From Micromonospora peucetia (GTDB taxonomy: Bacteria > Actinomycetota > Actinomycetes > Mycobacteriales > Micromonosporaceae), in NCBI RefSeq assembly GCF_900091625.1, contig NZ_FMIC01000001.1, positions 1-64,000 of the forward strand: 64,000 nucleotides of DNA, given 5' to 3'. This document shows positions 1-64,000 of this stretch, piece by piece. The notes under the pieces were generated by a model. That model was not told the DNA's origin. It saw only the letters and a list, made by a program, of their open reading frames with translations, and did not search any database. Position 1 is the first letter of the stretch. Each line of letters opens with the position of its first letter. A program made the position numbers and the translations under genes.

Positions 1-1634
1 CGGTCGCTGCCGGCGGGGGCGGTGATCTGCCCGGCGCGGACCTTGCGGTTGTACTCGTCGACGTGCCGGCAGCCGTGGGCGGCCATGTCGTCGTAGCGCA
101 TGTCCATCTCCCGCACGACCCACTCCAGGGCGTCGGCGGCCTTACGGGCGTTGGTGATGATCGGGGTGACCAGGTGCGGAAGTCCCTCGTAGGCGGTCAG
201 CTCGACGCGCTTGGGGTCGATCAGCAGCAGCCGCACCTCCTCGGGGGTGGCCCGCGTGAGCAGGGAGACGAGCAGGGTGTTGAGGCAGCCGGACTTGCCG
301 GCGCCGGTGGCGCCGCCGATGAGGATGTGGGGCATGGCCGCGAGGTTGGCGGTGACCGCGCTGCCGTCGATGTCCTGGCCCAGACCGACAAGGAGCCGGT
401 GCTGGTCGCGGGCGGCGGAGCGGATGACGTCGCCGAGGGTCACGATCTCCCGGTCCGGGTTGGGCAGCTCCACCCCGACGGCGCTCTTGCCCGGGATCGT
501 GTCGAGCATCCGCACGTTCTCGGTGCCGACGCTCAGGCCGAAGTTCTTGGCCAGGCCGGTAACCTTTTGGACCTTCACGCCGGGGCCGAGGGTGATCTCG
601 TAGCGGGTGACGGTCGGTCCGCGGCGCGCACCGGACACCTTTGCGGCGACCTTGAACTCGTCGAGAACGCCCTGCAGCGCCATCCAGCCGGCGTCGCCGG
701 GTCCGACGCGGCGGCGGGTGGACTCGCCGGCGGCGAGCAGGCTCACCGGCGGCAACTGGTAGCCGCCGGCCGTCGTCGCCGGCGATACCGCCGCGACGGT
801 CGTGGTGGCCGGGTCGGCCGCCCGGCGCGGTCGCGGCGGGCGAGACGCGGATTCCTCGGAATCACCCGGAGCGGCGGGCGTGGCAGCCGTCGGCGTAGCG
901 GTGGTGGCCGTCGGCATGGCGGTGGTGTCGTCCTGGTCGACGTCGTCCTCGTCGTCGGCGTCGATGAGGTCGATAAGGTCCGTCGCCGGCGACGCGGGGG
1001 TGCGGCGGCGCAGAGCGGCGATGCTGGTCGCCACGGCGACCGGGGTGATGCCGGTGAGGGCGGTCAGGCCGGCGGCGACGAGTCCGATCAGGATCGGCGC
1101 GGCACCCCATGCGCTGAGCACGAGGTCGAGAGCACCGGTCAGGCGGCCGATCAGCCCGCCCGCGCCGGGCGCGGCAAGGTCGAGTAGTCCGCCGAGGCCG
1201 GCGGCGATCCCGAGGGTGCCGGCGGCCTGGGCGAGGGTGCGGACGGTGTGGGTGCCGGCGGGGTGGCGCATCACCTGCACGGCGAGCCAGATCAGCGGGA
1301 GCGGCGCGAGCGGGGCGAGTCCGCCGAGCAGGGCGTCGGTGATGGCGGCCGGCACGTCGAGGATCCGCCCAAGCGGTCCGGCGGGGTTGGTCCACTGCGC
1401 GGCGGCGACGGTCAGGCCGGTCAGCAGCAGGGCCAGGCCGGCGTGGTCGTGGCCGGGCAGGTCCACCTCGGGGGTGCGGTGCGGGCTGGGCAGGCGGCGG
1501 GCGAGACGGCCGGCGCCACGGGCGGCGCGGTGCCAGGTGGCGCGGGTGGCCACACCGCACCAACGGGCGATTGCGGCGCCGTGGTCGACCTCGGCCTTCT
1601 TGTTCGCGCTGCGGCGGCGGGTGGTGCTGGCCAT
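1..1634 (-). CDS. FtsK/SpoIIIE-type DNA translocase (3' end outside window)
   Basis: Reads leftward off the window edge, leaving 544 codons visible. It starts at an ATG preceded by AAGGAGACC. Residues about 60-195 contain several hydrophobic segments (membrane anchor). An acidic Thr/Ala/Pro linker follows. The conserved FtsK core then begins: GPTVTRYE near residue 337, Walker A GGATGAGKS near 439 and the family signature DPKRVEL near 470. Members of this family are membrane-anchored hexameric pumps that move double-stranded DNA. The core looks like chromosomal FtsK/SpoIIIE, but the gene is the last visible member of a plasmid-style operon, so a role in element transfer or partition is inferred. 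The gamma domain, if present, is off the edge. Confidence 0.85.
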   Translation of the reverse strand, partial: MASTTRRRSANKKAEVDHGAAIARWCGVATRATWHRAARGAGRLARRLPSPHRTPEVDLPGHDHAGLALLLTGLTVAAAQWTNPAGPLGRILDVPAAITDALLGGLAPLAPLPLIWLAVQVMRHPAGTHTVRTLAQAAGTLGIAAGLGGLLDLAAPGAGGLIGRLTGALDLVLSAWGAAPILIGLVAAGLTALTGITPVAVATSIAALRRRTPASPATDLIDLIDADDEDDVDQDDTTAMPTATTATPTAATPAAPGDSEESASRPPRPRRAADPATTTVAAVSPATTAGGYQLPPVSLLAAGESTRRRVGPGDAGWMALQGVLDEFKVAAKVSGARRGPTVTRYEITLGPGVKVQKVTGLAKNFGLSVGTENVRMLDTIPGKSAVGVELPNPDREIVTLGDVIRSAARDQHRLLVGLGQDIDGSAVTANLAAMPHILIGGATGAGKSGCLNTLLVSLLTRATPEEVRLLLIDPKRVELTAYEGLPHLVTPIITNARKAADALEWVVREMDMRYDDMAAHGCRHVDEYNRKVRAGQITAPAGSD

Positions 1635-1741
1635 GGGGGTCTCCTTGTCCGGGCGGGAGTGGGTGCGCGGCAGGGGCAGGGGGGTGGGCTTGGCGGCCAC
1701 CGCGATGGCCGGACCCGAGGGGCCGGCCGTCACGGCGGCGG

Positions 1742-3679
1742 TCAGGCCGAGATGGTGAAGGGGCCGCCGCGCTGGGCGGGCGGGGTGATGCGGCCGGCGT
1801 CCTTGAGTCGGCCGAGCAGGGCGTAGAGCTGGGACTGCTCGACGGGGCAGTCGGGGCGGTCCAGCAGCGCCTGGGCGGAGGCGGGTCCACGGCGCAGGCA
1901 CGCCAGCACCCACTCGGCGGGGGTGGGCGGGGTGACCTGCTCCACCACCGCGGTGGTGCTCTTGCGGCCACCACCGCCGAACGCGGCGCGCAGCCGGTCC
2001 ACGGCGCTGCCGCCGCCCGTGGTTGTCTTGGCGGTGGTGGCCGGGGCGCGGTGGCCAGCGAGCACGATCGGGCTGGCCGGGTCGACTGCCGGGACCTGCC
2101 ACTGCACGGGCACGCGGGGGCTGGTGGCGGCCACGGCGGCCTCGTCGAGGTTCGGGACGCGGCAGATCATGCCGACGCGGTTGCTGTTGCGCAGGTAGCC
2201 CATGCCGGCGGTGGTCTGGCCGTCGATCTCGGCGGGCAACGCGAACGGGTCACCGACGAAGTCGTCGGGCAGGATCGTCGAGCCGCTGCCACGGTTGGAG
2301 ATCCGCAGCACGAAGGCGTTGCCGGCGACCACGGCGTCACGCAGACGCACCGACCCGCCAAGGGACTTCATCTGCGGGAGCTGGGTGGCCAGCACGAGGC
2401 CGCAGCCGGTCTTACGCATCGTCTCGGCGGCCTGCTCGACCACGCCGACGATCGGCGTGTTCGGGATCAGCACGAGCTGGCACTCGTCGATGACGACGAC
2501 GAACATGCGCAGGCCGAGGGCCTTCACGCGGGGGTCGTCCTCGTCGAATGCCTCGACGCCGGCGCCAGCCAGCAGTTCGCTGCGGCGCATCACCTCGGCG
2601 TGGAACCGGCGGGCCAGCAGGGCGGTCGCCTCGACGCCGGGGTGGTACTCCACCGTGTCTTTCCAGGCGGGCAGGCTCTGCCCGTTCTGCGGGTCGCCGA
2701 CGGCGACCTGCACCCCCGCGTCGAGCAGATTGGCGATCAGCGCGCCCAGGGCGCGGGACTTGCCGGTGCCCATCGATCCGACGATCAGACCGCCGAGCAC
2801 CCCGAAACGCGGCCGGGTCAGCACCCAGTGGCCGGGAGAGCCGTCGCTGAAACGAGCGATTTCGAAGCGGCCGTTGGCGTAGGTGGGGCCGGTCCACGGC
2901 ACCCCGCCGGCGATGTAGGACCGCTCGACGAAGATCACCCGCAGCCACGCCCGCTTGCCGGTGTTGCGCCACCCGACGGCGCCCTCGTCGAGGTCCAGGG
3001 CGACCTCCACGTCCGGGCCGGTCTTGACCAGCGGGCCCGGCTTCGTGCCGGGAGCCAACCGCACGAGGGCCTCGACAACTCCGGGGCGGGGCGCGACCGC
3101 CTGCACCAGCGTGGTGCCCTCGCACACCTTCGCGGGCAGCACCTCGTGCTCCCAGCGGTGCTGCCAGTGCGCGGTCAGCGGATCCACCTCGGCCGGCACG
3201 TCGGCCACGGCCGGGGCCGGGGTCGGCTCGGGCTGTGGCGGGCGCTGGCGCAGGTGGTACCACCACGGCCAGCCGAGCACCGCGCCGGCGAGCGTCGGCA
3301 CGAACATGGTCAGCGTCGGGTGGGCGGCCATGGCGGCTGGGCCGCCGGCGGCGACCGTGGCGACGGCGCACACGCCGAGGACCACGGCGATCGCGGCCCG
3401 CCACGCCCGCACGGTGCGGGAGCGGGCCCGCCACCCGACGGCGGTGGCGGCGATGGCCAGGGCGAGGATCGCCACCGTCTGCCACGACACCCCAAGGGGG
3501 CCGGCCACCCAGGCGACGACCAGCTCGGCGGCGACCCAGTAGGCCGGCAGCAGCCGGCGCCAGCTGCGCTTGACCAGCCACGCCACCGCGTAGGCGGTGA
3601 CGGCGAGCAGGGCGGTCAGGGCGTGGCCGAGCTTGGCCAGGCGCTCCGAGCGAATCTCCTGAGCGGTCCGGGTCGTCAT
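1742..3679 (-). CDS. Conjugation-type FtsK/TraB-like DNA translocase
   Basis: A 645-residue protein with about four N-terminal hydrophobic segments (residues 15-130), a middle domain, Walker A GSMGTGKS near residue 300 and Walker B VVVIDECQ near 392. The last ~60 residues resemble a small winged-helix (LACLRRGPASAQALL onward), as in translocases that read DNA sequence. Actinomycete TraB/SpoIIIE-like proteins of this layout pump plasmid DNA between mycelial cells. It lies 107 bp upstream of a second FtsK-like gene on the same strand, so two DNA pumps share one operon. The assignment to the FtsK/HerA class is firm; the exact role is inferred from the neighbours. Confidence 0.8.
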   Translation of the reverse strand: MTTRTAQEIRSERLAKLGHALTALLAVTAYAVAWLVKRSWRRLLPAYWVAAELVVAWVAGPLGVSWQTVAILALAIAATAVGWRARSRTVRAWRAAIAVVLGVCAVATVAAGGPAAMAAHPTLTMFVPTLAGAVLGWPWWYHLRQRPPQPEPTPAPAVADVPAEVDPLTAHWQHRWEHEVLPAKVCEGTTLVQAVAPRPGVVEALVRLAPGTKPGPLVKTGPDVEVALDLDEGAVGWRNTGKRAWLRVIFVERSYIAGGVPWTGPTYANGRFEIARFSDGSPGHWVLTRPRFGVLGGLIVGSMGTGKSRALGALIANLLDAGVQVAVGDPQNGQSLPAWKDTVEYHPGVEATALLARRFHAEVMRRSELLAGAGVEAFDEDDPRVKALGLRMFVVVIDECQLVLIPNTPIVGVVEQAAETMRKTGCGLVLATQLPQMKSLGGSVRLRDAVVAGNAFVLRISNRGSGSTILPDDFVGDPFALPAEIDGQTTAGMGYLRNSNRVGMICRVPNLDEAAVAATSPRVPVQWQVPAVDPASPIVLAGHRAPATTAKTTTGGGSAVDRLRAAFGGGGRKSTTAVVEQVTPPTPAEWVLACLRRGPASAQALLDRPDCPVEQSQLYALLGRLKDAGRITPPAQRGGPFTISA

Positions 3680-3778
3680 CGCGGGCTCCTCATGCGTCGG
3701 GGCTGGCAGGCGGTGCGAGAGAGGGGGAGGGGCTGGGCCCCGGGGCGGTGACCGCCCCGGGGCCCGGGGTGGGTCGGG

Positions 3779-5302
3779 TCAGCCGACCAGGACTTCCTTG
3801 CTGGCGACGTTGCCGCCGGCGTCGGCGACGGCCTCGGCGACCTGGCCGTCCTTGGCGTTGAAGTCGCCCAACGCGGCCTGCAGCTCCTCCTGGGCGCTGT
3901 TCAGTGCCGCGTGGGCGGCGGCAACCTGCTCGGCGGCGTCGCGCAGGTGCGCGACGGTCGAGGCCGCCATCTCCAGGGACTCGTAGCGGTCGGCGGCCTC
4001 GGTCAGCACGCCGGCGATCCCGCCGATCGTCTCGGCGTTCTCCCCGGCGGCCTCGGCCGCAGCGGTGAACGCGGCGCGGATCTCCTCCGGACCAGTGGCT
4101 TCCAGGTTCACGGTCATCTCCCTCAGTTGCTCGGTGGTGCTTGAACCGGCCGCCGGGTCGGCGGTCGGGTGGTGCTGGTCGTCCCCGGCGTCGGTGCCGG
4201 TGGTCTTGTGGTCGTCGCAGTACGGGCCCTGCGGGCCGCCAGCGGGGTTGTCGCACCACTGGTCGAGAAAGCCCTCGCGGACCTCGCGGTGGGCGCACTT
4301 GCCGTACAGCTCGGAGCGCAGCCGTTCCTGGTCGCCCTGGGTGACCGGGGTGGTCGGCGCCGGGGTGTCGGCGGCCGGGGGGCAGGTGTGCTGGGCGGCG
4401 GCGGCCTCGGCGGCGGCCAGTGAGTCGAAGCCCGCCCGGCGGGCGCGGCATCGCGGGCACACCCACTGGTAAACCGGGCCATCGGACGGCGGATTGGGGA
4501 CCGCACGGAGCCGGCTGTCGTCCGCACCGCATCGGGGACAGCTGTGCGGCATCTCGGCGGTGACGCTGGTCTTCCCGCACCGGTCGCACTTGGTGTGGTG
4601 AAACCGCTGCGGCCACTCCTGCGTCGGCTTCGGCATCGGCGGGGCGGGGTCGGCGGGCACCGGCTGCGCCGCCTGGGCCGGCTGCTCGGGCTGCCCGGCG
4701 GCCTCCGGCGTCGCCGGCTCCTGGGCGCCGCCCGGGATCACCCGCAGCGCGGGGCGTCGCGGTTCCTGCTCGCCGGCGTCGACGTCGGCGGCCGATTCGG
4801 TGGAATCGGTGTCGCTGTCCTGGGCAGCCTCCTTCTCCCCGGTGTACTGCTCGGGGTGCTCGGTGCGGGTGTGCTCGCGGCCGGCGCCCTGGGCGTTGGC
4901 CTCGATGCGGTACGGGCGGCTGGACCAGCCGCACAGGTCGCAGTCGGCGTACCAGCGGCCGTCGTCGTCGACGTCGACCACGACACCGTCGACGGCCTGG
5001 GCGCCGCGCTTGCGGGCCACCGCACGGCGGCGGCGGGCCCGGGCCCGCTCGGTGGCGTCCTCGATCAGCCCCGCGAGGTAGCCGTCGGCCGCCGCGACCG
5101 CGCCGCCCGACCGGCCACCGGCACCCCCGCCCGCGCCGTCGGTGCTCTTGCCGTCACCGGTGGCCTTCTGTCCGGCGGCCTGGCGGGCGCGGGCCTGCCG
5201 GCGCGGGGACTGCTTGCCGCGCACCGCGTACGCGGCGTCCTCCAGCAGCAGCACGGCGATCTTCGCCACCGCCAGATAGACCAGGATGTCGAAGAAGATC
5301 AC
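3779..5302 (-). CDS. Membrane-anchored zinc-ribbon protein with coiled-coil tail
   Basis: 507 residues, unrecognised as a named family. The GTG start overlaps the stop of the preceding gene (GTGA). A single N-terminal hydrophobic segment (FDILVYLAVAKIAVLLL) is followed by an Ala/Gly/Arg-rich linker. Several Cys pairs then suggest treble-clef or zinc-ribbon knuckles: CDLCGWS, CDRCGK with CPRCGADD, and CPRCRARR. The C-terminal ~110 residues are Ala/Glu-rich and likely alpha-helical coiled coil. Position just upstream of the FtsK-like pump suggests an accessory of the same membrane complex. Function unknown. Confidence 0.7.
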   Translation of the reverse strand: MIFFDILVYLAVAKIAVLLLEDAAYAVRGKQSPRRQARARQAAGQKATGDGKSTDGAGGGAGGRSGGAVAAADGYLAGLIEDATERARARRRRAVARKRGAQAVDGVVVDVDDDGRWYADCDLCGWSSRPYRIEANAQGAGREHTRTEHPEQYTGEKEAAQDSDTDSTESAADVDAGEQEPRRPALRVIPGGAQEPATPEAAGQPEQPAQAAQPVPADPAPPMPKPTQEWPQRFHHTKCDRCGKTSVTAEMPHSCPRCGADDSRLRAVPNPPSDGPVYQWVCPRCRARRAGFDSLAAAEAAAAQHTCPPAADTPAPTTPVTQGDQERLRSELYGKCAHREVREGFLDQWCDNPAGGPQGPYCDDHKTTGTDAGDDQHHPTADPAAGSSTTEQLREMTVNLEATGPEEIRAAFTAAAEAAGENAETIGGIAGVLTEAADRYESLEMAASTVAHLRDAAEQVAAAHAALNSAQEELQAALGDFNAKDGQVAEAVADAGGNVASKEVLVG

Positions 5303-5739
5303 TGGACCACGTCCCGGATGGTCGAACCGAGACCGCCAATGATCATCGGCAGCAGCAGGGCGCAGGCGAGTGCGGCGTGGGCCAGCTTGGCCTTGCCACC
5401 GCCGCCGCCCTTGCCGGCCGCGCCCTTGCCGCCGCCGACGCTCTTGCCGCCGCCCTTGCCGCGCAGGAACACGACCACGACGATCCCGAGCGCGAGTCCC
5501 AGCGCGGTGGGAAGGGCCAGGGCGACCTGCTTGGTGTCCTGACCGATCCAGTCGCCGATCGGCTCGGCGACAGTGGTGATGCCCTTGGCGAGCCACTTGT
5601 TGACCTGCGTGACGACGACACCGGCGAGCAGCGCGCCGACCACCAGACCGACGACGACCCGCAGGCGGGGAGTGAAGTGGAAGGCGATCGACAGGCCGAT
5701 GTAGACGAGTCCGCCGAGCACGATCAGTGCGCTGGTCAT
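5299..5739 (-). CDS. Small polytopic membrane protein
   Basis: 146 residues. Start ATG chosen because GAGGAG lies 8 bases upstream and the longer frame above it is arginine-rich out-of-frame sequence. Three to four hydrophobic helices (starting ALIVLGGLVYIGLSIAF), with a Gly/Lys-rich cytoplasmic-type loop (KGGGKSVGGGKG) before the last helix. No family recognised. Its stop overlaps the start of the zinc-ribbon protein, so the two are probably made in fixed ratio and may sit in the same transfer complex. Confidence 0.7.
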   Translation of the reverse strand: MTSALIVLGGLVYIGLSIAFHFTPRLRVVVGLVVGALLAGVVVTQVNKWLAKGITTVAEPIGDWIGQDTKQVALALPTALGLALGIVVVVFLRGKGGGKSVGGGKGAAGKGGGGGKAKLAHAALACALLLPMIIGGLGSTIRDVVQ

Positions 5740-5753
5740 GACGGGTGCTCCTC

Positions 5754-6215
5754 TCAGAGGGTTCGGGTTGCGAGGAAGACCGCAGCTACCGCGGCGGCGG
5801 CCAGCGATCGCAGGGGATGGGCCAGAACCCACGAGGCCAGGTGCAGCAGGCCGCGGGGGATGAGCACGAGCACCGCCCAGCAGGCCATCGCGATGGCTTG
5901 GGCGTCCTGGCCGTCGCGGGCCTGACCGGTCAGCGCGACGAGGTCGGACAGCGGCTCCGGGGAGCCGGTCCACACCGCCGTGACGCTCTCCCAATCCCCC
6001 GGAACGTCACGCAGAGCAATTCCGATGCCGGAGTTGGGGCCGGAAGAGGTCGGTCCGTTGTGTGCGGGTTCGTCCTGGTTGGATTCCGGTAGGGGAGGGG
6101 TCGGAAGGGCCTCTGACCGGTGCGGAGCGAGGGAAACGACGTCCGCCTCACGCCGGAACGGAATTCGCGGCATCGGTGACGGTTGGTAGTTCTCCTCGGC
6201 GGGTTGGGCGCTCAC
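5754..6215 (-). CDS. Hypothetical protein with C-terminal membrane segment
   Basis: 153 residues from a GTG that follows a near-perfect Shine-Dalgarno (GGAGGTGATCCC). The N-terminal 70 residues are polar and Pro-rich, probably disordered. A helical middle (ALTGQARDGQDAQAIAMACW) leads into hydrophobic stretches near the end (AVLVLIPRGLLHLASWVLA and LAAAAVAAVFLATRTL). Likely a bitopic or hairpin membrane protein of the sigma-to-FtsK operon. The 175-bp gap separating it from the next upstream gene is one of the larger breaks in the operon. Function unknown. Confidence 0.65.
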   Translation of the reverse strand: MSAQPAEENYQPSPMPRIPFRREADVVSLAPHRSEALPTPPLPESNQDEPAHNGPTSSGPNSGIGIALRDVPGDWESVTAVWTGSPEPLSDLVALTGQARDGQDAQAIAMACWAVLVLIPRGLLHLASWVLAHPLRSLAAAAVAAVFLATRTL

Positions 6216-6390
6216 GGGATCACCTCCATCAGGTGCGGTTGGTGCAGGTCGAAACGGGGTCGCATGGGGTTGTTCCTGCCTGCCGAGGGGTGGGGCCACG
6301 GCACTCGACCCGACGTCGTCGGCGGATCGAGCACCGTGGGCTCACCGGCTCACGGCCGCCGGGCTGTGCGCGCGGCGCTGGCCGGTCGGC

Positions 6391-7854
6391 TCACGCGACG
6401 CGACCGCTGGTGAGTTCGAGGACCTGGTCGACGATTTCCGCCGGCACGGCGTTGAGGACCCGGCTGATCGTGCGCTCGGAAATGCCGGTGATTTCCTTCA
6501 GCGCGGTCTGGGTGGCGTTCCGGTTTTCCGCCCGGGCGGCCAGGATCAGCGCCACCGTTTCCGGTCGGACCTTGTCCACCTCGGGCAGGTTGGCCGGCAA
6601 CTGAGCCGGAACCGACGCCAGAGATTTCCGGGCGACGGGCCGCGCAATTTCCGGCTGCCGCCCCCCGCTGGTTTCCGCCTTCTCCTGCGCCCTGGCGAGG
6701 GCGCGACGGGTGCGCTCCAGCTCGTTGGCCACCACGTCGCGGGCGTCCTTGATCGCCTGGCTCTCCTGCTCGGCGAGGGCCCGCGCGGTGGCCTGCGCCT
6801 CGGCGAAGCGCTGCGCCTGGTCCAGCTGCGCCCGCAGCGCCCGCACCGTCTCGTCCAGCTCGGCGACCCGGTCCTGGGCGGCCTGGTTGGTGTAGCGGGC
6901 CTCCGCCAGGGTCTGCTGGTAGTCACGTTCGGCCTGCTCAGCAGCCTCGGTGAGCACCCGCACCTGCTCGGCGGTGGCCTGCTCGGTCAGGGCCCGAGCG
7001 GTAGCGGCGCGGTCCGCGGCGTCGCGGGCCTCGGCCAGCCGACCCTCGGCCACCCGCGCCGCCTCGACCGCGGCGGCAGCCCGCTGCTCGGCGACCCGGG
7101 CGGCCTCACGAGCCTCAGCGGCGGCCTGGGCGTGCTCGGCGATTTCCGCCTCCGTGACGGCCTCGACTTCCGCCCGCGTTTCCGCCTCCGAGCGCGCCCG
7201 CGTTTCCGCCTCGGCCGCGCGGGTTTCCGCCTCGACCCGAGCAGCGGTTTCCGCCTCGGCCCGCGCCGTTTCCGCCCGCGCCGTCTCCTCGGCTTCCGCC
7301 TGCGCCCGGCGCGCGGCGGCCGTTTCCGCTCGCGCCGCCCGCACCTCTTCCGCCCGGCGGGCGGCCTCGGCATCAGCCAGGCGCTGCCGCTCGGCCTCGA
7401 TTTCCGCGTGCTTCCGACCGCCGTCAAGATCTCCGAGCACCAGCTTCGACAGGAACAGGAACGCCAGCGACGGCAGGCAGGCGAGGAACTTCGCCGACCA
7501 CGACGCGTCCGCGCCGACCGCCGACAACTGCGCCGCCAGGGACAGCACCGCGCCGAACAGCAGAATCACCAGGGCGTAGGACCACAAGCTCTTGCCCTGC
7601 CGCAGCCGCTTGCGCAACGACAGCGTCGCCACCAGCGGCACCAGCTCGGAGATGACCGCGTTGGCCCACCCAAACCACTCCGGGGTGTGCTCCGGCATCC
7701 AGTGCAGCGTCCAGTCCTTCATGTGCGTGAAGGACGCCGCGAGCGCGGCCAGCATGATCGCGATAAGCACGACCAGCTTGACGGTGTCCTCGACCTTGTC
7801 CGCCCGGCTGTCCACCGGCACGTCCACGCCGCTCGGAGTCGTCTCAGTGCTCAC
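6391..7854 (-). CDS. Polytopic membrane protein with long coiled coil and C-terminal HTH (DUF2637-like)
   Basis: 487 residues. GTG start overlaps the previous stop (GTGA) and has GGGAGGTG upstream. Residues ~20-150 carry four hydrophobic helices, including LVVLIAIMLAALAASF and LPSLAFLFLSKLVLG. Residues ~160-390 are an uninterrupted Ala/Glu/Arg heptad-rich coiled coil. The last ~70 residues contain a helix-turn-helix-like unit (TALKEITGISERTISRVL). The arrangement is reminiscent of DUF2637/Spd-type spreading proteins of actinomycete plasmids, though that match is by memory of layout only. It could tether DNA to the membrane. Confidence 0.6.
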   Translation of the reverse strand: MSTETTPSGVDVPVDSRADKVEDTVKLVVLIAIMLAALAASFTHMKDWTLHWMPEHTPEWFGWANAVISELVPLVATLSLRKRLRQGKSLWSYALVILLFGAVLSLAAQLSAVGADASWSAKFLACLPSLAFLFLSKLVLGDLDGGRKHAEIEAERQRLADAEAARRAEEVRAARAETAAARRAQAEAEETARAETARAEAETAARVEAETRAAEAETRARSEAETRAEVEAVTEAEIAEHAQAAAEAREAARVAEQRAAAAVEAARVAEGRLAEARDAADRAATARALTEQATAEQVRVLTEAAEQAERDYQQTLAEARYTNQAAQDRVAELDETVRALRAQLDQAQRFAEAQATARALAEQESQAIKDARDVVANELERTRRALARAQEKAETSGGRQPEIARPVARKSLASVPAQLPANLPEVDKVRPETVALILAARAENRNATQTALKEITGISERTISRVLNAVPAEIVDQVLELTSGRVA

Positions 7855-8222
7855 CGAGCACCTCCCGTTGGCGCGCAGTCCAGGCACTCCCCATGAGAGC
7901 GCGGGATGTAGTAGGGCTGCACGACCTGGCAGGTCGGGCAGGTGCGCCGGGCCCGCAGCGCGCAGCCGATCGCGGCCCGCTGCGCCGGCGTCGCCGTGCG
8001 CTTCGGCCGGGCCAGGTCCACCCGGTACAGGTAGGCCGCCCGCACACCACCGACGCCGCGCCACAGCACCTGCGCGGCCACCTCCTGGCCACCCGGCCGA
8101 AGCCCCCGCGCCCGCAACTGCCGGCGCGTGGCGTAGCCGGCCGGCGCACCCCGCCACCAATAGGTGGGTATGCCGTAACGGGTGCCCTCCGGGTCGTAGA
8201 ACGCGGCACGGATCCGGCTCAC
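7851..8222 (-). CDS. RRQRL-motif zinc-binding protein
   Basis: 123 residues. Start GTG at 8220-8222 overlaps the upstream stop (GTGA) and has GGGAGGTG 5 bases before it; an in-frame ATG 15 bases earlier would cover that ribosome site. Contains TRRQLRARGLRPGGQ, the hallmark of small actinomycete RRQRL proteins, then a C-terminal CPTC...C..C cluster (RTCPTCQVV, GECLDCAP) fit to bind one zinc. These proteins recur in Streptomyces and Micromonospora mobile-element operons; their activity is not established. Couples the unknown 163-residue protein to the coiled-coil membrane protein. Confidence 0.65.
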   Translation of the reverse strand: MSRIRAAFYDPEGTRYGIPTYWWRGAPAGYATRRQLRARGLRPGGQEVAAQVLWRGVGGVRAAYLYRVDLARPKRTATPAQRAAIGCALRARRTCPTCQVVQPYYIPRSHGECLDCAPTGGAR

Positions 8223-8710
8223 CGCGACACCTCCCACTCGTAGGAGGCCGTCACGGCCAGGTTCCCGGCCAGCATGAGCAGCGTCGACGTGGCCGCCGAG
8301 ATGGTCAGCCGGCCGAGGTCGTCAACGTCGGGCGGCGTCTGGTCGAACATCGCCGCGCGGGCCACCTTGATGCCCGCGACGATGTCGGTCAGCGGCAGCC
8401 CTTCCGCCGCGAACTGGCCGTGCCAGGCGTCGAGGATCTGCACCGCCGTCGCGTAGGCCGCACACACGCCCTTGGCCCAGGCATGCCCGGCAGGGTCGCT
8501 GTGCTCGGTGCGGTCCGCCTCCCGCAGGGCCGTCTCGCCCCGCGCGGCCCAATCGGCGCGTACCTGCTCCGGCGAGAGCACCTCACGGCCGTTGAGGATC
8601 AGGCGGCCGGTGTACGACACCACCGTGCCGCGCCGGTCGCTGCTGATGTTCGACCGGCCAGTCGCGCGGATGCTGACACCCGCCAGCGTCGGAATCCGAA
8701 GGGTTGGCAT
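8219..8710 (-). CDS. Hypothetical protein in sigma-FtsK operon
   Basis: 163 residues, ATG overlapping the preceding stop (ATGA). Mixed alpha/beta composition with no signal peptide or clear membrane segment; a moderately hydrophobic helix lies near the C-terminus (TLLMLAGNLAVTAS). No motif recognised. GC-rich third positions and two-sided start-stop coupling support it as real. It is translated between the small membrane protein and the RRQRL protein. Confidence 0.6.
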   Translation of the reverse strand: MPTLRIPTLAGVSIRATGRSNISSDRRGTVVSYTGRLILNGREVLSPEQVRADWAARGETALREADRTEHSDPAGHAWAKGVCAAYATAVQILDAWHGQFAAEGLPLTDIVAGIKVARAAMFDQTPPDVDDLGRLTISAATSTLLMLAGNLAVTASYEWEVSR

Positions 8711-9204
8711 CAGCTCTCACCACCGGCCGCGCGGCGGGCCCGGGCCTGCGCGAGCAGCTCCCGACCGAGGGGGTTGAGGTCGGCCTCGTCGACGTCCACG
8801 GCCAGGCCGTGACGGCGCTCGTCGAGCCACCGCCCCAGCCGGCCGCCACCAACCACCGCGCCGACCAGGCCGACCGCGACAGCCGGGGAGTAGAGCAGGA
8901 CCTGCGGCACCTGCTCGGCGTGCTCGGCCAGCAGCCGGCCCGCGAGCATCGCGATCGGGGCCCCCGCGACCGCCGCACCGGCAGCGACCTTCGGCGTCCG
9001 CGCCGACGTCGGCCGGTCCGCGAACCGGCGAGACTCACGCTCGTCGCTGATCGCCTGGCGCAGCTCGCCGGCGAACCAGCCCGGCAGCGCCGCGACCGAC
9101 GCCGCCCGGTGCTCCAGCTCGACGTCCGACGCCTTACGCAGGCTGGTCCGGTAGCTGGCCAGCGCAGCGGCCAGATCCAACGCCTTGGTGGTCGGGGCCG
9201 TCAT
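8710..9204 (-). CDS. Hypothetical membrane-associated protein
   Basis: 164 residues. The N-terminal half is helical and charged (DLAAALASYRTSLRKASD). The centre holds two hydrophobic stretches (VAAGAAVAGAPIAMLAG and AVAVGLVGAVVGGG), consistent with a helical hairpin in the membrane. A polar tail follows. Stop overlaps the next start, and its own start lies inside the end of the GGDEF gene. No family recognised. Confidence 0.6.
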   Translation of the reverse strand: MTAPTTKALDLAAALASYRTSLRKASDVELEHRAASVAALPGWFAGELRQAISDERESRRFADRPTSARTPKVAAGAAVAGAPIAMLAGRLLAEHAEQVPQVLLYSPAVAVGLVGAVVGGGRLGRWLDERRHGLAVDVDEADLNPLGRELLAQARARRAAGGES

Positions 9205-9881
9205 GCCGCACCCCCCAGCACGCGGGCGGTCTCGGTCATCTCCCGCAGCCGCACCACCGGCCGCGTCTCCACTACCGGCAGGTCCAGCACCCGGCCGTAC
9301 TCTGCGACCTGGTCGCCACCGTTGGCCTTGGCCTCGTACAGCGCGAGGTCCGCCGCGCGCAGCACCCGCGACGGCTCGTCACCGACCATCGCCGACACCG
9401 CGCCGACACTGGCCCGCACCACCAGCTCCCGCCCGCCCGGCAGCACCACCGGCGCGGCCAGGGCCCGCATCACCTCGGTGCCGAGCAGGTGCGCGATCGG
9501 CGCCGGCGACGGGCAGACCAGCACGATCTCGTCACCGCCGAGCCGCGCGACCACCGCACCGTCAACCTCGTCGATCGCGGCCGACAGCCTGGCCGCGACC
9601 TCGACCAGCACCGCGTCACCCGCGTCGTGCCCGAACGTGTCGTTGACCTGCTTGAACCCGTCCAGGTCCACGATCGCCACGTCGTAGGGCTCACCGGCCA
9701 GATTGGCCAGCGCCGACGCCAGCCCGGCCCGGTTCGCCAGCCCGGTCAGCGGGTCGGTCGTCGCGTCCCGGTGGGCCTCAGCCAGCCGGGCCCGGTCCGC
9801 CCGCACCGTCCGCACCGCCCACACGTGCCCAGCCACCGACAGCACCGCAGCAGCCGGGAGCAGCATCTTGTGCGCCTTCAC
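9201..9881 (-). CDS. Membrane-anchored GGDEF protein (diguanylate cyclase type)
   Basis: 226 residues from a GTG with GGAGGTGACCC upstream and GTGA overlap with the Lsr2-like gene. One N-terminal hydrophobic segment (LLPAAAVLSVAGHVWA) precedes the cyclase domain. Seen: DPLTGLANR, the metal/substrate strand IVDLDGFKQVND and the signature GGDEI near residue 114. GGDEF enzymes join two GTP into cyclic di-GMP. The last signature residue is Ile rather than Phe, and the RxxD inhibitory site expected a few residues before the signature reads VDGA, so product inhibition is probably absent. Having such an enzyme inside a transfer-type operon is unusual. Confidence 0.8.
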   Translation of the reverse strand: MKAHKMLLPAAAVLSVAGHVWAVRTVRADRARLAEAHRDATTDPLTGLANRAGLASALANLAGEPYDVAIVDLDGFKQVNDTFGHDAGDAVLVEVAARLSAAIDEVDGAVVARLGGDEIVLVCPSPAPIAHLLGTEVMRALAAPVVLPGGRELVVRASVGAVSAMVGDEPSRVLRAADLALYEAKANGGDQVAEYGRVLDLPVVETRPVVRLREMTETARVLGGAA

Positions 9882-10456
9882 CGGGTCACCTCCTGGGTGG
9901 CCGCCGCGTACGCCTCGCAGATCTCGCGTGAGATCCGGCCCCGGTCCTTGACCTCGTAGCCGTTGGCCACGGCCCACTGCCGCATCGCCGCCCGCTGTGC
10001 GGCGCCCTCGCGGCGGTTACGCGGCGGCGAGTCCACGGAATCGCTGCGGCCGGTCGCCCGCAGCTCCTGCCGCACCTCAGCGAGCTGACTCGCCAGCTTC
10101 TCGGCGGCCTCGGCCAGCTCGCGGCGCCGCTGCTCGGCGGCCTCGCGCTCCTGGCGCGTCGCCTCCTCCGCCTCGACCCGCCCGGTCAACTCCTGCACCA
10201 GGCGGCCGATCCGCTCGGCGAGCTGGCGGGTCCGCGCGGCGCTGCTGCCAGCGGCGATACGCAGCACGTCCTCCACGCCCCGAGGGGTCGCCGGCGTGGC
10301 CGAGGTGGTCTCCGCAGCGGCCGGAGCCGGCGCGGCAGGGGTCTTGGTGACCCGGATGCCCATCGGCATCCGCTGAACAGGAGCCGTCTGTCCCTGAGCA
10401 GCACGCACAGCGGCGGCCCGGTCGGCGCTGTTCAGCGGCGGCGTCATCGTGGTCAT
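9878..10456 (-). CDS. Lsr2-type DNA-binding protein
   Basis: 192 residues, ATG overlapping the sigma-factor stop (ATGA). A Pro/Ala-rich N-terminus is followed by a Glu/Arg-rich coiled coil (residues ~90-140). The C-terminus matches the Lsr2 DNA-binding domain pattern: MRQWAVANGYEVKDRGRI followed by SREICEAYAAA. In Lsr2 the R-G-R loop inserts in the minor groove of AT-rich DNA and silences foreign genes. Here the usual Lsr2 dimerisation domain is replaced by the coiled coil. Likely a nucleoid-type or regulatory factor of the element, co-produced with its sigma factor. Confidence 0.75.
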   Translation of the reverse strand: MTTMTPPLNSADRAAAVRAAQGQTAPVQRMPMGIRVTKTPAAPAPAAAETTSATPATPRGVEDVLRIAAGSSAARTRQLAERIGRLVQELTGRVEAEEATRQEREAAEQRRRELAEAAEKLASQLAEVRQELRATGRSDSVDSPPRNRREGAAQRAAMRQWAVANGYEVKDRGRISREICEAYAAATQEVTR

Positions 10457-11073
10457 GCCGGCATCACCGCCGTCGTCGACAGCAGACCGCGCAGCGCCAG
10501 CAGCGCCTTGTGCTGCATCGACTTGACCGCCGCCGGGGTCTTGCCCAGCACCTGGGCGGTCTCCTCGATCGACATCTCTCGCAGGTACCGCAGCGTGATG
10601 CACCGCCGCTGGTCCGGGTTGAGTTGCTCGATCCCCGCCATGACCGCGTCCCGGGTCAGGGTCGCCATCGCGGCGGCCTCCGGGGTCGGGGCCTGCTCGA
10701 CCGGAGCCGCGTCGCGCAGCTCCGCCACCGGCCGCTCGCGTCGCTGGTGCGACGACTGGTAGTTGGTCACCAGGTTCCGGGCGATCGTGGCCACCCAGGC
10801 GCCGAAGTCACCGCCCGGCCGCCGGAAGCTGGCCAGGTTGCGCAGCGCCCGCAGGAACGTCTCCGAGGTCAGGTCCTCGGCGACCTGTCGGTCCGAGACC
10901 CGCCGGTAGATCGACCGAAACACCTGGTCGACGTACCGGTCGTAGACCAGACCAAACGCCTCCGCGTCACCGGCCTGCGCCCGCGCCACCAGCACGGACA
11001 CGTCACCGGCGATCGGTCGAGTTGGGGTCTGCTCCGAATTGCTCCGGGCAGCACGTACCCTCATTGCTGGCAT
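10453..11073 (-). CDS. ECF-like RNA polymerase sigma factor
   Basis: 206 residues. The start was set at the ATG following AAGGAGGCTCAG; frame-open sequence above it is not needed. Region 2 is clear (YDRYVDQVFRSIYRRVSDRQ, DLTSETFLRAL), and so is region 4 (LNPDQRRCITLRYLREMSI then ETAQVLGKTPAAVKSMQHKA). It heads the long minus-strand operon, so it probably directs its own transcription and that of the transfer-type genes below. No anti-sigma gene is adjacent; control may come from the Lsr2-like partner or the divergent GntR. Confidence 0.85.
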   Translation of the reverse strand: MPAMRVRAARSNSEQTPTRPIAGDVSVLVARAQAGDAEAFGLVYDRYVDQVFRSIYRRVSDRQVAEDLTSETFLRALRNLASFRRPGGDFGAWVATIARNLVTNYQSSHQRRERPVAELRDAAPVEQAPTPEAAAMATLTRDAVMAGIEQLNPDQRRCITLRYLREMSIEETAQVLGKTPAAVKSMQHKALLALRGLLSTTAVMPA

Positions 11074-11104
11074 CTGAGCCTCCTTGGGTGTGATGCCGCA
11101 GCCT

Positions 11105-11153
11105 CGGCGGGGCCCAATCCCGCCGGGGCCTTTTCTTTGGTCACCGCAGTGAC
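11105..11153. promoter_or_regulatory. Leader/promoter palindromes upstream of sigma operon
   Basis: Two inverted repeats in the leader of the minus-strand operon: GGCGGG/CCCGCC around a 7-base loop (11105-11123) and the perfect GGTCAC-CGCA-GTGACC (11138-11153). The first could fold in the transcript; the second looks like a protein-binding site. Roles inferred only. Confidence 0.4.
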
Positions 11154-11167
11154 CCAAAAAAGGTTCG

Positions 11168-11250
11168 AGGTCTGTATGCAGACCTATCAACGTGCGGACA
11201 ACGTTAAGTCGCCCAACGGTCACAGGTCAAGCTTTTCTGTATGCAGACCT
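11168..11250. promoter_or_regulatory. Duplicated GntR-type operator
   Basis: The 15-base word TCTGTATGCAGACCT occurs twice exactly, at 11171-11185 and 11236-11250. The first copy sits in a perfect palindrome AGGTCTG-TATG-CAGACCT (11168-11185). Spacing of 65 bp between copies and location between the divergent sigma and GntR genes suggest autoregulation by the HutC-type GntR, possibly with looping. A third related element (AGACGGTCTAGTCT) covers 11253-11266 at the probable -10 region of the GntR gene. Confidence 0.6.
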
Positions 11251-11272
11251 TCAGACGGTCTAGTCTGTGTCC

Positions 11273-12043
11273 ATGAGTACGGGCCCCACAGACGCTCGAC
11301 CGCTACAAGTCCGCGTCGCTGACGACATTCGGCTGAAGATCGAAACGGGCGTCCACAGCCCGGGAGACCGGTTGCCCACGCTTGATGAGCTGGCGGAAGA
11401 CAACCTCGTCAGCCTTGCTGTGGCACGCAAAGCGATCGACCTGCTGAAGCAACAAGGGCTGGTCATCACCGTTCAGGGCAAGGGCACCTTCGTCCGGGAA
11501 CGCCCGTCTGCCCGTCGGCACGGCATTGACAGGTACGCCAAGAGTCGCTGGAGGTCAGGTCAGGCGATCCTGACTGCCGAGGCAACGGCTCAAGGACATA
11601 CCGCTGGTCAGATGCTGCGTGAGCTAGCCGAGACGCCAGCACCCGCTGTGGTCGCCGAACGTTTCAAGATCCCGACGGGCACCCCGGTCTGGGTGAGACG
11701 GCGCACCACCCTCGTTGACGACAGGCCCAATCAGCTCGCCGACTCGTACTTCGAGCTCGGCGTGGTTAAGGGCACGCAGATCCAGGACGAAGACACCGGC
11801 CCCGGCGGCAGCTTCGCGCGGCTGGAGGACGCGGGCTACGAGCTGGACGAGATCGCAGAGGAGTGGGCGATCCGCATGCCCACCGGCCCAGAAAGTGTTG
11901 CGCTGCGTCTGCCAGCGGGAACTCCGGTCGTGGACCTGACCCGCACCACGTACGACGTCACCGGCCGCCCCGTCGAAGTCATGCTCGCCGTCATCGCCGG
12001 CGATATGGTCGAGATGCAGTACCGGTTCAAGATCCCTGACTAA
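11273..12043 (+). CDS. GntR-family (HutC-type) transcriptional regulator
   Basis: 256 residues. An N-terminal winged helix (LQVRVADDIRLKIETGVHSP, then DELVS-type recognition segment and GKGTFV) is followed by a UTRA-type ligand domain (ends VEVMLAVIAGDMVEMQYRF). An in-frame GTG two codons earlier is possible, but the ATG lies 6 bases after TAGTCT, which fits a leaderless message typical of actinomycetes. It is divergent to the sigma operon and flanked by duplicated operator-like palindromes, so it probably represses itself and may repress the transfer-type genes. The effector is unknown. Confidence 0.85.
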   Translation: MSTGPTDARPLQVRVADDIRLKIETGVHSPGDRLPTLDELAEDNLVSLAVARKAIDLLKQQGLVITVQGKGTFVRERPSARRHGIDRYAKSRWRSGQAILTAEATAQGHTAGQMLRELAETPAPAVVAERFKIPTGTPVWVRRRTTLVDDRPNQLADSYFELGVVKGTQIQDEDTGPGGSFARLEDAGYELDEIAEEWAIRMPTGPESVALRLPAGTPVVDLTRTTYDVTGRPVEVMLAVIAGDMVEMQYRFKIPD

Positions 12044-12051
12044 GGCGACTC

Positions 12052-12846
12052 GTGCACATCACCTACACGGCCGCCACTACAGCGGCACCGAACAGCGCCA
12101 ACGAAGACCACCTTGCCGTCGGCGACGGGTGGGCCTTGGTCTTGGACGGTGCCGGCCGATACCCCGGTGAGACAGGCGGCTGCATCCACCCGATCACATG
12201 GGTCGTTGCCCGACTCGGCATCCACCTCAGCAGTTGCTTAAGCCAGCAGCCTGAGCAGCCACTCACCACGATCGCCCGGTCTGCCGTAGAGGCCACCATG
12301 GCCGATCATGATGCGACCTGCGACCTCAGCGACCCCCTTTCACCAGGAGCAACAGGGGCCATCGTCCGGGTTCGCAAGGATCGAATCGACTGGCTGGTGG
12401 TCGGAGACTGCGCAGTAGTCATCGACCGAGGGCAGGACGGATACACGACCGTCATCGACGATCGCGTTGATCACCTACCTGATGCGCCGATCGTCGAGGG
12501 CCGAGTGCGTACCTACTCACCGGCCTATGTCGCCACCGTGCGCAACCGGCCAGGCGGCTTCTGGGTTCTGGGTGCAGTGCCTGCTGCCGCTGAGCACGCA
12601 CTGGTCGGCACGCTGCCCCGACCTGCGGCAACCCAAGTCCTACTGTGTTCTGACGGCATCTCCCGGCTAACGGAGCGCTACGGATGGGGTTGGCAGGACG
12701 TCATGGCGCTACATCAGTCCGCTGGTCCCGAGTCGCTCATCCGTGCGGTGCGAGAGTCCGAGCACAACGATCCGGATCCACAGCGTTGGCGAGGCAAGCG
12801 TCATGACGATGCGACCGTGGTCGTCATACAGGTAACTGACGCCTGA
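12052..12846 (+). CDS. PP2C-like Ser/Thr phosphatase domain protein
   Basis: 264 residues from a GTG only 8 bases after the GntR stop, so the two are co-transcribed. PP2C metal and core motifs are visible in order: NEDHLAVGDG near residue 17, LVLDGAG, GATGAIVRV, a VGDCAVVI strand near 118, LLCSDGISRL near 200 and HDDATVVVI near 252. Family members remove phosphate from Ser/Thr with two metal ions. The pairing with a HutC-type GntR suggests a signalling unit, perhaps acting on a host kinase target. The substrate cannot be read from sequence. Confidence 0.75.
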   Translation: MHITYTAATTAAPNSANEDHLAVGDGWALVLDGAGRYPGETGGCIHPITWVVARLGIHLSSCLSQQPEQPLTTIARSAVEATMADHDATCDLSDPLSPGATGAIVRVRKDRIDWLVVGDCAVVIDRGQDGYTTVIDDRVDHLPDAPIVEGRVRTYSPAYVATVRNRPGGFWVLGAVPAAAEHALVGTLPRPAATQVLLCSDGISRLTERYGWGWQDVMALHQSAGPESLIRAVRESEHNDPDPQRWRGKRHDDATVVVIQVTDA

Positions 12847-12912
12847 TGATGCCCTCAAGGAGCGCACCGATTCTGGGCTCTGTTGCAGCGTCCAGCGGGC
12901 CCGACGGCTACC

Positions 12913-13581
12913 TCACGGAAAGGGTGAGCGGGGCCAGTCGGCGAAGGCGCTGCGCACGGCTTCGACCTGAGCCTGGGTGAGGCGGTAGAGGGCGAAGACA
13001 GCATCGGGCAGGCGGTCCAGGCGCCGCATGGCGTCGTGAATCTCGTCGTCGTCGAGAGCAGGATCCGCGCGACGAGCAAGCGCGATGAGGTCGTTGCGGG
13101 TGTAGCGGGTCAGCGCGGCAGCGACGTCGATGTAATCGCGGGGTTGGGCCCGGGTGACCATGGCGGCGACCTTGGTGCCGATCACGTCGTCGAGGTGTAG
13201 CACCGGCCCGATGTCGAGGGTGACCGGGTTGTTGCTGCGGGCAAAGCGGACGAGCTGCAACCGGACGGCCCGCTCGTCGCGGTGCACTTCGAACTCGATC
13301 ATGTCGTGTTCGAAGCCGTAAAAGACGTCGTCCAGCTCGGTCGTCTCGGGGATGGCGTCGACCTGGAGGCCGGCATCGGTCAGGGCGTCACGGACGAGCT
13401 CGCTGGCGGCGGTGACGCCACCGTCGACGTCGGTGAACAGGTCGACGTCTTCGGTGGGGCGGGCTCCGATGCCGTGGGCGATGAGGGCTTGACCTCCAGC
13501 GAGGGCGAAGCCGTGCCGGCTGGCTGCGGTGAGCGCGATGCGCGCTACGTCCTGCTGGAACGGGTCCGGCGTCGGCGGCAT
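12913..13581 (-). CDS. AbiEii-type nucleotidyltransferase toxin
   Basis: 222 residues, ATG overlapping the upstream partner stop (ATGA). Carries the AbiEii nucleotidyltransferase signature GGQALIAHGIGARPTEDVDL near residue 29 (GG-x-A ... R-x-T-x-D-x-D), followed by the characteristic PRDYIDVAAAL segment. AbiEii-family proteins transfer nucleotides to RNA substrates and arrest growth, giving abortive phage infection or plasmid maintenance. Here the frame upstream of the chosen ATG is Arg/Pro-rich shadow. It is convergent with the phosphatase gene. Confidence 0.8.
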   Translation of the reverse strand: MPPTPDPFQQDVARIALTAASRHGFALAGGQALIAHGIGARPTEDVDLFTDVDGGVTAASELVRDALTDAGLQVDAIPETTELDDVFYGFEHDMIEFEVHRDERAVRLQLVRFARSNNPVTLDIGPVLHLDDVIGTKVAAMVTRAQPRDYIDVAAALTRYTRNDLIALARRADPALDDDEIHDAMRRLDRLPDAVFALYRLTQAQVEAVRSAFADWPRSPFP

Positions 13582-13934
13582 CAGGCAGCGATACCTCGGG
13601 CGCGTAGTACGGGATGCCGCTGTTCCCAGGCGTGCCGGACGCCACGGGGCAGGTAGAGCTGGGGCCACAGCCGGGTCAGGGTCGGACCATGTAGCCAGGC
13701 GCGAAGCTCGTCGACCTGAACGGCTTCGGTGAGGACCGTCTCGTACATCCAGGTGAGGAGGCCGGGAGCGTCAAGGTCGACACGGCGGTCGGCCTGCCAA
13801 AACAGCCGATGGGGCAGTTCGATGGTTCCGCTGGTCGGTCCGCGCAGCTCGCCGAGGTCGGAGGCCACGACCGGCAGGCGCCCAGGGCGGGCGTACAACG
13901 CCCGTGAGCTGCGCGCGGAGCGGATCGGGTCCAT
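13581..13934 (-). CDS. Probable antitoxin partner of AbiEii-type toxin
   Basis: 117 residues beginning ATG GAC CCG at 13934. The segment LYARPGRLPVVASDLGELRG and the Trp-rich middle (LPHRLFWQ) recur in small proteins encoded upstream of AbiEii-type toxins in actinomycetes, as I remember the neighbourhood. It lacks the classic AbiEi winged helix, so antitoxin is inferred from position and ATGA coupling. TACGCT lies 6 bases before the ATG and would suit a leaderless promoter. Confidence 0.5.
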   Translation of the reverse strand: MDPIRSARSSRALYARPGRLPVVASDLGELRGPTSGTIELPHRLFWQADRRVDLDAPGLLTWMYETVLTEAVQVDELRAWLHGPTLTRLWPQLYLPRGVRHAWEQRHPVLRARGIAA

Positions 13935-14052
13935 GCCTACAGCGTAAACCGTGCAAGGCCTGGGTGGATTCAGCCGGCTGAATGCCGATGGTTGCAGCCG
14001 GGCGCGGGCCGACCAGGTCCAGGTCAGGCCGCGCCCGGGAATAGACAAAGCC

Positions 14053-14550
14053 TCAGCTCTCGATGCCGGCGAGGGCGAACAGGTCGAGCTGCTCGCCGGG
14101 GTCGTTAGGTCGGCACGCTGCCCATACGGCGTCTCCGGCGCGGCCGCAGGCGTCGAGGACGTCGTTCCAGCCAGCGCCCCGGAATCCGCCTGGGTAGTCG
14201 CGCCAGGCGATGACGGCCTGCTGGCAGCGGCGGATTAGGTCATCGGTGACTCGGCCGTTGTCGAGCACGTTGCCGAGGTCGGTCCAGGTCAGTCGCAGTG
14301 GCTGGTGGAGGTTGCCGTCGCTGATCTCGATGCGTGTCCGGTCGAGCCGGAGCATCCGGCCGGCGGGCAGTGTCTGCCCCTCGTACTCCGGGGCGAGTCG
14401 TCGGGCGTCTCGGGTGCGCCAGTAGGTCAGCGGGTGGATGGCGTGACTGCGGGTGATGGCTCCGACGGCCCAGGCCAGCAGTGGGCGGTGGGTGGTCGGG
14501 GTGGCGGTGGCGAGGATGGTGCGGGCGTCGGTCCGGTGGCTGTTGGTCAT
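14053..14550 (-). CDS. Hypothetical plasmid-type protein
   Basis: 165 residues from an ATG with GGAGACCACC upstream. The open frame extends far upstream but only as Arg/Pro-rich shadow of the next gene. Seen: LLAWAVGAITRSHAIHPLTY and a C-terminal half with conserved-looking Trp and Asp residues (AVIAWRDYPGGFRGAGW). The tail ends EQLDLFALAG, a QLDLF-type motif of the kind that can bind the sliding clamp. Unknown function. First of three like-oriented unknown genes between the toxin pair and the recombinase-type HTH gene. Confidence 0.6.
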   Translation of the reverse strand: MTNSHRTDARTILATATPTTHRPLLAWAVGAITRSHAIHPLTYWRTRDARRLAPEYEGQTLPAGRMLRLDRTRIEISDGNLHQPLRLTWTDLGNVLDNGRVTDDLIRRCQQAVIAWRDYPGGFRGAGWNDVLDACGRAGDAVWAACRPNDPGEQLDLFALAGIES

Positions 14551-14624
14551 GGTGGTCTCCCCGTCGTTGCTGGTCGGGCGGCGTCCCCGTGCCCGGGCCG
14601 GTGGCGGCCCGGGCATGGGTTCGG

Positions 14625-15461
14625 TCAGCCGAGGTCCTGGTCGACGTCGACGACGTCGAGCAGGCGGGTCCAGCCGGTGGGGGTCCAGATCTGCCAGTGC
14701 TGGCCGGGGCCGGCGGGGGAGTCGCGGTGCAGGGCGCGGGCTACCGCGCGGTGCCAGGTGGGGTCGGTGGTCAGCGGTGCGTTGGCGCTGGCGTAGATGG
14801 TCGGGTACGGGGCCCCGGTGGGCTGGCCGTCGCCGTCGCGGATGTGCTGCATGAGCCGGACCGGGGTGCGGGTGGCGGCCAGCCGCTCGGCGACGGCTGC
14901 CGCGGTGATGTGCTCGCGGACCAGCTCGGCCAGCACGTCGGCGACGGTGGCGGGCTCGCCGGTGAACAGCCGGCACTGCTGGGCGTACTCGTCGAGCTCC
15001 CTCCCGCCGAGGGAGTTCGTCTGGTAGGTGGCGCTGCGGTGCGGGTGGCGCGGGTGGGTGGTGATCCAGCCGACGAAGCGGGCACCGAGGTACAGCCGGT
15101 GCTGCTCCGCACGGCCGGGGCCGGGCTGGGTGGGGCCGTCGACGCGGAGCTGGGTGTGCGGCACGGTCAGTCCGGTGTGCGGCAGGGTCACCGGCTCGCT
15201 GGTCGCCGCGATCACCGTGGCGTTGATCCAGGCCACGCGGACCGGGTTGGAGCGCGTGCAGGTGCGGCAGTCGATTGGCGCGGTGACAGCGGCACCGACC
15301 GTGATGGTGTCGCCTCGGGTGCTGGCCCCGCACGAGCCGGCGACGTAGCGGGGCTCGCCGGCCGGGCCCTTGATGCTGCTCAGGTTGCCGAGGTGGACGA
15401 CGCGGCCTCGGCCGATGCGGACCGGCGCGAGCTGGGCGGGCCGGGTGTTGGTGCTGGTCAT
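14625..15461 (-). CDS. Hypothetical protein, plasmid accessory
   Basis: 278 residues. The N-terminal third has GSCGAS and DCRTCTRS Cys groups that might bind zinc, as seen in small proteins reporting base content of actinomycete mobile elements. The middle contains YLGARFVGWITTHPRHPH; the C-terminus is acidic. No family recognised. It lies 74 bp upstream of the preceding entry on the same strand, each with its own ribosome site, so probably one transcript. Confidence 0.55.
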   Translation of the reverse strand: MTSTNTRPAQLAPVRIGRGRVVHLGNLSSIKGPAGEPRYVAGSCGASTRGDTITVGAAVTAPIDCRTCTRSNPVRVAWINATVIAATSEPVTLPHTGLTVPHTQLRVDGPTQPGPGRAEQHRLYLGARFVGWITTHPRHPHRSATYQTNSLGGRELDEYAQQCRLFTGEPATVADVLAELVREHITAAAVAERLAATRTPVRLMQHIRDGDGQPTGAPYPTIYASANAPLTTDPTWHRAVARALHRDSPAGPGQHWQIWTPTGWTRLLDVVDVDQDLG

Positions 15462-15539
15462 GCTCTCGATCCCTTCGATGCGCTGACGTGGGGTTGGGGG
15501 GAGCCGGGCCGGCCCACCGAGGGCCGGCCCGGCTGGGTG

Positions 15540-15986
15540 TCAGCAGTCGTCGGGGTCGTTGCCGTCGTGCTGGTCGGCCGCGCCGTACAGCGAGACCGCG
15601 ATCTCGGTGAGCTGGGCGAAGAGGCCGTGGCGGTAGACCACCTGGTTGCGGATCGCCTCGGCCTTCGGCGGCCACTGGCCGACCAGGTAGTCGGCCAGCG
15701 CCTGCCGGGCCTCGTCGGCGAGGGCCTGCGCCTGGTCGTTGCCGGCCAGGTCGACGGCGGCGGCGAAGATCGCGCCGGCGATGTCGTAGCCGACCCCGGC
15801 CGGGTGGTTGCGCACCCGCAGGTTGGCGACCCGCAGGATGACCGCCGGGCTGAACGTGCCGGTCTCGAACGGGCACAGCGGGTGGCACGGGTCTCCGGCG
15901 CTGACGCCGTAGGCGTTGGCACCGCAGCCGACGCACTGGTCGTTGTGGTCGATCTCCCGGGCCGGGATCGTCGTACGCTGGGTCAT
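15540..15986 (-). CDS. Hypothetical protein with N-terminal Cys cluster
   Basis: 148 residues starting ATG ACC CAG at 15986; the leader carries GCGAAAGGCAGTTCC, so the ribosome site is weak. An N-terminal CVGCGANAYG...CHPLCP cluster could bind zinc; the remainder is helical. First gene of a three-gene minus-strand set, starting about 90 bp from the operator-like repeats (16072-16133) that it shares with the divergent HTH gene. Function unknown. Confidence 0.55.
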   Translation of the reverse strand: MTQRTTIPAREIDHNDQCVGCGANAYGVSAGDPCHPLCPFETGTFSPAVILRVANLRVRNHPAGVGYDIAGAIFAAAVDLAGNDQAQALADEARQALADYLVGQWPPKAEAIRNQVVYRHGLFAQLTEIAVSLYGAADQHDGNDPDDC

Positions 15987-16071
15987 GGAACTGCCTTTCG
16001 CAGAGGGGTTGTTCTTCCTGGTCCGGCCGGGTGGTGGCTCACCTGGCCGGACCGTTCCTTGCCTCTCTATC

Positions 16072-16133
16072 GTACAGGAAAAGGTACAGGTAAAGATCCC
16101 ATCAGGGGTCTTTTTCTGTACCTTTTTGCCGTA
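16072..16133. promoter_or_regulatory. Repeat array in divergent promoter (operator or iteron-like)
   Basis: Two tandem 12-mers GTACAGGAAAAG (16072-16083) and GTACAGGTAAAG (16084-16095) are mirrored downstream by inverted copies at about 16110-16121 (TTTTTCTGTAC) and 16122-16133 (TTTTTGCCGTAC). Between them AAAGATCCC-ATCA-GGGGTCTTT forms a 9-bp stem followed by T residues. The array separates the minus-strand unknown genes from the HTH gene at 16145 and is visibly AT-richer than its surroundings. It fits a cooperative operator; an iteron role is possible. Confidence 0.55.
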
Positions 16134-16144
16134 CGCTGTGGGGC

Positions 16145-16417
16145 ATGAGCAGCGAATCTGAGATGCGTCGGCCCGAGGTGTCGGCGGGGATGGCGGCGGC
16201 CCGGGACCGGGGTGTGCGGCTGGGCCGGCCGCCGGCACCGGTGCCGCCCTCGGCCACCCGGGTGGCGGAACTACGCGGTGAAGGGCTGTCGCTGGCGGCC
16301 ATCGCCGAGAGGCTGAACGCCGAGCAGGTGCCGACCCCGTCGGGCAAGGGCAAGTGGGCCAAGAGCAGCGTCAGCTACGTGCTGACCCGGTATGACGCGG
16401 CGCAAGAGTCGGCGTAG
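16145..16417 (+). CDS. Small recombinase-type helix-turn-helix protein
   Basis: 90 residues. VSAGMAAARDRGVRLGRPP followed by a Hin/resolvase-like helix-turn-helix (VAELRGEGLSLAAIAERLNA, EQVPTPSGKGKWAKSSV, TRYD). This matches the DNA-binding and linker part of large serine recombinases without a catalytic domain. It is therefore either a trimmed recombinase or a stand-alone regulator; the neat promoter array just upstream favours the latter. ATG start 12 bases after the last repeat suggests a short leader. Confidence 0.65.
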   Translation: MSSESEMRRPEVSAGMAAARDRGVRLGRPPAPVPPSATRVAELRGEGLSLAAIAERLNAEQVPTPSGKGKWAKSSVSYVLTRYDAAQESA

Positions 16418-16465
16418 GCCCGTGGTGGGCGGGGTTGCGGGCTTGCCCCGCGCGGTGCCGGGGGT

Positions 16466-16621
16466 GGGGTGGGATCTCCTCGTGTCGGCCGATCTCCGAT
16501 CGACCGGGCCGGCTCCGGGACGGCCAGGCTCGGCGTAGCCGACCGCGAAGCGGCTTGGCCTGGTCGTCCCGGAGCCGGTCTGGTAGCCCTCTGGGCGGCC
16601 GGCGCGAGGGGATCCCACCCC
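16466..16621. repeat. Two-tier inverted repeat capped by twin mini-hairpins
   Basis: Outer arms GGGGTGGGATC...CGGCCG (16466-16491) and CGGCCG...GATCCCACCCC (16596-16621) pair over 26 bases; the three differences are all T opposite G. Inner arms 16509-16529 and 16558-16578 pair over 21 bases with one G opposite T. At the tip sit two 11-base hairpins, CGGC-GTA-GCCG (16531-16541) and CCGC-GAA-GCGG (16543-16553), with purine-rich triloops known for exceptional stability. Occupies the 507-bp gap between the HTH gene and the 61-codon gene. Could be an RNA, oriT or single-strand initiation site. Confidence 0.75.
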
Positions 16622-16924
16622 CTGGGTGACCACTCACCCACCTGGCGCCGACGGTCGCCCCCGGGCATCTCCGAGAGAGGCCCCGCCGGAGGCGTCCTTC
16701 TTGGAGAGCGTCACCACGTCGGCGCTGGCGCGGGCCTGCGGGCCTGGGCTGCCTGACCGGCCTTCTGCCCGTGATTCCGTGGCATGGACGCCCGCTGCGG
16801 TGCCGGCGGTGACGCGGCCTGGGCCGGCATGACGACGACGTTCGGGCGGGCTGCGACCTGTCGCGCCTCGATCCCGCTCGACAGGTTGGTTACGGTGATG
16901 ATCAAGCGATCACATGGGGGAGCG

Positions 16925-17110
16925 ATGGCTGACGACGCCGCTGTACCGATGGCCGCACCGGACGCAGAGGGCCTACCCGACACGGTCGCCGCCGGGCTGC
17001 AATCGCAGATCGATGACCTGACGGCCACCCTGGAGCACCATCAACGCCTGTTCGAGTCGTTGCGGGCGCATGGGCTGCTGCCCACCGAGCCCGACGACGG
17101 GCGGCCGTGA
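16925..17110 (+). CDS. Small hypothetical protein upstream of helicase giant
   Basis: 61 residues. Start ATG chosen because GGGGGAG lies 4-10 bases upstream; the longer frame above is low-quality. Acidic, with a helical segment (LQSQIDDLTATLEHHQRLFE) that could form a coiled coil. Its TGA overlaps the GTG/ATG start of the next gene, so it is translationally coupled to it and may be a partner or leader. Confidence 0.55.
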   Translation: MADDAAVPMAAPDAEGLPDTVAAGLQSQIDDLTATLEHHQRLFESLRAHGLLPTEPDDGRP

Positions 17111-20100
17111 TGGCGGCGCCGGACCAGCCGGCGGCCGGGCCGGCGCGTGAGGTCGCCGAGCGTGTTGCGGCCTCGGTCGACCGGACCGCCGCGCTGCGCG
17201 GACGTGCCGGGTCGCTGGCCGCTCAGGTCGCCGGCCCGCCTCGCCTGTCGGCGGTCCCGGACGCGCGGCGGCAACGTCTGCTGGCCGTGCAGCACGTGGC
17301 GGCCGAGTTCTACCGCGCCCAGCTCGACCAGCCCGACGGTGCGTCGCCAGCGCGGTGGCTGGCCGCCCAGGGTGTTCCGGTCGACGGGCGGTGGGCCGTC
17401 GGATACGCGCCGGACCGGCCCGCTGCGCTGGTCAACGAACTGCGGCGGCAGGGCTTCACCGATGTGGAGATCCGGGCGTCCGGCCTGGCCGCGACCGGCC
17501 GCAGCGGGCAACTGGTCGACCGGTTCCGCAACCGGGTGATGATCGGCATCCGCGAGCACCGCGATCCGCAGCGGCCGGTGGTCGGCTTCGCCGGCTACGC
17601 CCCGCCCGGCGTGCCGGACGTGGCGCCGGTGCTGCACAGCCCAGCCACGGCGGTGTTCCGTCCGGCTGAGGTGGTGTTCGGGCTCGCTGAGCAGCCTGAA
17701 CGGGTCGGCCGCTCGGTGGTGGCGCGCACCGCGTTGGAGGCCATCGTCCTGGCCGAGCGCGGCGACGGGGCGCCGCTGACGGTGGCCGCGTGCGGGCCGG
17801 CCTTGACCGGGCCGCAGGTCGCGGCGCTCACCGCGCAGGCGGATCCGGCGGCCGGCGTCGTCGTGGTTGTCGACGAGGACGGCAGCGTCGACGGGCGCAG
17901 GTCCGCGGCGCGGGCTTTCCACGTGCTCGACCCGGCGGTGACCCGGCACCCGCAACGTCCTGGACCGGTGCTGGCCGCCGCTGTAGATGGCAAGGACACG
18001 TGGCCGCTGGTGGAGGTGGTGGTCACCGCCCGGGTCGACTGGGCCGTGCGGACCTTCACCACGGCAGCGGGCCGGGAGGTTGCCGCCCAGTCGATCCGCG
18101 CGATGCTGCACGGGCAACCGGACGAGATCGCCGAGCCGTTGGCCGCCTACGCCGCCGGCCGCCTCGGTGTCCCGGTCGACCCGACGCCGGCCGCACCCAG
18201 GCCAACCGTGACTCCGCAGACGGCGGTGCCAGCGCCGGTGCCGGCCGTCCTCGATGGTGCGGCGACCACCACGGGCCCGCCGGTCGGCCCTGACCCCGAC
18301 CAGCCGACCGCAGCAGCGCCAGAGACGGAGACAACAGAGGATGAACCGGTACGGGGCGCAAGCCCAGAGGCACTGGCAGACGTACCTTCCGAACCGGTAC
18401 GCGGCGCTGATAGCCGACGGGACGGACCTGAACAGCTTCTTCTCGACTTTGGGGGACCAGGCGCTCGCCCAGATCGAGGACCTGACAAGGCAACTGGCCG
18501 GCCCGGACCCGACGGGCGAGGGCTACCTGGACAAACTGGGCCGGCTCAACGAGGCCCGGATGGCGGCCGAGGAACAGGTGCTGCCGGAGCTGATCCTGAT
18601 CGACCCGGAGAGCAACGAGACCAGCCCGCCGGAGACGCAGAGCCCGCCGCCGCGGACGAATCAGGACGACTGGATCCCGATAGTGGAGGACCCGACCGAT
18701 CCGCGCTGGCAGGAGATCGCGGAGCAGGAAGCCGCGATGAACGACGACAGCGAACCCCCCGCGCGCAGCTAGACCCCGAACCACCGGCCGCCGAACCACC
18801 GGCCGCCGAACCGGCCGCGCCGGTTGAGCTGGCCGAGCCGGGCCCGCCGCCGCAGGCGCAACCGCCAGCCACGGCGCCCGACCGGGACCGCCCGGCGTCG
18901 TTCATCCCGAGGGGCCAGGAGGACCTGGCCCCTCGCGGCGAGGTGGCCCGGCTCAACGCGAACCTTGCGGCGCTGCGCACCCTGCGCCTGCTCCAGGCCG
19001 AGGGCCGGACAGCCACCGCCGAGGAACAGGCGGTGTTGGCCCGATGGTCGGGGTGGGGTGCAGTGCCCGGGGTGTTCGAGGCCCGCACCGACCACCGCGA
19101 CCACGCGCGGTTCGCGGCGGCCCGCGAGCAACTGCGGCAGTTGCTCGACGAACGGGAGTACGCCGCAGCCGAACGCAACACCCTCAACGCGCACTACACC
19201 GACGCGGCGTATGTCCGCGCCATCTGGGACGCGGTCACCAGCCTCGGGTTCGAGGGCGGGGACGTGCTGGAACCCGGCTGCGGATCGGGCACCTTCCTCG
19301 GCCTGGCACCCGACGGCGCCCGACTGACGGGGGTGGAGGTGGAGCCGGTCACGGCCGGGATCGCCGCCGCGCTCTACCCGCACGCCACCATCCGCACCGA
19401 GTCGTTCGCGGCCACCCGCGCGCCGGCCGGCACATTCGACCTGACGATCGGCAACGTGCCGTTCGGCAACTTCGCGTTGGCCGACCGGCGACACAACCCG
19501 GGCAAGCACTCGATCCACAACCACTTCCTGATCAAGAGCTTGCACCTGACCCGGCCCGGCGGCCTGGTGGTGGCGCTGACCTCCCGCTACACCATGGACG
19601 CCGCGAACCCGGCCGCCCGGCGAGAAATGGCGGCCCTGGCGGACCTGGTGGCCGCCGTGCGGCTGCCGACCGACGCCCACGAGCACGCCGCCGGCACCAA
19701 GGTCGTCACCGACCTGCTCATCCTTCGGCGCCGTGCGCCCGGCCAGGAGCAGGCGGGCACGGCCTGGGAGCAGACCCGAGAGATTGATGTTCCCGGCGGC
19801 GACACCATCCACGTCAACGAGTTCTTCGCCGCCCGGCCCGACCGGATCCTCGGTGAGCTCTCCGTCGGCCGGGGCGCCTACACCGCGCACGACCTGGTCG
19901 TCACCGGCAGCGGCGACACCGCCGCAGACCTGGCCCGGGTCCTGGCCGACGTGGTCGACGAGGCCCGCCTCGCCGGGTTGACCCTCACCCCGCGCGTCGA
20001 AGCCGGCCCGGCAGAGCCGGCCGCGGTTCTGGCCGCCGTCGGCCGCGAAGAGGGCCACATCGAGGCCCTCGACGACGGCACCTTCACCACCGTGCAGAAC

Positions 20101-23100
20101 GGCCAGGTCGTCGAGCACAAGGTGCCCGCCACCCAGGCCGACGAGCTGCGCGCACTGCTGCTGCTGCGCGACACCGTGACCGAGCTGCTGCAAGCGGAAT
20201 CGTCGTCACTCGACGACGGCGACGAACACCCCGACGGCCCACCGGCCGGCTCAGCGGCGTTCCTGCGGATCCGCCTCAACACCCTCTACGACGCCTACGT
20301 CGAGCAGTACGGCTTCCTGAACCGCTACGACACCTACACCCGCCGGCAGCGCAACAAGGCCACCGGTGAGCTGGAGACGATCCTCGATGAGGAGACCGGC
20401 CAGCCGAAGCTGTACCGCAACTACCCCCAGCTCGGCGGATTCCGCGGCATCGACCCGTACGCCGCCACGGTGTTGGCGTTGGAGAACTTCAACGACGACA
20501 CCCGCACCGCCACCAAGGCGGACATCTTCAGCAAGCGGGTCATCCTGCCCCGGGCGCCCCGCCTGGGCGCCGACAGCCCCGAAGACGCGCTGGCCATCTG
20601 CCTCGACGACCACGGCGCGGTGATCCTGCCGGAGATCGCCCGGCTTCTCGGCGTCGACGAGCCCGAGGCCCGCGAAGCCCTCGGTGAGCTGGTCTACGAC
20701 GATCCCGGCACCGGCGGCCTGGTCGAAGCCGCCGCGTACCTGTCCGACAACGTGCGCGCCAAGCTCGACCAGGCGCTCGTCGCCGTCGAGGACGACCCGA
20801 GGTTCGAGGTCAACGTCCGTGCCCTGCAACGGGTCCTGCCCCGCGACGTCGGCCCCGGCGAGATCATGGTGTCCTTCGGCGCCCCGTTCATCGACTACAC
20901 CGAGGTGCAGGCGTTCCTCCAGGAGATCCTGCGCGATCCGCGGCTGAGGGTGACGCACCCCGGCGGATCAGACTGGCAGGTCAAGGGCAGCCGGACCGGT
21001 GTGCTCGCCTGCTCGACCTGGGGCACCCCCGGCATGTCCGCGCCCGAGTTGGCGCAGCGCTTGTTGACCAAGACCCCGATCCGGGTCTTCTACGAGGTCG
21101 AGAAGGGCAAGCGGGCGCTCGATGTGGAGGCGAGCGCCGCCGCGCAGGCCAAGGCTGTCGAGCTGGAGGAACGGTTCGAAGCCTGGGTGTGGGAGGAACC
21201 GGAGCGGGCCGCCCGCATCGCGGCCACCTACAACCGGATGTTCAACGCCCACGTGCCCCGCTCCTACGTCGGGGCGCGGCGCAGCCTGCCCGGCATCTCG
21301 GTGGAGTTCAAGCCCCGCCCGCACCAGATCGAGGCGGTCACCCGGATCGTCAACGAACCCGGGGTCGGCCTGTTCCACTGCGTCGGCGCCGGCAAGACCG
21401 CCGTGATGGCGATCGGCGCGATGGAACTCAAACGCCTCGGGCTGGTCAACAAGCCCGCCATCGTCGTGCCGACGCACCTGCTCGAACAGTTCTCCCGGGA
21501 GTTCCTCCAGATCTACCCGCAGGCCCGGGTCCTAGCCGCCGGGCAGGACGACACCAGCGCCGCCCGCCGGCAACGCTTCGTGGCCCGCTGCGCCACCGGC
21601 AACTGGGACACCGTCATCATGGCCGCCAGCTTCTTCGAGACGCTGCGGCTGTCCGACGCCGAGCAGCGCCGCTTCCTCGACGGTGAGCTGAAGGACCTCC
21701 GCAACAAGATCGAACGAGCGCACGCGCAGGCCGTCGCCAACGGCGAAGACCCCGACCGCAACGCCGCCGTCAAGCGACTGCAAGGCTCCCTGATCCGCAA
21801 AGAGGAGAAGATCAAGGAGAAGTTCGACAAGCCGACCGACCCCGGCGTGACGTTCGACCAGACCGGCGTCGACTTCGTCTTCCGCGACGAGTGGCACGAC
21901 CTGAAGAACGACACGATCACCTCCAGCATCGTCGACGCCAGCAACGACGGCTCCGACCGGGCGATCGACTTCCGGGCCAAGCTCGACTTCCTGCGTCGCC
22001 GCTACGGCCAGCGGGTCGTGTGCGGGGCCACCGCCACCCCGATCGCCAACTCGGTGCGTGAGCTGTACGTCGTCACCCGGCATCTGCGCCCGGACCTGCT
22101 CGAAGCCACCGGCACCATGGACTTCGACACCTGGGCGTCGGTGTTCGGCAAGGTCGTCACGTCGGTGGAGATCTCACCCACCGGCAGCGGCTTCCAGACC
22201 AAGTCTCGGCTGGCGAAGTACACCAACGCCGCCGAGCTGTCGCTGATGCTGCGCACCTTCGGCGACATCCGCACCCCCGAAGACCTGCAACTGCCCACCC
22301 CGCTGCTGACCGTCAACGCCGACGGGCACCGGGCCCCGCACGTCATCAGCATCGACCCGGCGCCCGAGCTGGTCGACTTCATCGCCTCCCTCGACGACCG
22401 GGTCGAGTGGTGCCGCAACAACCCCCGCGACCGGGACATCGACAACATCCTGAAGATCTCCGGCGAGGCGCGGGCCGCGTCGCTGGACCTGCGGCTGCTC
22501 GGCGCGGCCCAGAACACGCCGGGGAAGATCGACGTGGCGGCCCGCAACATCGCCGAGATCTGGCAGGCGCACCGCGAGACCCGCTACCTGGTCGACCCGG
22601 ACGCCGAGAACCCGGTCGAGCATCCGACGCCGGGCGCGCTGCAGATCGTGTTCTGCGACCTGGGCACCCCGAAACCGAAGGACCCGCAACGGTGGACGGC
22701 GTACGAGGCACTGCGTGGCCGGCTCGTCGAGCTGGGGATGCCCCGCGAGGCCGTCAGGTTCATCCACGAGGCCAACAGCGACAAAGAGAAGGCCAACCTG
22801 TTCGCCGCCTGCCGCAACGGCGAGGTGTCAGTGATCATCGGATCGACCGGCCGGATGGGCACCGGCACCAACATCCAGAACCGGGCCGTCGCCCTGCACC
22901 ACCTCGACTGCCCGTGGCGGCCGGCCGACATCACCCAGCGAGACGGCCGGATCATGCGCCAGGGCAACCAGAACGCCGAGGTCAGCATCTACCGGTACGT
23001 CGTCACCGGCTCCTTCGACGCCTTCTCCTGGCAGACCGTCGCCCGCAAGGGCGGCTTCATCGACCAGATGATGCGCGGCACCGTGGCCAGGGAGATTGAG

Positions 23101-24684
23101 GACGTCTCCGACGAGACCCTTCAGGCCCACCAGATCAAGGCGATCGCCACCGGCAACCCGCTGCTCATCGAGAAGGAAGAGCTGGGGATGGAGCTGGCCC
23201 GGCTGGAACGGGCCAACCGATCCCACCACAACACCCACGCCGCCCTGGAGAAGCAGATCCGGGAGCTGCACCAGTGGATCGCCGTCGACGAGCGGCGCAT
23301 CGAGGCCCTGGACCAGACGATCGCCCAGCGACAGGACATCCGCGGTGAGAAGTTCCGCATGACCGTCGCCGGCCACCACCTCGACAAGCGTCCCGACGCC
23401 GGCCGCGCACTGCAACACGCCATCACCGCCGCATCCGCCGGCCTCGGCTCCACCGAGCAACGCGACCAGGTGCCGCTGGCCAAGCTGGGCGGCTTCGACG
23501 TCACCGCCACCATCTGGAACGGCCGCGACGGGGTTCTGGTCTCCCTCACCGTCAACGGCGACTCCGGCATGAGCACCAAAATGTCGCTGACCGACGCCAC
23601 CACCGGCGACGCCACCGGCCTCATCCGCCGCCTCGAACACCACCTCGCCGCCCTGGAGTCCCGACGCGGCCAGCTCGTCGCCAACATCGCCAGCCAACGG
23701 GAAGAGATCGAACGGGCCCGCACCCAACTCGGCCAGCCCTTCGCCCGCCACGACGAACTCGTCGACACCCGGCGCCGAATGCGGGCCGTCTCCGCCGCCG
23801 TCGACGCGATCGCCGACCTCGACTCCGTGCCGGTCAACACCGCCAGCGCACCCGCCGTACCGGTCACCCTCGACGACACCTGGATGCCCGACCAGGTACG
23901 CGACAGCCTCACCACCGACGAACGCGCCTGGCTGGCCACCCGAATCGACCGCGTCGCCAACGCCGGCACGCTACAAGCCGCCGCCCGCGCCCACGACGAC
24001 GTCGCCGCGTTCGCCGCCACCTTCGACAAGGCGCTCACCGCCATGCTCGGCGACCCGAACGAGCCCAACCTGTCCGTGGCGATCTTCCTCAAGTGCGACA
24101 ACCCCGATTGGCGAGCGAGCCTGTTCAACGCCGCCCGCCAGGCCGTCCACGACACCATCCGGGCCACGCAGACACCAGCAGCCGGCACGGTCCCGGTCGA
24201 CGCCAGCGCAGACCGGCCCGGCCCCAGCCCGGCCAGCCCACTGACACCGGCCGCCATCGTCGCGGCCACCACGCCAGCGGATCGGGCGCTGCTCGACGCC
24301 TGCACGCGGCAAGCCCTACGCGCCGGAGACGTCCAGGCCGCCGCGCACGCCAGCGACAAGACCGCCTTCACTGCAGCGTTCGCCGCCGCGATGACCACCG
24401 CCATCAGCCAGCTCGATAACCCCGCTGACGTGGCACGCCTCGCCGAACTGCACGGCGATCAGGCGTTCCGCGACGGCCTGACCCACCTCGTCTGGGACAA
24501 GCTCACCCCCCGGCGAACGGATCACCAGCGTGGGCCCGGCACACGGTCCGCCGACACGGCTGCGGTCGCCGCCACGGCGTTCGTGCCGCCGACCAGCACG
24601 GTGACGCCGGCGCCCGTCTCCCCCGCCCCTGTCACTACCCACCGGGTTGCCCACCACGACCACGCCCACGTACCCGAGCGTTGA
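17107..24684 (+). CDS. Giant primase-like / N6-adenine methylase / SNF2-type helicase protein (DarB-like)
   Basis: 2525 codons without a stop, starting GTG 17107 or ATG 17110. Residues ~90-270 resemble the catalytic core of DnaG-type primases (RQGFTDVEIRASGLAAT, FRNRVMIGI, VVGFAGY). Residues ~640-870 hold a methylase fold with VLEPGCGSGTFLG (~720) and the adenine-site variant IGNVPFGNF (~780). Residues ~1380-2000 are a superfamily-2 helicase: Walker A CVGAGKTA (~1427), DEWH for DEAH (~1593), GSTGRMGTGTN (~1912) and QRDGRIMRQGNQ (~1944). The rest is helical. Similar methylase-helicases such as phage P1 DarB act in anti-restriction and occur on plasmids. Residues ~410-555 are low-complexity because another gene occupies that stretch in a different frame, so this may really be two genes fused. 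Confidence 0.8.
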   Translation: MMAAPDQPAAGPAREVAERVAASVDRTAALRGRAGSLAAQVAGPPRLSAVPDARRQRLLAVQHVAAEFYRAQLDQPDGASPARWLAAQGVPVDGRWAVGYAPDRPAALVNELRRQGFTDVEIRASGLAATGRSGQLVDRFRNRVMIGIREHRDPQRPVVGFAGYAPPGVPDVAPVLHSPATAVFRPAEVVFGLAEQPERVGRSVVARTALEAIVLAERGDGAPLTVAACGPALTGPQVAALTAQADPAAGVVVVVDEDGSVDGRRSAARAFHVLDPAVTRHPQRPGPVLAAAVDGKDTWPLVEVVVTARVDWAVRTFTTAAGREVAAQSIRAMLHGQPDEIAEPLAAYAAGRLGVPVDPTPAAPRPTVTPQTAVPAPVPAVLDGAATTTGPPVGPDPDQPTAAAPETETTEDEPVRGASPEALADVPSEPVRGADSRRDGPEQLLLDFGGPGARPDRGPDKATGRPGPDGRGLPGQTGPAQRGPDGGRGTGAAGADPDRPGEQRDQPAGDAEPAAADESGRLDPDSGGPDRSALAGDRGAGSRDERRQRTPRAQLDPEPPAAEPPAAEPAAPVELAEPGPPPQAQPPATAPDRDRPASFIPRGQEDLAPRGEVARLNANLAALRTLRLLQAEGRTATAEEQAVLARWSGWGAVPGVFEARTDHRDHARFAAAREQLRQLLDEREYAAAERNTLNAHYTDAAYVRAIWDAVTSLGFEGGDVLEPGCGSGTFLGLAPDGARLTGVEVEPVTAGIAAALYPHATIRTESFAATRAPAGTFDLTIGNVPFGNFALADRRHNPGKHSIHNHFLIKSLHLTRPGGLVVALTSRYTMDAANPAARREMAALADLVAAVRLPTDAHEHAAGTKVVTDLLILRRRAPGQEQAGTAWEQTREIDVPGGDTIHVNEFFAARPDRILGELSVGRGAYTAHDLVVTGSGDTAADLARVLADVVDEARLAGLTLTPRVEAGPAEPAAVLAAVGREEGHIEALDDGTFTTVQNGQVVEHKVPATQADELRALLLLRDTVTELLQAESSSLDDGDEHPDGPPAGSAAFLRIRLNTLYDAYVEQYGFLNRYDTYTRRQRNKATGELETILDEETGQPKLYRNYPQLGGFRGIDPYAATVLALENFNDDTRTATKADIFSKRVILPRAPRLGADSPEDALAICLDDHGAVILPEIARLLGVDEPEAREALGELVYDDPGTGGLVEAAAYLSDNVRAKLDQALVAVEDDPRFEVNVRALQRVLPRDVGPGEIMVSFGAPFIDYTEVQAFLQEILRDPRLRVTHPGGSDWQVKGSRTGVLACSTWGTPGMSAPELAQRLLTKTPIRVFYEVEKGKRALDVEASAAAQAKAVELEERFEAWVWEEPERAARIAATYNRMFNAHVPRSYVGARRSLPGISVEFKPRPHQIEAVTRIVNEPGVGLFHCVGAGKTAVMAIGAMELKRLGLVNKPAIVVPTHLLEQFSREFLQIYPQARVLAAGQDDTSAARRQRFVARCATGNWDTVIMAASFFETLRLSDAEQRRFLDGELKDLRNKIERAHAQAVANGEDPDRNAAVKRLQGSLIRKEEKIKEKFDKPTDPGVTFDQTGVDFVFRDEWHDLKNDTITSSIVDASNDGSDRAIDFRAKLDFLRRRYGQRVVCGATATPIANSVRELYVVTRHLRPDLLEATGTMDFDTWASVFGKVVTSVEISPTGSGFQTKSRLAKYTNAAELSLMLRTFGDIRTPEDLQLPTPLLTVNADGHRAPHVISIDPAPELVDFIASLDDRVEWCRNNPRDRDIDNILKISGEARAASLDLRLLGAAQNTPGKIDVAARNIAEIWQAHRETRYLVDPDAENPVEHPTPGALQIVFCDLGTPKPKDPQRWTAYEALRGRLVELGMPREAVRFIHEANSDKEKANLFAACRNGEVSVIIGSTGRMGTGTNIQNRAVALHHLDCPWRPADITQRDGRIMRQGNQNAEVSIYRYVVTGSFDAFSWQTVARKGGFIDQMMRGTVAREIEDVSDETLQAHQIKAIATGNPLLIEKEELGMELARLERANRSHHNTHAALEKQIRELHQWIAVDERRIEALDQTIAQRQDIRGEKFRMTVAGHHLDKRPDAGRALQHAITAASAGLGSTEQRDQVPLAKLGGFDVTATIWNGRDGVLVSLTVNGDSGMSTKMSLTDATTGDATGLIRRLEHHLAALESRRGQLVANIASQREEIERARTQLGQPFARHDELVDTRRRMRAVSAAVDAIADLDSVPVNTASAPAVPVTLDDTWMPDQVRDSLTTDERAWLATRIDRVANAGTLQAAARAHDDVAAFAATFDKALTAMLGDPNEPNLSVAIFLKCDNPDWRASLFNAARQAVHDTIRATQTPAAGTVPVDASADRPGPSPASPLTPAAIVAATTPADRALLDACTRQALRAGDVQAAAHASDKTAFTAAFAAAMTTAISQLDNPADVARLAELHGDQAFRDGLTHLVWDKLTPRRTDHQRGPGTRSADTAAVAATAFVPPTSTVTPAPVSPAPVTTHRVAHHDHAHVPER
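18341..18772 (+). CDS. Out-of-frame gene inside the helicase giant
   Basis: 143 residues in the +1 frame relative to the large gene. It begins MNRYGAQAQRHWQTYLP after an ACAGAGG ribosome site and ends in TAG. Codon use argues strongly for it: nearly every third base is G or C across all 144 codons and the product is ordinary globular/helical (ALIADGTDLNSFFSTLGDQA, GYLDKLGRLNEARMAAEEQV), while the overlapping large frame gives repetitive Pro/Asp/Gly/Arg text. I recall MNRYG proteins encoded just before helicases in other actinomycete elements. Role unknown. Either a genuine overlap or a sign that the large frame is a fusion of flanking genes. Confidence 0.75.
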   Translation: MNRYGAQAQRHWQTYLPNRYAALIADGTDLNSFFSTLGDQALAQIEDLTRQLAGPDPTGEGYLDKLGRLNEARMAAEEQVLPELILIDPESNETSPPETQSPPPRTNQDDWIPIVEDPTDPRWQEIAEQEAAMNDDSEPPARS

Positions 24685-24796
24685 CCCACACCGACGCGAC
24701 ACGTCCTCACGCTCCTGGGTGCCGTGGTCGCCGCCCGCGTCCAGTCACGGTGACGTCCCGGCCTGCACGCACCGGCGCAAGCCTCTACCCGGGTCG

Positions 24797-26092
24797 TCAG
24801 TCGGTGGGCGCGGCACCCGATTCAGGCAGGTAGCCGTGCGCAATGAACAACCGTGTGAAGTAGCGGCGCAGCATCGGCAGGGACTGTTCCTGCGACTGGA
24901 ACTCCGCGCCGCCGAAGCGCACGACCTCGTAGCCGGCCAGGTGGAGTTCCCGATCTGCGGCGACCATCTCGGCGTAGCGACGAGGGCTTGCCCGCCCGTC
25001 GTCCTCGGCGTAGTGCTGCTTGCCGTCGCACTCGAGGACGAGCCGCCAACGGCCGCGCATCAGCAGTAGGAAGTCCATCCGCTGGCGCGGTAGCGGTCCC
25101 GGCTCACGCCGCTGGGCCCGGGTGTAGGGGTCGTAGTGCAGGTAGACCTGTGGAATCAGCGCCGGCAGGTCAAAGCCGTGTTCGCTGAGCAGCTCGCCGT
25201 ATGCGCGGAACACCTGCCGCTCCGGGCCGGGTGGGTCCGAGGGCTTGCGGTCGCGGTCCAGCGAGCGCCGCAGACGCAGGTACAACTGCCGACCCGCCTC
25301 CTGTTCGCTGGTCCCGCGCTCAGCGTGGGTTTCGGTCCACCAGGTGACCAGTTGCCGCCAGCTCAACCCGCTGGGGTCCAGGCCGCGGTCGTAGACGAGG
25401 CAGAACTCGCCGTTCTTGCTGATCTCGATGGTGTTGCTCACCGCGTCGGTCAGCACCAATTCCGGTTTGGGACCGTCCGCGGCGAAGATGAGATTCTTGA
25501 ACGGCGAGTCGACTCCAGTACGCCGGCCGGCATGCACCTGGAGCAGCCCCCACAGCCGGGGGCGGTAATGCTGCTCGACGACACGTGAGCCGAGTTGGCA
25601 CAGCTGGTCCAGGGTGTAGTCGCTGGTCCGACTTCGCACGTACGCGCGCTTGCTGGCCATCGCCTCGTTGACGTCACCATCTTCGAGCCCGAGCGCCCGG
25701 CAGACGTCTGGGAGCTTGGTGGCACTGACCGGCCACAACGCTTCGGCGATCTCGTCGCGTAGCTGCATGGCGTCCGTGCCGCTGCCCAAGTCGTTGTGGG
25801 CGAAGGGGTCGGCGAGCACGGGTGCGATGCTCACCTGGTGATTGTCGCCGTTCCCCCACTTCCGAACACGATTAAACTGCGCTGCGATCACCTGCAGATC
25901 CGCCGGCCGAAACAGGCCGACGAACGCGGGATGTACGCGCAGCACCACGGGAACGGGCGCGGGCTCCCACGGCAGCGATTGCCCGATCTCTGCCTGCTCG
26001 GCCAGTGATAGCAGCCGCGCCGCGTGCTGGTTCCCGGCTTGAACCAGCATCTGCGACACGGTGGCGAGTTCCTTGCTCGTCTGGCTATCCAC
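24797..26092 (-). CDS. Nuclease-tailed protein, paralogue of the AbiJ_NTD3-like gene
   Basis: 431 residues. The N-terminal ~190 are unrecognised (possible sensor). The C-terminal ~230 share a long stretch with the neighbour: KNLIFAADGPKPELVL, CLVYDRGLDPSGLSW, IPQVYLHYDPYT, then RQRMDFLLL and LVLECDGKQHYAEDDGRAS. The D ... E-C-D-G-K-Q-H pattern is that of a DUF559/Vsr-like PD-(D/E)xK nuclease fold, and VVRFGGAEF closes it. Distal gene of a four-gene minus-strand unit, 71 bp after its paralogue. Probably DNA-cleaving defence; substrate unknown. Confidence 0.65.
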   Translation of the reverse strand: MDSQTSKELATVSQMLVQAGNQHAARLLSLAEQAEIGQSLPWEPAPVPVVLRVHPAFVGLFRPADLQVIAAQFNRVRKWGNGDNHQVSIAPVLADPFAHNDLGSGTDAMQLRDEIAEALWPVSATKLPDVCRALGLEDGDVNEAMASKRAYVRSRTSDYTLDQLCQLGSRVVEQHYRPRLWGLLQVHAGRRTGVDSPFKNLIFAADGPKPELVLTDAVSNTIEISKNGEFCLVYDRGLDPSGLSWRQLVTWWTETHAERGTSEQEAGRQLYLRLRRSLDRDRKPSDPPGPERQVFRAYGELLSEHGFDLPALIPQVYLHYDPYTRAQRREPGPLPRQRMDFLLLMRGRWRLVLECDGKQHYAEDDGRASPRRYAEMVAADRELHLAGYEVVRFGGAEFQSQEQSLPMLRRYFTRLFIAHGYLPESGAAPTD

Positions 26093-26163
26093 CGTGGCGT
26101 CCCTCGGGCACGGGTGTCACTGTAGGCGAAGACACCGACACGGGACTGGTGCCTGCGTCCCGG

Positions 26164-27297
26164 TCATGAGTGGTACCGCTGGTGCAGGCGGTCGAAGAAC
26201 ATGCTGAGCAGGTGCTGTGCGGCATCGTCGTCGACGAGCTCGGAACCGCCGAAACGGTACACCTCGTACCCCTTCAGGCGAAGTTCGCGATCTGCGCGCA
26301 TCATGTCGGCGTACTGGCGCGGGTTGGCGCGGCCGTCGTCGTCGGCGTAGTGCTGCTTGCCGTCGCATTCGATGACAACGCGGGCCCGGTGAGGCAGGAG
26401 CAGCAGGAAGTCCATGCGCTGACGTGGGAGCGGGCCGGGTGCCCGTCGCTCGGTCGCGGTGTATGGGTCGTAGTGCAGGTAGACCTGCGGGATCAGAGCT
26501 GGGATGTCGGGGCCGAGCCGGACGTAGCGCCCGGCGTAGGTGCGCAGAATGCGCCGTTCGGCGTCGTTGTCGCCGAGCGACTGGTCCAGCCTGCGATAGA
26601 GGCTGCGTGAGATGTCCCGCTCCGGCTCGCCGGTCATCCCTTGTCGATCGGCCCACCAGTCGGTCAGCTCGGCCCAGGTCAGGCCGTGTGCGCCCAACGG
26701 CCGGTCGTACACCAGGCAGTTGTCGGCGTTGCGGACGAAGTGCAGGTCGTTGTTGACGGCGTCGTCGAGCACGATCTCCGGCTTGGGCCCGAGCGCGGCG
26801 AAGATGAGGTTCTTCATGGAGCCGCGCACGCCGGAGCCGATCAGGCGGTAGTCGAAGATCGGAGCGCCGCTGATGGCGTCGACCTGGACGATCTCGTAGC
26901 CGTCGTAAACCAGCACCTTGTTGAGGAAGTCCCGAAGCTGTTCGACCTCGGCAAGGTTGGTGCGGACCTCGGGGTGCAGCATCTCGACGAGGAAGGCCAG
27001 CAGTGCCTCGTCGTTGTCCGCCAGCCCGAACCGCTCATCCCTGAAGATCCAGTCGTCGGGCCAGTCGCATGGGTTGAGCACACGGTGCTGGAAGATGTCG
27101 CGACCGGCGGTGTCGTAGCGCGGGTCGTTGCTCGGCATCTTCTCCAGCGGGTAGAGCCGAGCCAGAAAGTCCGGCTCGTCGAGGTCGCCGCTCCAGTGTG
27201 CCGTGGGCATAGCCGCGAACCCCTCGACCAGGCGGCGGCGGGTGACGTGGGTGATCCGGCCCGTCGGGGTCGCGCGCTGTATCGGCGAGGACATCAT
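26164..27297 (-). CDS. AbiJ_NTD3-like protein with PD-(D/E)xK nuclease tail
   Basis: 377 residues. The N-terminal half follows the AbiJ_NTD3 pattern as I know it: FLARLYPLEKMPSNDPRY, DIFQHRVLNPCDWPDDWIF and the FLVEMLHPEVR helix, then LVYDGYEIV. The C-terminal half is the same nuclease-like module as in the next gene (KNLIFAALGPKPEIVL, IPQVYLHYDPYTATERR, RMDFLLLL, VVIECDGKQHYADDDGRAN, EVYRFGGSEL). AbiJ-type proteins abort phage infection in lactococci. Having the sensor-like front end swapped between two otherwise similar proteins suggests a paired defence system. Confidence 0.7.
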   Translation of the reverse strand: MMSSPIQRATPTGRITHVTRRRLVEGFAAMPTAHWSGDLDEPDFLARLYPLEKMPSNDPRYDTAGRDIFQHRVLNPCDWPDDWIFRDERFGLADNDEALLAFLVEMLHPEVRTNLAEVEQLRDFLNKVLVYDGYEIVQVDAISGAPIFDYRLIGSGVRGSMKNLIFAALGPKPEIVLDDAVNNDLHFVRNADNCLVYDRPLGAHGLTWAELTDWWADRQGMTGEPERDISRSLYRRLDQSLGDNDAERRILRTYAGRYVRLGPDIPALIPQVYLHYDPYTATERRAPGPLPRQRMDFLLLLPHRARVVIECDGKQHYADDDGRANPRQYADMMRADRELRLKGYEVYRFGGSELVDDDAAQHLLSMFFDRLHQRYHS

Positions 27298-27394
27298 CGG
27301 GCCCGGAGTGTACTGATAGCCCCCGACGAGCCGCCCTTAGCGCCAGTTTCGCAAGGTCGTTAGTCACCGGCCAACCCGAGGCCGCCGAGGGTGC

Positions 27395-28441
27395 TCAGCC
27401 GAACCACTGCCTCCACTGGTCCTCGGGGGTGGGGTTGTTCAGGACTCGGTCGATGGTAGGTACGGCCGGCTGCTCCAGCGCGGAGTCGATGATGGTGAAG
27501 CGCGTCGGCATGACCTCGTGCTTCTTCCAGCGGTTGCCGTAGTCGGTGATCCTGCCGGTCTGGGTATCGCGCTCCGTGTCGTGGACGCGGTCCACCAGGC
27601 CGTAGGTGTGCAGCTCACGTGCGCTGCGCCAGGTGTTGTCCTTCAACCCGAACTGACGGCGGTGTTCCTGCACCACGAACACACCGCCTCCGGTGTGAGC
27701 AAGGGGGAAGGCCGCCCGTCGGGCTGAGAGGGCGAGGAACACGGCGATCTCGGTGTTCGTGAGCGCGAATACCCAGAGGCTGGTGAAGAAGTGACGCGAG
27801 ACGTACACGCCACCCTCCGGCACCGTGTACTTGGGCCGACTGACCGGAGTGCTGGCCTCCGACAACAGCGTGATCCGGTTGAGATCCCGCCGGCCAGGCC
27901 GGCTCTTGTCCGGGCCGATATCCACCAGGTGCTGCTTGTCGAGCACCCGCAGTGCTTCCTTGATCTGCCGCCCCCGCAGTGCACCGGCTTCCCGGTAGTC
28001 GGAGCTGGTGTCGGAGAGCACCACCTTCTGCCAGCTCTTGATCGGCGCGCTCGCCTCCATGTCCTCGAACGTGCGGTCGACGCGGACCCGCTCCCCGAGG
28101 CCGTACCGACACTGCGCGTCGAAGAGCATGAGCAGCTCCAGGCGAAGCGGCAGCCCTCTGGCGGGTACCAGGCGAGCCAGGCCCGGCGCGTGGTCGGTGC
28201 CGGGCTGCTGCAGCAGGAAGTCCTGCCGGATGAAGATCCAATCGGGGCGGCGCCCGGGAGTCCTGCCATCGCGGTTGCCGCCGTACTGCCAGAGGTGCTC
28301 CAGGTTCTGCCGGACCTCCTCGTGGAGGAGGGTGCTTCCCTCGGGCCCATCGCAGGCGCTGAGCAGCCGGTCGTTGATGACCGCCCTGGGCGGCCGGGCC
28401 GCCCTGGGGCGGCCCGGCGGCACCGGCGAGACGACGCTCAC
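27395..28441 (-). CDS. Winged-helix-like protein in candidate defence operon
   Basis: 348 residues from a GTG that overlaps the small membrane gene (GTGA); sequence above it is shadow. Two HTH-like regions are apparent: REAGALRGRQIKEALRVLDK and, after FFTSLWVFALTNTEIAVFLA, HRRQFGLKDNTWRSARELHT. That layout recalls plasmid replication initiators and dual winged-helix regulators. It is encoded ahead of the two nuclease-tailed proteins, 97 bp upstream. It could regulate them or recognise DNA for them; no firm family. Confidence 0.55.
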   Translation of the reverse strand: MSVVSPVPPGRPRAARPPRAVINDRLLSACDGPEGSTLLHEEVRQNLEHLWQYGGNRDGRTPGRRPDWIFIRQDFLLQQPGTDHAPGLARLVPARGLPLRLELLMLFDAQCRYGLGERVRVDRTFEDMEASAPIKSWQKVVLSDTSSDYREAGALRGRQIKEALRVLDKQHLVDIGPDKSRPGRRDLNRITLLSEASTPVSRPKYTVPEGGVYVSRHFFTSLWVFALTNTEIAVFLALSARRAAFPLAHTGGGVFVVQEHRRQFGLKDNTWRSARELHTYGLVDRVHDTERDTQTGRITDYGNRWKKHEVMPTRFTIIDSALEQPAVPTIDRVLNNPTPEDQWRQWFG

Positions 28442-28635
28442 CGCTTGCTCCGCAGCGCACCGACATACCGGGTGAGCTGGGCGAGGACGTCGATGCAGTG
28501 GCGGCGGGTCCGCGGTTGGCGGGCGGCCAGTGCCAGCACCGCCACCAGGACAACGCCGAGGGACACCACCGCGGTGGGAAGAGCGATCAGCAGGACGGCT
28601 GCCAGCCATCCGTGCTGGTCATCGAGGCCGAGCAT
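28438..28635 (-). CDS. Small two-helix membrane protein
   Basis: 65 residues starting at an ATG with GGAG 10 bases upstream. A hydrophobic stretch spans residues ~10-38 (LAAVLLIALPTAVVSLGVVL), enough for one long or two short membrane helices, then a basic tail. First gene of the unit that leads into the winged-helix and nuclease-tailed proteins; coupled by GTGA overlap. Effector-like small membrane proteins are common in abortive defence, but that is an inference here. Confidence 0.55.
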   Translation of the reverse strand: MLGLDDQHGWLAAVLLIALPTAVVSLGVVLVAVLALAARQPRTRRHCIDVLAQLTRYVGALRSKR

Positions 28636-28656
28636 GTGTCATTCTCCGATCGGTAC

Positions 28657-28708
28657 GGGCTCCCGCCCGCCGTCCAACTTCCTACGGTCGATGGCGGGCG
28701 GGAGGCCC
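28657..28708. repeat. Inverted repeat upstream of candidate defence operon
   Basis: CTCCCGCCCGCC (28660-28671) and GGCGGGCGGGAG (28693-28704) pair perfectly, and the outer GGG/CCC extends the stem with a one-base bulge; 21-base loop. It lies immediately upstream of the small membrane gene, so it may be a regulatory stem or a terminator for incoming transcripts. Confidence 0.5.
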
Positions 28709-28745
28709 CTCTCCGGCCTGCCAGACAGCAGCGCCAGGTGCAACA

Positions 28746-29012
28746 GTGACGGCTCCGCGGCTGGCTGTCTCGTTGCCGATCTTGAATGCCGTATGCCCGC
28801 TGACCGCACCAGAACTACTCGGCTTCGTAGAGGTTCTGGTGCGGTCAGCGGGTAGAGGCGAACGGGCGCACAAGATTTCCGTGCGGGAGATCGTGGAGGC
28901 GCACTACGCCACGCTCGACGCCGCTGGCGACGAGCCGATCACCGTGCGGCCCGCCGAAGGCGACCGCGCGCTGGCTCAGGTTGCCCGGCGGGAGCGTCCC
29001 GCCGCCGCGTAG
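28746..29012 (+). CDS. Small hypothetical protein overlapping a long palindrome
   Basis: 88 residues from a GTG with AGGTG 8 bases upstream. The C-terminal two-thirds look protein-like (GERAHKISVREIVEAHYATL, DEPITVRPAEGDRA). The 5' third contains the perfect 20-bp inverted repeat at 28796-28852, which would make a coding sequence unusually self-complementary. No family recognised; the start is uncertain and the gene may be a remnant. Divergent from the candidate defence operon. Confidence 0.4.
   Translation: MTAPRLAVSLPILNAVCPLTAPELLGFVEVLVRSAGRGERAHKISVREIVEAHYATLDAAGDEPITVRPAEGDRALAQVARRERPAAA
28796..28852. repeat. Perfect 20-bp inverted repeat
   Basis: Left arm begins CCCGCTGACC and ends CAGAAC (28796-28815); right arm 28833-28852 is its exact reverse complement; loop 17 bases. 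Lies within the possible 88-codon gene. Could be a transposon scar, recombination site or terminator. Confidence 0.85.
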
Positions 29013-29047
29013 GGCGACGTCGGACGCTGACCGCGCAGGCGTGACCT

Positions 29048-29280
29048 CTACCGGCCCGGAGCTTCGGCGGTCACGCCCGCCGAAGGCGACCGCGGCGGTG
29101 CCGGTGTCACCGCAGGCGCCTGGCTGGCTGTGTCGCTGCCGGACTGCGCCGCCGCCACCGCATCGCGGGTCGAGACCGGAAACGCCTGGGCGGCCGTCAC
29201 CGCCGGTTCAGTGCCGGCGGCGGGGTTCTTCGCTCGGGCCAGGATTTCTGTCTGGTCCTCTGGCCGCTCCCCTCCGAACA
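29048..29280 (-). pseudogene. C-terminal remnant of a mobilisation-type protein
   Basis: Only the last ~75 codons read as plausible protein: GGERPEDQTEILARAKN, TAAQAFPVSTRDAV and a Pro/Ala tail to the stop. The AFPVSTR block resembles the tail of the mobilisation accessory protein at 31440-32420 (GFPVSTQ) and of the zeta toxin at 47458-48486 (AFPTSTR). Upstream the frame becomes Arg/Pro shadow, so the 5' part has been lost. Occupies the 412-bp gap between the neighbouring small genes; nothing else was seen there. Confidence 0.4.
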
Positions 29281-29424
29281 GGCCCCACGCTTGGGTAGCT
29301 GACCCAGGACCACAAATACTTGATCTTGATGCGGTTTCATTTGGTCGGGCGCTTGGATGACTGGTCCCGCCCGCCAACATGGACCATGGTCTTGGCTTAT
29401 GGGGGCGACGGTGGAGGTGGGCCG

Positions 29425-29754
29425 GTGACGTTCGTCGCGCTGCACGCCGACCGCGGCCGGGTGGACGCCACGCTCGATGACCTCGGGTGCGGATGGGTGT
29501 GGTCGGAGATCCACCGACGGCGGCCGCGTGTGCGTCTGTGCTGCCAACAGTGCGACCACCCCGTGCACGCCAAGGTGTCTTCGGGCGGCCTGCGGTTCTT
29601 CGCGCACGACCCGGAGCGCCGCCCGGACTGCCCGGCGGCGCGCGAGACGATGGAGCACCATCGAGCGTGCGATGCCGCGAGTTTCCGGGGGTTTTCTGAG
29701 GGGCTGGTTCGGACACCGGCCAAACGCGCGCGCGTGTCGGGTCTGTCGGGGTGA
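29425..29754 (+). pseudogene. Truncated CoiA-like zinc-ribbon protein
   Basis: About 109 codons from a GTG with GGAGG upstream. The N-terminal part reads LGCGWVWSEIHRRRPRVRL, then CCQQCDHPVHAK and LRFFAHDP...PDCPAARETMEHH. This is the front of CoiA-like proteins, where a Cys/His zinc site precedes a nuclease domain. After EHHRACDAAS the sequence stops resembling protein and ends, so the nuclease part is missing. Probably a degraded competence or defence-type gene. Confidence 0.5.
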
Positions 29755-29765
29755 TGTGCCAACCA

Positions 29766-30779
29766 TCAGGTCATATCGGTCCGTCTATCCTGTTCTAGAT
29801 AGAGCACGTAGGAGAACACCGCCGGCACCTTGACTGGAAGTTTCTCGGGTCGCTTCAGGAACATCGACTCATGGGCAAGGAGCAAACCGGTGCGCTGATC
29901 GAAAACCAGCAGGTCACGGGTCTCTCCGGTCTTAGAGTCAACGCTCACAGCAAGGCCACGGCGACCGAGCCTATCGGTGATCTCACCGCGCAGGAGCACT
30001 CCGTCGGTACGGGCGAGGAACCTCAGTGCCGCAACCCGCACGTCACGATCAACCGCCGCTGCGCGGTACAAATCTGCGATCGCTCGCACTGCTGACTGGG
30101 CACCCTTGTCCTGAGGCTGATGGGCATACAGTGCTTTAGCCAGGGCGTCGACGTCGTGCGGTATCGGATCGGCGATGACCGCCGCTAGCTGCCCTGCCGC
30201 GTAGGTGCTGACCTGGGTCCCACCTCGTGTTGCCGCCGTCATCAACGCCTGTGCATCCGGCTTATCGCCGACGTCGGACCGATGAAGGGAGGCGGTAACG
30301 ACCTTGCCGGATCCGTCCAAGGCACGCCAGGTCGAGATCACCTGCGGCACCACCGCCACCGCCGTTCCGTCCTTAGCGGAGGAGGACATGTCCAGAGACC
30401 ACTGCCCGACGCGCACGAAGCTGAACCGGCCGCTACGCTGTTCGTTGACAGCCGGCCCTGCCTGAACCGCGGAGGCTAGTTTCAACAGGGCGTCGCTGGC
30501 TGCTGGCGCGTCTTTGTCGTACTGCAGATGAAGCGGCGGGGGGGTTACGGCCAACACCGGTTTAGCCGGGCCGACGACCTGCACGACCAAGGCTCCCGCG
30601 ATCGCCGTGGCGCTCGCGGCCACCGCACCCAACACAGCCCGACGCGTCCACTGCCTCCGAATGGAAGCCGGCGGCGAGTTGCGCGCCATGGCTGACCAGT
30701 CGACATGTGGTGCTACTGGCCAGTCGTCGACATCCCGAGCCGGGTCAACCTGCTTGAGCATGTTCTTGTCGATCTTCAT
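29766..30779 (-). CDS. CU044_5270-like membrane protein (putative anti-sigma partner)
   Basis: 337 residues, start overlapping the sigma-factor stop (ATGA). Cytoplasmic N-terminus of ~45 residues, one membrane helix (AVLGAVAASATAIAGALVVQ), then a ~260-residue outer domain. It ends with the pattern I associate with CU044_5270 proteins (VSVDSKTGETRDLLVFDQRT followed by FSYVLYLEQ). Such proteins are routinely encoded after ECF sigma factors and are presumed anti-sigma or sensor partners. Coupled translation supports that here. Confidence 0.75.
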   Translation of the reverse strand: MKIDKNMLKQVDPARDVDDWPVAPHVDWSAMARNSPPASIRRQWTRRAVLGAVAASATAIAGALVVQVVGPAKPVLAVTPPPLHLQYDKDAPAASDALLKLASAVQAGPAVNEQRSGRFSFVRVGQWSLDMSSSAKDGTAVAVVPQVISTWRALDGSGKVVTASLHRSDVGDKPDAQALMTAATRGGTQVSTYAAGQLAAVIADPIPHDVDALAKALYAHQPQDKGAQSAVRAIADLYRAAAVDRDVRVAALRFLARTDGVLLRGEITDRLGRRGLAVSVDSKTGETRDLLVFDQRTGLLLAHESMFLKRPEKLPVKVPAVFSYVLYLEQDRRTDMT

Positions 30780-31324
30780 CTCACGCCTCCACGCACTGTT
30801 GCCGGGGCTTTTCGGGTCCGCACCACCGGCGGGTCGTCCATCAGGCGAGCCAGTCGCTGCCGAGCCCGGAACAACCGAACCGCAGCTGCGGGTCGACTAC
30901 ACCCGAGAACTCGAGCCGCCGCTGACAAGTCGAGGTCCTCCCACGTCACCAGACGCAACACTTCGCGGTCGGATTCCGACAGCCCGGCAAACGCTCGTCG
31001 CACATCCTGCGCCAGGCCGACAGCCGCGAATCCCCCGTCGTCCACCATCACATCGAAGGTCTCGGTCATCGGTACGGTCACCGGCCGAACCCGCCGAGCA
31101 CGCCAATGATCAGCCAGTACTCGACGGGCGATCCCATACAGCCACGGCATAGTCGACTCGGGTGCGTCTCGGTGCCGACGCCACGCCACGACGAACGTCT
31201 CCTGCGTCAGCTCCCGTGCAGACTCCATGTCACCGGTCCGCCGATAGCAGTAGCGCAGCACCAGGTGATAGCTCGACGAGTACACCCGCGCAAAAACAGC
31301 GTGCTCATCCTGACCAGCGCCCAC
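30776..31324 (-). CDS. ECF RNA polymerase sigma factor
   Basis: 182 residues from GTG. Region 2: VFARVYSSSYHLVLRYCYRR, ELTQETFVVAWRR, PWLYGIARRVL. Region 4: LSESDREVLRLVTWEDLDLS, AARVLGCSRPAAAVRLFRAR. Directly coupled to the CU044_5270-like gene, forming a typical sigma/membrane-partner pair, as on actinomycete chromosomes. Target promoters cannot be inferred. GAGGGGG precedes the GTG by about 5 bases. Confidence 0.85.
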   Translation of the reverse strand: MGAGQDEHAVFARVYSSSYHLVLRYCYRRTGDMESARELTQETFVVAWRRHRDAPESTMPWLYGIARRVLADHWRARRVRPVTVPMTETFDVMVDDGGFAAVGLAQDVRRAFAGLSESDREVLRLVTWEDLDLSAAARVLGCSRPAAAVRLFRARQRLARLMDDPPVVRTRKAPATVRGGVR

Positions 31325-31439
31325 CCGACCCCCTCAGTCTCACTAACTACTCGTGGCGGTGGGCGAACAAGGATTACAGGCGGAACCGGACTACTTTGAT
31401 CACCGCCGCCAGCATCGCCCCACCGGTTCCACGGCATCA

Positions 31440-32420
31440 TCACCGCGCGGGCCCATCCTGTCCCGGCGCGGCCCGTCGGGACAGGATGGGCCCGTTGTGG
31501 CCCTGGCTGGCCTTGCCCACGTCGGTGTCGGCAACGGCGTCGGCTACAGCCGCTTGAGTAGACACGGGGAAGCCCAGCGCGACCCTGGCCGCAGGCTCAG
31601 TGTTCGCCGCGGTGGAGGGAGTCTCCGGGCTGAACGGACCGTCCTGCACGATCTCGACGTCGCCCTTACCCAGGTCCCTACGTACCGTGCCGAGGTCGAT
31701 TCGCCCATCGAGCTGGTCCTGCACCACCCGACACGCAAAGGCCCCTGGGGTCCGGGCCCGGTCCACAAAGCTGGGCACACCGCGAAGAAGCTGCTGCAGG
31801 TCGTGGCCAGCTTGCTGCGCCTGGTCCAGCGTGTACGCCAGCGCACCCCACGCCTCGCACCCGAGCACCCGCTCGGCCCGCTGCCCAGACGGCCACGCCC
31901 GGCGTACCTCAGCGGCCATCCGCTCCTGCCTGTCCCGCACCGCCTCGGCGGACATCGCCGGCCGCCGCGACCGGTCCGTGGCCTCGCGCACCGCCCGGTC
32001 AACGGCGTCGGACAGCACCTCAATGTCGTCCGGCTCGCGCACCGGCTCAGGCTTCTCGGCCGCCCGGCCCGCCCTCTTGGCGAGCTGGCCGACGACCGTC
32101 TGCCGGGCCTGCTGCGCCCGGGGATCTACGTGCTGCCACGTCGACGCAGCCCGCCACACCCGAGCGATGTCCTCCGTCCCCGCGGTACGCCACCACCCCG
32201 GGCGCATCGCCGGCCGCCACACCGCCGCGTCGGCCTGCTGTGCCGCGCGAGCCTGCGCACGGATCTGCCGGGCCTGCTCCTCGCTGGCCCGCGCGGCGCG
32301 TTGCAGCTGCGCGATCCGGGCGTCGATCAGCACCTGAGCCAGCTGGCCGGCAGCCTGAATCGCGGCGGTCATCGCCGCGGTGGCCCGCTGGTGGATCTCG
32401 GCCATCTCGTTGTCGGCCAC
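31440..32420 (-). CDS. Mobilisation accessory protein
   Basis: 326 residues from a GTG preceded by GGGGAGAGGTA. N-terminal ~70 residues are a long helix (TAAIQAAGQLAQVLIDARIA onward) likely to form a coiled coil; the remainder is mostly helical and charged, with a Trp-rich patch (PGWWRTAGTEDIARVWRAA). The tail carries GFPVSTQAAV. It follows the relaxase by 16 bp, in the position of accessory proteins that help form or position the relaxosome. No catalytic motif seen. Confidence 0.6.
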   Translation of the reverse strand: MADNEMAEIHQRATAAMTAAIQAAGQLAQVLIDARIAQLQRAARASEEQARQIRAQARAAQQADAAVWRPAMRPGWWRTAGTEDIARVWRAASTWQHVDPRAQQARQTVVGQLAKRAGRAAEKPEPVREPDDIEVLSDAVDRAVREATDRSRRPAMSAEAVRDRQERMAAEVRRAWPSGQRAERVLGCEAWGALAYTLDQAQQAGHDLQQLLRGVPSFVDRARTPGAFACRVVQDQLDGRIDLGTVRRDLGKGDVEIVQDGPFSPETPSTAANTEPAARVALGFPVSTQAAVADAVADTDVGKASQGHNGPILSRRAAPGQDGPAR

Positions 32421-32436
32421 TACCTCTCCCCGTCCC

Positions 32437-33933
32437 TCATCGCTGCGTCTGCTGATCCACCGCCGGGTCGACACGGGCCCGTGCCCGTGCCGCGTCCGGC
32501 TCCTCGCGCCCGACGCGCGGGCCTGGAACGTCTCGCTCGACGTGCACCGCGCCCTGCGCGAGCAGCGGCATCAGGTGCGCCGCTGCCCTGGCCGCCGCGC
32601 CGGCCGCGTGTGCCTGCTGCTCGGCCGCGCGCAGCTCGGCCAATGCCACCACCAGCCGGGCCGCCTGCACGACCACGGCGAGCAGCACCGCCGCCTCACC
32701 GCCGTCGCGGGCGGGTCCGGTGACCATCAGCGCGTCGGCGACCCGGCCCAGCTCGGCGGCGATCGTCGACGCCGCCGGCGCCGGTGCGCGACGCGGTGGT
32801 GCCGCCGCGCGGGCCAGTGCGTCAGCCGCCCGCGTCACCGGACCCCGCCCCGATGGCTCGGTGGCCGCCGCGACCCGCGCCAGCAGGTCGGCGCTGGCGC
32901 GGGCCACCACCGGCCACTGCGGCGAGCCCGGCGCGACGCCAGCCAGCCGCCCGCTGATCGCCTCCAGGGCGGCGGCCGACGACCGCCACACCGCCATCCG
33001 GTCCTCACCGCGCAGCGTCGTCGATTCCGCAGAATCCGCCGTCTTCCACTGCACTGCCGGCGCTGGCGGCGCGTCGGGCCACCGCTTGCGGATCTGGGGC
33101 AGGCTCAGGTCGCCGTCCAGGCTGCGCCCGGCATACCAGCGTGGCTTACCGGCACCGGTCGACCGTAGCGCCACGGCGTATCCGACCACCTGGTCCCGGT
33201 CCGTCGCCGCGGTGCGCGCAGCGACCAAGAGGCCGGCACCCTTCATTCGCGCGACCCACTCGGCTTCGCTGGTGGCGCCGGCGAGCGCGGCCCGGACCTG
33301 GCGGCGCAGCAACTCCCGGTCCGGCGCCTGGTCGACGCGCCGGGCCCGCTCGACCTCGGGCCGGGTCAGCTCCGGACGCCGGGTCGCCCCGGCCCGACCG
33401 GGTGTCCACTTGCCCAACCCGAACTCGTCCTCGATGAGGTCGGCGACCTGCTGGCTACGCCGCTTGTCCTGCCGCAGCCACACCGGCGCCCCGTCCTCGG
33501 TGGCGAGGGTGACGACCAGGTGCACGTGGTCGTTGCCGCGCGCCGACAGTCCGTGCCGCACCGCGATCCACCGGCACCCGGCCCGCTCCGCGTCGCCGGT
33601 GAAGCCCATCTCGGCCACGAACCGGCCCGCGATGCGGCCCCACGTCGCGTCGTCGAGCTGGCCCTCGTGGGCCGGCATGCTCAGCGAGCACTGCCACACG
33701 TACTGCTTCACTCCGCGCTCGCCGGCGGCGATCTGCGGCGCGTCCAGCCGCGCCGCCAGCTCGTCCAGCGACCATCGCTCGCCGTCGCGGTCGTGCCGGC
33801 TGGGAGTCAGCAGCGCCATGTCGTCGTACCCGGCGACCAGGTGCGGGTTGACGTGTTCCTCGGCCTTCCCTGGGCCAAACAGGTACTCCAGCAGGCCCCG
33901 GACCCGGGCGCCGTAGGTGACCTTCGGGATCAT
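32437..33933 (-). CDS. MobA/VirD2-type relaxase
   Basis: 498 residues. N-terminal relaxase domain: MIPKVTYGARVRGLLEYLFG, KQYVWQCSLS, the strand GCRWIAVRHG and the metal-binding NDHVHLVV near residue 132. Catalytic Tyr candidates are in the first ~80 residues (Y17, Y40). Such enzymes nick one strand at oriT and stay attached to its 5' end for transfer. The C-terminal ~250 residues are Ala/Arg-rich helices. The start overlaps the MobC-like stop (ATGA). Confidence 0.85.
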   Translation of the reverse strand: MIPKVTYGARVRGLLEYLFGPGKAEEHVNPHLVAGYDDMALLTPSRHDRDGERWSLDELAARLDAPQIAAGERGVKQYVWQCSLSMPAHEGQLDDATWGRIAGRFVAEMGFTGDAERAGCRWIAVRHGLSARGNDHVHLVVTLATEDGAPVWLRQDKRRSQQVADLIEDEFGLGKWTPGRAGATRRPELTRPEVERARRVDQAPDRELLRRQVRAALAGATSEAEWVARMKGAGLLVAARTAATDRDQVVGYAVALRSTGAGKPRWYAGRSLDGDLSLPQIRKRWPDAPPAPAVQWKTADSAESTTLRGEDRMAVWRSSAAALEAISGRLAGVAPGSPQWPVVARASADLLARVAAATEPSGRGPVTRAADALARAAAPPRRAPAPAASTIAAELGRVADALMVTGPARDGGEAAVLLAVVVQAARLVVALAELRAAEQQAHAAGAAARAAAHLMPLLAQGAVHVERDVPGPRVGREEPDAARARARVDPAVDQQTQR

Positions 33934-34376
33934 CAGCGTCGGCCGGTTTGGGCGGCGGCGATCGCGGTGACGAGGTCGTCGACGCGGGCCGCGATCCGTG
34001 CCAGGTACGCCGCCGTGGCGGCCAGGTCCCCGGCTGGTTCCCCGGTGGAGTGCAGCCGCGCTACCGCCTGGTTGAGGTTGGTCGCCGCGCCCCGCACCTG
34101 CCGGTGCACCCCCATCAGCTCGACCAGCAACGGGCCCGTCTCCCCGCCCCCGCCCAGGCCCGTTGGGGCGGGCACGAGCGGCGCCGAACCGGCCTCCGCC
34201 AGGTACGCCGAGGTGGCCATCCGGGCCGCCGCCGCATTCGCCTCGACCGCCGCCCGCTCCGCCTCGGACAGCCGCACGGTCACCCGGTGCACGCGCGGAT
34301 CATCGTCGTTGTGGGCACGTCTCCGGCGCTCGCTGGCACCGAACCGGACCACACCGACCTGCGGCGACTCAGCCAC
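33933..34376 (-). CDS. MobC-like relaxosome protein
   Basis: 147 residues. I chose the GTG 9 bases after GGGAGG; an in-frame GTG nine bases earlier lies too close to that ribosome site. Contains a ribbon-helix-helix-like start (VHRVTVRLSEAERAAVEANA, YLAEAG) and the MobC-type C-terminal helix LMGVHRQVRGAATNLNQAVA. MobC proteins bind near oriT and help melt it for the relaxase. Coupled to the relaxase by ATGA overlap. Putative oriT lies just upstream. Confidence 0.8.
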   Translation of the reverse strand: MAESPQVGVVRFGASERRRRAHNDDDPRVHRVTVRLSEAERAAVEANAAAARMATSAYLAEAGSAPLVPAPTGLGGGGETGPLLVELMGVHRQVRGAATNLNQAVARLHSTGEPAGDLAATAAYLARIAARVDDLVTAIAAAQTGRR

Positions 34377-34385
34377 GTCGACCAC

Positions 34386-34520
34386 CCTCCCGGCGGGCCG
34401 ACGCCGCCCTGATCTGCCCGGCCGCTACGCGGCCCGTCTGACCAAAAGTCAGACTTTTATTCCAACTTGCTCCGGCAGCGCTGGTGGATCGCGCGTGCGC
34501 GATCTGGCCGTGTGGTCGCG
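34386..34520. other. Candidate origin of transfer (oriT)
   Basis: The 415-bp gap upstream of mobC contains three closely spaced inverted repeats: GGCCGC-TAC-GCGGCC (34420-34434), GTCTGAC-CAAAA-GTCAGAC followed by TTTTATT (34436-34461) and GATCGCGC-GT-GCGCGATC (34487-34504). Location beside MobC/relaxase genes and the AT-rich patch next to a hairpin are typical of MOB-type oriT regions; the second repeat could instead be a terminator. Nothing recognisable lies in 34521-34791. Confidence 0.5.
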
Positions 34521-34791
34521 CACGCGAGCACACCTGGCGGCGCGCACCACGAGACGGCCTTGTGGTGACCCGACGCGGCCGGTCGCCAGCGTCCGCCGTC
34601 GTCGACGCGGCGCGGCGCTGTGCGACGTGCCGGTGGCACGTCCGTGCTCCTGGTCGACGTCCTCGTCGAGCGCTGCCGGCGTCTCCGGCGGTCACCAGCG
34701 GTGCCACAAGGTCGGGCCCACGTGGATCGATCTTGACCGCTAGGCTCGGCGTCCACAGCCACCAGACCGGAGCATCCAGGGGGAGGATCCC

Positions 34792-35130
34792 ATGGCCGAC
34801 CAGTCCGCCAAGGCCATCCGTACCGAGACCGAGAAGGCCGCGCTGCAACTGCTGCGCGAGCGCGCGGCCCTGGTCGGCGAGGCCGCTACCGCCCGGCACG
34901 ACCGCGACCAGCTCGTCGACGCGCTGCGCGAGGCCAACGCCCGATACGCTGCCCGATACGCCGACGCCGTCGCCGGCGGCTGGAGCGCCGAGGAACTGGC
35001 CAAGCTCGGCCTGGACGCGCCGGAGTCGTCGACCACGTCCAGGCGACGCCGCGCACCCCGGCAGGCGCAGCCCGCGCAGGGTCAGCCGGACGAGCTGGTG
35101 GCGCCGGCCGAGGTCCCGGCGCAGACGTAA
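34792..35130 (+). CDS. Small coiled-coil protein
   Basis: 112 residues; ATG preceded by GGGGGAGGATCCC. An Ala/Arg/Glu-rich helix (KAALQLLRERAALVGEAATA) and HDRDQLVDALREANARYAAR suggest a coiled coil; a short GWSAEELAKLGLDAP unit resembles helix-turn-helix-like ends of plasmid small proteins; Pro/Gln-rich tail. Divergent from mobC and ended by a strong terminator at 35149. May contact DNA or the relaxosome; function unknown. Confidence 0.65.
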   Translation: MADQSAKAIRTETEKAALQLLRERAALVGEAATARHDRDQLVDALREANARYAARYADAVAGGWSAEELAKLGLDAPESSTTSRRRRAPRQAQPAQGQPDELVAPAEVPAQT

Positions 35131-35148
35131 CGGCCACGCCCACGTCAC

Positions 35149-35188
35149 GATGACGGCCTCTCCAGCTTCGGCGGGGGAGGCCGTCATC
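35149..35188. terminator. Bidirectional terminator
   Basis: GATGACGGCCTC (35149-35160) and GAGGCCGTCATC (35177-35188) pair perfectly across a 16-base loop, followed by TTGT. It sits between convergent genes (coiled-coil protein and wall hydrolase). Confidence 0.8.
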
Positions 35189-35201
35189 TTGTGGGCGCCG
35201 G

Positions 35202-36341
35202 TCACGACCTGGTCCCGAGCGGCACGCCGCGGGCCCGCATCCAGGCTTCCGGGTCGACCGCGTTGCTGCTGTTGGCGTTATACGGACCAGGACGCACGTC
35301 GACGTGCACCTCGAAGTGCAGGTGCGGCCCGGAGCTACCGCCGCTGTTACCGACGTGTCCGATGACCGCTCCGGCCGCGACGCGCTGACCGATGGACACC
35401 TCGGGCGGCTCGATCATGTGGCAGTAGCGGGTCACGACGTTGCCGGCGTGGCGGATGTCGACGTACCAGCCGCAACCGCGCGCGCCGGTGTGCCCGTCGC
35501 GGTTGCAGGTGGTGTGCCAGTCGCACTTGACCTGCTCCACGACCCCGGCCGACGCGGCGCGGATCGGGTCACCCCGCACGTCTGAGGTCGACATGTCGAC
35601 GCCGGCGTGCAGGCGGCCGTTGCGTTGCCCGAACGGGCTGGTGACCATCGCCCGTAGCGGCTGCACCCAACCGCCCGGGCCGACCGGGACCGGGCCCAGG
35701 TCGTCAACGCCGCACGGGGCCGTCGGCGCACCACCGCCGATGTCGTCGATGCTCGGCAGACCGAGCACCCGCGCGGCAAGCTGCTCCGCGTCAGGCTCCC
35801 ACTTCTGGTACGCCTCCGGCAGGCCCGAACGCTGCACCGCCTGCGCGGCATCGGTCAGCCGCATCCGCTGCCACCCGTCGACACGCACCAGCGCCTCGTA
35901 GAACTTCCCGGCCGCGTAGCTGGGCGTCATCCGCTCCCGCACACTGCCCCACCCCGGACGCTGCTGGAACAGCCCGACCGAGTCGTGATCACGGCCCACA
36001 CCCTCGTGCGGCAGCGACAGCGACTCAGGCACCGTCGCGTTGGCCAAGTTGCGCAGGGTGGACTCCTGCATCGCGGTGGCCAGCGCAATGACGTACCCAC
36101 GGGGCGGCACCTGACGCTGGCGTCCAACCGCCACGATCGTCGCCGCGTGCGTGCTCTGGGCACTGTCCCACCTGCCACCGCCCGGCACCGGTGAGGCACC
36201 AGGTAGCGACGGCACCTCGCACGCCGCCGCCTCAGCCTGCGCCAGGCCGAACAACATCAACGGCAGGCCCACCGTCCCGCCGCACACCAGCATGACCACG
36301 GCGGCCACCGCCACGATCAACGCGACCGGTCGCCGCGTCAC
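35202..36341 (-). CDS. Bifunctional cell-wall hydrolase (transglycosylase-like + M23 peptidase)
   Basis: 379 residues from GTG overlapping the lipoprotein stop (GTGA). N-terminal membrane/signal segment (VALIVAVAAVVMLVCGG). Residues ~55-195 resemble a lysozyme/SLT-type fold (VIALATAMQESTLRNLANAT with likely catalytic Glu, VGLFQQRPGWG). Residues ~230-360 form an M23 endopeptidase with zinc ligands in GRLHAGVDMS and GPHLHFEV. VirB1/TcpG-type enzymes of Gram-positive conjugation systems open peptidoglycan for the secretion channel. That role fits the neighbouring transfer operon. Confidence 0.85.
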   Translation of the reverse strand: MTRRPVALIVAVAAVVMLVCGGTVGLPLMLFGLAQAEAAACEVPSLPGASPVPGGGRWDSAQSTHAATIVAVGRQRQVPPRGYVIALATAMQESTLRNLANATVPESLSLPHEGVGRDHDSVGLFQQRPGWGSVRERMTPSYAAGKFYEALVRVDGWQRMRLTDAAQAVQRSGLPEAYQKWEPDAEQLAARVLGLPSIDDIGGGAPTAPCGVDDLGPVPVGPGGWVQPLRAMVTSPFGQRNGRLHAGVDMSTSDVRGDPIRAASAGVVEQVKCDWHTTCNRDGHTGARGCGWYVDIRHAGNVVTRYCHMIEPPEVSIGQRVAAGAVIGHVGNSGGSSGPHLHFEVHVDVRPGPYNANSSNAVDPEAWMRARGVPLGTRS

Positions 36342-36904
36342 CGAACCGCCCGAACGAAGTCGTTACCGATGACCACCCAACGCCCGGCCACGGCGGCGAG
36401 GGTGACGGTCAACGTGCCGGCATCGGTGGGCACCTCGTACACCGCCGCCCCGTTCTTCGGCGGCTGCTTCGCCGCCGGGCGGCCCGTCACCTGGGTCGCC
36501 GGAACCTGCGCCGGGTCAACGGTACGCAGCGCATGGGCAAAGCCGTCCTCGCAGTGCGGCGCGACCCGCTTCCACCACACATCCGCCGGCAGATCCGAAC
36601 GTGCCCATGCCACCGCGAACGCCTCCACCACCCTCGGCGCCTGAGCGGCCGGCGGCAGCGCGGCCGGCGCCTGCTCGTCGCCGTGGTCGTCGCTGCCCGG
36701 TGCCTCACGGGACGACGTCGGCGACACCTCGACCGCGCTGACGGTCGGATACACCGGGCCGCTGACATCCGGTGCCGGTGTGCCCGGCCCTGCCGCCGTG
36801 CCGCACCCCGTCAACGCCACCGCCGCACCCACAGCAGCCAACGCCGCCCGAACCTGCCATCCACCGTCTGTGATGCGCGCGGATGTGGCTGCTCTGCGTG
36901 CCAT
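36338..36904 (-). CDS. Lipoprotein of the transfer system
   Basis: 188 residues. Start at the ATG following GGGGGAGGCGTCAT. Signal with lipobox LTGC (AALAAVGAAVALTGCG), then a Pro/Ser-rich tether and a C-terminal domain ending in beta strands (GTLTVTLAAVAGRWVVIG). This layout resembles secretion-channel accessory lipoproteins with NTF2-like domains, but no firm family was recognised. It is coupled to the wall hydrolase and divergent from the VirB-like operon. Confidence 0.65.
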   Translation of the reverse strand: MARRAATSARITDGGWQVRAALAAVGAAVALTGCGTAAGPGTPAPDVSGPVYPTVSAVEVSPTSSREAPGSDDHGDEQAPAALPPAAQAPRVVEAFAVAWARSDLPADVWWKRVAPHCEDGFAHALRTVDPAQVPATQVTGRPAAKQPPKNGAAVYEVPTDAGTLTVTLAAVAGRWVVIGNDFVRAVR

Positions 36905-37066
36905 ATGACGCCTCCCCCGTACTTTCATTCGCGTCCTTGTCGCGGCAGAGCAATCACCATAGATCCATTGAGAAACGCGGTGCTACTGTCGGCTACTCGT
37001 CGGTGACCTTGTTACACGGGGGAGGCATCAGATGGCGGGGAGCATCTGCGCGCGGCGGGAACGCCG

Positions 37067-37612
37067 GTGAAGGCAACGACTGTTACCGCGCACCGCACGC
37101 GCCTTGGGAGCGCACCCCACCTTCCGTCCTCGGCGATTCCGGAGAATGTCCTCCTGAGTGGATGGCCGCCGATCTGGTGGGTCGGATGCCACGGTGGAGC
37201 GGGCACGAGCACCCTGGCGCGGCTGGCCGGCTTCGGAGTCGACTTCGGTCGGACGTGGCCGCTGACGACGCCGGCGATGCCGCCCGCCCAGGTGGTGCTG
37301 GTGTGCCGCCTGTCCGCCCACGGCACCTGGGCGGCCACCGGAGCAATCGAGCAATGGCGTCGCCGCGCCGGCATATCCGGCACAACCACCGTGCTCGGCG
37401 TGGTCGCCGTCGCGGCCTCCCCACGGCGCCCCCCACGCATCGCCACCGAACGACTACACCTGCTCGGCGGCTGGGCGCCGCAGGTGTGGCGCGTCGGCTG
37501 GATCGACGCCCTCCTGGCCGCCGACGACCCCCGCGACGTCGGCACACCCCCCGACGTCGAAACACTCCGCCACGCCCTCGCACAAAAGATCAACACGAAA
37601 GTGAACCGATGA
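37067..37612 (+). CDS. P-loop protein heading the VirB-like operon
   Basis: 181 residues from GTG. VGCHGGAGTSTLA forms a deviant Walker A of the ParA/MinD type, and PPAQVVLVCRLSAHGTWAAT the following strand. The rest of a ParA fold is short (family usually ~250+ residues), so this is a compact relative, probably the DUF6668-type small P-loop proteins of actinomycete transfer loci. It may position the secretion machine or bind nucleotide as a regulator. Coupled to the pilin-like gene by ATGA overlap. Confidence 0.65.
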   Translation: MKATTVTAHRTRLGSAPHLPSSAIPENVLLSGWPPIWWVGCHGGAGTSTLARLAGFGVDFGRTWPLTTPAMPPAQVVLVCRLSAHGTWAATGAIEQWRRRAGISGTTTVLGVVAVAASPRRPPRIATERLHLLGGWAPQVWRVGWIDALLAADDPRDVGTPPDVETLRHALAQKINTKVNR

Positions 37613-37923
37613 CGCTCGCAGACCTACCCGCTCGCATCGGGCTGTACCTGGCAGCCCCCACCCCTCCCCCCGGTGGGGTCCCGAACCCAGGCGGCGGCGT
37701 GGCACCCCCCGGAGTGGTGCAGAGCAACGTGCTAGAGATCCTCCAGTGGATCGCGTGGCTCGCCACCGCCGCGTGCGTCGGAGGGATCATCTACAGCGCC
37801 GCGAAGATGGCCATCGCGCACCGCCGCGGTGACGACACCAACGTCGCCCAACTCGGCTGGGTGTTCGCCGCCTGCATCCTGATCGGCAGCGCATCCACCA
37901 TCGTCGGCGCCCTGATCGTCTAG
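37609..37923 (+). CDS. VirB2/TrbC-like small membrane protein
   Basis: 104 residues. Pro/Gly-rich N-terminus, then two hydrophobic helices (ILQWIAWLATAACVGGIIYS and FAACILIGSASTIVGALIV) joined by a short basic loop (HRRGDDTN). Size, two-helix topology and position between the P-loop gene and VirB8/VirB6-like genes match the pilin-like subunit of Gram-positive type IV secretion. There is no cleavable signal typical of Gram-negative VirB2. Confidence 0.7.
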   Translation: MTLADLPARIGLYLAAPTPPPGGVPNPGGGVAPPGVVQSNVLEILQWIAWLATAACVGGIIYSAAKMAIAHRRGDDTNVAQLGWVFAACILIGSASTIVGALIV

Positions 37924-37939
37924 CTCGGGGAGGCCCCTC

Positions 37940-38680
37940 ATGTCACAGCCTGACTTCACCCAGCGACCGCCATGGACGCGGCCCGGATTCATCGCCGCCG
38001 CCGTGCTGGTGGTGCTTATCCTCGCGGCGGGTCTGCTGGTCGCACTGCTACCCAAGGGTGACGACGACAGGGGCGGCGGCGGTACGACCACCGGCACGCC
38101 GACGACAGCGCCCGCTCCGGCCGACAGCAGTACCGAACAGGAGCTGCCCACGGCCGTACCGACGTCTCCACCGGCCGACGTGCGCTGGGAACTCGTCGGC
38201 GCGTCCGCCGTGCCGGTCAGCGCCACCGCAGGTCCGAAGCGGATCACCGAGACCACCGCGTCTGGGTACGCCCACACCCCGGAAGGTGCTCTAGTCGCTG
38301 CCGCCCAGCTCATGACCAGAGCCAGCCACACCCTCGGGCCCGCCTACTGGCAGCCCACCATCGAAAGCCAATTCGTACCGAGCGCCGACCGAGACCGCCT
38401 CGTCGCCGAGTACCGCGCCAGTGACAGTGGCCCCGCCGACCCTGGCTCGCTGAGCCAGATCGCCGGCTTCACCTACCAGTCCTACACGCCGGACACCGCC
38501 GTCATTGGGCTGGTGCTGCGCGCACCGTCGGCCGGCACCCCCCGCTACCACGTGCTGTCGCTGACGCTGCTCTGGCGTGACGGCGACTGGCGCATGCAAG
38601 CCCCGCCCGGCGGGGCGTGGGTCTCCATCAACCGCGTCACCAGTGACCTCGCCGGGGTCGTCGAGTGGGGGCCGCGGTAG
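37940..38680 (+). CDS. VirB8-like bitopic membrane protein
   Basis: 246 residues. One N-terminal membrane helix (FIAAAVLVVLILAAGLLVAL), a Gly/Thr/Pro linker and an outer domain of ~160 residues. The domain ends with strands such as YHVLSLTLLWRDGDWRMQ and carries the PEGALVAAAQLMTRAS helix. This fits the NTF2-like fold of VirB8/TcpC channel proteins. Fold assignment is by layout and neighbourhood. Its TAG stop overlaps the GTG start of the VirB6-like gene. Confidence 0.7.
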   Translation: MSQPDFTQRPPWTRPGFIAAAVLVVLILAAGLLVALLPKGDDDRGGGGTTTGTPTTAPAPADSSTEQELPTAVPTSPPADVRWELVGASAVPVSATAGPKRITETTASGYAHTPEGALVAAAQLMTRASHTLGPAYWQPTIESQFVPSADRDRLVAEYRASDSGPADPGSLSQIAGFTYQSYTPDTAVIGLVLRAPSAGTPRYHVLSLTLLWRDGDWRMQAPPGGAWVSINRVTSDLAGVVEWGPR

Positions 38681-39969
38681 TGCCGGACGACTGCCCCATC
38701 GTCAACCCCGTCTGCGTCCCAGGTCACGTCCTCGACACCACCGCCGGCCGGTTCCTCGACGAACTGTCCGAGCAGGCATCCGAGGCCGCTGCGGAGATGC
38801 TCAAGGCCTTGGTCGCCGGCTGGTTGTCCATCCCTACGCCCAAGGTTTCCCAGGGCTCCTGCCACACCGACGCATCCGGGAAGCTCGTCTGCGACGGCAC
38901 CGTCGACTACCTGAGCGCCTACACCAACTGGGCGGTAGCCGCGCTCGCGGTGGGCGCGGTGCTCGTCGGGGCGATCCGGCTCGCCTGGGAACGCAACGGC
39001 CGCGACGCTGGCACCCTGACCAAGGGCCTGGTGACCATGGTCGTGCTCGCCGGCGCTGGCGTGCCCGCCGTGCAACTGCTGATCGGCATCGGCGACGCCT
39101 ACTCCGACTGGATCCTCCAGGCCTCCGCCGACGGTGACCTCGGTGCCCGGCTGCGTGCCTTCGCGCCAGCCGCCGCCACCAATGGGCTATCCGCGCTGAT
39201 GGTGATCGGCATCTCGATCATGATGTTCCTGGCCACCATGGTGCAGTTGCTGCTGCTGCTGGCCCGGGGCGCCGGCTTGGTGCTGCTGGCCGGGCTGCTC
39301 CCGCTGGCTGCCGCGTCGGGCATCGCCGGGTCCGGCCGTGCGATCCGGGACCGGTACCTGACGTGGCTGCTCGCCCTGGTGCTCTACAAGCCTGCGGCGG
39401 CCACGATCTACGCGGCGGTCTTCTGGATGCTCGGCAAGGCCCAGGACCTCACGACGCTGCTCACCGGCCTGGTGATGTTCTGCATGGCCATCGTGGCGTT
39501 GCCTGCCCTCATGCGGCTGATCGCCCCGGCGGTGTCGGTGCTGTCCTCCGGCGGCTCCGGGAGTGCGGCGATGGCAGCGACCTCCGCAGCCGGACAGATC
39601 GCCTCGGGTGCGATCCGGCTCAACGCCAGTAGCGGTGCAAGCGGCGGCGGGCCCGGGGCGCGCTCCGGTGGCAGTGACCCCGGCAGGCCCGGCGGTGCCA
39701 CCCCGTCTGCCCCGATGCCAGCGCCCCGCCCCTCCGGTGAAGGCGCGAGGACCGGCACGGCGGCCCCGGTGCCGGCAGGGTCCGGGAGTTCGACGGCCAC
39801 GACAGCCCAGACGGCAGCCAGCACGGCGCAGACGACGGGTGCGGCAGGAGCCGCCACGTCGGCGGCCGGACCGGCCGGGCTCGCGGTCACAACAGCACAG
39901 GCGGGGCCCGGCACCGTGCGCAAGGTCGGCGGGACGGCGTCCGGAGCGGTTGGCGGTGAGGGCGCATGA
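38680..39969 (+). CDS. VirB6/TrbL-like polytopic channel protein
   Basis: 429 residues from the GTG that overlaps the previous stop (TAGTG), with GGGGG upstream. Polar N-terminus with paired Cys (DDCPIVNPVCVPG), then at least six hydrophobic segments between residues ~85 and 300 (LVVLAGAGVPAVQLLIGI-type). A ~130-residue Gly/Ser/Thr/Pro tail follows. Matches VirB6-type inner channel proteins of Gram-positive conjugation systems. Next gene coupled by ATGA. Confidence 0.75.
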   Translation: MPDDCPIVNPVCVPGHVLDTTAGRFLDELSEQASEAAAEMLKALVAGWLSIPTPKVSQGSCHTDASGKLVCDGTVDYLSAYTNWAVAALAVGAVLVGAIRLAWERNGRDAGTLTKGLVTMVVLAGAGVPAVQLLIGIGDAYSDWILQASADGDLGARLRAFAPAAATNGLSALMVIGISIMMFLATMVQLLLLLARGAGLVLLAGLLPLAAASGIAGSGRAIRDRYLTWLLALVLYKPAAATIYAAVFWMLGKAQDLTTLLTGLVMFCMAIVALPALMRLIAPAVSVLSSGGSGSAAMAATSAAGQIASGAIRLNASSGASGGGPGARSGGSDPGRPGGATPSAPMPAPRPSGEGARTGTAAPVPAGSGSSTATTAQTAASTAQTTGAAGAATSAAGPAGLAVTTAQAGPGTVRKVGGTASGAVGGEGA

Positions 39970-41447
39970 GCACCGAGGTACGGGAACGAGCTGGCGAGCA
40001 GCAGCAGCGCACCTACGGCAACTGGCGCCTCGGACGCGGGGCCGGGTTGTTCGGGCTCGGCCCGGCCGGCACAATCGCCGCGTTCCTGGTCATGGTGCTG
40101 TCCGCAGCGATGCTGCCGGTCTCCGCCCTGGCCGCACTGATCACCGCCGTAATCGGGCTACTCGTGCTCGCGCCCCTGGCGATCCGGGTTGGCGGGCGCA
40201 CTGGATTCCAGGTCATCAACGCGCGGGTGGCGTGGTGGCTGGCGCGGGCCCGCCGCCACCACGTCTACGTCTCGGGGGTGGCGTCCCGGGTCACCGCCGC
40301 GCACCAGCTCCCCGGGGTGCTGGCCCGCTCCGAGGTGTACGAGGTGGAGACCGGCCGGTCCGGGCTCGTCGCCGTCGTCGTGGTGCCGCAGAGCCGGCAC
40401 TACACCGTCACCCTGCGGTGTGCGCCCGAGGGCATGGACCTGGTCGACCAGGCCGTCATCGACGCCCGCGTCAGTCACCTGGCGTCGTGGCTGGCGGCGC
40501 TGTCGCGTGAGCCGCAGCTCGTGCAGGCACAGGTCACCGTCGAGACCACCCCGGACCCGGGCACCCGGCTGGCCGCCGAGGTCACCGCCACGTCCCGGCC
40601 CGACGCACCGTCGCTGGCCCTGCAGGTCCTCGACGACGTCGTACGGTCCTACCCGGCCGGGTCGGCGGCCGTCGACACCCGCGTGTCGCTGACCTACACC
40701 GCCCCGCCAGGCCGGTCGATGTCGCACGAGGACGTGTGCCGGGAGGTCGCCGCCCGGCTGCCGCACCTGCACGCCGGGCTGACCGGCGCCACCGGCGCCG
40801 GCATCGTGCCGATGTCCGCCCGCGGCCTCGCTGCCGTGGTGCGCGCCGCCTACGACCCGGACGCCGCCCTGGACCTCGCCCGCGACCCGCAGCTCACCCC
40901 CGACTGGACGCAGGCCGGACCGGTGGCCACCCGGGAGAGCTGGGATTCCTACCGCCACGACTCCGGCGTCTCGCGCACCTGGTGCATGGTCGAGGCCCCG
41001 CGCGGGGTGGTGTACTCGCGGCTGTTCGCCCGCCTCACCGACCCGGACCCGCAACTGCTGCGCAAGCGGGTGAGCATGATCTACCGGCCGTACTCCCCCG
41101 CCGACGCGGCGCGGCTGGTGGAGGCCGACAAGCGCGACGCCCGGTTCCTGGCTGGCAAGAGTCACCGGCCCAGCGCCCGGGACCTGACCGACCTGGCCGC
41201 CGCTGAGCAGGCCGCCCAGGAGGAGGCCACCGGCGCGGGCGTCGTCCGCTTCACCGTGCTCGTCACCGCCACCGTCTCCGCGGCTGACGACGGCAAGCAG
41301 CTCGACGAGGCCACCGGCATCATCCGGGCCCGCGCCGGCGAGGCCCGCCTGACGATCCGGCCGATGTACGGCTGCCAGGCAGCCGGGTTCGCCGCCGGCC
41401 TGCCCGCCGGCGTGGTCCTGCCCGTCCACGCCACGATCCCCTTTTAG
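39966..41447 (+). CDS. SCO6880-like transfer protein
   Basis: 493 residues. Two membrane helices near residues 30-75 (FLVMVLSAAMLPVSALAAL, ITAVIGLLVLAPLAI) then a soluble domain with YVSGVASRVTAAHQLPGVLA and SRLFARLTDPDPQLLRKRVS. It resembles the SCO6880-type proteins that precede VirB4 ATPases in Streptomyces and Micromonospora transfer loci, comparable to PrgI/VirB3 fused to a VirB4 N-terminal domain. No P-loop is present; the ATPase is the next gene. That split of VirB4 function is an inference. Confidence 0.7.
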   Translation: MSTEVRERAGEQQQRTYGNWRLGRGAGLFGLGPAGTIAAFLVMVLSAAMLPVSALAALITAVIGLLVLAPLAIRVGGRTGFQVINARVAWWLARARRHHVYVSGVASRVTAAHQLPGVLARSEVYEVETGRSGLVAVVVVPQSRHYTVTLRCAPEGMDLVDQAVIDARVSHLASWLAALSREPQLVQAQVTVETTPDPGTRLAAEVTATSRPDAPSLALQVLDDVVRSYPAGSAAVDTRVSLTYTAPPGRSMSHEDVCREVAARLPHLHAGLTGATGAGIVPMSARGLAAVVRAAYDPDAALDLARDPQLTPDWTQAGPVATRESWDSYRHDSGVSRTWCMVEAPRGVVYSRLFARLTDPDPQLLRKRVSMIYRPYSPADAARLVEADKRDARFLAGKSHRPSARDLTDLAAAEQAAQEEATGAGVVRFTVLVTATVSAADDGKQLDEATGIIRARAGEARLTIRPMYGCQAAGFAAGLPAGVVLPVHATIPF

Positions 41448-41457
41448 GACGGCGGCG

Positions 41458-42939
41458 ATGACCAACCCTCGCACCAACACCCCACCACCACGGCGCCGAC
41501 CGGCCGGGCGTCGGCCCGGCCGCCTCGGCTACGCCGCACCCGGGGGTGGCCGGTGGTCGTGGATCGAGCCCTCGACGGAGTACCGGGGCACCACCGTGCA
41601 GGTGTGCGGTTTGTACCCGTTCGGCACCGGCGCGTCGACGCCGATGATCGGCGTCCCGGTCGGCCGGCACCTCTACACCGGCAGCGCCGTCTGCTTCGAC
41701 CCGATCTCCTGGTACACCCGCGCCCGGCTGATCAACAACCCGTCGGTGTGGATCGAGGGCGAGCCCGGCATGGGCAAGAGCACGGCGGTGCGGCGAATGG
41801 TCCTCGGCCTCACCGCCCAGGGCGTCACCCCGCTGATCCTCGGCGACCTCAAGCCCGACTACGCCGAGCTGGTCCGCGCCCTCGGCGGGCAGGTGCTGCG
41901 CGTCGGGCCCGGCCTCGATCGCATCAACCCCCTGGACGCCGGCCCGTGGCGGCAGGTCCTCGACCGCGTCGACGAGCGCACCGGCGCCGTCGTGCGCGCC
42001 GCGGTGACCGACCGGCGGCTCAACATGCTCGTCGCCCTGGCCACCCTCGTGCGGCGCGGGCCCGTCACCTCCGACGAAACCACCGTCCTCGCCGCCGCGC
42101 TGCGCTACCTCGCCGAGCGGGAGACCGACACCCCGCCGGTGCTCTCCGACGTCCTGAACGTCATCCGCGACGCCCCAGCCGAGGTGCGCGCGGTCACGCT
42201 GTGGCAGGAAGACGGGGACGTCCCCCGGTTCCGTGAGGACGTCGCTAACCTGCACCGCACTCTGCTGGCGCTGCTGCACGGCCCGCTCGGCGACACCTTC
42301 GAGGGGCAGACCACCACGCCGATCCGCCTCGACACCCCGGCGGTGTGCGTCGACATCTCCAGCATCGACGACACCGACGAGCTGCGCACCGCCGCGACCC
42401 TGCTGTCGACCTGGTCCTACGGCTTCGCCCAAGTGGAAGCCGCGCACCTGATGGCCGACCTCGGCCTGGCGCCACCGAGAACGTTCTTCACCGTCCTCGA
42501 CGAGCTGTGGCGGGCGCTGCGCGTCGGGCACGGCCTGGTCGACCGCGCCGACGGCCTCACCCGGTTGAACAGACAGAAGGGCACCGGCACCGCGTTCATC
42601 ACCCACAGCCTGGCCGACCTGGAGGCGCTGCCCACCGCCCACGACCGGGCCAAGGCCAGAGGCTTCGCCGAACGGTCCGCGGTGCTGATGATCGGCCCCT
42701 GCTCCGAGCAGGAACTCGACGCCGTCGCGCGGGTCCGGCCGCTGTCGCAGGCCGAGCGGCGCGAGGTGCTGTCCTGGTCGGCGCCGCCGTCCTGGACCTC
42801 GGCTGAGGGCAGCGGCACCGTCGGCCGTGGCAACTTCCTGATCAAGGTCGGATCGCGGCCGGGTATCCCGGTGCACCTGGAACCCACCGAGACGGAGATG
42901 CGCCTGGGCAACACCGACTTCCGCTGGACTATGACATGA
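41458..42939 (+). CDS. VirB4/TraC-like ATPase
   Basis: 493 residues. Walker A GEPGMGKST near residue 101, the following ILGDLKPDY strand, Walker B FFTVLDELWR near 343 and the sensor strand TGTAFITHSLADLEAL. Members of this class energise assembly and substrate passage in type IV secretion. It lacks the usual VirB4 N-terminal domain, which the preceding SCO6880-like protein may supply. Ends within the start of the coupling-protein gene (ATGA). Confidence 0.85.
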   Translation: MTNPRTNTPPPRRRPAGRRPGRLGYAAPGGGRWSWIEPSTEYRGTTVQVCGLYPFGTGASTPMIGVPVGRHLYTGSAVCFDPISWYTRARLINNPSVWIEGEPGMGKSTAVRRMVLGLTAQGVTPLILGDLKPDYAELVRALGGQVLRVGPGLDRINPLDAGPWRQVLDRVDERTGAVVRAAVTDRRLNMLVALATLVRRGPVTSDETTVLAAALRYLAERETDTPPVLSDVLNVIRDAPAEVRAVTLWQEDGDVPRFREDVANLHRTLLALLHGPLGDTFEGQTTTPIRLDTPAVCVDISSIDDTDELRTAATLLSTWSYGFAQVEAAHLMADLGLAPPRTFFTVLDELWRALRVGHGLVDRADGLTRLNRQKGTGTAFITHSLADLEALPTAHDRAKARGFAERSAVLMIGPCSEQELDAVARVRPLSQAERREVLSWSAPPSWTSAEGSGTVGRGNFLIKVGSRPGIPVHLEPTETEMRLGNTDFRWTMT

Positions 42940-44717
42940 GCAGCCGGCCCGCCGGGCCGCGCGGTGGCCACGACGACGCCGGCCTGATCGCCGGTGGCAT
43001 CGCCGCCCTGGTCCTCATTCTCGCCAGCGGCGCGTGGCTGCCCGTCGTGCTGGCCCGCCCGCCCGGATACACCGGCGGCGGACCGATCCAGGTCGCCGCC
43101 GCGGTGCTACGCGGCGACATCACCTGGACCACCACCTGCACCCTCATCGCCGTCGCCGAGGTGACCGTCCTGCTGCTCCTGGCCGTCGGCGGGGCTGCCG
43201 CCTGGCGGTGGGCACGTCGGCGCCGCACCCGCGTCGACCCGGCCGCCCGCCGCATGGCCAGCCGCAAAGACCTCGCGCACCTCGGGCCGAAGGGCATCGC
43301 CGACAGCGGCCGGCGGCTGCGGCCCAGCCTCGCCGACGTCGACCGGCCCGAGGCCGACCAGCTCGGCGTGCTGATCGCCTACACCGTCGCCGGCGGAATG
43401 CCGCTGCGCCAGTCCTGGGAGGACATGGCCGTCGACATCTGGGGCCCGCGCACCGGCAAGACCACCTGCCGGGCCATCCCCGCCATCGTCGCCGCCCCCG
43501 GCCCGACCCTGGTCACCAGCGTCAAGGGCGACATCGTCGACGCCACCCGCGACATCCGCGCCGCACGCGGCACCGTGTGGGCGTTCGACCCGCAGCACAT
43601 CCTCGGCCCCAAGCAGGGCATGTGGTGGAACCCCCTGCGCGCCGTGGCCACCATCACCGACGCCCGCCGCCTCGCCGAGCACTTCGCCTCCGCCGAACGC
43701 GAGCCCGGCGTCAGCCGCGACGCCTTCTTCGACCCGAGCTCCGAGGAGTTGGTGGCGAACCTGCTCCTCGCGGCCGCCGTAGCCGGCCGCGACATTCTCG
43801 CCGCCTACCGGTGGGCCGTCAGCCCCCGCGACGACGAACCCGCGATGCTGCTACGCGAGCACGGCTTCGACCTGCCCGCCGACGCGGTCGCCGGGGTGGT
43901 CAACATGCCCGACAAGACCCGCGGCGGCATCTACGCCGGCGCGCAGAAGATGCTCATGTGCCTCACCGAACCCGCCGTCACCACTTGGGTCACCCCACCC
44001 ACCCGCGGCGGGGTCCTCGAGTTCGACCCGGCCGCCTTCGCCGCCAGCACCGACGTGCTGTACCTGCTGTCCCAGGGCGGCCCCGGATCCCCTGCCCCGC
44101 TGGTCGCCGCTCTCACCGACGCCGTCCTGCGTGCTGGCGAGCTGCGGGCCCGCACCTGCCCCGGCCGGCGCCTCGATCCGCCGCTGCTGAGCGTCCTCGA
44201 CGAGGCCGCGAACATCTGCCGGCTGCGCCAGCTCCCGGCCCTCTACTCCTTCTACGGCTCCCACGGCCTGCCCATCATCACGATCCTCCAGTCCTATCCC
44301 CAGGGGGTCGACGTGTGGGGACGCGAGGGCATGCGCAAGCTGTGGTCCGCGGCGAACGTCCGCACCTACGGCGGCGGCGTCGCCGACCCCGACTGGCTGG
44401 AAGAGCTGTCCAAGCTCATCGGCGAGCACGACGTCACGACCAGGTCGACCAGCAGCAGCGGGTCCGGGTGGGGCCAGCGGTCCGTCTCCCACGCCACCCG
44501 GCGGCAGCGGATCCTCGACGTCGCCGACCTGCACGCCCTGCCCCGGGGCCGGATGGTCGTCTACGCCTCCGGCGCCCCGCCCGCGCTCGCCCGCACCGCC
44601 CCCTGGCAGACCGGCCCCTACGCGGCGGCGATCCGCGCGTCGATCGCCCGCTGGGATCCCCACGAGCGCACCGACTGGACCCTCACCCCCGACGCCCCGC
44701 CGGAGCCGACCCCATGA
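42936..44717 (+). CDS. VirD4/TraG-type coupling protein
   Basis: 593 residues. Two N-terminal membrane helices (LIAGGIAALVLILASGAWLP and LIAVAEVTVLLLLAVGGAAA). Then the coupling ATPase: Walker A WGPRTGKTT near residue 170, TLVTSVKGDIVDATRDI, Walker B PLLSVLDEAANI near 417 and ITILQSYPQ. These hexameric ATPases bring the relaxase-DNA complex to the secretion channel. All key motifs look intact. It works with the relaxase at 32437-33933. Confidence 0.9.
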   Translation: MSSRPAGPRGGHDDAGLIAGGIAALVLILASGAWLPVVLARPPGYTGGGPIQVAAAVLRGDITWTTTCTLIAVAEVTVLLLLAVGGAAAWRWARRRRTRVDPAARRMASRKDLAHLGPKGIADSGRRLRPSLADVDRPEADQLGVLIAYTVAGGMPLRQSWEDMAVDIWGPRTGKTTCRAIPAIVAAPGPTLVTSVKGDIVDATRDIRAARGTVWAFDPQHILGPKQGMWWNPLRAVATITDARRLAEHFASAEREPGVSRDAFFDPSSEELVANLLLAAAVAGRDILAAYRWAVSPRDDEPAMLLREHGFDLPADAVAGVVNMPDKTRGGIYAGAQKMLMCLTEPAVTTWVTPPTRGGVLEFDPAAFAASTDVLYLLSQGGPGSPAPLVAALTDAVLRAGELRARTCPGRRLDPPLLSVLDEAANICRLRQLPALYSFYGSHGLPIITILQSYPQGVDVWGREGMRKLWSAANVRTYGGGVADPDWLEELSKLIGEHDVTTRSTSSSGSGWGQRSVSHATRRQRILDVADLHALPRGRMVVYASGAPPALARTAPWQTGPYAAAIRASIARWDPHERTDWTLTPDAPPEPTP

Positions 44718-45211
44718 CCCTGCCCCAGCCCGGACCGGCCGGTGACCCGGTCGCTGACCTCAGCGCCCTGCTCGGCCAACTCGCTGGCGACCCGGACGTG
44801 ACGCCGCCGGCCGCCACACCGCCAGCCGGCGACGACGCCGCACCGGAGCCGGCCTACCGCAACGTCGAGGCGTTCGTCGCCGACTACCTCGCCCACGTCG
44901 TCGAACGGCGCCTCGCCACCGGGCCGACCTCCGGGGTGAACTGGTGTCCCCGCTGGTGGGCGCACCCGGAGGCGATCTCCCGCCTGTACGCGCTGTGGCG
45001 GGCCTGGGAAACGCTACGGGTCAGCGACCCGCAGACCGGCATGAGCATCTGGTGGCGCGACCACCTCGACCCCCACCTCGCCGCGCTGGCCGCCGAGTAC
45101 GGCCCGTTCAGCCGCTGCAGCCCGGACAAGCACACTGAACCCCGACCCCTGCCCGTCGAGCCGGCCCCACCGGAGGTGCTCACGCAGCTTCCCGACGCCG
45201 ACGGCGTCTAA
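44714..45211 (+). CDS. DUF4913-like protein
   Basis: 165 residues, ATG overlapping the coupling-protein stop. A Pro/Ala N-terminus, then YRNVEAFVADYLAHVVERRL, WCPRWWAHPEAISRLYALW and IWWRDHLDPHLAALAAEYGP, matching the DUF4913 pattern as I know it. These small proteins regularly end actinomycete transfer operons; the activity is not known. Last gene of the plus-strand VirB-like operon. Confidence 0.75.
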   Translation: MTLPQPGPAGDPVADLSALLGQLAGDPDVTPPAATPPAGDDAAPEPAYRNVEAFVADYLAHVVERRLATGPTSGVNWCPRWWAHPEAISRLYALWRAWETLRVSDPQTGMSIWWRDHLDPHLAALAAEYGPFSRCSPDKHTEPRPLPVEPAPPEVLTQLPDADGV

Positions 45212-45313
45212 TTCCCCGGCATTGCAGGCGACTCGGCTGGCCTCGATCCATCCGACGAACACCTGGGCATCCAGGAGGCATCCCACCCCGAAGGGGACGA
45301 AGACGGACAGATC

Positions 45314-45344
45314 TATGCTATGATGGACACGGCACCGAGGTGCC
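45314..45344 (+). promoter_or_regulatory. Possible promoter and leader hairpin before permuted tRNA
   Basis: TATGCT and TATGAT (45314-45324) are good -10 hexamers; no convincing -35 is seen. Right after them GGCACC-GA-GGTGCC (45331-45344) can form a tight hairpin 10 bases before the tRNA 3' half. Confidence 0.35.
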
Positions 45345-45354
45345 CCATAAGTAC

Positions 45355-45433
45355 TCCGCAGGTTACGGGTTCGAGCCCCGTCGTCTCCACCAACAAGGGG
45401 ACGTAGTTCAATTGGTTAGAGCAGCGGATTGAC
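45355..45433 (+). tRNA. Circularly permuted tRNA arrangement (3' half before 5' half)
   Basis: 45355-45392 reads as a tRNA 3' half: anticodon-stem strand TCCGC, 5-base variable loop, T-arm ACGGG-TTCGAGC-CCCGT, acceptor strand CGTCTCC, discriminator A and encoded CCA. After ACAA, 45397-45433 reads as a tRNA 5' half: acceptor GGGGACG, TA, D-arm GTTC...GG...GAGC, A, anticodon-stem strand GCGGA, then TTGAC. The two halves fit one molecule: acceptor stem 7/7 (one G-T), anticodon stem 5/5. Joining TTGAC to AC gives a 7-base loop with anticodon GAC (Val). Alternatives are two broken tandem tRNAs or an attachment-site relic. Confidence 0.7.
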
Positions 45434-45435
45434 CA

Positions 45436-45471
45436 GACGAGGCCGGAGCGGACCCCCGCTCCGGCCTCGTC
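45436..45471 (+). terminator. Strong intrinsic terminator after permuted tRNA
   Basis: A perfect 16-bp stem (GACGAGGCCGGAGCGG at 45436-45451 with its complement at 45456-45471) and a 4-base ACCC loop. It begins two bases after the anticodon triplet of the 5' half, so a transcript of the permuted tRNA would end there. Confidence 0.8.
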
Positions 45472-46043
45472 CGTTCTGATTCACCGTCCGCGTGTCAGGC
45501 GAAGCAGACAGTGAAATCCGCTCGGGTCATGCCCGTCAGCGGTACGGACGCAAGCCATAGCCGCGTCTGGCCGGCCGATGATCACTACCCTGTCTCTCAC
45601 CCGCACCCGTTCACCGTCGGCGAGCCCGAGTGACCGGCCGCACGGAGAGGGGTGAGGGTGCGGCAACGCGAAAGGGCCCCGCGGACGTCCACGGGGCCCT
45701 CCCGACGGGAGCGAGACGCCGACCTTGCGCCGCGACGCGGAAACCCAACGAAGCGACTCGTTTTGTAGTGGGCCCGCAGGTACTCCCGTTGACCTCCGCC
45801 GGAACCTCCTGGCACCGCGCCCACCGACTGTGTGAATGCGGCACTGACCGTCCTCGACCTCGATCTGGACACAAGGTAGCATGGGGTCTGCCGCTTACGC
45901 AAACCACTCCGCCACCAGGCGCTCGCCACACCCCTGCCGCTTTCGCTCCGCCTGTACGTTTACACCGGTGCTACCATAACTAAAGAACACCGGATCAACC
46001 CCTACGCTTACACCGCACAGGACTGTATCGCTGAACAAGTAGA
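45472..46043. other. Noncoding stretch, possible replication origin
   Basis: No convincing gene in ~570 bp. Seen: an inverted repeat AGGGCCCCG/CGGGGCCCT (45673-45700) that could stop transcription; TTGACC (45789) and TAGCAT (45877) as isolated promoter-like words; and three ACACCG words at 45961, 45986 and 46009 (spacing 25 and 23) in a locally AT-rich patch just before the putative initiator gene. The last could be weak iterons. Confidence 0.35.
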
Positions 46044-47000
46044 ATGGCCAGACTGGTGAAAAACGCGGGCGAGACGAAGTTTCATCAGGATCCTCACCAG
46101 CTGGGGACTGCACACGAGGCGGCTCGACACGCTGGTGCCTCCAGCGCTGCCATCCGGTGGCGGTTCATCGCTCGGAACGATCCGACGGAGCCGCCTCCCC
46201 CAATGGCGCGGATCCTCCGTGGTGGCGGCGGCCGCGGCGGAGTCACTCGGTTGAAGCTGTTCCTGTCGTTGCTCTGGTTGGCCCGCGGTCGCCCCGATCC
46301 GGTGTTCGGCTACCCGGCGCGGCAACTGGCGTCACTGCTCGGGCTGTCCAACCCGTCCGGTGCAGGCGCCCGACGCATCCGTGAAGCGCTCAAGTGGCTG
46401 GAGGAAGAGGGCTTCATTGCACTGGAGCACCGGCCCGGTGAGGCCGCCCGGATCCACATGCTGGACGACGCCGGCTCCGGCGGGGCGTACGAGGCGCCGG
46501 GACCACTGGTGACCAAACACCGCAAGCGCTCGCCGGAGCAGCGGGAGAAGCACTTCTACGTGCAGCTCAAGCGAGAGTTCTGGACCGAGGGCTGGATCAG
46601 TCACCTGTCCGGGGCAGCGGTCGCCATGTACCTCGCCGCGCTACATGAGGAACGCGGTAAGACGGGCGAAGCCGTATGGATCTCCCCACGCATCGGGCGG
46701 GAACGCTACGACCTGAGCGACGAGACCCGGGGAAAAGGTTTGGGAGAGTTGGTCAACCTCGGCCTGCTCAACCTGGGCAAACGCCCCGTGCCCCAAGCCT
46801 CGTTCGACGAGCGGTACCGGGCCCGCAACGTGTACCGGGTGGTTACCACCGGCCTCGGCAACGTGCATGGCAAGACCCGAGACGCCCTGACCTCCCAGGA
46901 CCTCCTGGACCCATTCGAGACGCCGGAAGATCCCGCCCCTGATCCGTATTCAGCGCCGCGCTACCGTCGTCGCGCATCCCACCTAGAAGCCCTTCGGTGA
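46044..47000 (+). CDS. Winged-helix protein, possible plasmid replication initiator
   Basis: 318 residues; ATG 46044 (ribosome site weak). After a basic N-terminus, MARILRGGGGRGGVTRLKLF and LSLLWLARG lead into a winged helix (YPARQLASLLGLSNPSGAGA, RRIREALKWLEEEGFIALEH). A second HTH-like half follows (LKREFWTEGWISHLSGAAVA, RERYDLSDETRGKGLGELV). Two winged helices in tandem suit Rep-type initiators of theta plasmids, and a repeat-bearing AT-rich patch lies upstream. A transcription-regulator role is the main alternative. Confidence 0.55.
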   Translation: MARLVKNAGETKFHQDPHQLGTAHEAARHAGASSAAIRWRFIARNDPTEPPPPMARILRGGGGRGGVTRLKLFLSLLWLARGRPDPVFGYPARQLASLLGLSNPSGAGARRIREALKWLEEEGFIALEHRPGEAARIHMLDDAGSGGAYEAPGPLVTKHRKRSPEQREKHFYVQLKREFWTEGWISHLSGAAVAMYLAALHEERGKTGEAVWISPRIGRERYDLSDETRGKGLGELVNLGLLNLGKRPVPQASFDERYRARNVYRVVTTGLGNVHGKTRDALTSQDLLDPFETPEDPAPDPYSAPRYRRRASHLEALR

Positions 47001-47164
47001 GCTGCTGCCCGGCAGCAGAAGTCGACAGATCCCCCGACCGCTGCTGATGTTGATCTCCGCCGGCGTCCTCGCTGCTGGCCACCAGCTACGAACGAGCCTT
47101 CCAGACCCGCTGCACCTTGATCATCTTCCGGATTTTGACCCTGAGTGACTAGGAGGTACGAGCC

Positions 47165-47458
47165 GTGACCGAACAGTCCGTGCTGGCCAACCTGGGCCAG
47201 TTCGAGTGGGACTCGACCGAGTCCGTTTCCTACGAGGTCGCCATCGAGGCGGTCAGCCAGGCGGTCGCCGCCATCACCCCGCTCATCGCCACCGCTCGGC
47301 AGCAGGACAACGACGCTGCGGTGGCGGAGCTGATCGACCTGCGGAAGCAGTGCATCGCCGCGCGTAACGAGCTGCGGCCGACCGACCACCAGGCAGTCGC
47401 CGCCACCACGCAGCGCTACCGAGCCCTGGCCGAGCAACTCGGTCGGCGCGCTGCCTGA
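47165..47458 (+). CDS. Antitoxin partner of zeta-type toxin
   Basis: 97 residues from a GTG with GGAGG upstream. Predicted all-helical (ESVSYEVAIEAVSQAVAAIT, AAVAELIDLRKQCIAARNEL), of the size and position of the short proteins upstream of zeta-like kinases in actinomycetes. It is not recognisably an epsilon antitoxin by sequence. Its TGA overlaps the toxin ATG, so both are made together. Confidence 0.65.
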   Translation: MTEQSVLANLGQFEWDSTESVSYEVAIEAVSQAVAAITPLIATARQQDNDAAVAELIDLRKQCIAARNELRPTDHQAVAATTQRYRALAEQLGRRAA

Positions 47459-48486
47459 TGCCGATCGACCCGAGGCGCTACCTGCTTCCCGAGGAGCAGT
47501 CGCAGCGGATCTTCCGCGAGGAGATCGCCCCGGAGGAACTCGCCCACGGGGTGTCCCAAGACCAGCCGGTGGTGGTCTTCGTCGCCGGGCAGCCCGGCGC
47601 GGGCAAGACTATGACCACCGAGTCGGTCAAGCGTGAACTCGATCAGCGTGGCGGCGCGATTGTGGTCAACTCCGACTTCTACAAGCCCTACCACCCTGAG
47701 TACAGCAGGCTGCTGCGGGAGGACGACCGCAACGCTGCGCCGTACACCAGCATGGACGGACGCCGGTGGATGGCCGCCGCCGAGCAGTACCTCATCGACC
47801 GGCGGGTCGACACGATCATCGAGACGACGATGCGGGACCCCGGAGACTTCCTGGAACCCGCGGCAATGTTCCGCGCGGCCGGCTACCGGGTGGAGGCCGC
47901 GATCATGGCGGTGCCCGAGCCGCTCAGCCGACTCGGCATCGTCCACCGCTATCACGACCAGGTCCAGAAGCTCGGCCACGGCCGGTTAACCGCGAGGGAC
48001 AACCACGACGCCTCCTACCAGGGTGTCCGCCAGGCCGCCGTGGCGATCGACCGACAGCGGGTGGTCGACGTCGCCACCGTCTACCGGCGCGGCAACCACC
48101 AGCTACACATCAACTACCTCGACGCCGCCGGCGCATGGCGCTGGCCGGCCGGCACCGCGGCAGCCATCGACGCTGAGCGCCAGCGGCCGTGGACCCCCGA
48201 GGAGACCAAGGCGTTCGCGGCAATTGCGAAGCAGCTCACCGACGAGATGGGCCCCGAGTGGCACGGAGAGCTCCGAGACATCGTCCGGCTCACGGCACCT
48301 CTCGCCGACCCGCAGACCCCGCTGCCTCAGATCACCGACGTCTCTCCCGGAATCACGGCGGCCGCGCGAGCGTTCCCGACCAGCACCCGTCAGTCCCTAC
48401 CCCGGCAGCCGGCGGTGCGCGACGCCGAGTCCACACCGCCAAGAGCGAGCCGCGAAGCCTCCAGAGGCGAGGAACCCAGCCGTTGA
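47458..48486 (+). CDS. Zeta-type toxin (UDP-sugar kinase family)
   Basis: 342 residues. Walker A VVVFVAGQPGAGKTMTTE near residue 45, then VVNSDFYKPYHPEY (substrate Asp region) and DTIIETTMRDPGDFL, all typical of zeta toxins. Zeta enzymes phosphorylate UDP-N-acetylglucosamine and block wall synthesis. A ~60-residue C-terminal extension ends in AARAFPTSTRQSL, resembling the tail of the mobilisation accessory protein. Probably a plasmid-maintenance module with the upstream small gene. Confidence 0.85.
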   Translation: MPIDPRRYLLPEEQSQRIFREEIAPEELAHGVSQDQPVVVFVAGQPGAGKTMTTESVKRELDQRGGAIVVNSDFYKPYHPEYSRLLREDDRNAAPYTSMDGRRWMAAAEQYLIDRRVDTIIETTMRDPGDFLEPAAMFRAAGYRVEAAIMAVPEPLSRLGIVHRYHDQVQKLGHGRLTARDNHDASYQGVRQAAVAIDRQRVVDVATVYRRGNHQLHINYLDAAGAWRWPAGTAAAIDAERQRPWTPEETKAFAAIAKQLTDEMGPEWHGELRDIVRLTAPLADPQTPLPQITDVSPGITAAARAFPTSTRQSLPRQPAVRDAESTPPRASREASRGEEPSR

Positions 48487-48529
48487 CTCAGGGATCCCGC
48501 AAGAGCGGGAAGCAAGGTGGCCGTCATCC

Positions 48530-49001
48530 GGCCGCGGAACGTCGTCCCGCACGCGAGGGGGTCATCCGGCGTCTAGCTAATCGGCTCGGGCACGGCGGCA
48601 TGCGTCCTCGGCTACGGCTCCTACCGCAACCTGCCCCGACACCCTCCTTGACCATCCCGATCGCATCGAAGAGCTGCCCGACGGGCGGGTGCGTCGCCTG
48701 TGGCGGCGTCGCACCGTGTGGGCGGTGGCTGATGCCCGCACCGGGCGGCACTCCACTGGCCGTACCCCCGGCACGACCGGTGCCCGCCAGCCCCACCCGT
48801 ACGCCAGCGATCCGCGCCTTCCCGCCGCGATCGAGCTACTTGTTGAGGCGGACGCCGCTGGGCGGGACCGGCGGGGGGCTCGGTGTGGAGTTGGCGCGGA
48901 TACTCGGCGTCTCGCAGCGCACCGCGCAGCGGCTGCTTGCCGAGGCGCAGGCGGCGCCGACTGCCGCTGGTGATGTCAAGCTCTCCGGCCCCTGTCAGTA
49001 A
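48530..49001 (+). pseudogene. Frameshifted remnant of an HTH-tailed plasmid protein
   Basis: Protein-like text is scattered over frames: SGKQGGRHPAAERRPA near 48510-48560, then RIEELPDGRVRRLWRRRTVW and DPRLPAAIELLVEADAAGRD in one frame, then GVELARILGVSQRTAQRLLA in another, ending at 49001. Removing one G from the six-G run at 48873-48878 would join the last two pieces into a normal HTH end. This is the kind of C-terminus found on spreading-type membrane proteins. Either decay or a base-call error in the run. Confidence 0.55.
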
Positions 49002-49042
49002 CGACTGCGCTTTTGTCGGAGGCTGGTCCTATCGTTGACCGC

Positions 49043-50383
49043 GTGGTTCTGCAGATCGACACCTCCGCGCCGCTGCTGCGCCCGAGCCAGCTCACCGATC
49101 TTGTTCGGGCTGTGAGTCTCGCTGACCCGGACGACGAGAGTCTGTGGATTGAATGGAAGTCGACCCTCGACCTAAGTACTTCGGCAGGGCTGGAGCAGGT
49201 CGTCAAGGCCATCATCGGGCTGGCCAACCGTGAGCCGGCTGCCGCCGGGCGACGGGCTGGAGGGTACGGCTACCTTCTCGTCGGGGTCGAGCCCGGGTGG
49301 ATTAATGGTGTGGCGACTATGGACCCGGAGAAGTTGGTCGGTAAGGTGCGCTCCTACGCCGGCACCGCTATCAGCTGGACGCCGGAGTACATCGCAATCG
49401 AGGGGAAACAGGTCCTTGTCGTGATCGTGGATCCGCCGCAGCCCGGCGACCCGATCCATATCCTCCGCAAGCAGACCGAAAAGTTTAAACCGGCCACAAT
49501 CTTCGTCCGCCACACCGGCCGTACCGACCCGGCGAACCCCGACGACTTTGACAAGCTTCAGGCCAGGTTGCTTCAACGGACCCCAAGTCTGCAGCTGTCC
49601 GTGGCGGCTATGCCCTCAACGATTGAGGAGGCAGCTGACATCCGGGGCGCGGTGAGCCGATGCGTGGATGAGCGCCGGCCTGGTCTTCTCGCCGCACGTC
49701 ACCAGTCCGGACGGCGTGAACCCGACATTGACCTCGTGGGGGTACGCGGCGGACTGCTAGGGCAGCGAGTGCCCGACAGCCGGACCGAGGAACAGTACGC
49801 CGAGGAGGTCGAGCAGTTTCTCCACGACGCGGAAGAGGCTCTCGTGCATCGCGGAGCCTGGGATCTTTTCCGGCACGAGCCGGCCTCGCTCAACGTGACG
49901 GTGGCCAATCCCACCGATGTCGGTTTCGTCGGCGTTCGGCTTGAGTTGCATGTCCCAGGGCAGGTGCAAAGCTACCCCGAGGAGCTGGTCGAGGCCCTGG
50001 AAGGCGATCGCCCGGACGCTCCGCGTGCGCCCAAGCCCCTCGGCACGCCCACCTTTCGCAGCCCCATCCAGCTCGGCGTCCACAACTTCGGGTCGTACAT
50101 CCCCGCGCCCGTGTTCCCCGGCCCAGGCCCCTCGTACACCGTGCGAGACACCGGGTCCGTCACCATCGTTTACGACGACTTCGAGTTGCGCGCCGAGGAC
50201 GCGATGACCTTGGAACCAGTGCCACTACTCGTACACGAGGAGCCAGGAACGACGCTGACGGCCACCTGGTCCGCAACCGCTAACGGAATACGTGGCCGGA
50301 TCAGCGGTGAGTTCCCCATCACGGTTAGCCCCAGCACCCTTGACCTGGAGAATCTAGATGAGAACGGAGAGAGCGACGAGTAG
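49043..50383 (+). CDS. Schlafen/AlbA_2-domain protein
   Basis: About 446 residues; GTG start chosen, with an in-frame TTG 30 bases earlier possible. Residues ~35-150 match the AlbA_2/Schlafen pattern: ESLWIEWKSTLDLSTSAG, KAIIGLANR, GYGYLLVGVEPG, then VLVVIVDPPQPGDPI and FVRHTGRTD. The C-terminal half is beta-rich with a long soluble domain (SLNVTVANPTDVGFVGVRLE) of unknown kind. Schlafen-fold proteins bind or cut RNA/nucleotides and occur in phage defence. Lies alone between pseudogenes. Confidence 0.7.
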   Translation: MVLQIDTSAPLLRPSQLTDLVRAVSLADPDDESLWIEWKSTLDLSTSAGLEQVVKAIIGLANREPAAAGRRAGGYGYLLVGVEPGWINGVATMDPEKLVGKVRSYAGTAISWTPEYIAIEGKQVLVVIVDPPQPGDPIHILRKQTEKFKPATIFVRHTGRTDPANPDDFDKLQARLLQRTPSLQLSVAAMPSTIEEAADIRGAVSRCVDERRPGLLAARHQSGRREPDIDLVGVRGGLLGQRVPDSRTEEQYAEEVEQFLHDAEEALVHRGAWDLFRHEPASLNVTVANPTDVGFVGVRLELHVPGQVQSYPEELVEALEGDRPDAPRAPKPLGTPTFRSPIQLGVHNFGSYIPAPVFPGPGPSYTVRDTGSVTIVYDDFELRAEDAMTLEPVPLLVHEEPGTTLTATWSATANGIRGRISGEFPITVSPSTLDLENLDENGESDE

Positions 50384-50400
50384 CCCACGTTCGGTGAGAC

Positions 50401-50586
50401 CATGCTGCTGACGCTGGAGAAGACGCCAGCCGCCTGCGCACCGGCAACGCACCCCGTGTCATGGCCACCCTGCGCAACACCGCGATCAGCCTGCTACGCC
50501 TGACCGGCACCACCGCCATCGCCAAAGCCCTACGCCGCAACAGCCGAAACCCTTACCAACCACTACAACTGCTCGGAATGGCCTGA
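50401..50586 (+). pseudogene. ISAs1-type transposase, C-terminal fragment
   Basis: About 61 codons: [40 protein letters not shown], then PLQLLGMA and a stop. The [14 protein letters not shown] block is characteristic of ISAs1-family transposase ends. The catalytic part is missing. A scar of an older insertion next to the Schlafen-like gene. Confidence 0.75.
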
Positions 50587-50670
50587 ACGGGCATACGACA
50601 ACCTTGCCTGAGGGCCCTGGCACCGCCCCATACCGACAGCGAGTACGGGAGATGGTGAGAGCAGCTCGAC

Positions 50671-50726
50671 CTAGTACGGCACAGGGCGGCCACCCGGGTT
50701 GGGGCGGCTGCCCTGTGCCGCACTAG
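50671..50726. terminator. Inverted repeat, likely terminator
   Basis: CTAGTACGGCACAGGGC (50671-50687) pairs with GCCCTGTGCCGCACTAG (50710-50726) at 16 of 17 positions around a 22-base loop, between a transposase remnant and the end of the NYN fragment. Confidence 0.6.
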
Positions 50727-50752
50727 TCAGGGGCACCGCGTCGGAAACCGAC

Positions 50753-51031
50753 TCATGAAGCGGGCCGAAGTACCTGATCGATTTTCATGATGTGGCTGAG
50801 GCTGTCGAAGTGAGAGTCCAGTGCAAGGTACTCATCGGCGGTGTCGCGGAGGTGGCGGCTTACGGCGTGGGACCAGGAGACCACACGGACGGCGAGGCCA
50901 CGGGCCTGAAGCGACTGGATGGCAGGCAGGAAGTCACCGTCTCCCGCGGCAAGTACGGCCGTGTCGCCAGCCTTCATGTACTTGAAGGAGTCCTCCAGCA
51001 TGGTGGTGCTGAGAGTGTCAACGGCCAATCA
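50753..51031 (-). pseudogene. NYN-domain (LabA-like) nuclease, 3' part
   Basis: About 91 codons: AVDTLSTTMLEDSFKYMKAG, TAVLAAGDGDFLPAIQSLQA, RGLAVRVVSWSHAVSRHLRD, ending near YLALDSHFDSL. The D-G-D-F and preceding Asp are the acidic residues of the NYN/PIN-like nuclease site. It begins exactly where the IS21-type element ends, so translation would need a promoter from the element. N-terminal part is on the other side of the element. Confidence 0.75.
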
Positions 51032-51129
51032 GATCTCCCCGTAGGCGGCCAGTAGTTTTCCCCGCTGGCGGCCATGGTTTCTCCCCAGTGGCGGCCAGAT
51101 AGTTCCCCGCCTGTGGGGTGGTGCTGGGG

Positions 51130-51921
51130 TCAGTGCAAGGCTTTGACGCCCTGTCCGGCGGTGGCTTGGTTGAACCGGTAGCTGTCACCCTGGGTCACGA
51201 CGACGTGGGCGTGGTGCAGGAGTCGGTCGACGGTGGCGGTGGCCAGGGTCTTGGGCATGATCTCGTCGAAACCGGACGGGTGCAGGTTCGAGCTGACCGC
51301 GAGGCTGCGGCGTTCGTAGGCGGCGTCGACGAGGCGGTAGAACCCTTCGGCGGCGTCCGGGGAGACCGGTAGCAGGCCGATGTCGTCGATGATGATCAGG
51401 TCGGTGCGGATCAGTCTGGCCATGGCTCGGGCGACGGAGTCGTCGGGGCGGTGGCGGCGGACCATGACGCCGAGGTCTTCGATGGTGAACCAGGCGACGG
51501 TCATGCCGGCCTCGACGGCGGCTTGGCCGAGGGCTTCGCAGAAGTGGCTCTTGCCGGTGCCGGACGGGCCGCAGATGGACAGGTTCTCCTTGCGCTGCAC
51601 CCATTCCAGGCTGCGCAGGGCGTCCTGGGTCGGCCGCGGGATCGAGGAGGCCTGCTCGTCCCAGTCGCCGAAGGTTTTGCCGGCGGGGAACGCGGCGCGT
51701 TTGCGCCGGGTGCGCAGGTTGGCCTGGTCCCGGCCGGCTGCCTCCTCCGCGAGGAGGACCCGCACGACTTCGGCCGGGTCCCAGCGTTGCGCTTTCGCGG
51801 TGGGGATGAGGTCGGCCATGGCCCGGCGCAGGTGCGGCAGTTTCAGCCGGCGGGTGAGCTCGATCGCTTCGGTCAGCGGGTCACCGGCTGCGCCGGTGAC
51901 CCGCAACGGGGTGATGGTCAC
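51130..51921 (-). CDS. istB: IS21-family helper ATPase IstB
   Basis: 263 residues from the GTG overlapping the istA stop (GTGA). LTRRLKLPHLRRAMADLIP, Walker A ICGPSGTGKSHF and Walker B LIIIDDIGLLPV, followed by SLAVSSNLHPSGFDEIMPKT and DRLLHHAHVV, all standard IstB. The AAA+ helper forms oligomers on target DNA and activates the transposase. Appears intact, so the element may still move. Confidence 0.9.
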   Translation of the reverse strand: MTITPLRVTGAAGDPLTEAIELTRRLKLPHLRRAMADLIPTAKAQRWDPAEVVRVLLAEEAAGRDQANLRTRRKRAAFPAGKTFGDWDEQASSIPRPTQDALRSLEWVQRKENLSICGPSGTGKSHFCEALGQAAVEAGMTVAWFTIEDLGVMVRRHRPDDSVARAMARLIRTDLIIIDDIGLLPVSPDAAEGFYRLVDAAYERRSLAVSSNLHPSGFDEIMPKTLATATVDRLLHHAHVVVTQGDSYRFNQATAGQGVKALH

Positions 51922-53453
51922 TGTTCTCCAGTCGTCGTGCCGAAGGTTGACCAGGCAGAGGTGCCTGGTTGCAGGCTGTGGGTTTCGCTGGCCCGAGTGG
52001 GTGGGGTGTCGTCGTCGCGTTGGTGGGCCAGGATGCGGATCAGGTCGTTGTCGGCGAACCTGCCCGCCAAAGCGGCGGTGCCGAGGGCCCGGTCGACGTG
52101 GTCGACGCCGTGCAGCTTCGCGAGAGCGACGGCTTCGGCCATCTTGCGGCGCACCCCGCGGACCCCGGCGGCTGCGGCCTCGACCAGCCACGCGGCGGCG
52201 CCGGGGCCGAGAGCCAGGAACGCGGCCTCGTCGGCGGTGCGGGCCCGCGGCACCCGATCGGCGGTGTCGGACTGGCGTGATCGGGGCGGGTAGTGCTCGT
52301 CGAGGATCGACGGGCGGCCCGGCTGGGCCCGCTGGTGGCGGGCGACCTCGGCCGGCCCGTCCTCGCTGACGGCGGTGACGATGAGTTCGTCGCCGTGGAA
52401 CCGGGCCCAGACCCGGGTGTCGACCAGGTGGTGCGGGACCGAGTAGCGGACTCCGTCGACGGAGATGGTGCAGTCCCAGTTCACTCGGCGGGTGGTGCCG
52501 AACGCGACGGTGAACGGCTGCGCCGGCAGCGGATGCAGCCGGTCGCGTTCGTCCAGGAGGGCTTCGGCCGGGCGGCGTCGGGTGTCGCGGTGGATGCGGG
52601 CGTTGACCTCGTCGGTGAAGTCGCGGCAGGCCGCCTCCAGTTCCGCGAACGTGCGGTACTGGCCGAGCAGGTTCGCGCTGGTCGGGACCAGGTCCGCCTT
52701 GGCGATCTTCACGGTGTTCTCGGCGCCGCCCTTGGACTGCGGGTCCGCCGGCACGCAAGTGCGGATCGTCATCCCGTAATGCCGGGCCACCTGCACGATC
52801 TCCGGATTACGCACGGCGATGTCCGCGACGTGCTCCACCGTGATCGTCTTCTCGTTGTCGGTCAACACATAGGCCGGCACCCCACCCAGGCGCCGCAGGG
52901 TGGCATCCAGGCAGGCCACGACCGTCGGCAGGGTCTTGTCCAGCACCGGGATCACGACCCGGAACCGGGACCAGGGCAGCCACGCGCACCACAACGTGGT
53001 CCGCCGGCCGCCGATGCGTGGGCCTTCGCCCCAGTCGAACTGAAGCCACAAACCGGGCTCGGGGATCCACGGGCGGAACACCCGTCGCTGCCCGGCCTGC
53101 CAGGACTTCTTCACCGCCGCGACCGCCCGGCGGGTGGTGCGCTCTCCGCCGGCGAAGCCCATCGTGGTGATCCGCCGGTGCACCACATCGGCGCGGACCC
53201 GGCCACCCGAGCGGGCCACCAACTCCTCGATCTTGTCCATGAACTCGTCGATCGGCCGAGCCCGCTGGGTCCGCTCCTCGGGGCTGCGTCCCTCGGCCCG
53301 CAACTTCACATACCGGGCCACGGTGTGGTGATCACACCCGGCCAGCTCGGCCGCCGCACGGTAACTACCCGTGAGGTCGTATGCCTCCAAAATTTCCACG
53401 ATCTCCCTGCCGCGTTTCACGCCGCCGACCCTCGCCGACCAGCGTCTCGTCAT
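51918..53453 (-). CDS. istA: IS21-family transposase IstA
   Basis: 511 residues. N-terminal HTH (REIVEILEAYDLTGSYRAAA, CDHHTVARYV), then the DDE core: QFDWGEGP (first Asp), YVLTDNEKT (second Asp) and PQSKGGAENTVK (Glu). C-terminal region includes NARIHRDTRRRPAEAL. Catalytic residues and length look normal for the family (~500 residues). Coupled to istB. Confidence 0.9.
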   Translation of the reverse strand: MTRRWSARVGGVKRGREIVEILEAYDLTGSYRAAAELAGCDHHTVARYVKLRAEGRSPEERTQRARPIDEFMDKIEELVARSGGRVRADVVHRRITTMGFAGGERTTRRAVAAVKKSWQAGQRRVFRPWIPEPGLWLQFDWGEGPRIGGRRTTLWCAWLPWSRFRVVIPVLDKTLPTVVACLDATLRRLGGVPAYVLTDNEKTITVEHVADIAVRNPEIVQVARHYGMTIRTCVPADPQSKGGAENTVKIAKADLVPTSANLLGQYRTFAELEAACRDFTDEVNARIHRDTRRRPAEALLDERDRLHPLPAQPFTVAFGTTRRVNWDCTISVDGVRYSVPHHLVDTRVWARFHGDELIVTAVSEDGPAEVARHQRAQPGRPSILDEHYPPRSRQSDTADRVPRARTADEAAFLALGPGAAAWLVEAAAAGVRGVRRKMAEAVALAKLHGVDHVDRALGTAALAGRFADNDLIRILAHQRDDDTPPTRASETHSLQPGTSAWSTFGTTTGEQ

Positions 53454-53533
53454 GATCAGCGGGGAGGTATCTGGCCGTCCACGGGGAGAACCCTGGCCAT
53501 CAGCGGGGCGGTAAATGGCCGCCTATGGGGATC

Positions 53534-53775
53534 TTTCACTGGCCGCCGACATGAGAGCGGTGTCGACCTGCTTCTCCTTGTTGGTGAAGGTGCTGCGGTC
53601 GTACGTACGCACCTCGAAGTCGGCGTCGCGCACTCGTTGCCAGATGCTGTCGTTCTCCGGTGGGCGCGAGCCGAACAGGATAGATCTGCCGACCGGGGCA
53701 CCAGGGGGACAGAGCAGGTCATATAGGCGTCCGAAGTCGTAAGTCCAGGGCGCGGTGATGTTCTGGCGAAGCAGA
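53534..53775 (-). pseudogene. NYN-domain nuclease, 5' part (lacking N-terminus)
   Basis: Reads PWTYDFGRLYDLLCPPGAPV, SILFGSRPPENDSIWQRV, DADFEVRTYDRSTFTNKEKQ and VDTALMSAASER up to the IS end. Complements the fragment on the far side of the element, but both pieces contain the VDT motif that precedes the second catalytic helix, so they overlap by about a dozen residues rather than abut. No credible start codon or first NYN strand (FVDG-type) was found upstream in 53776-54001; that part seems lost. Confidence 0.65.
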
Positions 53776-54001
53776 GCCGTCCGTGTTCGGCTTGGCCGGC
53801 CAGTTCGGTACGCAGCCGCCGCGCCGCCGACTCACGTCCGGATCTCTACGCAGCTCAGCAAGGTTCTCGTAGGTTGTGTGGATCACGCTTTTCAGGTTCT
53901 GTTGCACTTCTGGTGAACTGCGTTGATGGAATTCCTGACCCTCGGGCACGCTGCTTGGACACCGCCGATCGCAAGCGGACGAGCAGAAGCAGGAGGTGGG
54001 C

Positions 54002-55360
54002 ATGACCGATCAGTTGCACCGCCGACCCGCGCTACTGCGTTGGTGGCGTACCGAGCAGTCGGAACTCAGCCTCGAGGACCTTGCCCAGTCCGCCGGGGTA
54101 AGTCGCGCAACGATGCACAACTGGGAGACTGGCCAGACCGACGGCCCGAGCTTGCAGCAACTGGCGGTTCTCGATGATCGCCTCGGCGCCGGTGAGGTGC
54201 TGCACGACCTGTATGTCGCCCTCCGTACACCCGATGCGCTGAATGCAACGCCGAAGTGGTGGCGGAATTTCCAGGGTGAGTCGCGACCGTGCTGGGCGTG
54301 GCTGCGGGTGGCGGGCACACAGCCGGGGGCCGCACGGATCGACGCGGGCCCGTTCCGGCTCGACTGCGAAGTTCCGGCCGGCGAGGGAGTGTTCGCGCAG
54401 GCGTATGCGTTCGCGTCGAACCCGGCCGTCACCGTCGAGTTCGACAGGGCCGGCTGGGTCGATTTCGGATACGGCGTACTGCCGGCCGCCATCGGCGCGG
54501 GCGTAATCGACGCGGTCAAGTATGCGGTTATCGGATCGCGTGATCGCCCCGACCACGCGTTGGTGGAGGCCAGCAGGACGTGGATGCCCAGTATCACGGA
54601 GTTCGGCGGCCCGGATCGCTGGTTCGACACCATAAGGCGACGCTTTGGGCGCCGAGTCGAGGTGGCCCGGCACTTCGTGACCACGTCGGCGAGGACGGTG
54701 GTGTCCACTGGTGTCGACGTGAGCAAGGCGGACGCGTCGCGTGAGGCCGTGCCGCGGCACTGGGGCGGTGACCGATACCGCCGGCTGCGCGTTGCACGCG
54801 GTTTCAGCCTGGCAGACCTTGCCCAGCTGGCCTCCGAGCAAGACCCAGATCTGTCCGCCGTCACCAAAGACCATCTCCATCGGCTTGAGCACGGATCCAC
54901 ACCCCGTGTGCCGCAGCTGGTCGAACGTCTCGACATGGCGCTCGGCGCCGACGGCCGCACCTGCACCGCCGAGGTGACGACGGTCCAGGATGTCGAGCGC
55001 GGCGTTGAAATCACGTTCCCGCCGTACTGGATCGGGCCGGTCTGGGTGCAGTTTCTGCAGTCCGGCAGGGCCACCGAGCACCGGGCCAGGCTCGTCTGGA
55101 GTCCCTGGCACAAGAACCTCAAGCTCTGCGACGGCGTCGTGGTCACGACACGACGCTCCGAGCCGAGCAACGCACCGCTGCGGATCGACCTCACCGCAGG
55201 GTGGAGCGTCCGCGCCGGCGTCGGCGTACACCCGCGCGCCGTCGACGTCAACGAAGGCTGGGGCCTGCTCAGCCGTGACGTCGCGTTCGACACCCTCACC
55301 CACTACTTCAAGGTCCTGGAAGCCGCGTTCCGCAACTCGCCAGACGGATCGCGGACCTGA
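54002..55360 (+). CDS. Double-HTH (XRE-type) regulator with central sensor domain
   Basis: 452 residues from an ATG with AGGAGGTGGGC before it. An N-terminal XRE helix-turn-helix (SLEDLAQSAGVSRATMHNWE, TGQTDGPSLQQLAVLDD) is followed by ~200 residues of mixed fold (WWRNFQGESRPCWAWLRV...). A second XRE unit (YRRLRVARGFSLADLAQLAS, KDHLHRLEHGSTPRVPQLVE) and a C-terminal beta-rich domain follow. Two HTH units separated by a sensor-like domain in one chain is uncommon. Followed 18 bp later by a secreted-protein gene that it may control. Confidence 0.75.
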   Translation: MTDQLHRRPALLRWWRTEQSELSLEDLAQSAGVSRATMHNWETGQTDGPSLQQLAVLDDRLGAGEVLHDLYVALRTPDALNATPKWWRNFQGESRPCWAWLRVAGTQPGAARIDAGPFRLDCEVPAGEGVFAQAYAFASNPAVTVEFDRAGWVDFGYGVLPAAIGAGVIDAVKYAVIGSRDRPDHALVEASRTWMPSITEFGGPDRWFDTIRRRFGRRVEVARHFVTTSARTVVSTGVDVSKADASREAVPRHWGGDRYRRLRVARGFSLADLAQLASEQDPDLSAVTKDHLHRLEHGSTPRVPQLVERLDMALGADGRTCTAEVTTVQDVERGVEITFPPYWIGPVWVQFLQSGRATEHRARLVWSPWHKNLKLCDGVVVTTRRSEPSNAPLRIDLTAGWSVRAGVGVHPRAVDVNEGWGLLSRDVAFDTLTHYFKVLEAAFRNSPDGSRT

Positions 55361-55378
55361 AAAAGGAAGGAACCTGCC

Positions 55379-55840
55379 ATGCGTAACATCCCGCGGCTCA
55401 CCCAGCTCAAGATCTGGACCGCTGCCCTCGTCGCCGCCGCCAGCGGCGCTCTCGTCTCCGCCGGACCGGCCCACGCCACCTGGAACGACCCACAGGTCAA
55501 CGTGAGCGGCCACCTCGACTGCGGCGGCGCCCAGGAGGCCACCTGGGTGTGGTACGAGGCGACCAACGGCGAACGCGGCTGGGCCAAGAGTGACCTGTGG
55601 ACCAGCGTCAACCGCGCCGTGCCGGGCGGGCTGAAGCTCGTCCAGATCAAGAGCTACAGCCTTAGCCTCTACAAGGTCTCCAAGGACGGCACCACGCTGA
55701 CCATCAAGGTCGGATGCAAGGGCGTGCTCAGCGGCCAGGTCAAGGAGTACAAGACGTCATTCGGCGTCAATCGGCCAACCTTCGGCCGTGGTGTCACCCG
55801 GCACATCTGCTCCGATGCCCCGCTCGGCTGCATCTGGTAG
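55379..55840 (+). CDS. Small secreted protein
   Basis: 153 residues; ATG after AAGGAAGGAACC. Classic signal peptide with AxA cleavage (LVAAASGALVSAGPAHA, cut before TWNDP). Mature part ~120 residues, beta-rich, with four to five Cys (HLDCGGA, IKVGCKG, HICSD, LGCIW) likely forming disulfides. No family recognised. Co-transcribed with the double-HTH regulator (18-bp gap). Confidence 0.7.
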   Translation: MRNIPRLTQLKIWTAALVAAASGALVSAGPAHATWNDPQVNVSGHLDCGGAQEATWVWYEATNGERGWAKSDLWTSVNRAVPGGLKLVQIKSYSLSLYKVSKDGTTLTIKVGCKGVLSGQVKEYKTSFGVNRPTFGRGVTRHICSDAPLGCIW

Positions 55841-56217
55841 AAGCAGCACCGCCCAGCGCAGCAGCTCCGAGGCTGGGCCGTCATTGGCGAATGCGTCCGA
55901 TGAGGCATACCGCGAGTCGGCTACCTGACTCGATGCAAACTTCCCGACCTTGATCAGGGGAGGTTCACTTATTGGAGTGCTGCCGCGTCCACGTCTGGTA
56001 TGAGCAGACGTGGGCGCGGCAGCGCGCGGAGACTGCCGACATAGCAACCCAGCCCAGGAAGTGGATGGCAACCCAGCCCCAGATTGATCGCCGGCTTGTT
56101 TCCGCAGATCATCGCATCGTCAAGCCTTGACGATGATTGGCTCGACCCGAACTCAGCCCCAACATCCGTCCCAGTCGGCTCCGTCGTCCATAGGGGCGGC
56201 TACCAAGAGCGGAAGAG
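55841..56217. other. Intergenic stretch without a gene
   Basis: 377 bp. The only clear element is the terminator at 55979-56023. Composition is less GC-rich than the flanks, and repeated CAACCCAGCCC words occur at 56046 and 56070. No frame looks coding. Confidence 0.6.
55979..56023. terminator. Strong terminator-like hairpin
   Basis: 19-base arms 55979-55997 (GCTGCCGCGTCCACGTCTG) and 56005-56023, with a single T/G position, around the 7-base loop GTATGAG. Between the secreted protein and the convergent RHH gene. Confidence 0.75.
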
Positions 56218-56484
56218 TCAGAGCATGCGAAGGCGCTCGATCTCAGCGCCATCTCTTTCTCGGAGATACACCGCTCCGCCCGCTTCCTGCACACGTTGGA
56301 GTAGTGCGTACATCTGTAGCGCTTTGTTGATTGCGTCCGTCTTGCTGTCGCTTGTGATCCCGACAGCTTCGGCGAGCGCCTTGGATGTCTTTTCGGTGAG
56401 ATTGACGGTCACCCGCTCGTGCGATCCGCCACCCCGCGTCGTCGCTGGGGCGGAATTTGCGACTGCTGTCGAGCTCCTAGCCAT
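56218..56484 (-). CDS. Ribbon-helix-helix-type small protein
   Basis: 88 residues from an ATG with GGAGGGTGAGG upstream. After a disordered Ser/Thr/Gly start comes HERVTVNLTEKTSKALAEAV followed by SKTDAINKALQMYALLQRV, the pattern of a metJ/Arc-type DNA-binding fold. The C-terminus (GGAVYLRERDGAEIERLRML) is common among RHH proteins with antitoxin-like or regulatory roles. No toxin gene adjoins it. Confidence 0.75.
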   Translation of the reverse strand: MARSSTAVANSAPATTRGGGSHERVTVNLTEKTSKALAEAVGITSDSKTDAINKALQMYALLQRVQEAGGAVYLRERDGAEIERLRML

Positions 56485-56832
56485 GATCCTCACCCTCCTG
56501 TGCCAACTCCCCCGTGCACAGCCCAGCAAGCCGAGACCGCAGTGGGTATGTGGACCCACACGCCAAGGCCGACTCACTGCCCCCTCCGGAGAGTCCCTTC
56601 CCTCCGGAACATTGCCCTGACAGTGTCACAGCAGGCACGTCAATGCGCAAGTCAAACGCCGCACAACATGCAGCCGATCGCCGCGTGATGCGTGTCACTT
56701 GATGGCTAGTTGCTTGACGATGCACGTGCATCTGATGTGTCGAGCACGTAACGTGTGCGAGTGGATGGCAACCCTCGTATGTCTCCGGCCCCTTCGGGGG
56801 CCGGAGTCCTATCCGCCCCCGTTAGGAGTCCG
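56485..56832. other. Intergenic stretch with perfect palindrome
   Basis: 348 bp between divergent genes. Contains the perfect 14-base palindrome GATGCACGTGCATC (56719-56732) next to TTGACG (56714) and a looser GCACGTAACGTGTGC (56743-56757), suitable operators for a dimeric regulator such as the RHH protein. No coding frame looks genuine. Confidence 0.5.
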
Positions 56833-57258
56833 ATGCCCAAGAAGCAGCCCAACGACCCGGTCCGGGTCACTGACCTGTCGCACGAGGTCCCGGCCGCCTC
56901 GGCGGACGAGAACAACCACTCGCGGACCCGCGTGGCGGGCTTCCACGAGGAGCTCGAGCAGGCGCACCGCAAGATCGCCGAGCTCGAACGGGAGCGGGAG
57001 AGCTCCGCCACCCACACCGCACACATCGTGGATCACTTTCGCCGCCGGACGTGGGCGCTTGGTACCGCGTTCGTGACCTTGGGCGCCAAGGCTGGGTACG
57101 GCATGGCGACCTCGGGGTGGGGAGACCAGCAGTGGTGGCTCAACTTCGGCCAGGCGGTCGGCATCGTGCTGACCACCGGGTACGTGATCGCCCCTAACAT
57201 CCGCAAGCTGCTGCGTCTGGCAAGCGTGCTCGGAGACCCGGAGCGGCGCGAGCACTAG
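56833..57258 (+). CDS. Small membrane protein with coiled coil
   Basis: 141 residues; ATG preceded by TTAGGAG. Polar N-terminus, a Glu/Arg coiled coil (HEELEQAHRKIAELERERES), then two hydrophobic stretches (WALGTAFVTLGAKAGYGMA, LNFGQAVGIVLTTGYVIAP) and a basic tail. No family recognised. Ends 10 bp before a strong terminator shared with the convergent recombinase. Confidence 0.6.
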   Translation: MPKKQPNDPVRVTDLSHEVPAASADENNHSRTRVAGFHEELEQAHRKIAELERERESSATHTAHIVDHFRRRTWALGTAFVTLGAKAGYGMATSGWGDQQWWLNFGQAVGIVLTTGYVIAPNIRKLLRLASVLGDPERREH

Positions 57259-57267
57259 ACAACGCCC

Positions 57268-57307
57268 GAAGCGCGCCGAACCCGTCATGGACGGTTCGGC
57301 GCGCTTC
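57268..57307. terminator. Bidirectional terminator
   Basis: GAAGCGCGCCGAACC (57268-57282) and GGTTCGGCGCGCTTC (57293-57307) pair perfectly over 15 bases with a 10-base loop, between convergent genes. Confidence 0.85.
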
Positions 57308-57320
57308 TATTGGGGCGGGA

Positions 57321-58229
57321 CTAGTCGAAGATGCGCTCAACGACGGCGGCCTGCTCGGCGGCGCCGGCGCGGAAGTAGCGGGCGGTGGTGTCGAGAGAGG
57401 CGTGACCGAGCAGGGCCTGGACCTGGGCCGGATCGGCGCCGCCTTGGCGGAGCCGGGTGGCGTAGGTGTGACGGAGCCGGTGCGGTCGCTGGCCGGGCAG
57501 GCCGGCGTCGGCGCCTGTGGCCAGGACGACTTGGGCGATGCCGGAGTCGCTGAGCGGGCCGCGTTGGCCGGTCCACAACGGTCCCGGCTCGGCGCCGCGG
57601 CGGCGGATCCAGGCAGTGAGCCGCTCGCGCGCACGCGCCGGGACGGGCACGTGGCGGACCTCGTCGCCCTTGCCGTGCAGGCGGATCGTGCCGGTGCGGG
57701 CGGTGAGAGCGAGGTCGTCGACATCGAGGCGGGCGCACTCCTGGGCCCGGGCGCCGGTGTAGAGCAGCAGGGCGATGATGGCGGCGTCGCGGACGCCGCG
57801 GCGGTCGGCGGCCCGCTCAAGCGCGCCCTGCTCCTTCGGGGTGAGCGCGTCCGGTTCGCCGGGGCGGGGCACGCGGGCCCGCTTGACCTTCAGCCGTAGG
57901 CCGGCGCCGGTCTCGTAGAGCAGGTCGACGGCGGCGAGGGCCTGGTTGACGGTGGACGAGCTGGCCTTGGTGGCGATGAGGTGTCGGCGCCAGGCGGTGA
58001 CGGCGGCCTCGGCGCCGACCTGGTCGACGAAGGCGTCCGGATGGTCGCCGGCATGGGCGGCGAGCCAGGCGGCGTACGCGCGGGCGCGGGCGCGGTACGC
58101 CTTGGTGGTGTTGGCGGACAGGGCGCACCGGTCGAGGTGGCGGTACAGCGCCACGAGGGCCCGGTTCACCGCCGCCTCCGGGTGAGCGGGGCGCAGCGGG
58201 ACGACCTTCGCGGTCGCGGTGCGGGCCAT
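57321..58229 (-). CDS. Tyrosine recombinase (XerC/D-like)
   Basis: 302 residues. N-terminal SAM-like core-binding domain (LSANTTKAYRARARAYAAWL), then the catalytic domain: Arg in LLYTGARAQECARL (~158), HRLRHTYATRLRQGG (H-x-x-R near 248), GHASLDTTARYF (His/Trp position and Tyr near 284). Enzymes of this type cut and rejoin DNA at short sites with inverted arms. Four related 12-mers lie just upstream (58248-58347), a likely site for this enzyme. Could resolve plasmid multimers or move a cassette. Confidence 0.9.
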   Translation of the reverse strand: MARTATAKVVPLRPAHPEAAVNRALVALYRHLDRCALSANTTKAYRARARAYAAWLAAHAGDHPDAFVDQVGAEAAVTAWRRHLIATKASSSTVNQALAAVDLLYETGAGLRLKVKRARVPRPGEPDALTPKEQGALERAADRRGVRDAAIIALLLYTGARAQECARLDVDDLALTARTGTIRLHGKGDEVRHVPVPARARERLTAWIRRRGAEPGPLWTGQRGPLSDSGIAQVVLATGADAGLPGQRPHRLRHTYATRLRQGGADPAQVQALLGHASLDTTARYFRAGAAEQAAVVERIFD

Positions 58230-58247
58230 CCGGGTCCACCGTCCTTC

Positions 58248-58347
58248 TTATCCACTGAGTTTGGCCCAGACTTGCAGCCACGCCTGGAAGACGTTATCCA
58301 CTGAGATGGCAGGAGCACTCAGCGGATAAGGAACATTATTCGCTGAA
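58248..58347. repeat. Recombinase-arm-like 12-mer repeats
   Basis: TTATCCACTGAG at 58248-58259 and 58294-58305, an inverted copy CTCAGCGGATAA at 58318-58329, and TTATTCGCTGAA at 58336-58347. The second and third face each other across 12 bases, the geometry of a tyrosine-recombinase core site. The AT-rich cluster lies between the recombinase start and the end of the XRE gene. Confidence 0.65.
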
Positions 58348-58406
58348 TATTACTGGAGGGCGGCCGACACCCGGCTGCATCGTCGGCAGCATCTGGACGG
58401 CCTGGG

Positions 58407-59090
58407 TCAGCCAGCCGCGTCGCCATCGTCGTCGCGCTCTCGATCATCACCTGGCACGAACCTGACGTCCTCAGGCGTGACCGCCAGCGGCACCCCGGAG
58501 CTTTCGAGGGCGCTCAGAATCTGCGTCGCCAGACGTTCCTGCTCGGCACTCCGGCGGTGGTGTTCGTCGTCCTCCACCTCCAACGCAACTCGGGCGGCTA
58601 GCACTTCACGCAGGACCGTCACCTCGGGCGTGAACTCAAGCCAACCGCCGGATCGGCCTTCCGCCCATGTCACCGACAGGCCGGCGTCCATGGCGCTACG
58701 GACAGCGACCGCGAGATTCTCCAGTGCTTCGATCTGGGCGGCGGCAGCAGCGCGGGTCTGCGCGGCCAGCTCATAAGCCCGACGGCGCCAATGATCGACG
58801 GTTATCGCGAGGTCGAACTCGGCGGGCTTGACGGTCAGTTCCGTCCACCTCCACAGGCCGAGCGCTCCGCCGATGGCGACGGCCTCGGTGAGCTTCGGCT
58901 CGCGGTGCCCCTGCTCAAGCTTCCAGATCGTCGCCTGAGTGCAGGGGTGACCAAGTTCCTTGACCCGCTGGGCCAGATCGGCCTGTGACAGACCCCGCGC
59001 CTCACGGGTCTTGCGCAGGTTGATCGCGAAGTACTCCGCGACCGAGCTATCGGAATCCAGCGTCGGCACTCCCGGGTTCCCATCTCTCAC
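58407..59090 (-). CDS. XRE-family transcriptional regulator
   Basis: 227 residues. An HTH near the N-terminus (NLRKTREARGLSQADLAQRV, QATIWKLEQGHREPKLTEAV) followed by a helical domain rich in Ala/Glu and an acidic tail. The usual start would be near GTG/ATG at 59088-59090. Divergent from a small membrane protein, with three GGAGTC words between them that probably form its operator. Confidence 0.8.
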   Translation of the reverse strand: MRDGNPGVPTLDSDSSVAEYFAINLRKTREARGLSQADLAQRVKELGHPCTQATIWKLEQGHREPKLTEAVAIGGALGLWRWTELTVKPAEFDLAITVDHWRRRAYELAAQTRAAAAAQIEALENLAVAVRSAMDAGLSVTWAEGRSGGWLEFTPEVTVLREVLAARVALEVEDDEHHRRSAEQERLATQILSALESSGVPLAVTPEDVRFVPGDDRERDDDGDAAG

Positions 59091-59091
59091 T

Positions 59092-59173
59092 CAACTCCGG
59101 AATGGAGTCAGGTACGACTACGAACCATAGTGTACTCTGCTGCGGAGTCAAGGCCCAATCTGAATTGGAGTCG
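59092..59173. promoter_or_regulatory. Operator-like repeats in divergent XRE promoter
   Basis: ACTCC-GGAAT-GGAGT (59094-59108) is an inverted repeat; GGAGTCA recurs at 59104 and 59144, and GGAGTCG at 59167. The last overlaps the ribosome site of the small membrane gene. Fits binding by the XRE dimer. Confidence 0.55.
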
Positions 59174-59175
59174 AC

Positions 59176-59394
59176 GTGGCGAAGCAGCCGCAAGCCGACA
59201 GCCGTCCCTACCTGCTCAGCGTCCGAGCGAGCATCATCCTGGCGTTAAGCGCACTGGTCGGCAGCGCGACCGCCGGGCTGACCATCGCGTCCGGCGGAGG
59301 CTGGGCGAGTGCACTGCTTACCGGCGGCGCGGCGACCGGCGGCGCGATCGCGCTGTTCAACCAAATCATCGGGGACGACGGCGGCGTTCGGTAA
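59176..59394 (+). CDS. Small two-helix membrane protein
   Basis: 72 residues from GTG. Two hydrophobic helices (ASIILALSALVGSATAGLTI and ALLTGGAATGGAIALFNQII) with short polar ends. Opposite the XRE regulator, whose operator overlaps its start; a regulated small membrane protein of unknown role. Confidence 0.6.
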   Translation: MAKQPQADSRPYLLSVRASIILALSALVGSATAGLTIASGGGWASALLTGGAATGGAIALFNQIIGDDGGVR

Positions 59395-59450
59395 CCTGCC
59401 ACCAGCCAGGCATGAAGCAGGGCCTCCACCTTCCCCACCGGGATTGCTGG

Positions 59451-60281
59451 TCAGTACAGGGCCGGCGGGCGAGCTGCCGTCTTAGCCAGTCGCTGGGCGC
59501 GGGCGTAGAGCTCTTCGCGGGCAACGGTGGGGGGAGCCCAGCCGTCGGCCCAGATGGTGAGGAACCGCTCGGCGGCCTGCTTGCGAGCAGCGGCCGACCC
59601 GGCCCGCTGGTAAGTGGAGTCGGCGAGCAGGTCTGCGGCAAGCTGCTCGTAGTGGTCGTCGATGTCGACGTACCGCTGCCGGGTCAGCTCGTCGGCGCGG
59701 TCGCACGCCAGCCGCACGGCCGTGTGCGTGACGCGCTCGTCGATGTCGGCGGGCAGGTGCTGCTGCGCGAACCGGTATCGGCCGCCGCCAGGCTTCTCAA
59801 CGCGGAACTCGGGCATCGCGAGCAGGGCCTGCACGGCGGGCTCGGCCAGTTCCGCCCTCTCGCTCTCGGTCAGCCAGCGCGGCCGGTCGTCGTCGACGTC
59901 CTCATCACAGACAGCGGCTCGGCTAGCGTCGATCAGGTCTTCCCACTCGGCGTACCAGGACGCGGTGTGCTCCCAGAAGTGCACGACGCCGCCGGCGACG
60001 AATGCCATCTCGATGCCGTGCAGCTGCCCGCGGCGGGCGAGCAGGTGCCGTGGCGGATCGGCCACCAGGTCCGGGTCTGGGTCGAACGGGTCGACCTCCA
60101 GATACAGGGCTGGCGCACCCATCCGCTGTGCCAGGGCCAGGAAGCCCGGCAGGTCGATGACCTCCGCGTCGAGCTGCACCTCGGGTCCGAGGTCGTGCAG
60201 CGGCACAGCGGGCACCACCGTCATGGCGTGCTGCTCGGCGAAGGCGGTCGCCGAGGACCGCAGGCTGCTCACGTCGTCCAC
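59451..60281 (-). CDS. Hypothetical protein
   Basis: About 276 residues if started at the GTG beginning VDDVSSLRSSATAF; the frame is open further upstream but turns Arg/Pro-rich. Acidic, soluble, with conserved-looking segments (LYLEVDPFDPDPDLVADPPR, IEMAFVAGGVVHFWEHTASW, AEWEDLIDASRAAVCDEDVD). No family recognised. No ribosome site at the chosen GTG, so a leaderless message is possible. Confidence 0.6.
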   Translation of the reverse strand: MDDVSSLRSSATAFAEQHAMTVVPAVPLHDLGPEVQLDAEVIDLPGFLALAQRMGAPALYLEVDPFDPDPDLVADPPRHLLARRGQLHGIEMAFVAGGVVHFWEHTASWYAEWEDLIDASRAAVCDEDVDDDRPRWLTESERAELAEPAVQALLAMPEFRVEKPGGGRYRFAQQHLPADIDERVTHTAVRLACDRADELTRQRYVDIDDHYEQLAADLLADSTYQRAGSAAARKQAAERFLTIWADGWAPPTVAREELYARAQRLAKTAARPPALY

Positions 60282-60392
60282 GGCGGGAAACGTAACCGCC
60301 CTGTACGACGAACCGTAGCCGCCGCGCCCAGGTACGCACCGGGCTGGCATACCGCTGGGCGCGACGGGTGGTGCCGCTGCAACGATGCCGGG

Positions 60393-60494
60393 GTGACCGA
60401 TCCCGCGATCCCTGACGGCTACATGACCCTGGGGTCTGCGCTGTGGCACGCGGCCATCGCACGGCCTTCGGTTGTCCTCACAAACCATCGATGA
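60393..60494 (+). CDS. Possible 33-codon gene
   Basis: GTG-started frame giving MTDPAIPDGYMTLGSALWHA then a short tail; no ribosome site. Composition resembles a real N-terminus and could be the stub of a lost gene. Low confidence. Confidence 0.25.
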   Translation: MTDPAIPDGYMTLGSALWHAAIARPSVVLTNHR

Positions 60495-60569
60495 GCACGC
60501 GGTGGCCGTCCTCATGCCCACGCCGGAGCCAAGTGACGTTGGAGTACCAAAGAATTGGAGACTGGCGGA

Positions 60570-61397
60570 ATGCGGATCAGAAGCTCGATCGTCATGTTGA
60601 CGCTACTTCTGAGCGCCTGCACGTCAGACACCGGCAGCACGCCGGCCGGAGGCGAGATGCCCAGCGGGACAACGCCATCCGATAGTGCCGGGCCGAGGGC
60701 AGTGCCGCCGTCTTCGTCGAGCCGGGCACGCGTGATCCCGTGCGCCGAGTCGGTCGGTAGCGCGGAGGAACCTGATGCAGAGCTCGTCGTCATTGCCGAT
60801 GCGGTGGCGCTTCCTGGAACGCGGGTGCTCCAGGCCCAGCTAAGCACAGAGGATGAGATCGGCCCTGGAGTGCTCTTCGCCAAGGCTGGTGTACTGGTCC
60901 GCCGTGGCCACGCCGTCGAGTTGCTGATCGATGATTCGCAGGCCGGGAAGGCGTGGCTCGGCTGGGGCACACCGGCGACGCCTAGCTCGCACGTACGGGT
61001 GGACGCCTGCGATCAGCCAGATGAGTGGCTGGCGTTCGCCGGCGGCTATTGGGTGCGGTCGGCCGGTTGTGTGCGGGGCAAGGTGTCCGTGGACGGCGGT
61101 CCGTGGCGGGAGTTCACGGTGCCGATCGGTGCGCCGTGCTCGGAGAAGAAAGTAGATGCGCACCGCGGCACCGTGGCTCGCCGCATCTGCCGCGGCTACT
61201 GCGGCTGTCTTGGCCAGCCGGAGCAGACGATTCCGGAGCCTCAGCGTGACGGTGCCGGAGCAGTCGGTGTCCAAGAAACCCGTGATCGCCTGTTGGCCAC
61301 ACCGACTTTCTGGATGGGTTTCTTGGACGGCTCGGAGCGGCACGAACGACAGTATTTGATCTTGTCCGGGAAACGATCGATTCTCAGACAGTCTTGA
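60570..61397 (+). CDS. Lipoprotein
   Basis: Up to 275 residues. Start at ATG with TTGGAG upstream; signal ends in lipobox LLSAC. After a Ser/Thr/Pro tether comes a domain with PDAELVVIADAVALPGTRVL, HAVELLIDDSQAGKAWLGWG and a beta-rich section ending FTVPIGAPC. From about 61150 on, the frame loses its strong G/C third-position bias, and another frame (61156-61359, beginning MRTAAPWLAASAAATA) looks better. So the true end may be near 61150, with a frameshift or an overlapping small gene. Confidence 0.6.
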   Translation: MRIRSSIVMLTLLLSACTSDTGSTPAGGEMPSGTTPSDSAGPRAVPPSSSSRARVIPCAESVGSAEEPDAELVVIADAVALPGTRVLQAQLSTEDEIGPGVLFAKAGVLVRRGHAVELLIDDSQAGKAWLGWGTPATPSSHVRVDACDQPDEWLAFAGGYWVRSAGCVRGKVSVDGGPWREFTVPIGAPCSEKKVDAHRGTVARRICRGYCGCLGQPEQTIPEPQRDGAGAVGVQETRDRLLATPTFWMGFLDGSERHERQYLILSGKRSILRQS

Positions 61398-61505
61398 GCG
61401 GCCCTGCCTTAGATCAACTTCTGAGCGTTGCTCGAGCTGACAGCTACAGACGGGCCGGGTGGACGGCGGCGAGACCTGGTTGGCCGTGCGACATGACCTT
61501 GTTGG

Positions 61506-62759
61506 TCAGGTCGCACGGGCCGTCGCCTTCAGGGCTATGTTGCGCACGGGTCCGCTGGTAATACAGGCGGCGGCGCCGACGAGTGCGAGGGCGGCGGCGG
61601 CGAGGAATGCGGTTCGTAGCCCTGCCTGGTCGGTGATGAGTGCGGCGGCTGCGATGGACAGTGGGGACACGCCGACGGTGGCGAGGGCGAACAGACTCAT
61701 GGTGCGGCCGAGAATGTCGGGGGGTGTGTCGGCTTGGATGATCGGTAGGACGATCCCGGCGACGGCACCGCCGACCGCGCCGAGGGCAACCGAGAGCGTA
61801 AGGGTGGCCGGTAGGTCGACTGCGGCGGGGAAGAGGCTCATGACGATGGCCCCGGTGCAGGCTGCGCCGGCGACGACGAGCCCTGGTGCAGGTAGGCGTC
61901 GGATGATCACGAGGACGAGTGCAGCTGCTGCGGCGCCCGCGCCAAGGGCCGCCATCAGCCACCCGAGGCCTTGAGCTCCCCACTGTCGTTCGGCAGCGAG
62001 AGCTGGAAACGCGGTGTTGATGACCCCGTTTACCGCGAATTCGAGCAGCGCGACCATGAGAAGCAGGTTGCGTATCACGGGCTTGCCAAGGGCGTAGCGG
62101 AGCCCTTGCATCGCCTGACGGACGACGCCACCGGCGCCGTCTTGATGCTGAGCCACAACGGAGCGGATGCGTAGGGCTGTCAGGGCTACGGCCGACACGG
62201 CGAAGGTGGCGGCGTTGACGGCGAAGGAGGTGGACGGGCCTCCGATCGCCAGGAGGAGGCCGCCGAGAGGAGCGCCGATCAGGACGGCGGCGCGGGTGCC
62301 GAGTGCACGCAGATTCTGGACTCGGACGAGTTGGTCATGGGCTACGACGAGTGGGGCGAGGGCGTTGGTTGCGGGATAGAAAAGTGCGTCGATGACGCCG
62401 AAAATCAGTGCGAGAGCCAGGAGCAGGGGGATCGTCGCACCGGCGGCGGCGATCACGGCGGCCGCGAGCATGAGCAGGGCACGCAGGATGTCGCTGCTGA
62501 GGGCGACGCGTCGAGGGCCGAGACGGTCGACGAGCGTCCCGCCCAGGAGCATGAAGAGCGCGCGGGGCACGGCGCCGGCGGCGAGGACCAGACCGGCGCC
62601 GGCTGGACCTGCTTCCTGTACGGCGGTCCACGCGATCGCCAGGAAAAAAATCTGGTCTCCGATGAGGGAGACCGGCTCGGCGGTCAGCCAGCAGAGCAGC
62701 CGCCAGCGCGGTTGGTTCGGCGTGACGACGGCGGATGAAGTCTTTGTGGCCTCGGTCAT
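61506..62759 (-). CDS. MFS transporter (drug/efflux type)
   Basis: 417 residues. ATG at 62757-62759 chosen because GAGGTG lies 6 bases upstream; a GTG three codons earlier overlaps the regulator stop. About 12 hydrophobic helices, with the MFS loop motif GGTLVDRLGPRRVALSSD after helix 2 and a matching central loop. Resembles proton-driven exporters of the DHA3/enterobactin-exporter kind. Co-transcribed with the ArsR-like regulator and divergent from the candidate RiPP genes, so it might export that product. Confidence 0.85.
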   Translation of the reverse strand: MTEATKTSSAVVTPNQPRWRLLCWLTAEPVSLIGDQIFFLAIAWTAVQEAGPAGAGLVLAAGAVPRALFMLLGGTLVDRLGPRRVALSSDILRALLMLAAAVIAAAGATIPLLLALALIFGVIDALFYPATNALAPLVVAHDQLVRVQNLRALGTRAAVLIGAPLGGLLLAIGGPSTSFAVNAATFAVSAVALTALRIRSVVAQHQDGAGGVVRQAMQGLRYALGKPVIRNLLLMVALLEFAVNGVINTAFPALAAERQWGAQGLGWLMAALGAGAAAAALVLVIIRRLPAPGLVVAGAACTGAIVMSLFPAAVDLPATLTLSVALGAVGGAVAGIVLPIIQADTPPDILGRTMSLFALATVGVSPLSIAAAALITDQAGLRTAFLAAAALALVGAAACITSGPVRNIALKATARAT

Positions 62760-62764
62760 GAGGG

Positions 62765-63376
62765 TCACCTCATTGGGAAGGCATGGACGAACACGAACAT
62801 GCTGCGCGTCGCTTCTTCAGCGGCAGAGGCAGCGCTGTCGGTCGGACGGTTGTTGTCCCGGAAGCGCAGGAGCACCTCGGTGAGTTGCTCGCGCAGGAGA
62901 TCCACCTCGGCGCGGCTCAGGTTGAGGACCATGTCGGAGCCGAACGCGGCGGTGCGGAACTCGTCCTCGGCGTCCGGACCGCTCGCGAAGAACTCCTGCA
63001 GATGCTCGAAGTGGATGCCAGCCTGGCCACGGTGCAGCACCTCCAAGTCACTCACCGTGTCGGATCCGAGACTGTCGGCAGTGAAGGAGAGGCCCTGGGT
63101 TGATCGCTTCCAGTAGCGCTCCCGGCCTCGGGCGGGGGCCGCGTCGTCCTCCTCGAGCACGCCTAACTCGGCCATCCGCGAGAGATGGTAGAAGGCCAGC
63201 TGAGCAGTGGTTTCCACATCCTTAGCCAGGCTCGTAGCAGTCGCCGAGCCGCGCTTGGCGAGTGCGTAGTACAGACGCAGGCGCAGCGGGTGGGAGAAGG
63301 ACTTCAAGACCTCCACCTGGGTCACTCGCCTGGGTTGCTGTTCGTCCACAGTGCGCACGATACGTGACGGACCCAC
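62765..63376 (-). CDS. ArsR-like winged-helix regulator
   Basis: 203 residues from GTG 63376, or six codons later. Winged helix: VEVLKSFSHPLRLRLYYALA, SATATSLAKDVETTAQLAFY, HLSRMAELGVLEED. The C-terminal domain is ~100 residues and alpha-helical. ArsR/HTH_20-type regulators repress linked transporter genes and release on ligand binding. A perfect ATTCAA/TTGAAT inverted repeat sits at its start. Confidence 0.8.
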   Translation of the reverse strand: MGPSRIVRTVDEQQPRRVTQVEVLKSFSHPLRLRLYYALAKRGSATATSLAKDVETTAQLAFYHLSRMAELGVLEEDDAAPARGRERYWKRSTQGLSFTADSLGSDTVSDLEVLHRGQAGIHFEHLQEFFASGPDAEDEFRTAAFGSDMVLNLSRAEVDLLREQLTEVLLRFRDNNRPTDSAASAAEEATRSMFVFVHAFPMR

Positions 63377-63380
63377 CGTT

Positions 63381-63398
63381 ATTCAAGAGTTTTTGAAT
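63381..63398. promoter_or_regulatory. Operator-like palindrome upstream of ArsR-like gene
   Basis: ATTCAA-GAGTTT-TTGAAT, a perfect 6-bp inverted repeat with 6-base spacer, 5 bp upstream of the regulator start; a TTCAAG half-site follows at 63417. Probably binds the ArsR-like dimer. Confidence 0.6.
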
Positions 63399-63441
63399 TA
63401 ACCGCCGATCGAATGTTTCAAGCTTCCTTTTACAGGATCCC

Positions 63442-63471
63442 TTGACTCACTAAATCGATGCGAGCTAGCTT
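63442..63471 (+). promoter_or_regulatory. Promoter for candidate RiPP gene
   Basis: TTGACT (63442-63447) and TAGCTT (63466-63471) separated by 18 bases, about 60 bp before the small gene. Confidence 0.5.
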
Positions 63472-63529
63472 CATCTCGCGGCCCGCACCCATCGACACAT
63501 CTGGCTCTCTACGGGGGGAGGTGCTCCAC

Positions 63530-63601
63530 ATGTTCGACGACGCCCTCATCACCACCACTGCTGGTGGACCGGCAGACCGCAACGTGAACGTCATCTGCTG
63601 A
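63530..63601 (+). CDS. Tiny gene, candidate RiPP precursor peptide
   Basis: 23 residues: begins MFDDALITTTAGG and ends ADRNVNVIC just before TGA. A very strong ribosome site (GGGGGGAGG) lies 9 bases upstream and a promoter-like pair precedes it. An acidic hydrophobic start, a Gly-Gly-Pro hinge and a short tail ending in Cys would suit leader plus core. A strong hairpin follows, then a gene with the look of a RiPP maturase. Not recognised as a known precursor family. Confidence 0.5.
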   Translation: MFDDALITTTAGGPADRNVNVIC

Positions 63602-63634
63602 CCTACTCCTTCGGAGAGGTCCGTAGATCTACAA

Positions 63635-63669
63635 AGGCCGGGTGCCGCTGTACAAGCGGCACCCGGCCT
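63635..63669 (+). terminator. Hairpin between tiny gene and next gene
   Basis: AGGCCGGGTGCCGCT (63635-63649) and AGCGGCACCCGGCCT (63655-63669) pair perfectly over 15 bases with loop GTACA. May act as partial terminator giving more of the first gene than the second. Confidence 0.8.
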
Positions 63670-63716
63670 CTGTATCCAAGCACCGCATTCGGCGTCGAAC
63701 GGGGAGGACAAGCAAC

Positions 63717-64000
63717 GTGGAGAAGGTAAGCCGGTACAAGGTCATCAGCCGCAACTCGTACCTCGCTCCTGGTGGAGACGCGGTTCGTCTGGTCTACGCC
63801 ACCCGTGTCAGCAAGGTCCTACCGGTCAAGGAGGCCGTCGCCAACCAACTGGAACTCGGTGAGGTGCCGGCTCTCAACGAGGAGCAGTTGGACACCCTGC
63901 GCCGCTACCAGCTGATCATCCCCGATGTCGAGGACGAACTCGCCACCATCACCGACCGGTTCGTCGCGGACACGAGCGATCGCACAAGGCGCCACATAGC
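63717..64000 (+). CDS. N-terminal part of a putative RiPP maturase (3' end outside window)
   Basis: GTG with GGGGAGG 9 bases upstream; 94 codons visible. Text: RYKVISRNSYLAPGGDAVRL, VYATRVSKVLPVKEAVANQL, LNEEQLDTLRRYQLIIPDVE, DELATITDRF. This pattern of a short strand domain, an EE..L...Gl.V...DE-type helix and a charged linker resembles the segment before the CxxxCxxC cluster in radical SAM/SPASM peptide maturases. The cluster itself would lie past the edge, so this call is inference. Confidence 0.45.
   Translation, partial: MEKVSRYKVISRNSYLAPGGDAVRLVYATRVSKVLPVKEAVANQLELGEVPALNEEQLDTLRRYQLIIPDVEDELATITDRFVADTSDRTRRHI

Follow-up and report, generated by a model that had tools for sequence, protein, structure and literature searches.

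Circularly permuted tRNA genes, in which the 3′ half stands before the 5′ half, are reported from algae and archaea (Soma 2014, PMC3978253). Among the papers listed on permuted tRNA together with plasmids, prophages, bacteriophage or bacteria, no title or abstract opening mentions a bacterial permuted tRNA gene. A sequence-only reading of the DNA analysed here had also held that none such was known in bacteria, which overlooked the Y RNA YrlA, whose tRNA-like domain (Rfam RF02553) has the same permuted topology. YrlA is described as a basal stem tethering Ro plus this tRNA-like domain (PMC8394870), and a Y RNA with such a domain is reported from an RNA repair operon (PMC7790460). In some mycobacteria yrlA is present and has been read as horizontal transfer (PMC9569102), and putative phage Y RNAs have been reported (PMC12282133). 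Another system of this shape is the permuted two-piece tmRNA (Rfam RF04321).

Here we describe a permuted tRNA-like element in the first 64,000 bases (hereafter the window) of contig C1 of Micromonospora peucetia. As in the algal and archaeal genes, its 3′ half precedes its 5′ half and the joined loop would be canonical; it differs in its break at 36|37, in its bacterial host and in that joining is hypothetical, and it is not known to have a BHB motif. With YrlA it shares the T arm, the acceptor hairpin and the D arm inside a closing stem, the Levitt pair and, as in some of the RNAs beside Ro/RtcB genes, G3-U70 and an encoded CCA, whereas it has no basal Ro-binding helix, no linked Ro60 gene was found, and it instead carries an anticodon-type loop and an abutting terminator. 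Like permuted tmRNA it has a CCA-containing loop linking the 3′ part to the later 5′ part, and an alanine signature, but it adds a D arm and a 5-bp anticodon stem. We tentatively favour the explanation that it is a stand-alone non-coding RNA gene of a plasmid, a permuted tRNA mimic whose chain ends in the anticodon loop (36|37) and is probably left unligated.

Structure of the element

The element lies on the forward strand at 45353–45433 and corresponds to tRNA positions 37–73, CCA, ACAA and positions 1–36; the span first proposed, 45355–45433, had found it and fell two bases short. Sequence, alignment and covariance model delimit both halves. The 3′ half (45353–45389, positions 37–73) consists of AC, the anticodon-stem 3′ strand TCCGC, the variable stretch AGGTT, the T arm ACGGG(TTCGAGC)CCCGT, the acceptor strand CGTCTCC and A73. 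It is followed by an encoded CCA (45390–45392), the spacer ACAA (45393–45396) and the 5′ half (45397–45433, positions 1–36), which runs through the acceptor strand GGGGACG, TA, the D arm GTTC-AATTGGTTA-GAGC, A and the anticodon-stem strand GCGGA to the loop piece TTGAC. The acceptor stem GGGGACG/CGTCTCC forms 7 of 7 pairs, with G3-U70 its one G-U, and the anticodon stem GCGGA/TCCGC 5 of 5; the loop pieces TTGAC (45429–45433) and AC (45353–45354) make up a seven-base anticodon loop broken at 36|37. The sequence-only reading had seen these features correctly: a 3′ half with CCA ahead of a 5′ half with ACAA between them, seven acceptor and five anticodon-stem pairs formed between the halves, and residual loop pieces adding up to seven bases with GAC as anticodon.

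A hairpin and terminator scan placed a terminator-like hairpin of 16 pairs with a 4-base loop at 45436–45471 (forward strand), which agrees with the terminator proposed two bases downstream, except that its T tail is weak. Upstream on the same strand, a leader hairpin GGCAC-CGAG-GTGCC (45331–45344) is present in the minimum free energy (MFE) structure of the window sequence; locus L005 has a counterpart (AGCACC-CGA-GGTGCT) and L033 a less clear one, and it was not seen at every locus. The -10-like words TATGCT / TATGAT, read from the sequence at 45314–45324 (forward strand), are a weak promoter candidate. They had been taken to make a transcription unit plausible; the words are there, but a sigma-70 scan of the window gave no promoter above its threshold, so that only promoter-like words remain.

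Neither ARAGORN nor Rfam at gathering thresholds made any call in the window; the element scored 14.7 bits against the Rfam tRNA cut-off of 29 and contained no contiguous tRNA by ARAGORN. The MFE structure of the bare window core kept the acceptor and anticodon stems and misfolded the T and D arms (z −1.49). Since a full cloverleaf was the MFE at only two of six loci folded (L034 and L044), single-sequence folding is weak evidence.

Genomic setting

Contig C1 (96,221 bases) belongs to a 7.37-Mb genome of two contigs and is, by inference, a Micromonospora plasmid. Just upstream of the RNA is a block of conjugation genes whose final members are one for a coupling protein and, closing the block as the neighbour of the RNA, one for a DUF4913 protein (44714–45211, forward strand, by protein annotation). 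The mobile-element setting first suggested agrees with this. By annotation, a similar block (SCO6880 family, ATP/GTP-binding, coupling protein, DUF4913) is present on the circular 73-kb plasmid of Verrucosispora sp. NA02020, where the RNA stands about 22 to 43 kb away from it, according to the direction taken round the circle; the window RNA is therefore a unit of its own. Among nine loci compared, no neighbour protein was shared, and DUF4913 was not found beside the RNA at the other loci compared.

Elsewhere on the contig, a Zeta-toxin gene (PF06414, 47165–48486), 2 kb from the RNA, has a small open reading frame directly upstream, with which it probably forms a toxin-antitoxin pair. A 93-base tRNA-Arg (tcg) called by ARAGORN at 90854–90946 of contig C1 (10654–10746 of the extracted locus L065) has no recognisable T loop and is probably a false call.

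Relatives on plasmids and prophage-type contigs

At least ten distinct loci, the window included, carry the permuted arrangement, and we named them class P. Two of those outside the window are from Micromonospora, one on another plasmid and one on a chromosome; the rest are on plasmids of Nocardia farcinica, Gluconobacter and Anabaena and on at least four IMG/VR contigs. A BLAST search of the family matched 83 of 354 Micromonosporaceae genomes, and 30 loci were opened (L003–L032): 3 were class P, 22 overlapped ordinary tRNA or tmRNA genes and 5 were others. The permuted unit was found among these only in the window, in G248 (the Verrucosispora plasmid) and in G284 (on the chromosome); L007–L010 and L023 proved to be coding sequence or isolated 3′ fragments of tRNAs. 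When these 354 genomes were searched by pattern, four were returned, namely the window's genome, G248, G284 and G131, the last Y-like in look and left out of the class P count. Four N. farcinica plasmid records, identical across the 86-base query, were counted as one locus, and BLAST of plasmids also recovered the arrangement on Gluconobacter pSJF2-e and Anabaena pANA01. Pattern scans of IMG/VR, with A73 fixed by the pattern, gave L121, L223, L263 and L311 (at least four loci). The L121 copy adjoins a phage portal gene, and some 350 bases separate the L223 copy from a gene for a tyrosine-type integrase. On the L223 phage contig, the class P element (12322–12398) near the integrase gene is accompanied by two Y-like RNAs at about 6343–6600.

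BLAST of the window element against a phage collection gave no match; L223 and L263 matched 58 and 75 phage records, and the four opened were tRNA-array or Y-like. A first covariance model, R1, matched 382 of 396 Actinomycetota genomes, the best matches being mostly tandem tRNAs, so this was no census. Among 29 R1 loci (L071–L099), only L072, L093 and L094 were without an ARAGORN tRNA, and they look like Y RNAs. We set aside as tRNA arrays or tandem tRNAs L039, L040, L042, L043, L045, L100–L102, L104, L107, L108, L112, L113, L115 and L117–L120. L036, L038, L041, L103, L105, L106, L109–L111, L114, L116 and L334–L336 went to class Y on the strength of an outer helix, a motif or their Ro/RtcB context, a judgement made in part by eye. 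Ambiguous loci (L253, L298, L302, L175, L227) were left out of the count, and L263 was kept as class P despite a possible 6-pair outer helix and G37. L302 (G1065:C2 399180) is a permuted tRNA-like element from an actinomycete; its anticodon stem is extended to 8 bp, and its anticodon would be CGC, one of alanine's.

As the scans used fixed patterns, this set of loci is no census. Our results show that class P recurs in several phyla, on plasmids as well as on prophage-type contigs, with no neighbour protein in common. ARAGORN called no tRNA at the window, L003–L005, L121, L223, L263 or L311; class P elements escape gene finders.

Covariation between the halves

In an alignment of six loci (A3), 99.2% of 126 cells were paired and 10 of 21 pairs changed on both sides; none of 500 shuffles was as high on any of five measures. 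An alignment of eight loci from which the window was left out (A4) paired 98.8% of 168 cells and changed 12 of 21 pairs on both sides, which 0 of 500 shuffles reached; this control slides the partners, which destroys the signal, and leaves kinship among the loci uncorrected. The both-side changes include the stems that join the halves (4 of 5 anticodon-stem pairs and 5 of 7 acceptor pairs), with one anticodon-stem mismatch each in L034 and L311. The Levitt pair 15-48 fits tRNA rules in 10 of 10 class P loci (A-U in four, G-C in six). A second model, R2, made from A4 and so without the window, gave the window a score of 81.7 bits, with an E-value of 3.9e-28 for a search of 139 kb (R2 E-values being rough).

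We conclude that covariation demonstrates the cloverleaf of class P, and with it the permuted fold with all arms, complete D and T arms included, that had been proposed from the window. The window element is real and conserved, and hardly a relic.

Anticodon loop and acceptor

The joined class P loops read TTGAC|AC, TTGTC|AC, TTGTC|AT, CCGTC|AC, ATGCC|AA, CTGTT|AT, CTGAA|AC, CTGAC|AC, TTGAC|GT and CTGAT|AA. G34 is found in 10 of 10 loci, and in all nine found without fixing it (the search that gave L311 fixed U33-G34); U33 is found in 9 of 10 (C33 in L034), a purine at 37 in 10 of 10 (G37 in L263), and position 38 is never G. Across 55 rows without an ARAGORN tRNA, U33, G34 and A37 stood together in 7, all class P, and in none of the other 48, which are mostly Y-like, the class P loci having been sorted partly by this very loop; L034 and L263 are class P with two of the three letters. 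An abutting hairpin of at least 9 pairs served as an independent criterion: the loop was present in 7 of 20 rows with it vs 0 of 33 without (Fisher p 5e-4). A pattern that fixed, of the anticodon loop, only U33-G34 in the 5′ half (loci from L106 on), and whose D-loop requirement the window itself misses, gave 45 distinct matches, 39 of them overlapping ordinary tRNAs. The remaining six, two of which are L033 and L005, all had a complementary anticodon stem (4–5 of 5) and a purine at 37. The halves, though apart in the sequence, thus appear to be under constraint to build a single anticodon loop.

An assembled, proper loop of this kind suits a joined tRNA no less than it suits an open mimic. 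In a true permuted tRNA gene, the precursor would be circularised, or its ends trimmed and joined in the anticodon loop by RtcB, and the CCA-ACAA-G1 linker cut, giving a continuous tRNA; the window's would read GUC/GUU codons. We consider this explanation unlikely. It accounts for the seven-base loop Y32-U33-G34-N-N-A37, and for the likeness among the Micromonospora trio, which runs to position 36 and resumes at 37 while the adjoining bases differ. As the earlier reading had proposed, we re-joined the halves, and ARAGORN called a tRNA at 9 of 9 loci (Val GAC three, Asp GUC three, Gly GCC, Asn GUU and Phe GAA); it did the same with 3 of 3 joined Y RNA controls, so the check does not discriminate. 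All three Micromonosporaceae carriers have a chromosomal RtcB, but so do all 16 same-genus genomes compared, and 22 of the full set of 26, which makes its presence uninformative, and no Rfam intron or ligase gene was found at the window locus.

The acceptor weighs more. G3-U70 together with A73 is the alanine signature. G3-U70 is found in 6 of 7 class P loci whose search left pair 3-70 free (it is absent from L037), and is kept in 8 of 9 aligned loci, two of them found with it fixed, while pairs 4–7 vary on both sides. A73 is found in 10 of 10 loci, four of them the IMG/VR loci for which it was fixed, and CCA is encoded in 5 of 10. The anticodons beside this alanine-like acceptor are GAC, GUC, GUU, GAA and GAU, none of them alanine's, so a joined tRNA would mistranslate, which is the chief objection to a role in decoding. 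We likewise doubt the wider version of this explanation, in which plasmids and prophages would spread a bacterial family of permuted tRNAs joined at 36|37 by an RtcB-like ligase, with alanine identity and foreign anticodons, as natural missense tRNAs.

Comparison with Y RNAs

The topology shared with YrlA invites a second explanation, that of an ordinary Y RNA which has a reduced basal stem but still binds Ro60 and links it to PNPase, and we judge this improbable too. Against the Rfam YrlA model the window scored 34.7 bits (E 5e-6 in 401 bases), below the gathering cut-off of 69, which 0 of 9 other class P loci reached. This cut-off is strict. Six loci have Y RNAs beside Ro-type or RtcB genes, and only that of Xanthomonas (L103, with VWA and RtcB neighbours), our positive control for class Y, passed it (72.1 bits); L036 and L041 (Rhizobium), L105 (Methylosinus), L038 (Novosphingobium) and L066, on the window genome's own chromosome, fell below. 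Since five of six miss it, missing the cut-off is weak evidence, and the Y RNA family is under-detected. At L041 and L105 the RNA is flanked on one side by RtcB and on the other by a Ro60-type gene (vWA_Ro60, TROVE by Pfam), with rtcR alongside, an arrangement that is the RNA repair operon of PMC7790460; at L036 the RtcB match is in pieces. Because class Y RNAs also match R2, among them the Ro-adjacent RNAs of Novosphingobium (L038, 69.6 bits) and Rhizobium (L036, 61.0; L041, 60.3), and the chromosomal L066 (34.3 bits), that model shows kinship of form and not class. The Y RNAs L038, L106, L110 and L111 were found without fixing 3-70 and yet keep G3-U70 and A73-CCA.

What speaks against an ordinary Y RNA is first the basal stem: in the window element the longest outer helix is 4 pairs long, against an 8-bp basal helix (2536–2543 with 2647–2654) in the Y RNA on the chromosome of its own genome (L066). 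At L005, L033 and L223, outer helices of 6–7 pairs draw on arms of the leader or the terminator and were judged by eye to be unshared. The L066 Y RNA itself (chromosome C2 7198000–7206000, at 2536–2654, with CUACUUCC) stands beside a TROVE gene and is followed by a second similar start. The anticodon loop is the next point, since U33, G34 and A37 did not occur jointly in any of the mostly Y-like rows.

The distribution of Ro genes points both ways. The window's genome (G000) and G284 have a chromosomal TROVE gene, making two of the three Micromonosporaceae carriers, against a base rate of 7 of 41 relatives and 7 of 25 of the genus. A profile search found no Ro60 or RtcB gene on the window's plasmid contig, the pNF2, W02, Gluconobacter and Anabaena plasmid records had no TROVE or RtcB, and neither TROVE nor vWA_Ro60 was found anywhere in the genome of the carrier G248. 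That Ro was not found on these plasmid records (Nocardia, Gluconobacter, Anabaena), on the contig of the window or in G248 counts against a Ro-bound RNA within limits, because each probe misses genes that the other finds (vWA_Ro60 the Ro of G000 and G284, TROVE that of Novosphingobium). We conclude that the window element resembles the tRNA-like half of a Y RNA and departs from the family on two counts, its score under a strict cut-off and its basal stem.

Two-piece acceptor and relic as unlikely alternatives

In a third explanation, which seems to us quite improbable, RNase P and trimming would leave two paired strands that are charged by AlaRS and act outside normal decoding, as tmRNA does. 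The permuted tmRNA model does match the window, at 31.6 bits against a cut-off of 47, over the T arm and acceptor only; the retention of G3-U70 amid variable neighbouring pairs and the CCA encoded at half of the loci point the same way. Against this, G3-U70 may reflect descent from tRNA-Ala and is also frequent in Y-like RNAs, many of them found with it fixed, CCA is not encoded at the other half of the loci, and no coding or partner part is known.

A functionless remnant of tRNA genes or of an attachment site, whether or not left by deletion from a tandem tRNA pair, agrees with the mobile-element location and the integrase gene near the L223 copy, but is very improbable given the compensatory changes between the halves, the abutting terminator-type hairpins and the recurrence on unrelated replicons. 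The search for an intact tRNA of the same halves in the own genome also came back empty: at E up to 0.001, the DNA search returned only the element and its terminator palindrome, with no second copy of either half, and so no closely matching intact tRNA.

A proposed plasmid-borne tRNA mimic

The tRNA mimic with an open anticodon loop is thus the explanation we tentatively retain. Its RNA would be transcribed as far as the terminator hairpin and would fold as such, the halves staying unligated. At N. farcinica, L223 and L311, a -10-like word found by eye lies 6 or 7 bases before position 37 and would start the RNA within the anticodon loop; promoter scans found none at L034 and one match about 70 bases upstream at L263. 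Cleavage by RNase P, together with 3′ trimming, may then break the CCA-ACAA-G1 loop and leave a two-piece RNA, as in permuted tmRNA. Judging by its shape, such an RNA might then be a mimic or decoy that occupies tRNA-handling enzymes; candidate targets are alanyl-tRNA synthetase (through G3-U70 and A73), PNPase, and anticodon nucleases, whether those of the host or those of competing elements. To such nucleases, a loop that already has its break at 36|37 would be an analogue of the reaction product. The discussion in PMC7790460 suggests competitive inhibition of an anticodon nuclease as a possible role of the YrlA domain, and by analogy we extend this idea to class P.

If the halves are joined, these elements would be the first bacterial permuted tRNAs, and permuted tRNA genes would exist in all three domains, carried here by mobile elements. 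If they stay open, the cargo of plasmids and prophages includes tRNA mimics that have no linked Ro gene and could blunt anticodon nucleases or feed alanylation. Class P would then stand between Y RNAs, two-piece tmRNA and tRNA, and would make the origin of Y RNAs testable.
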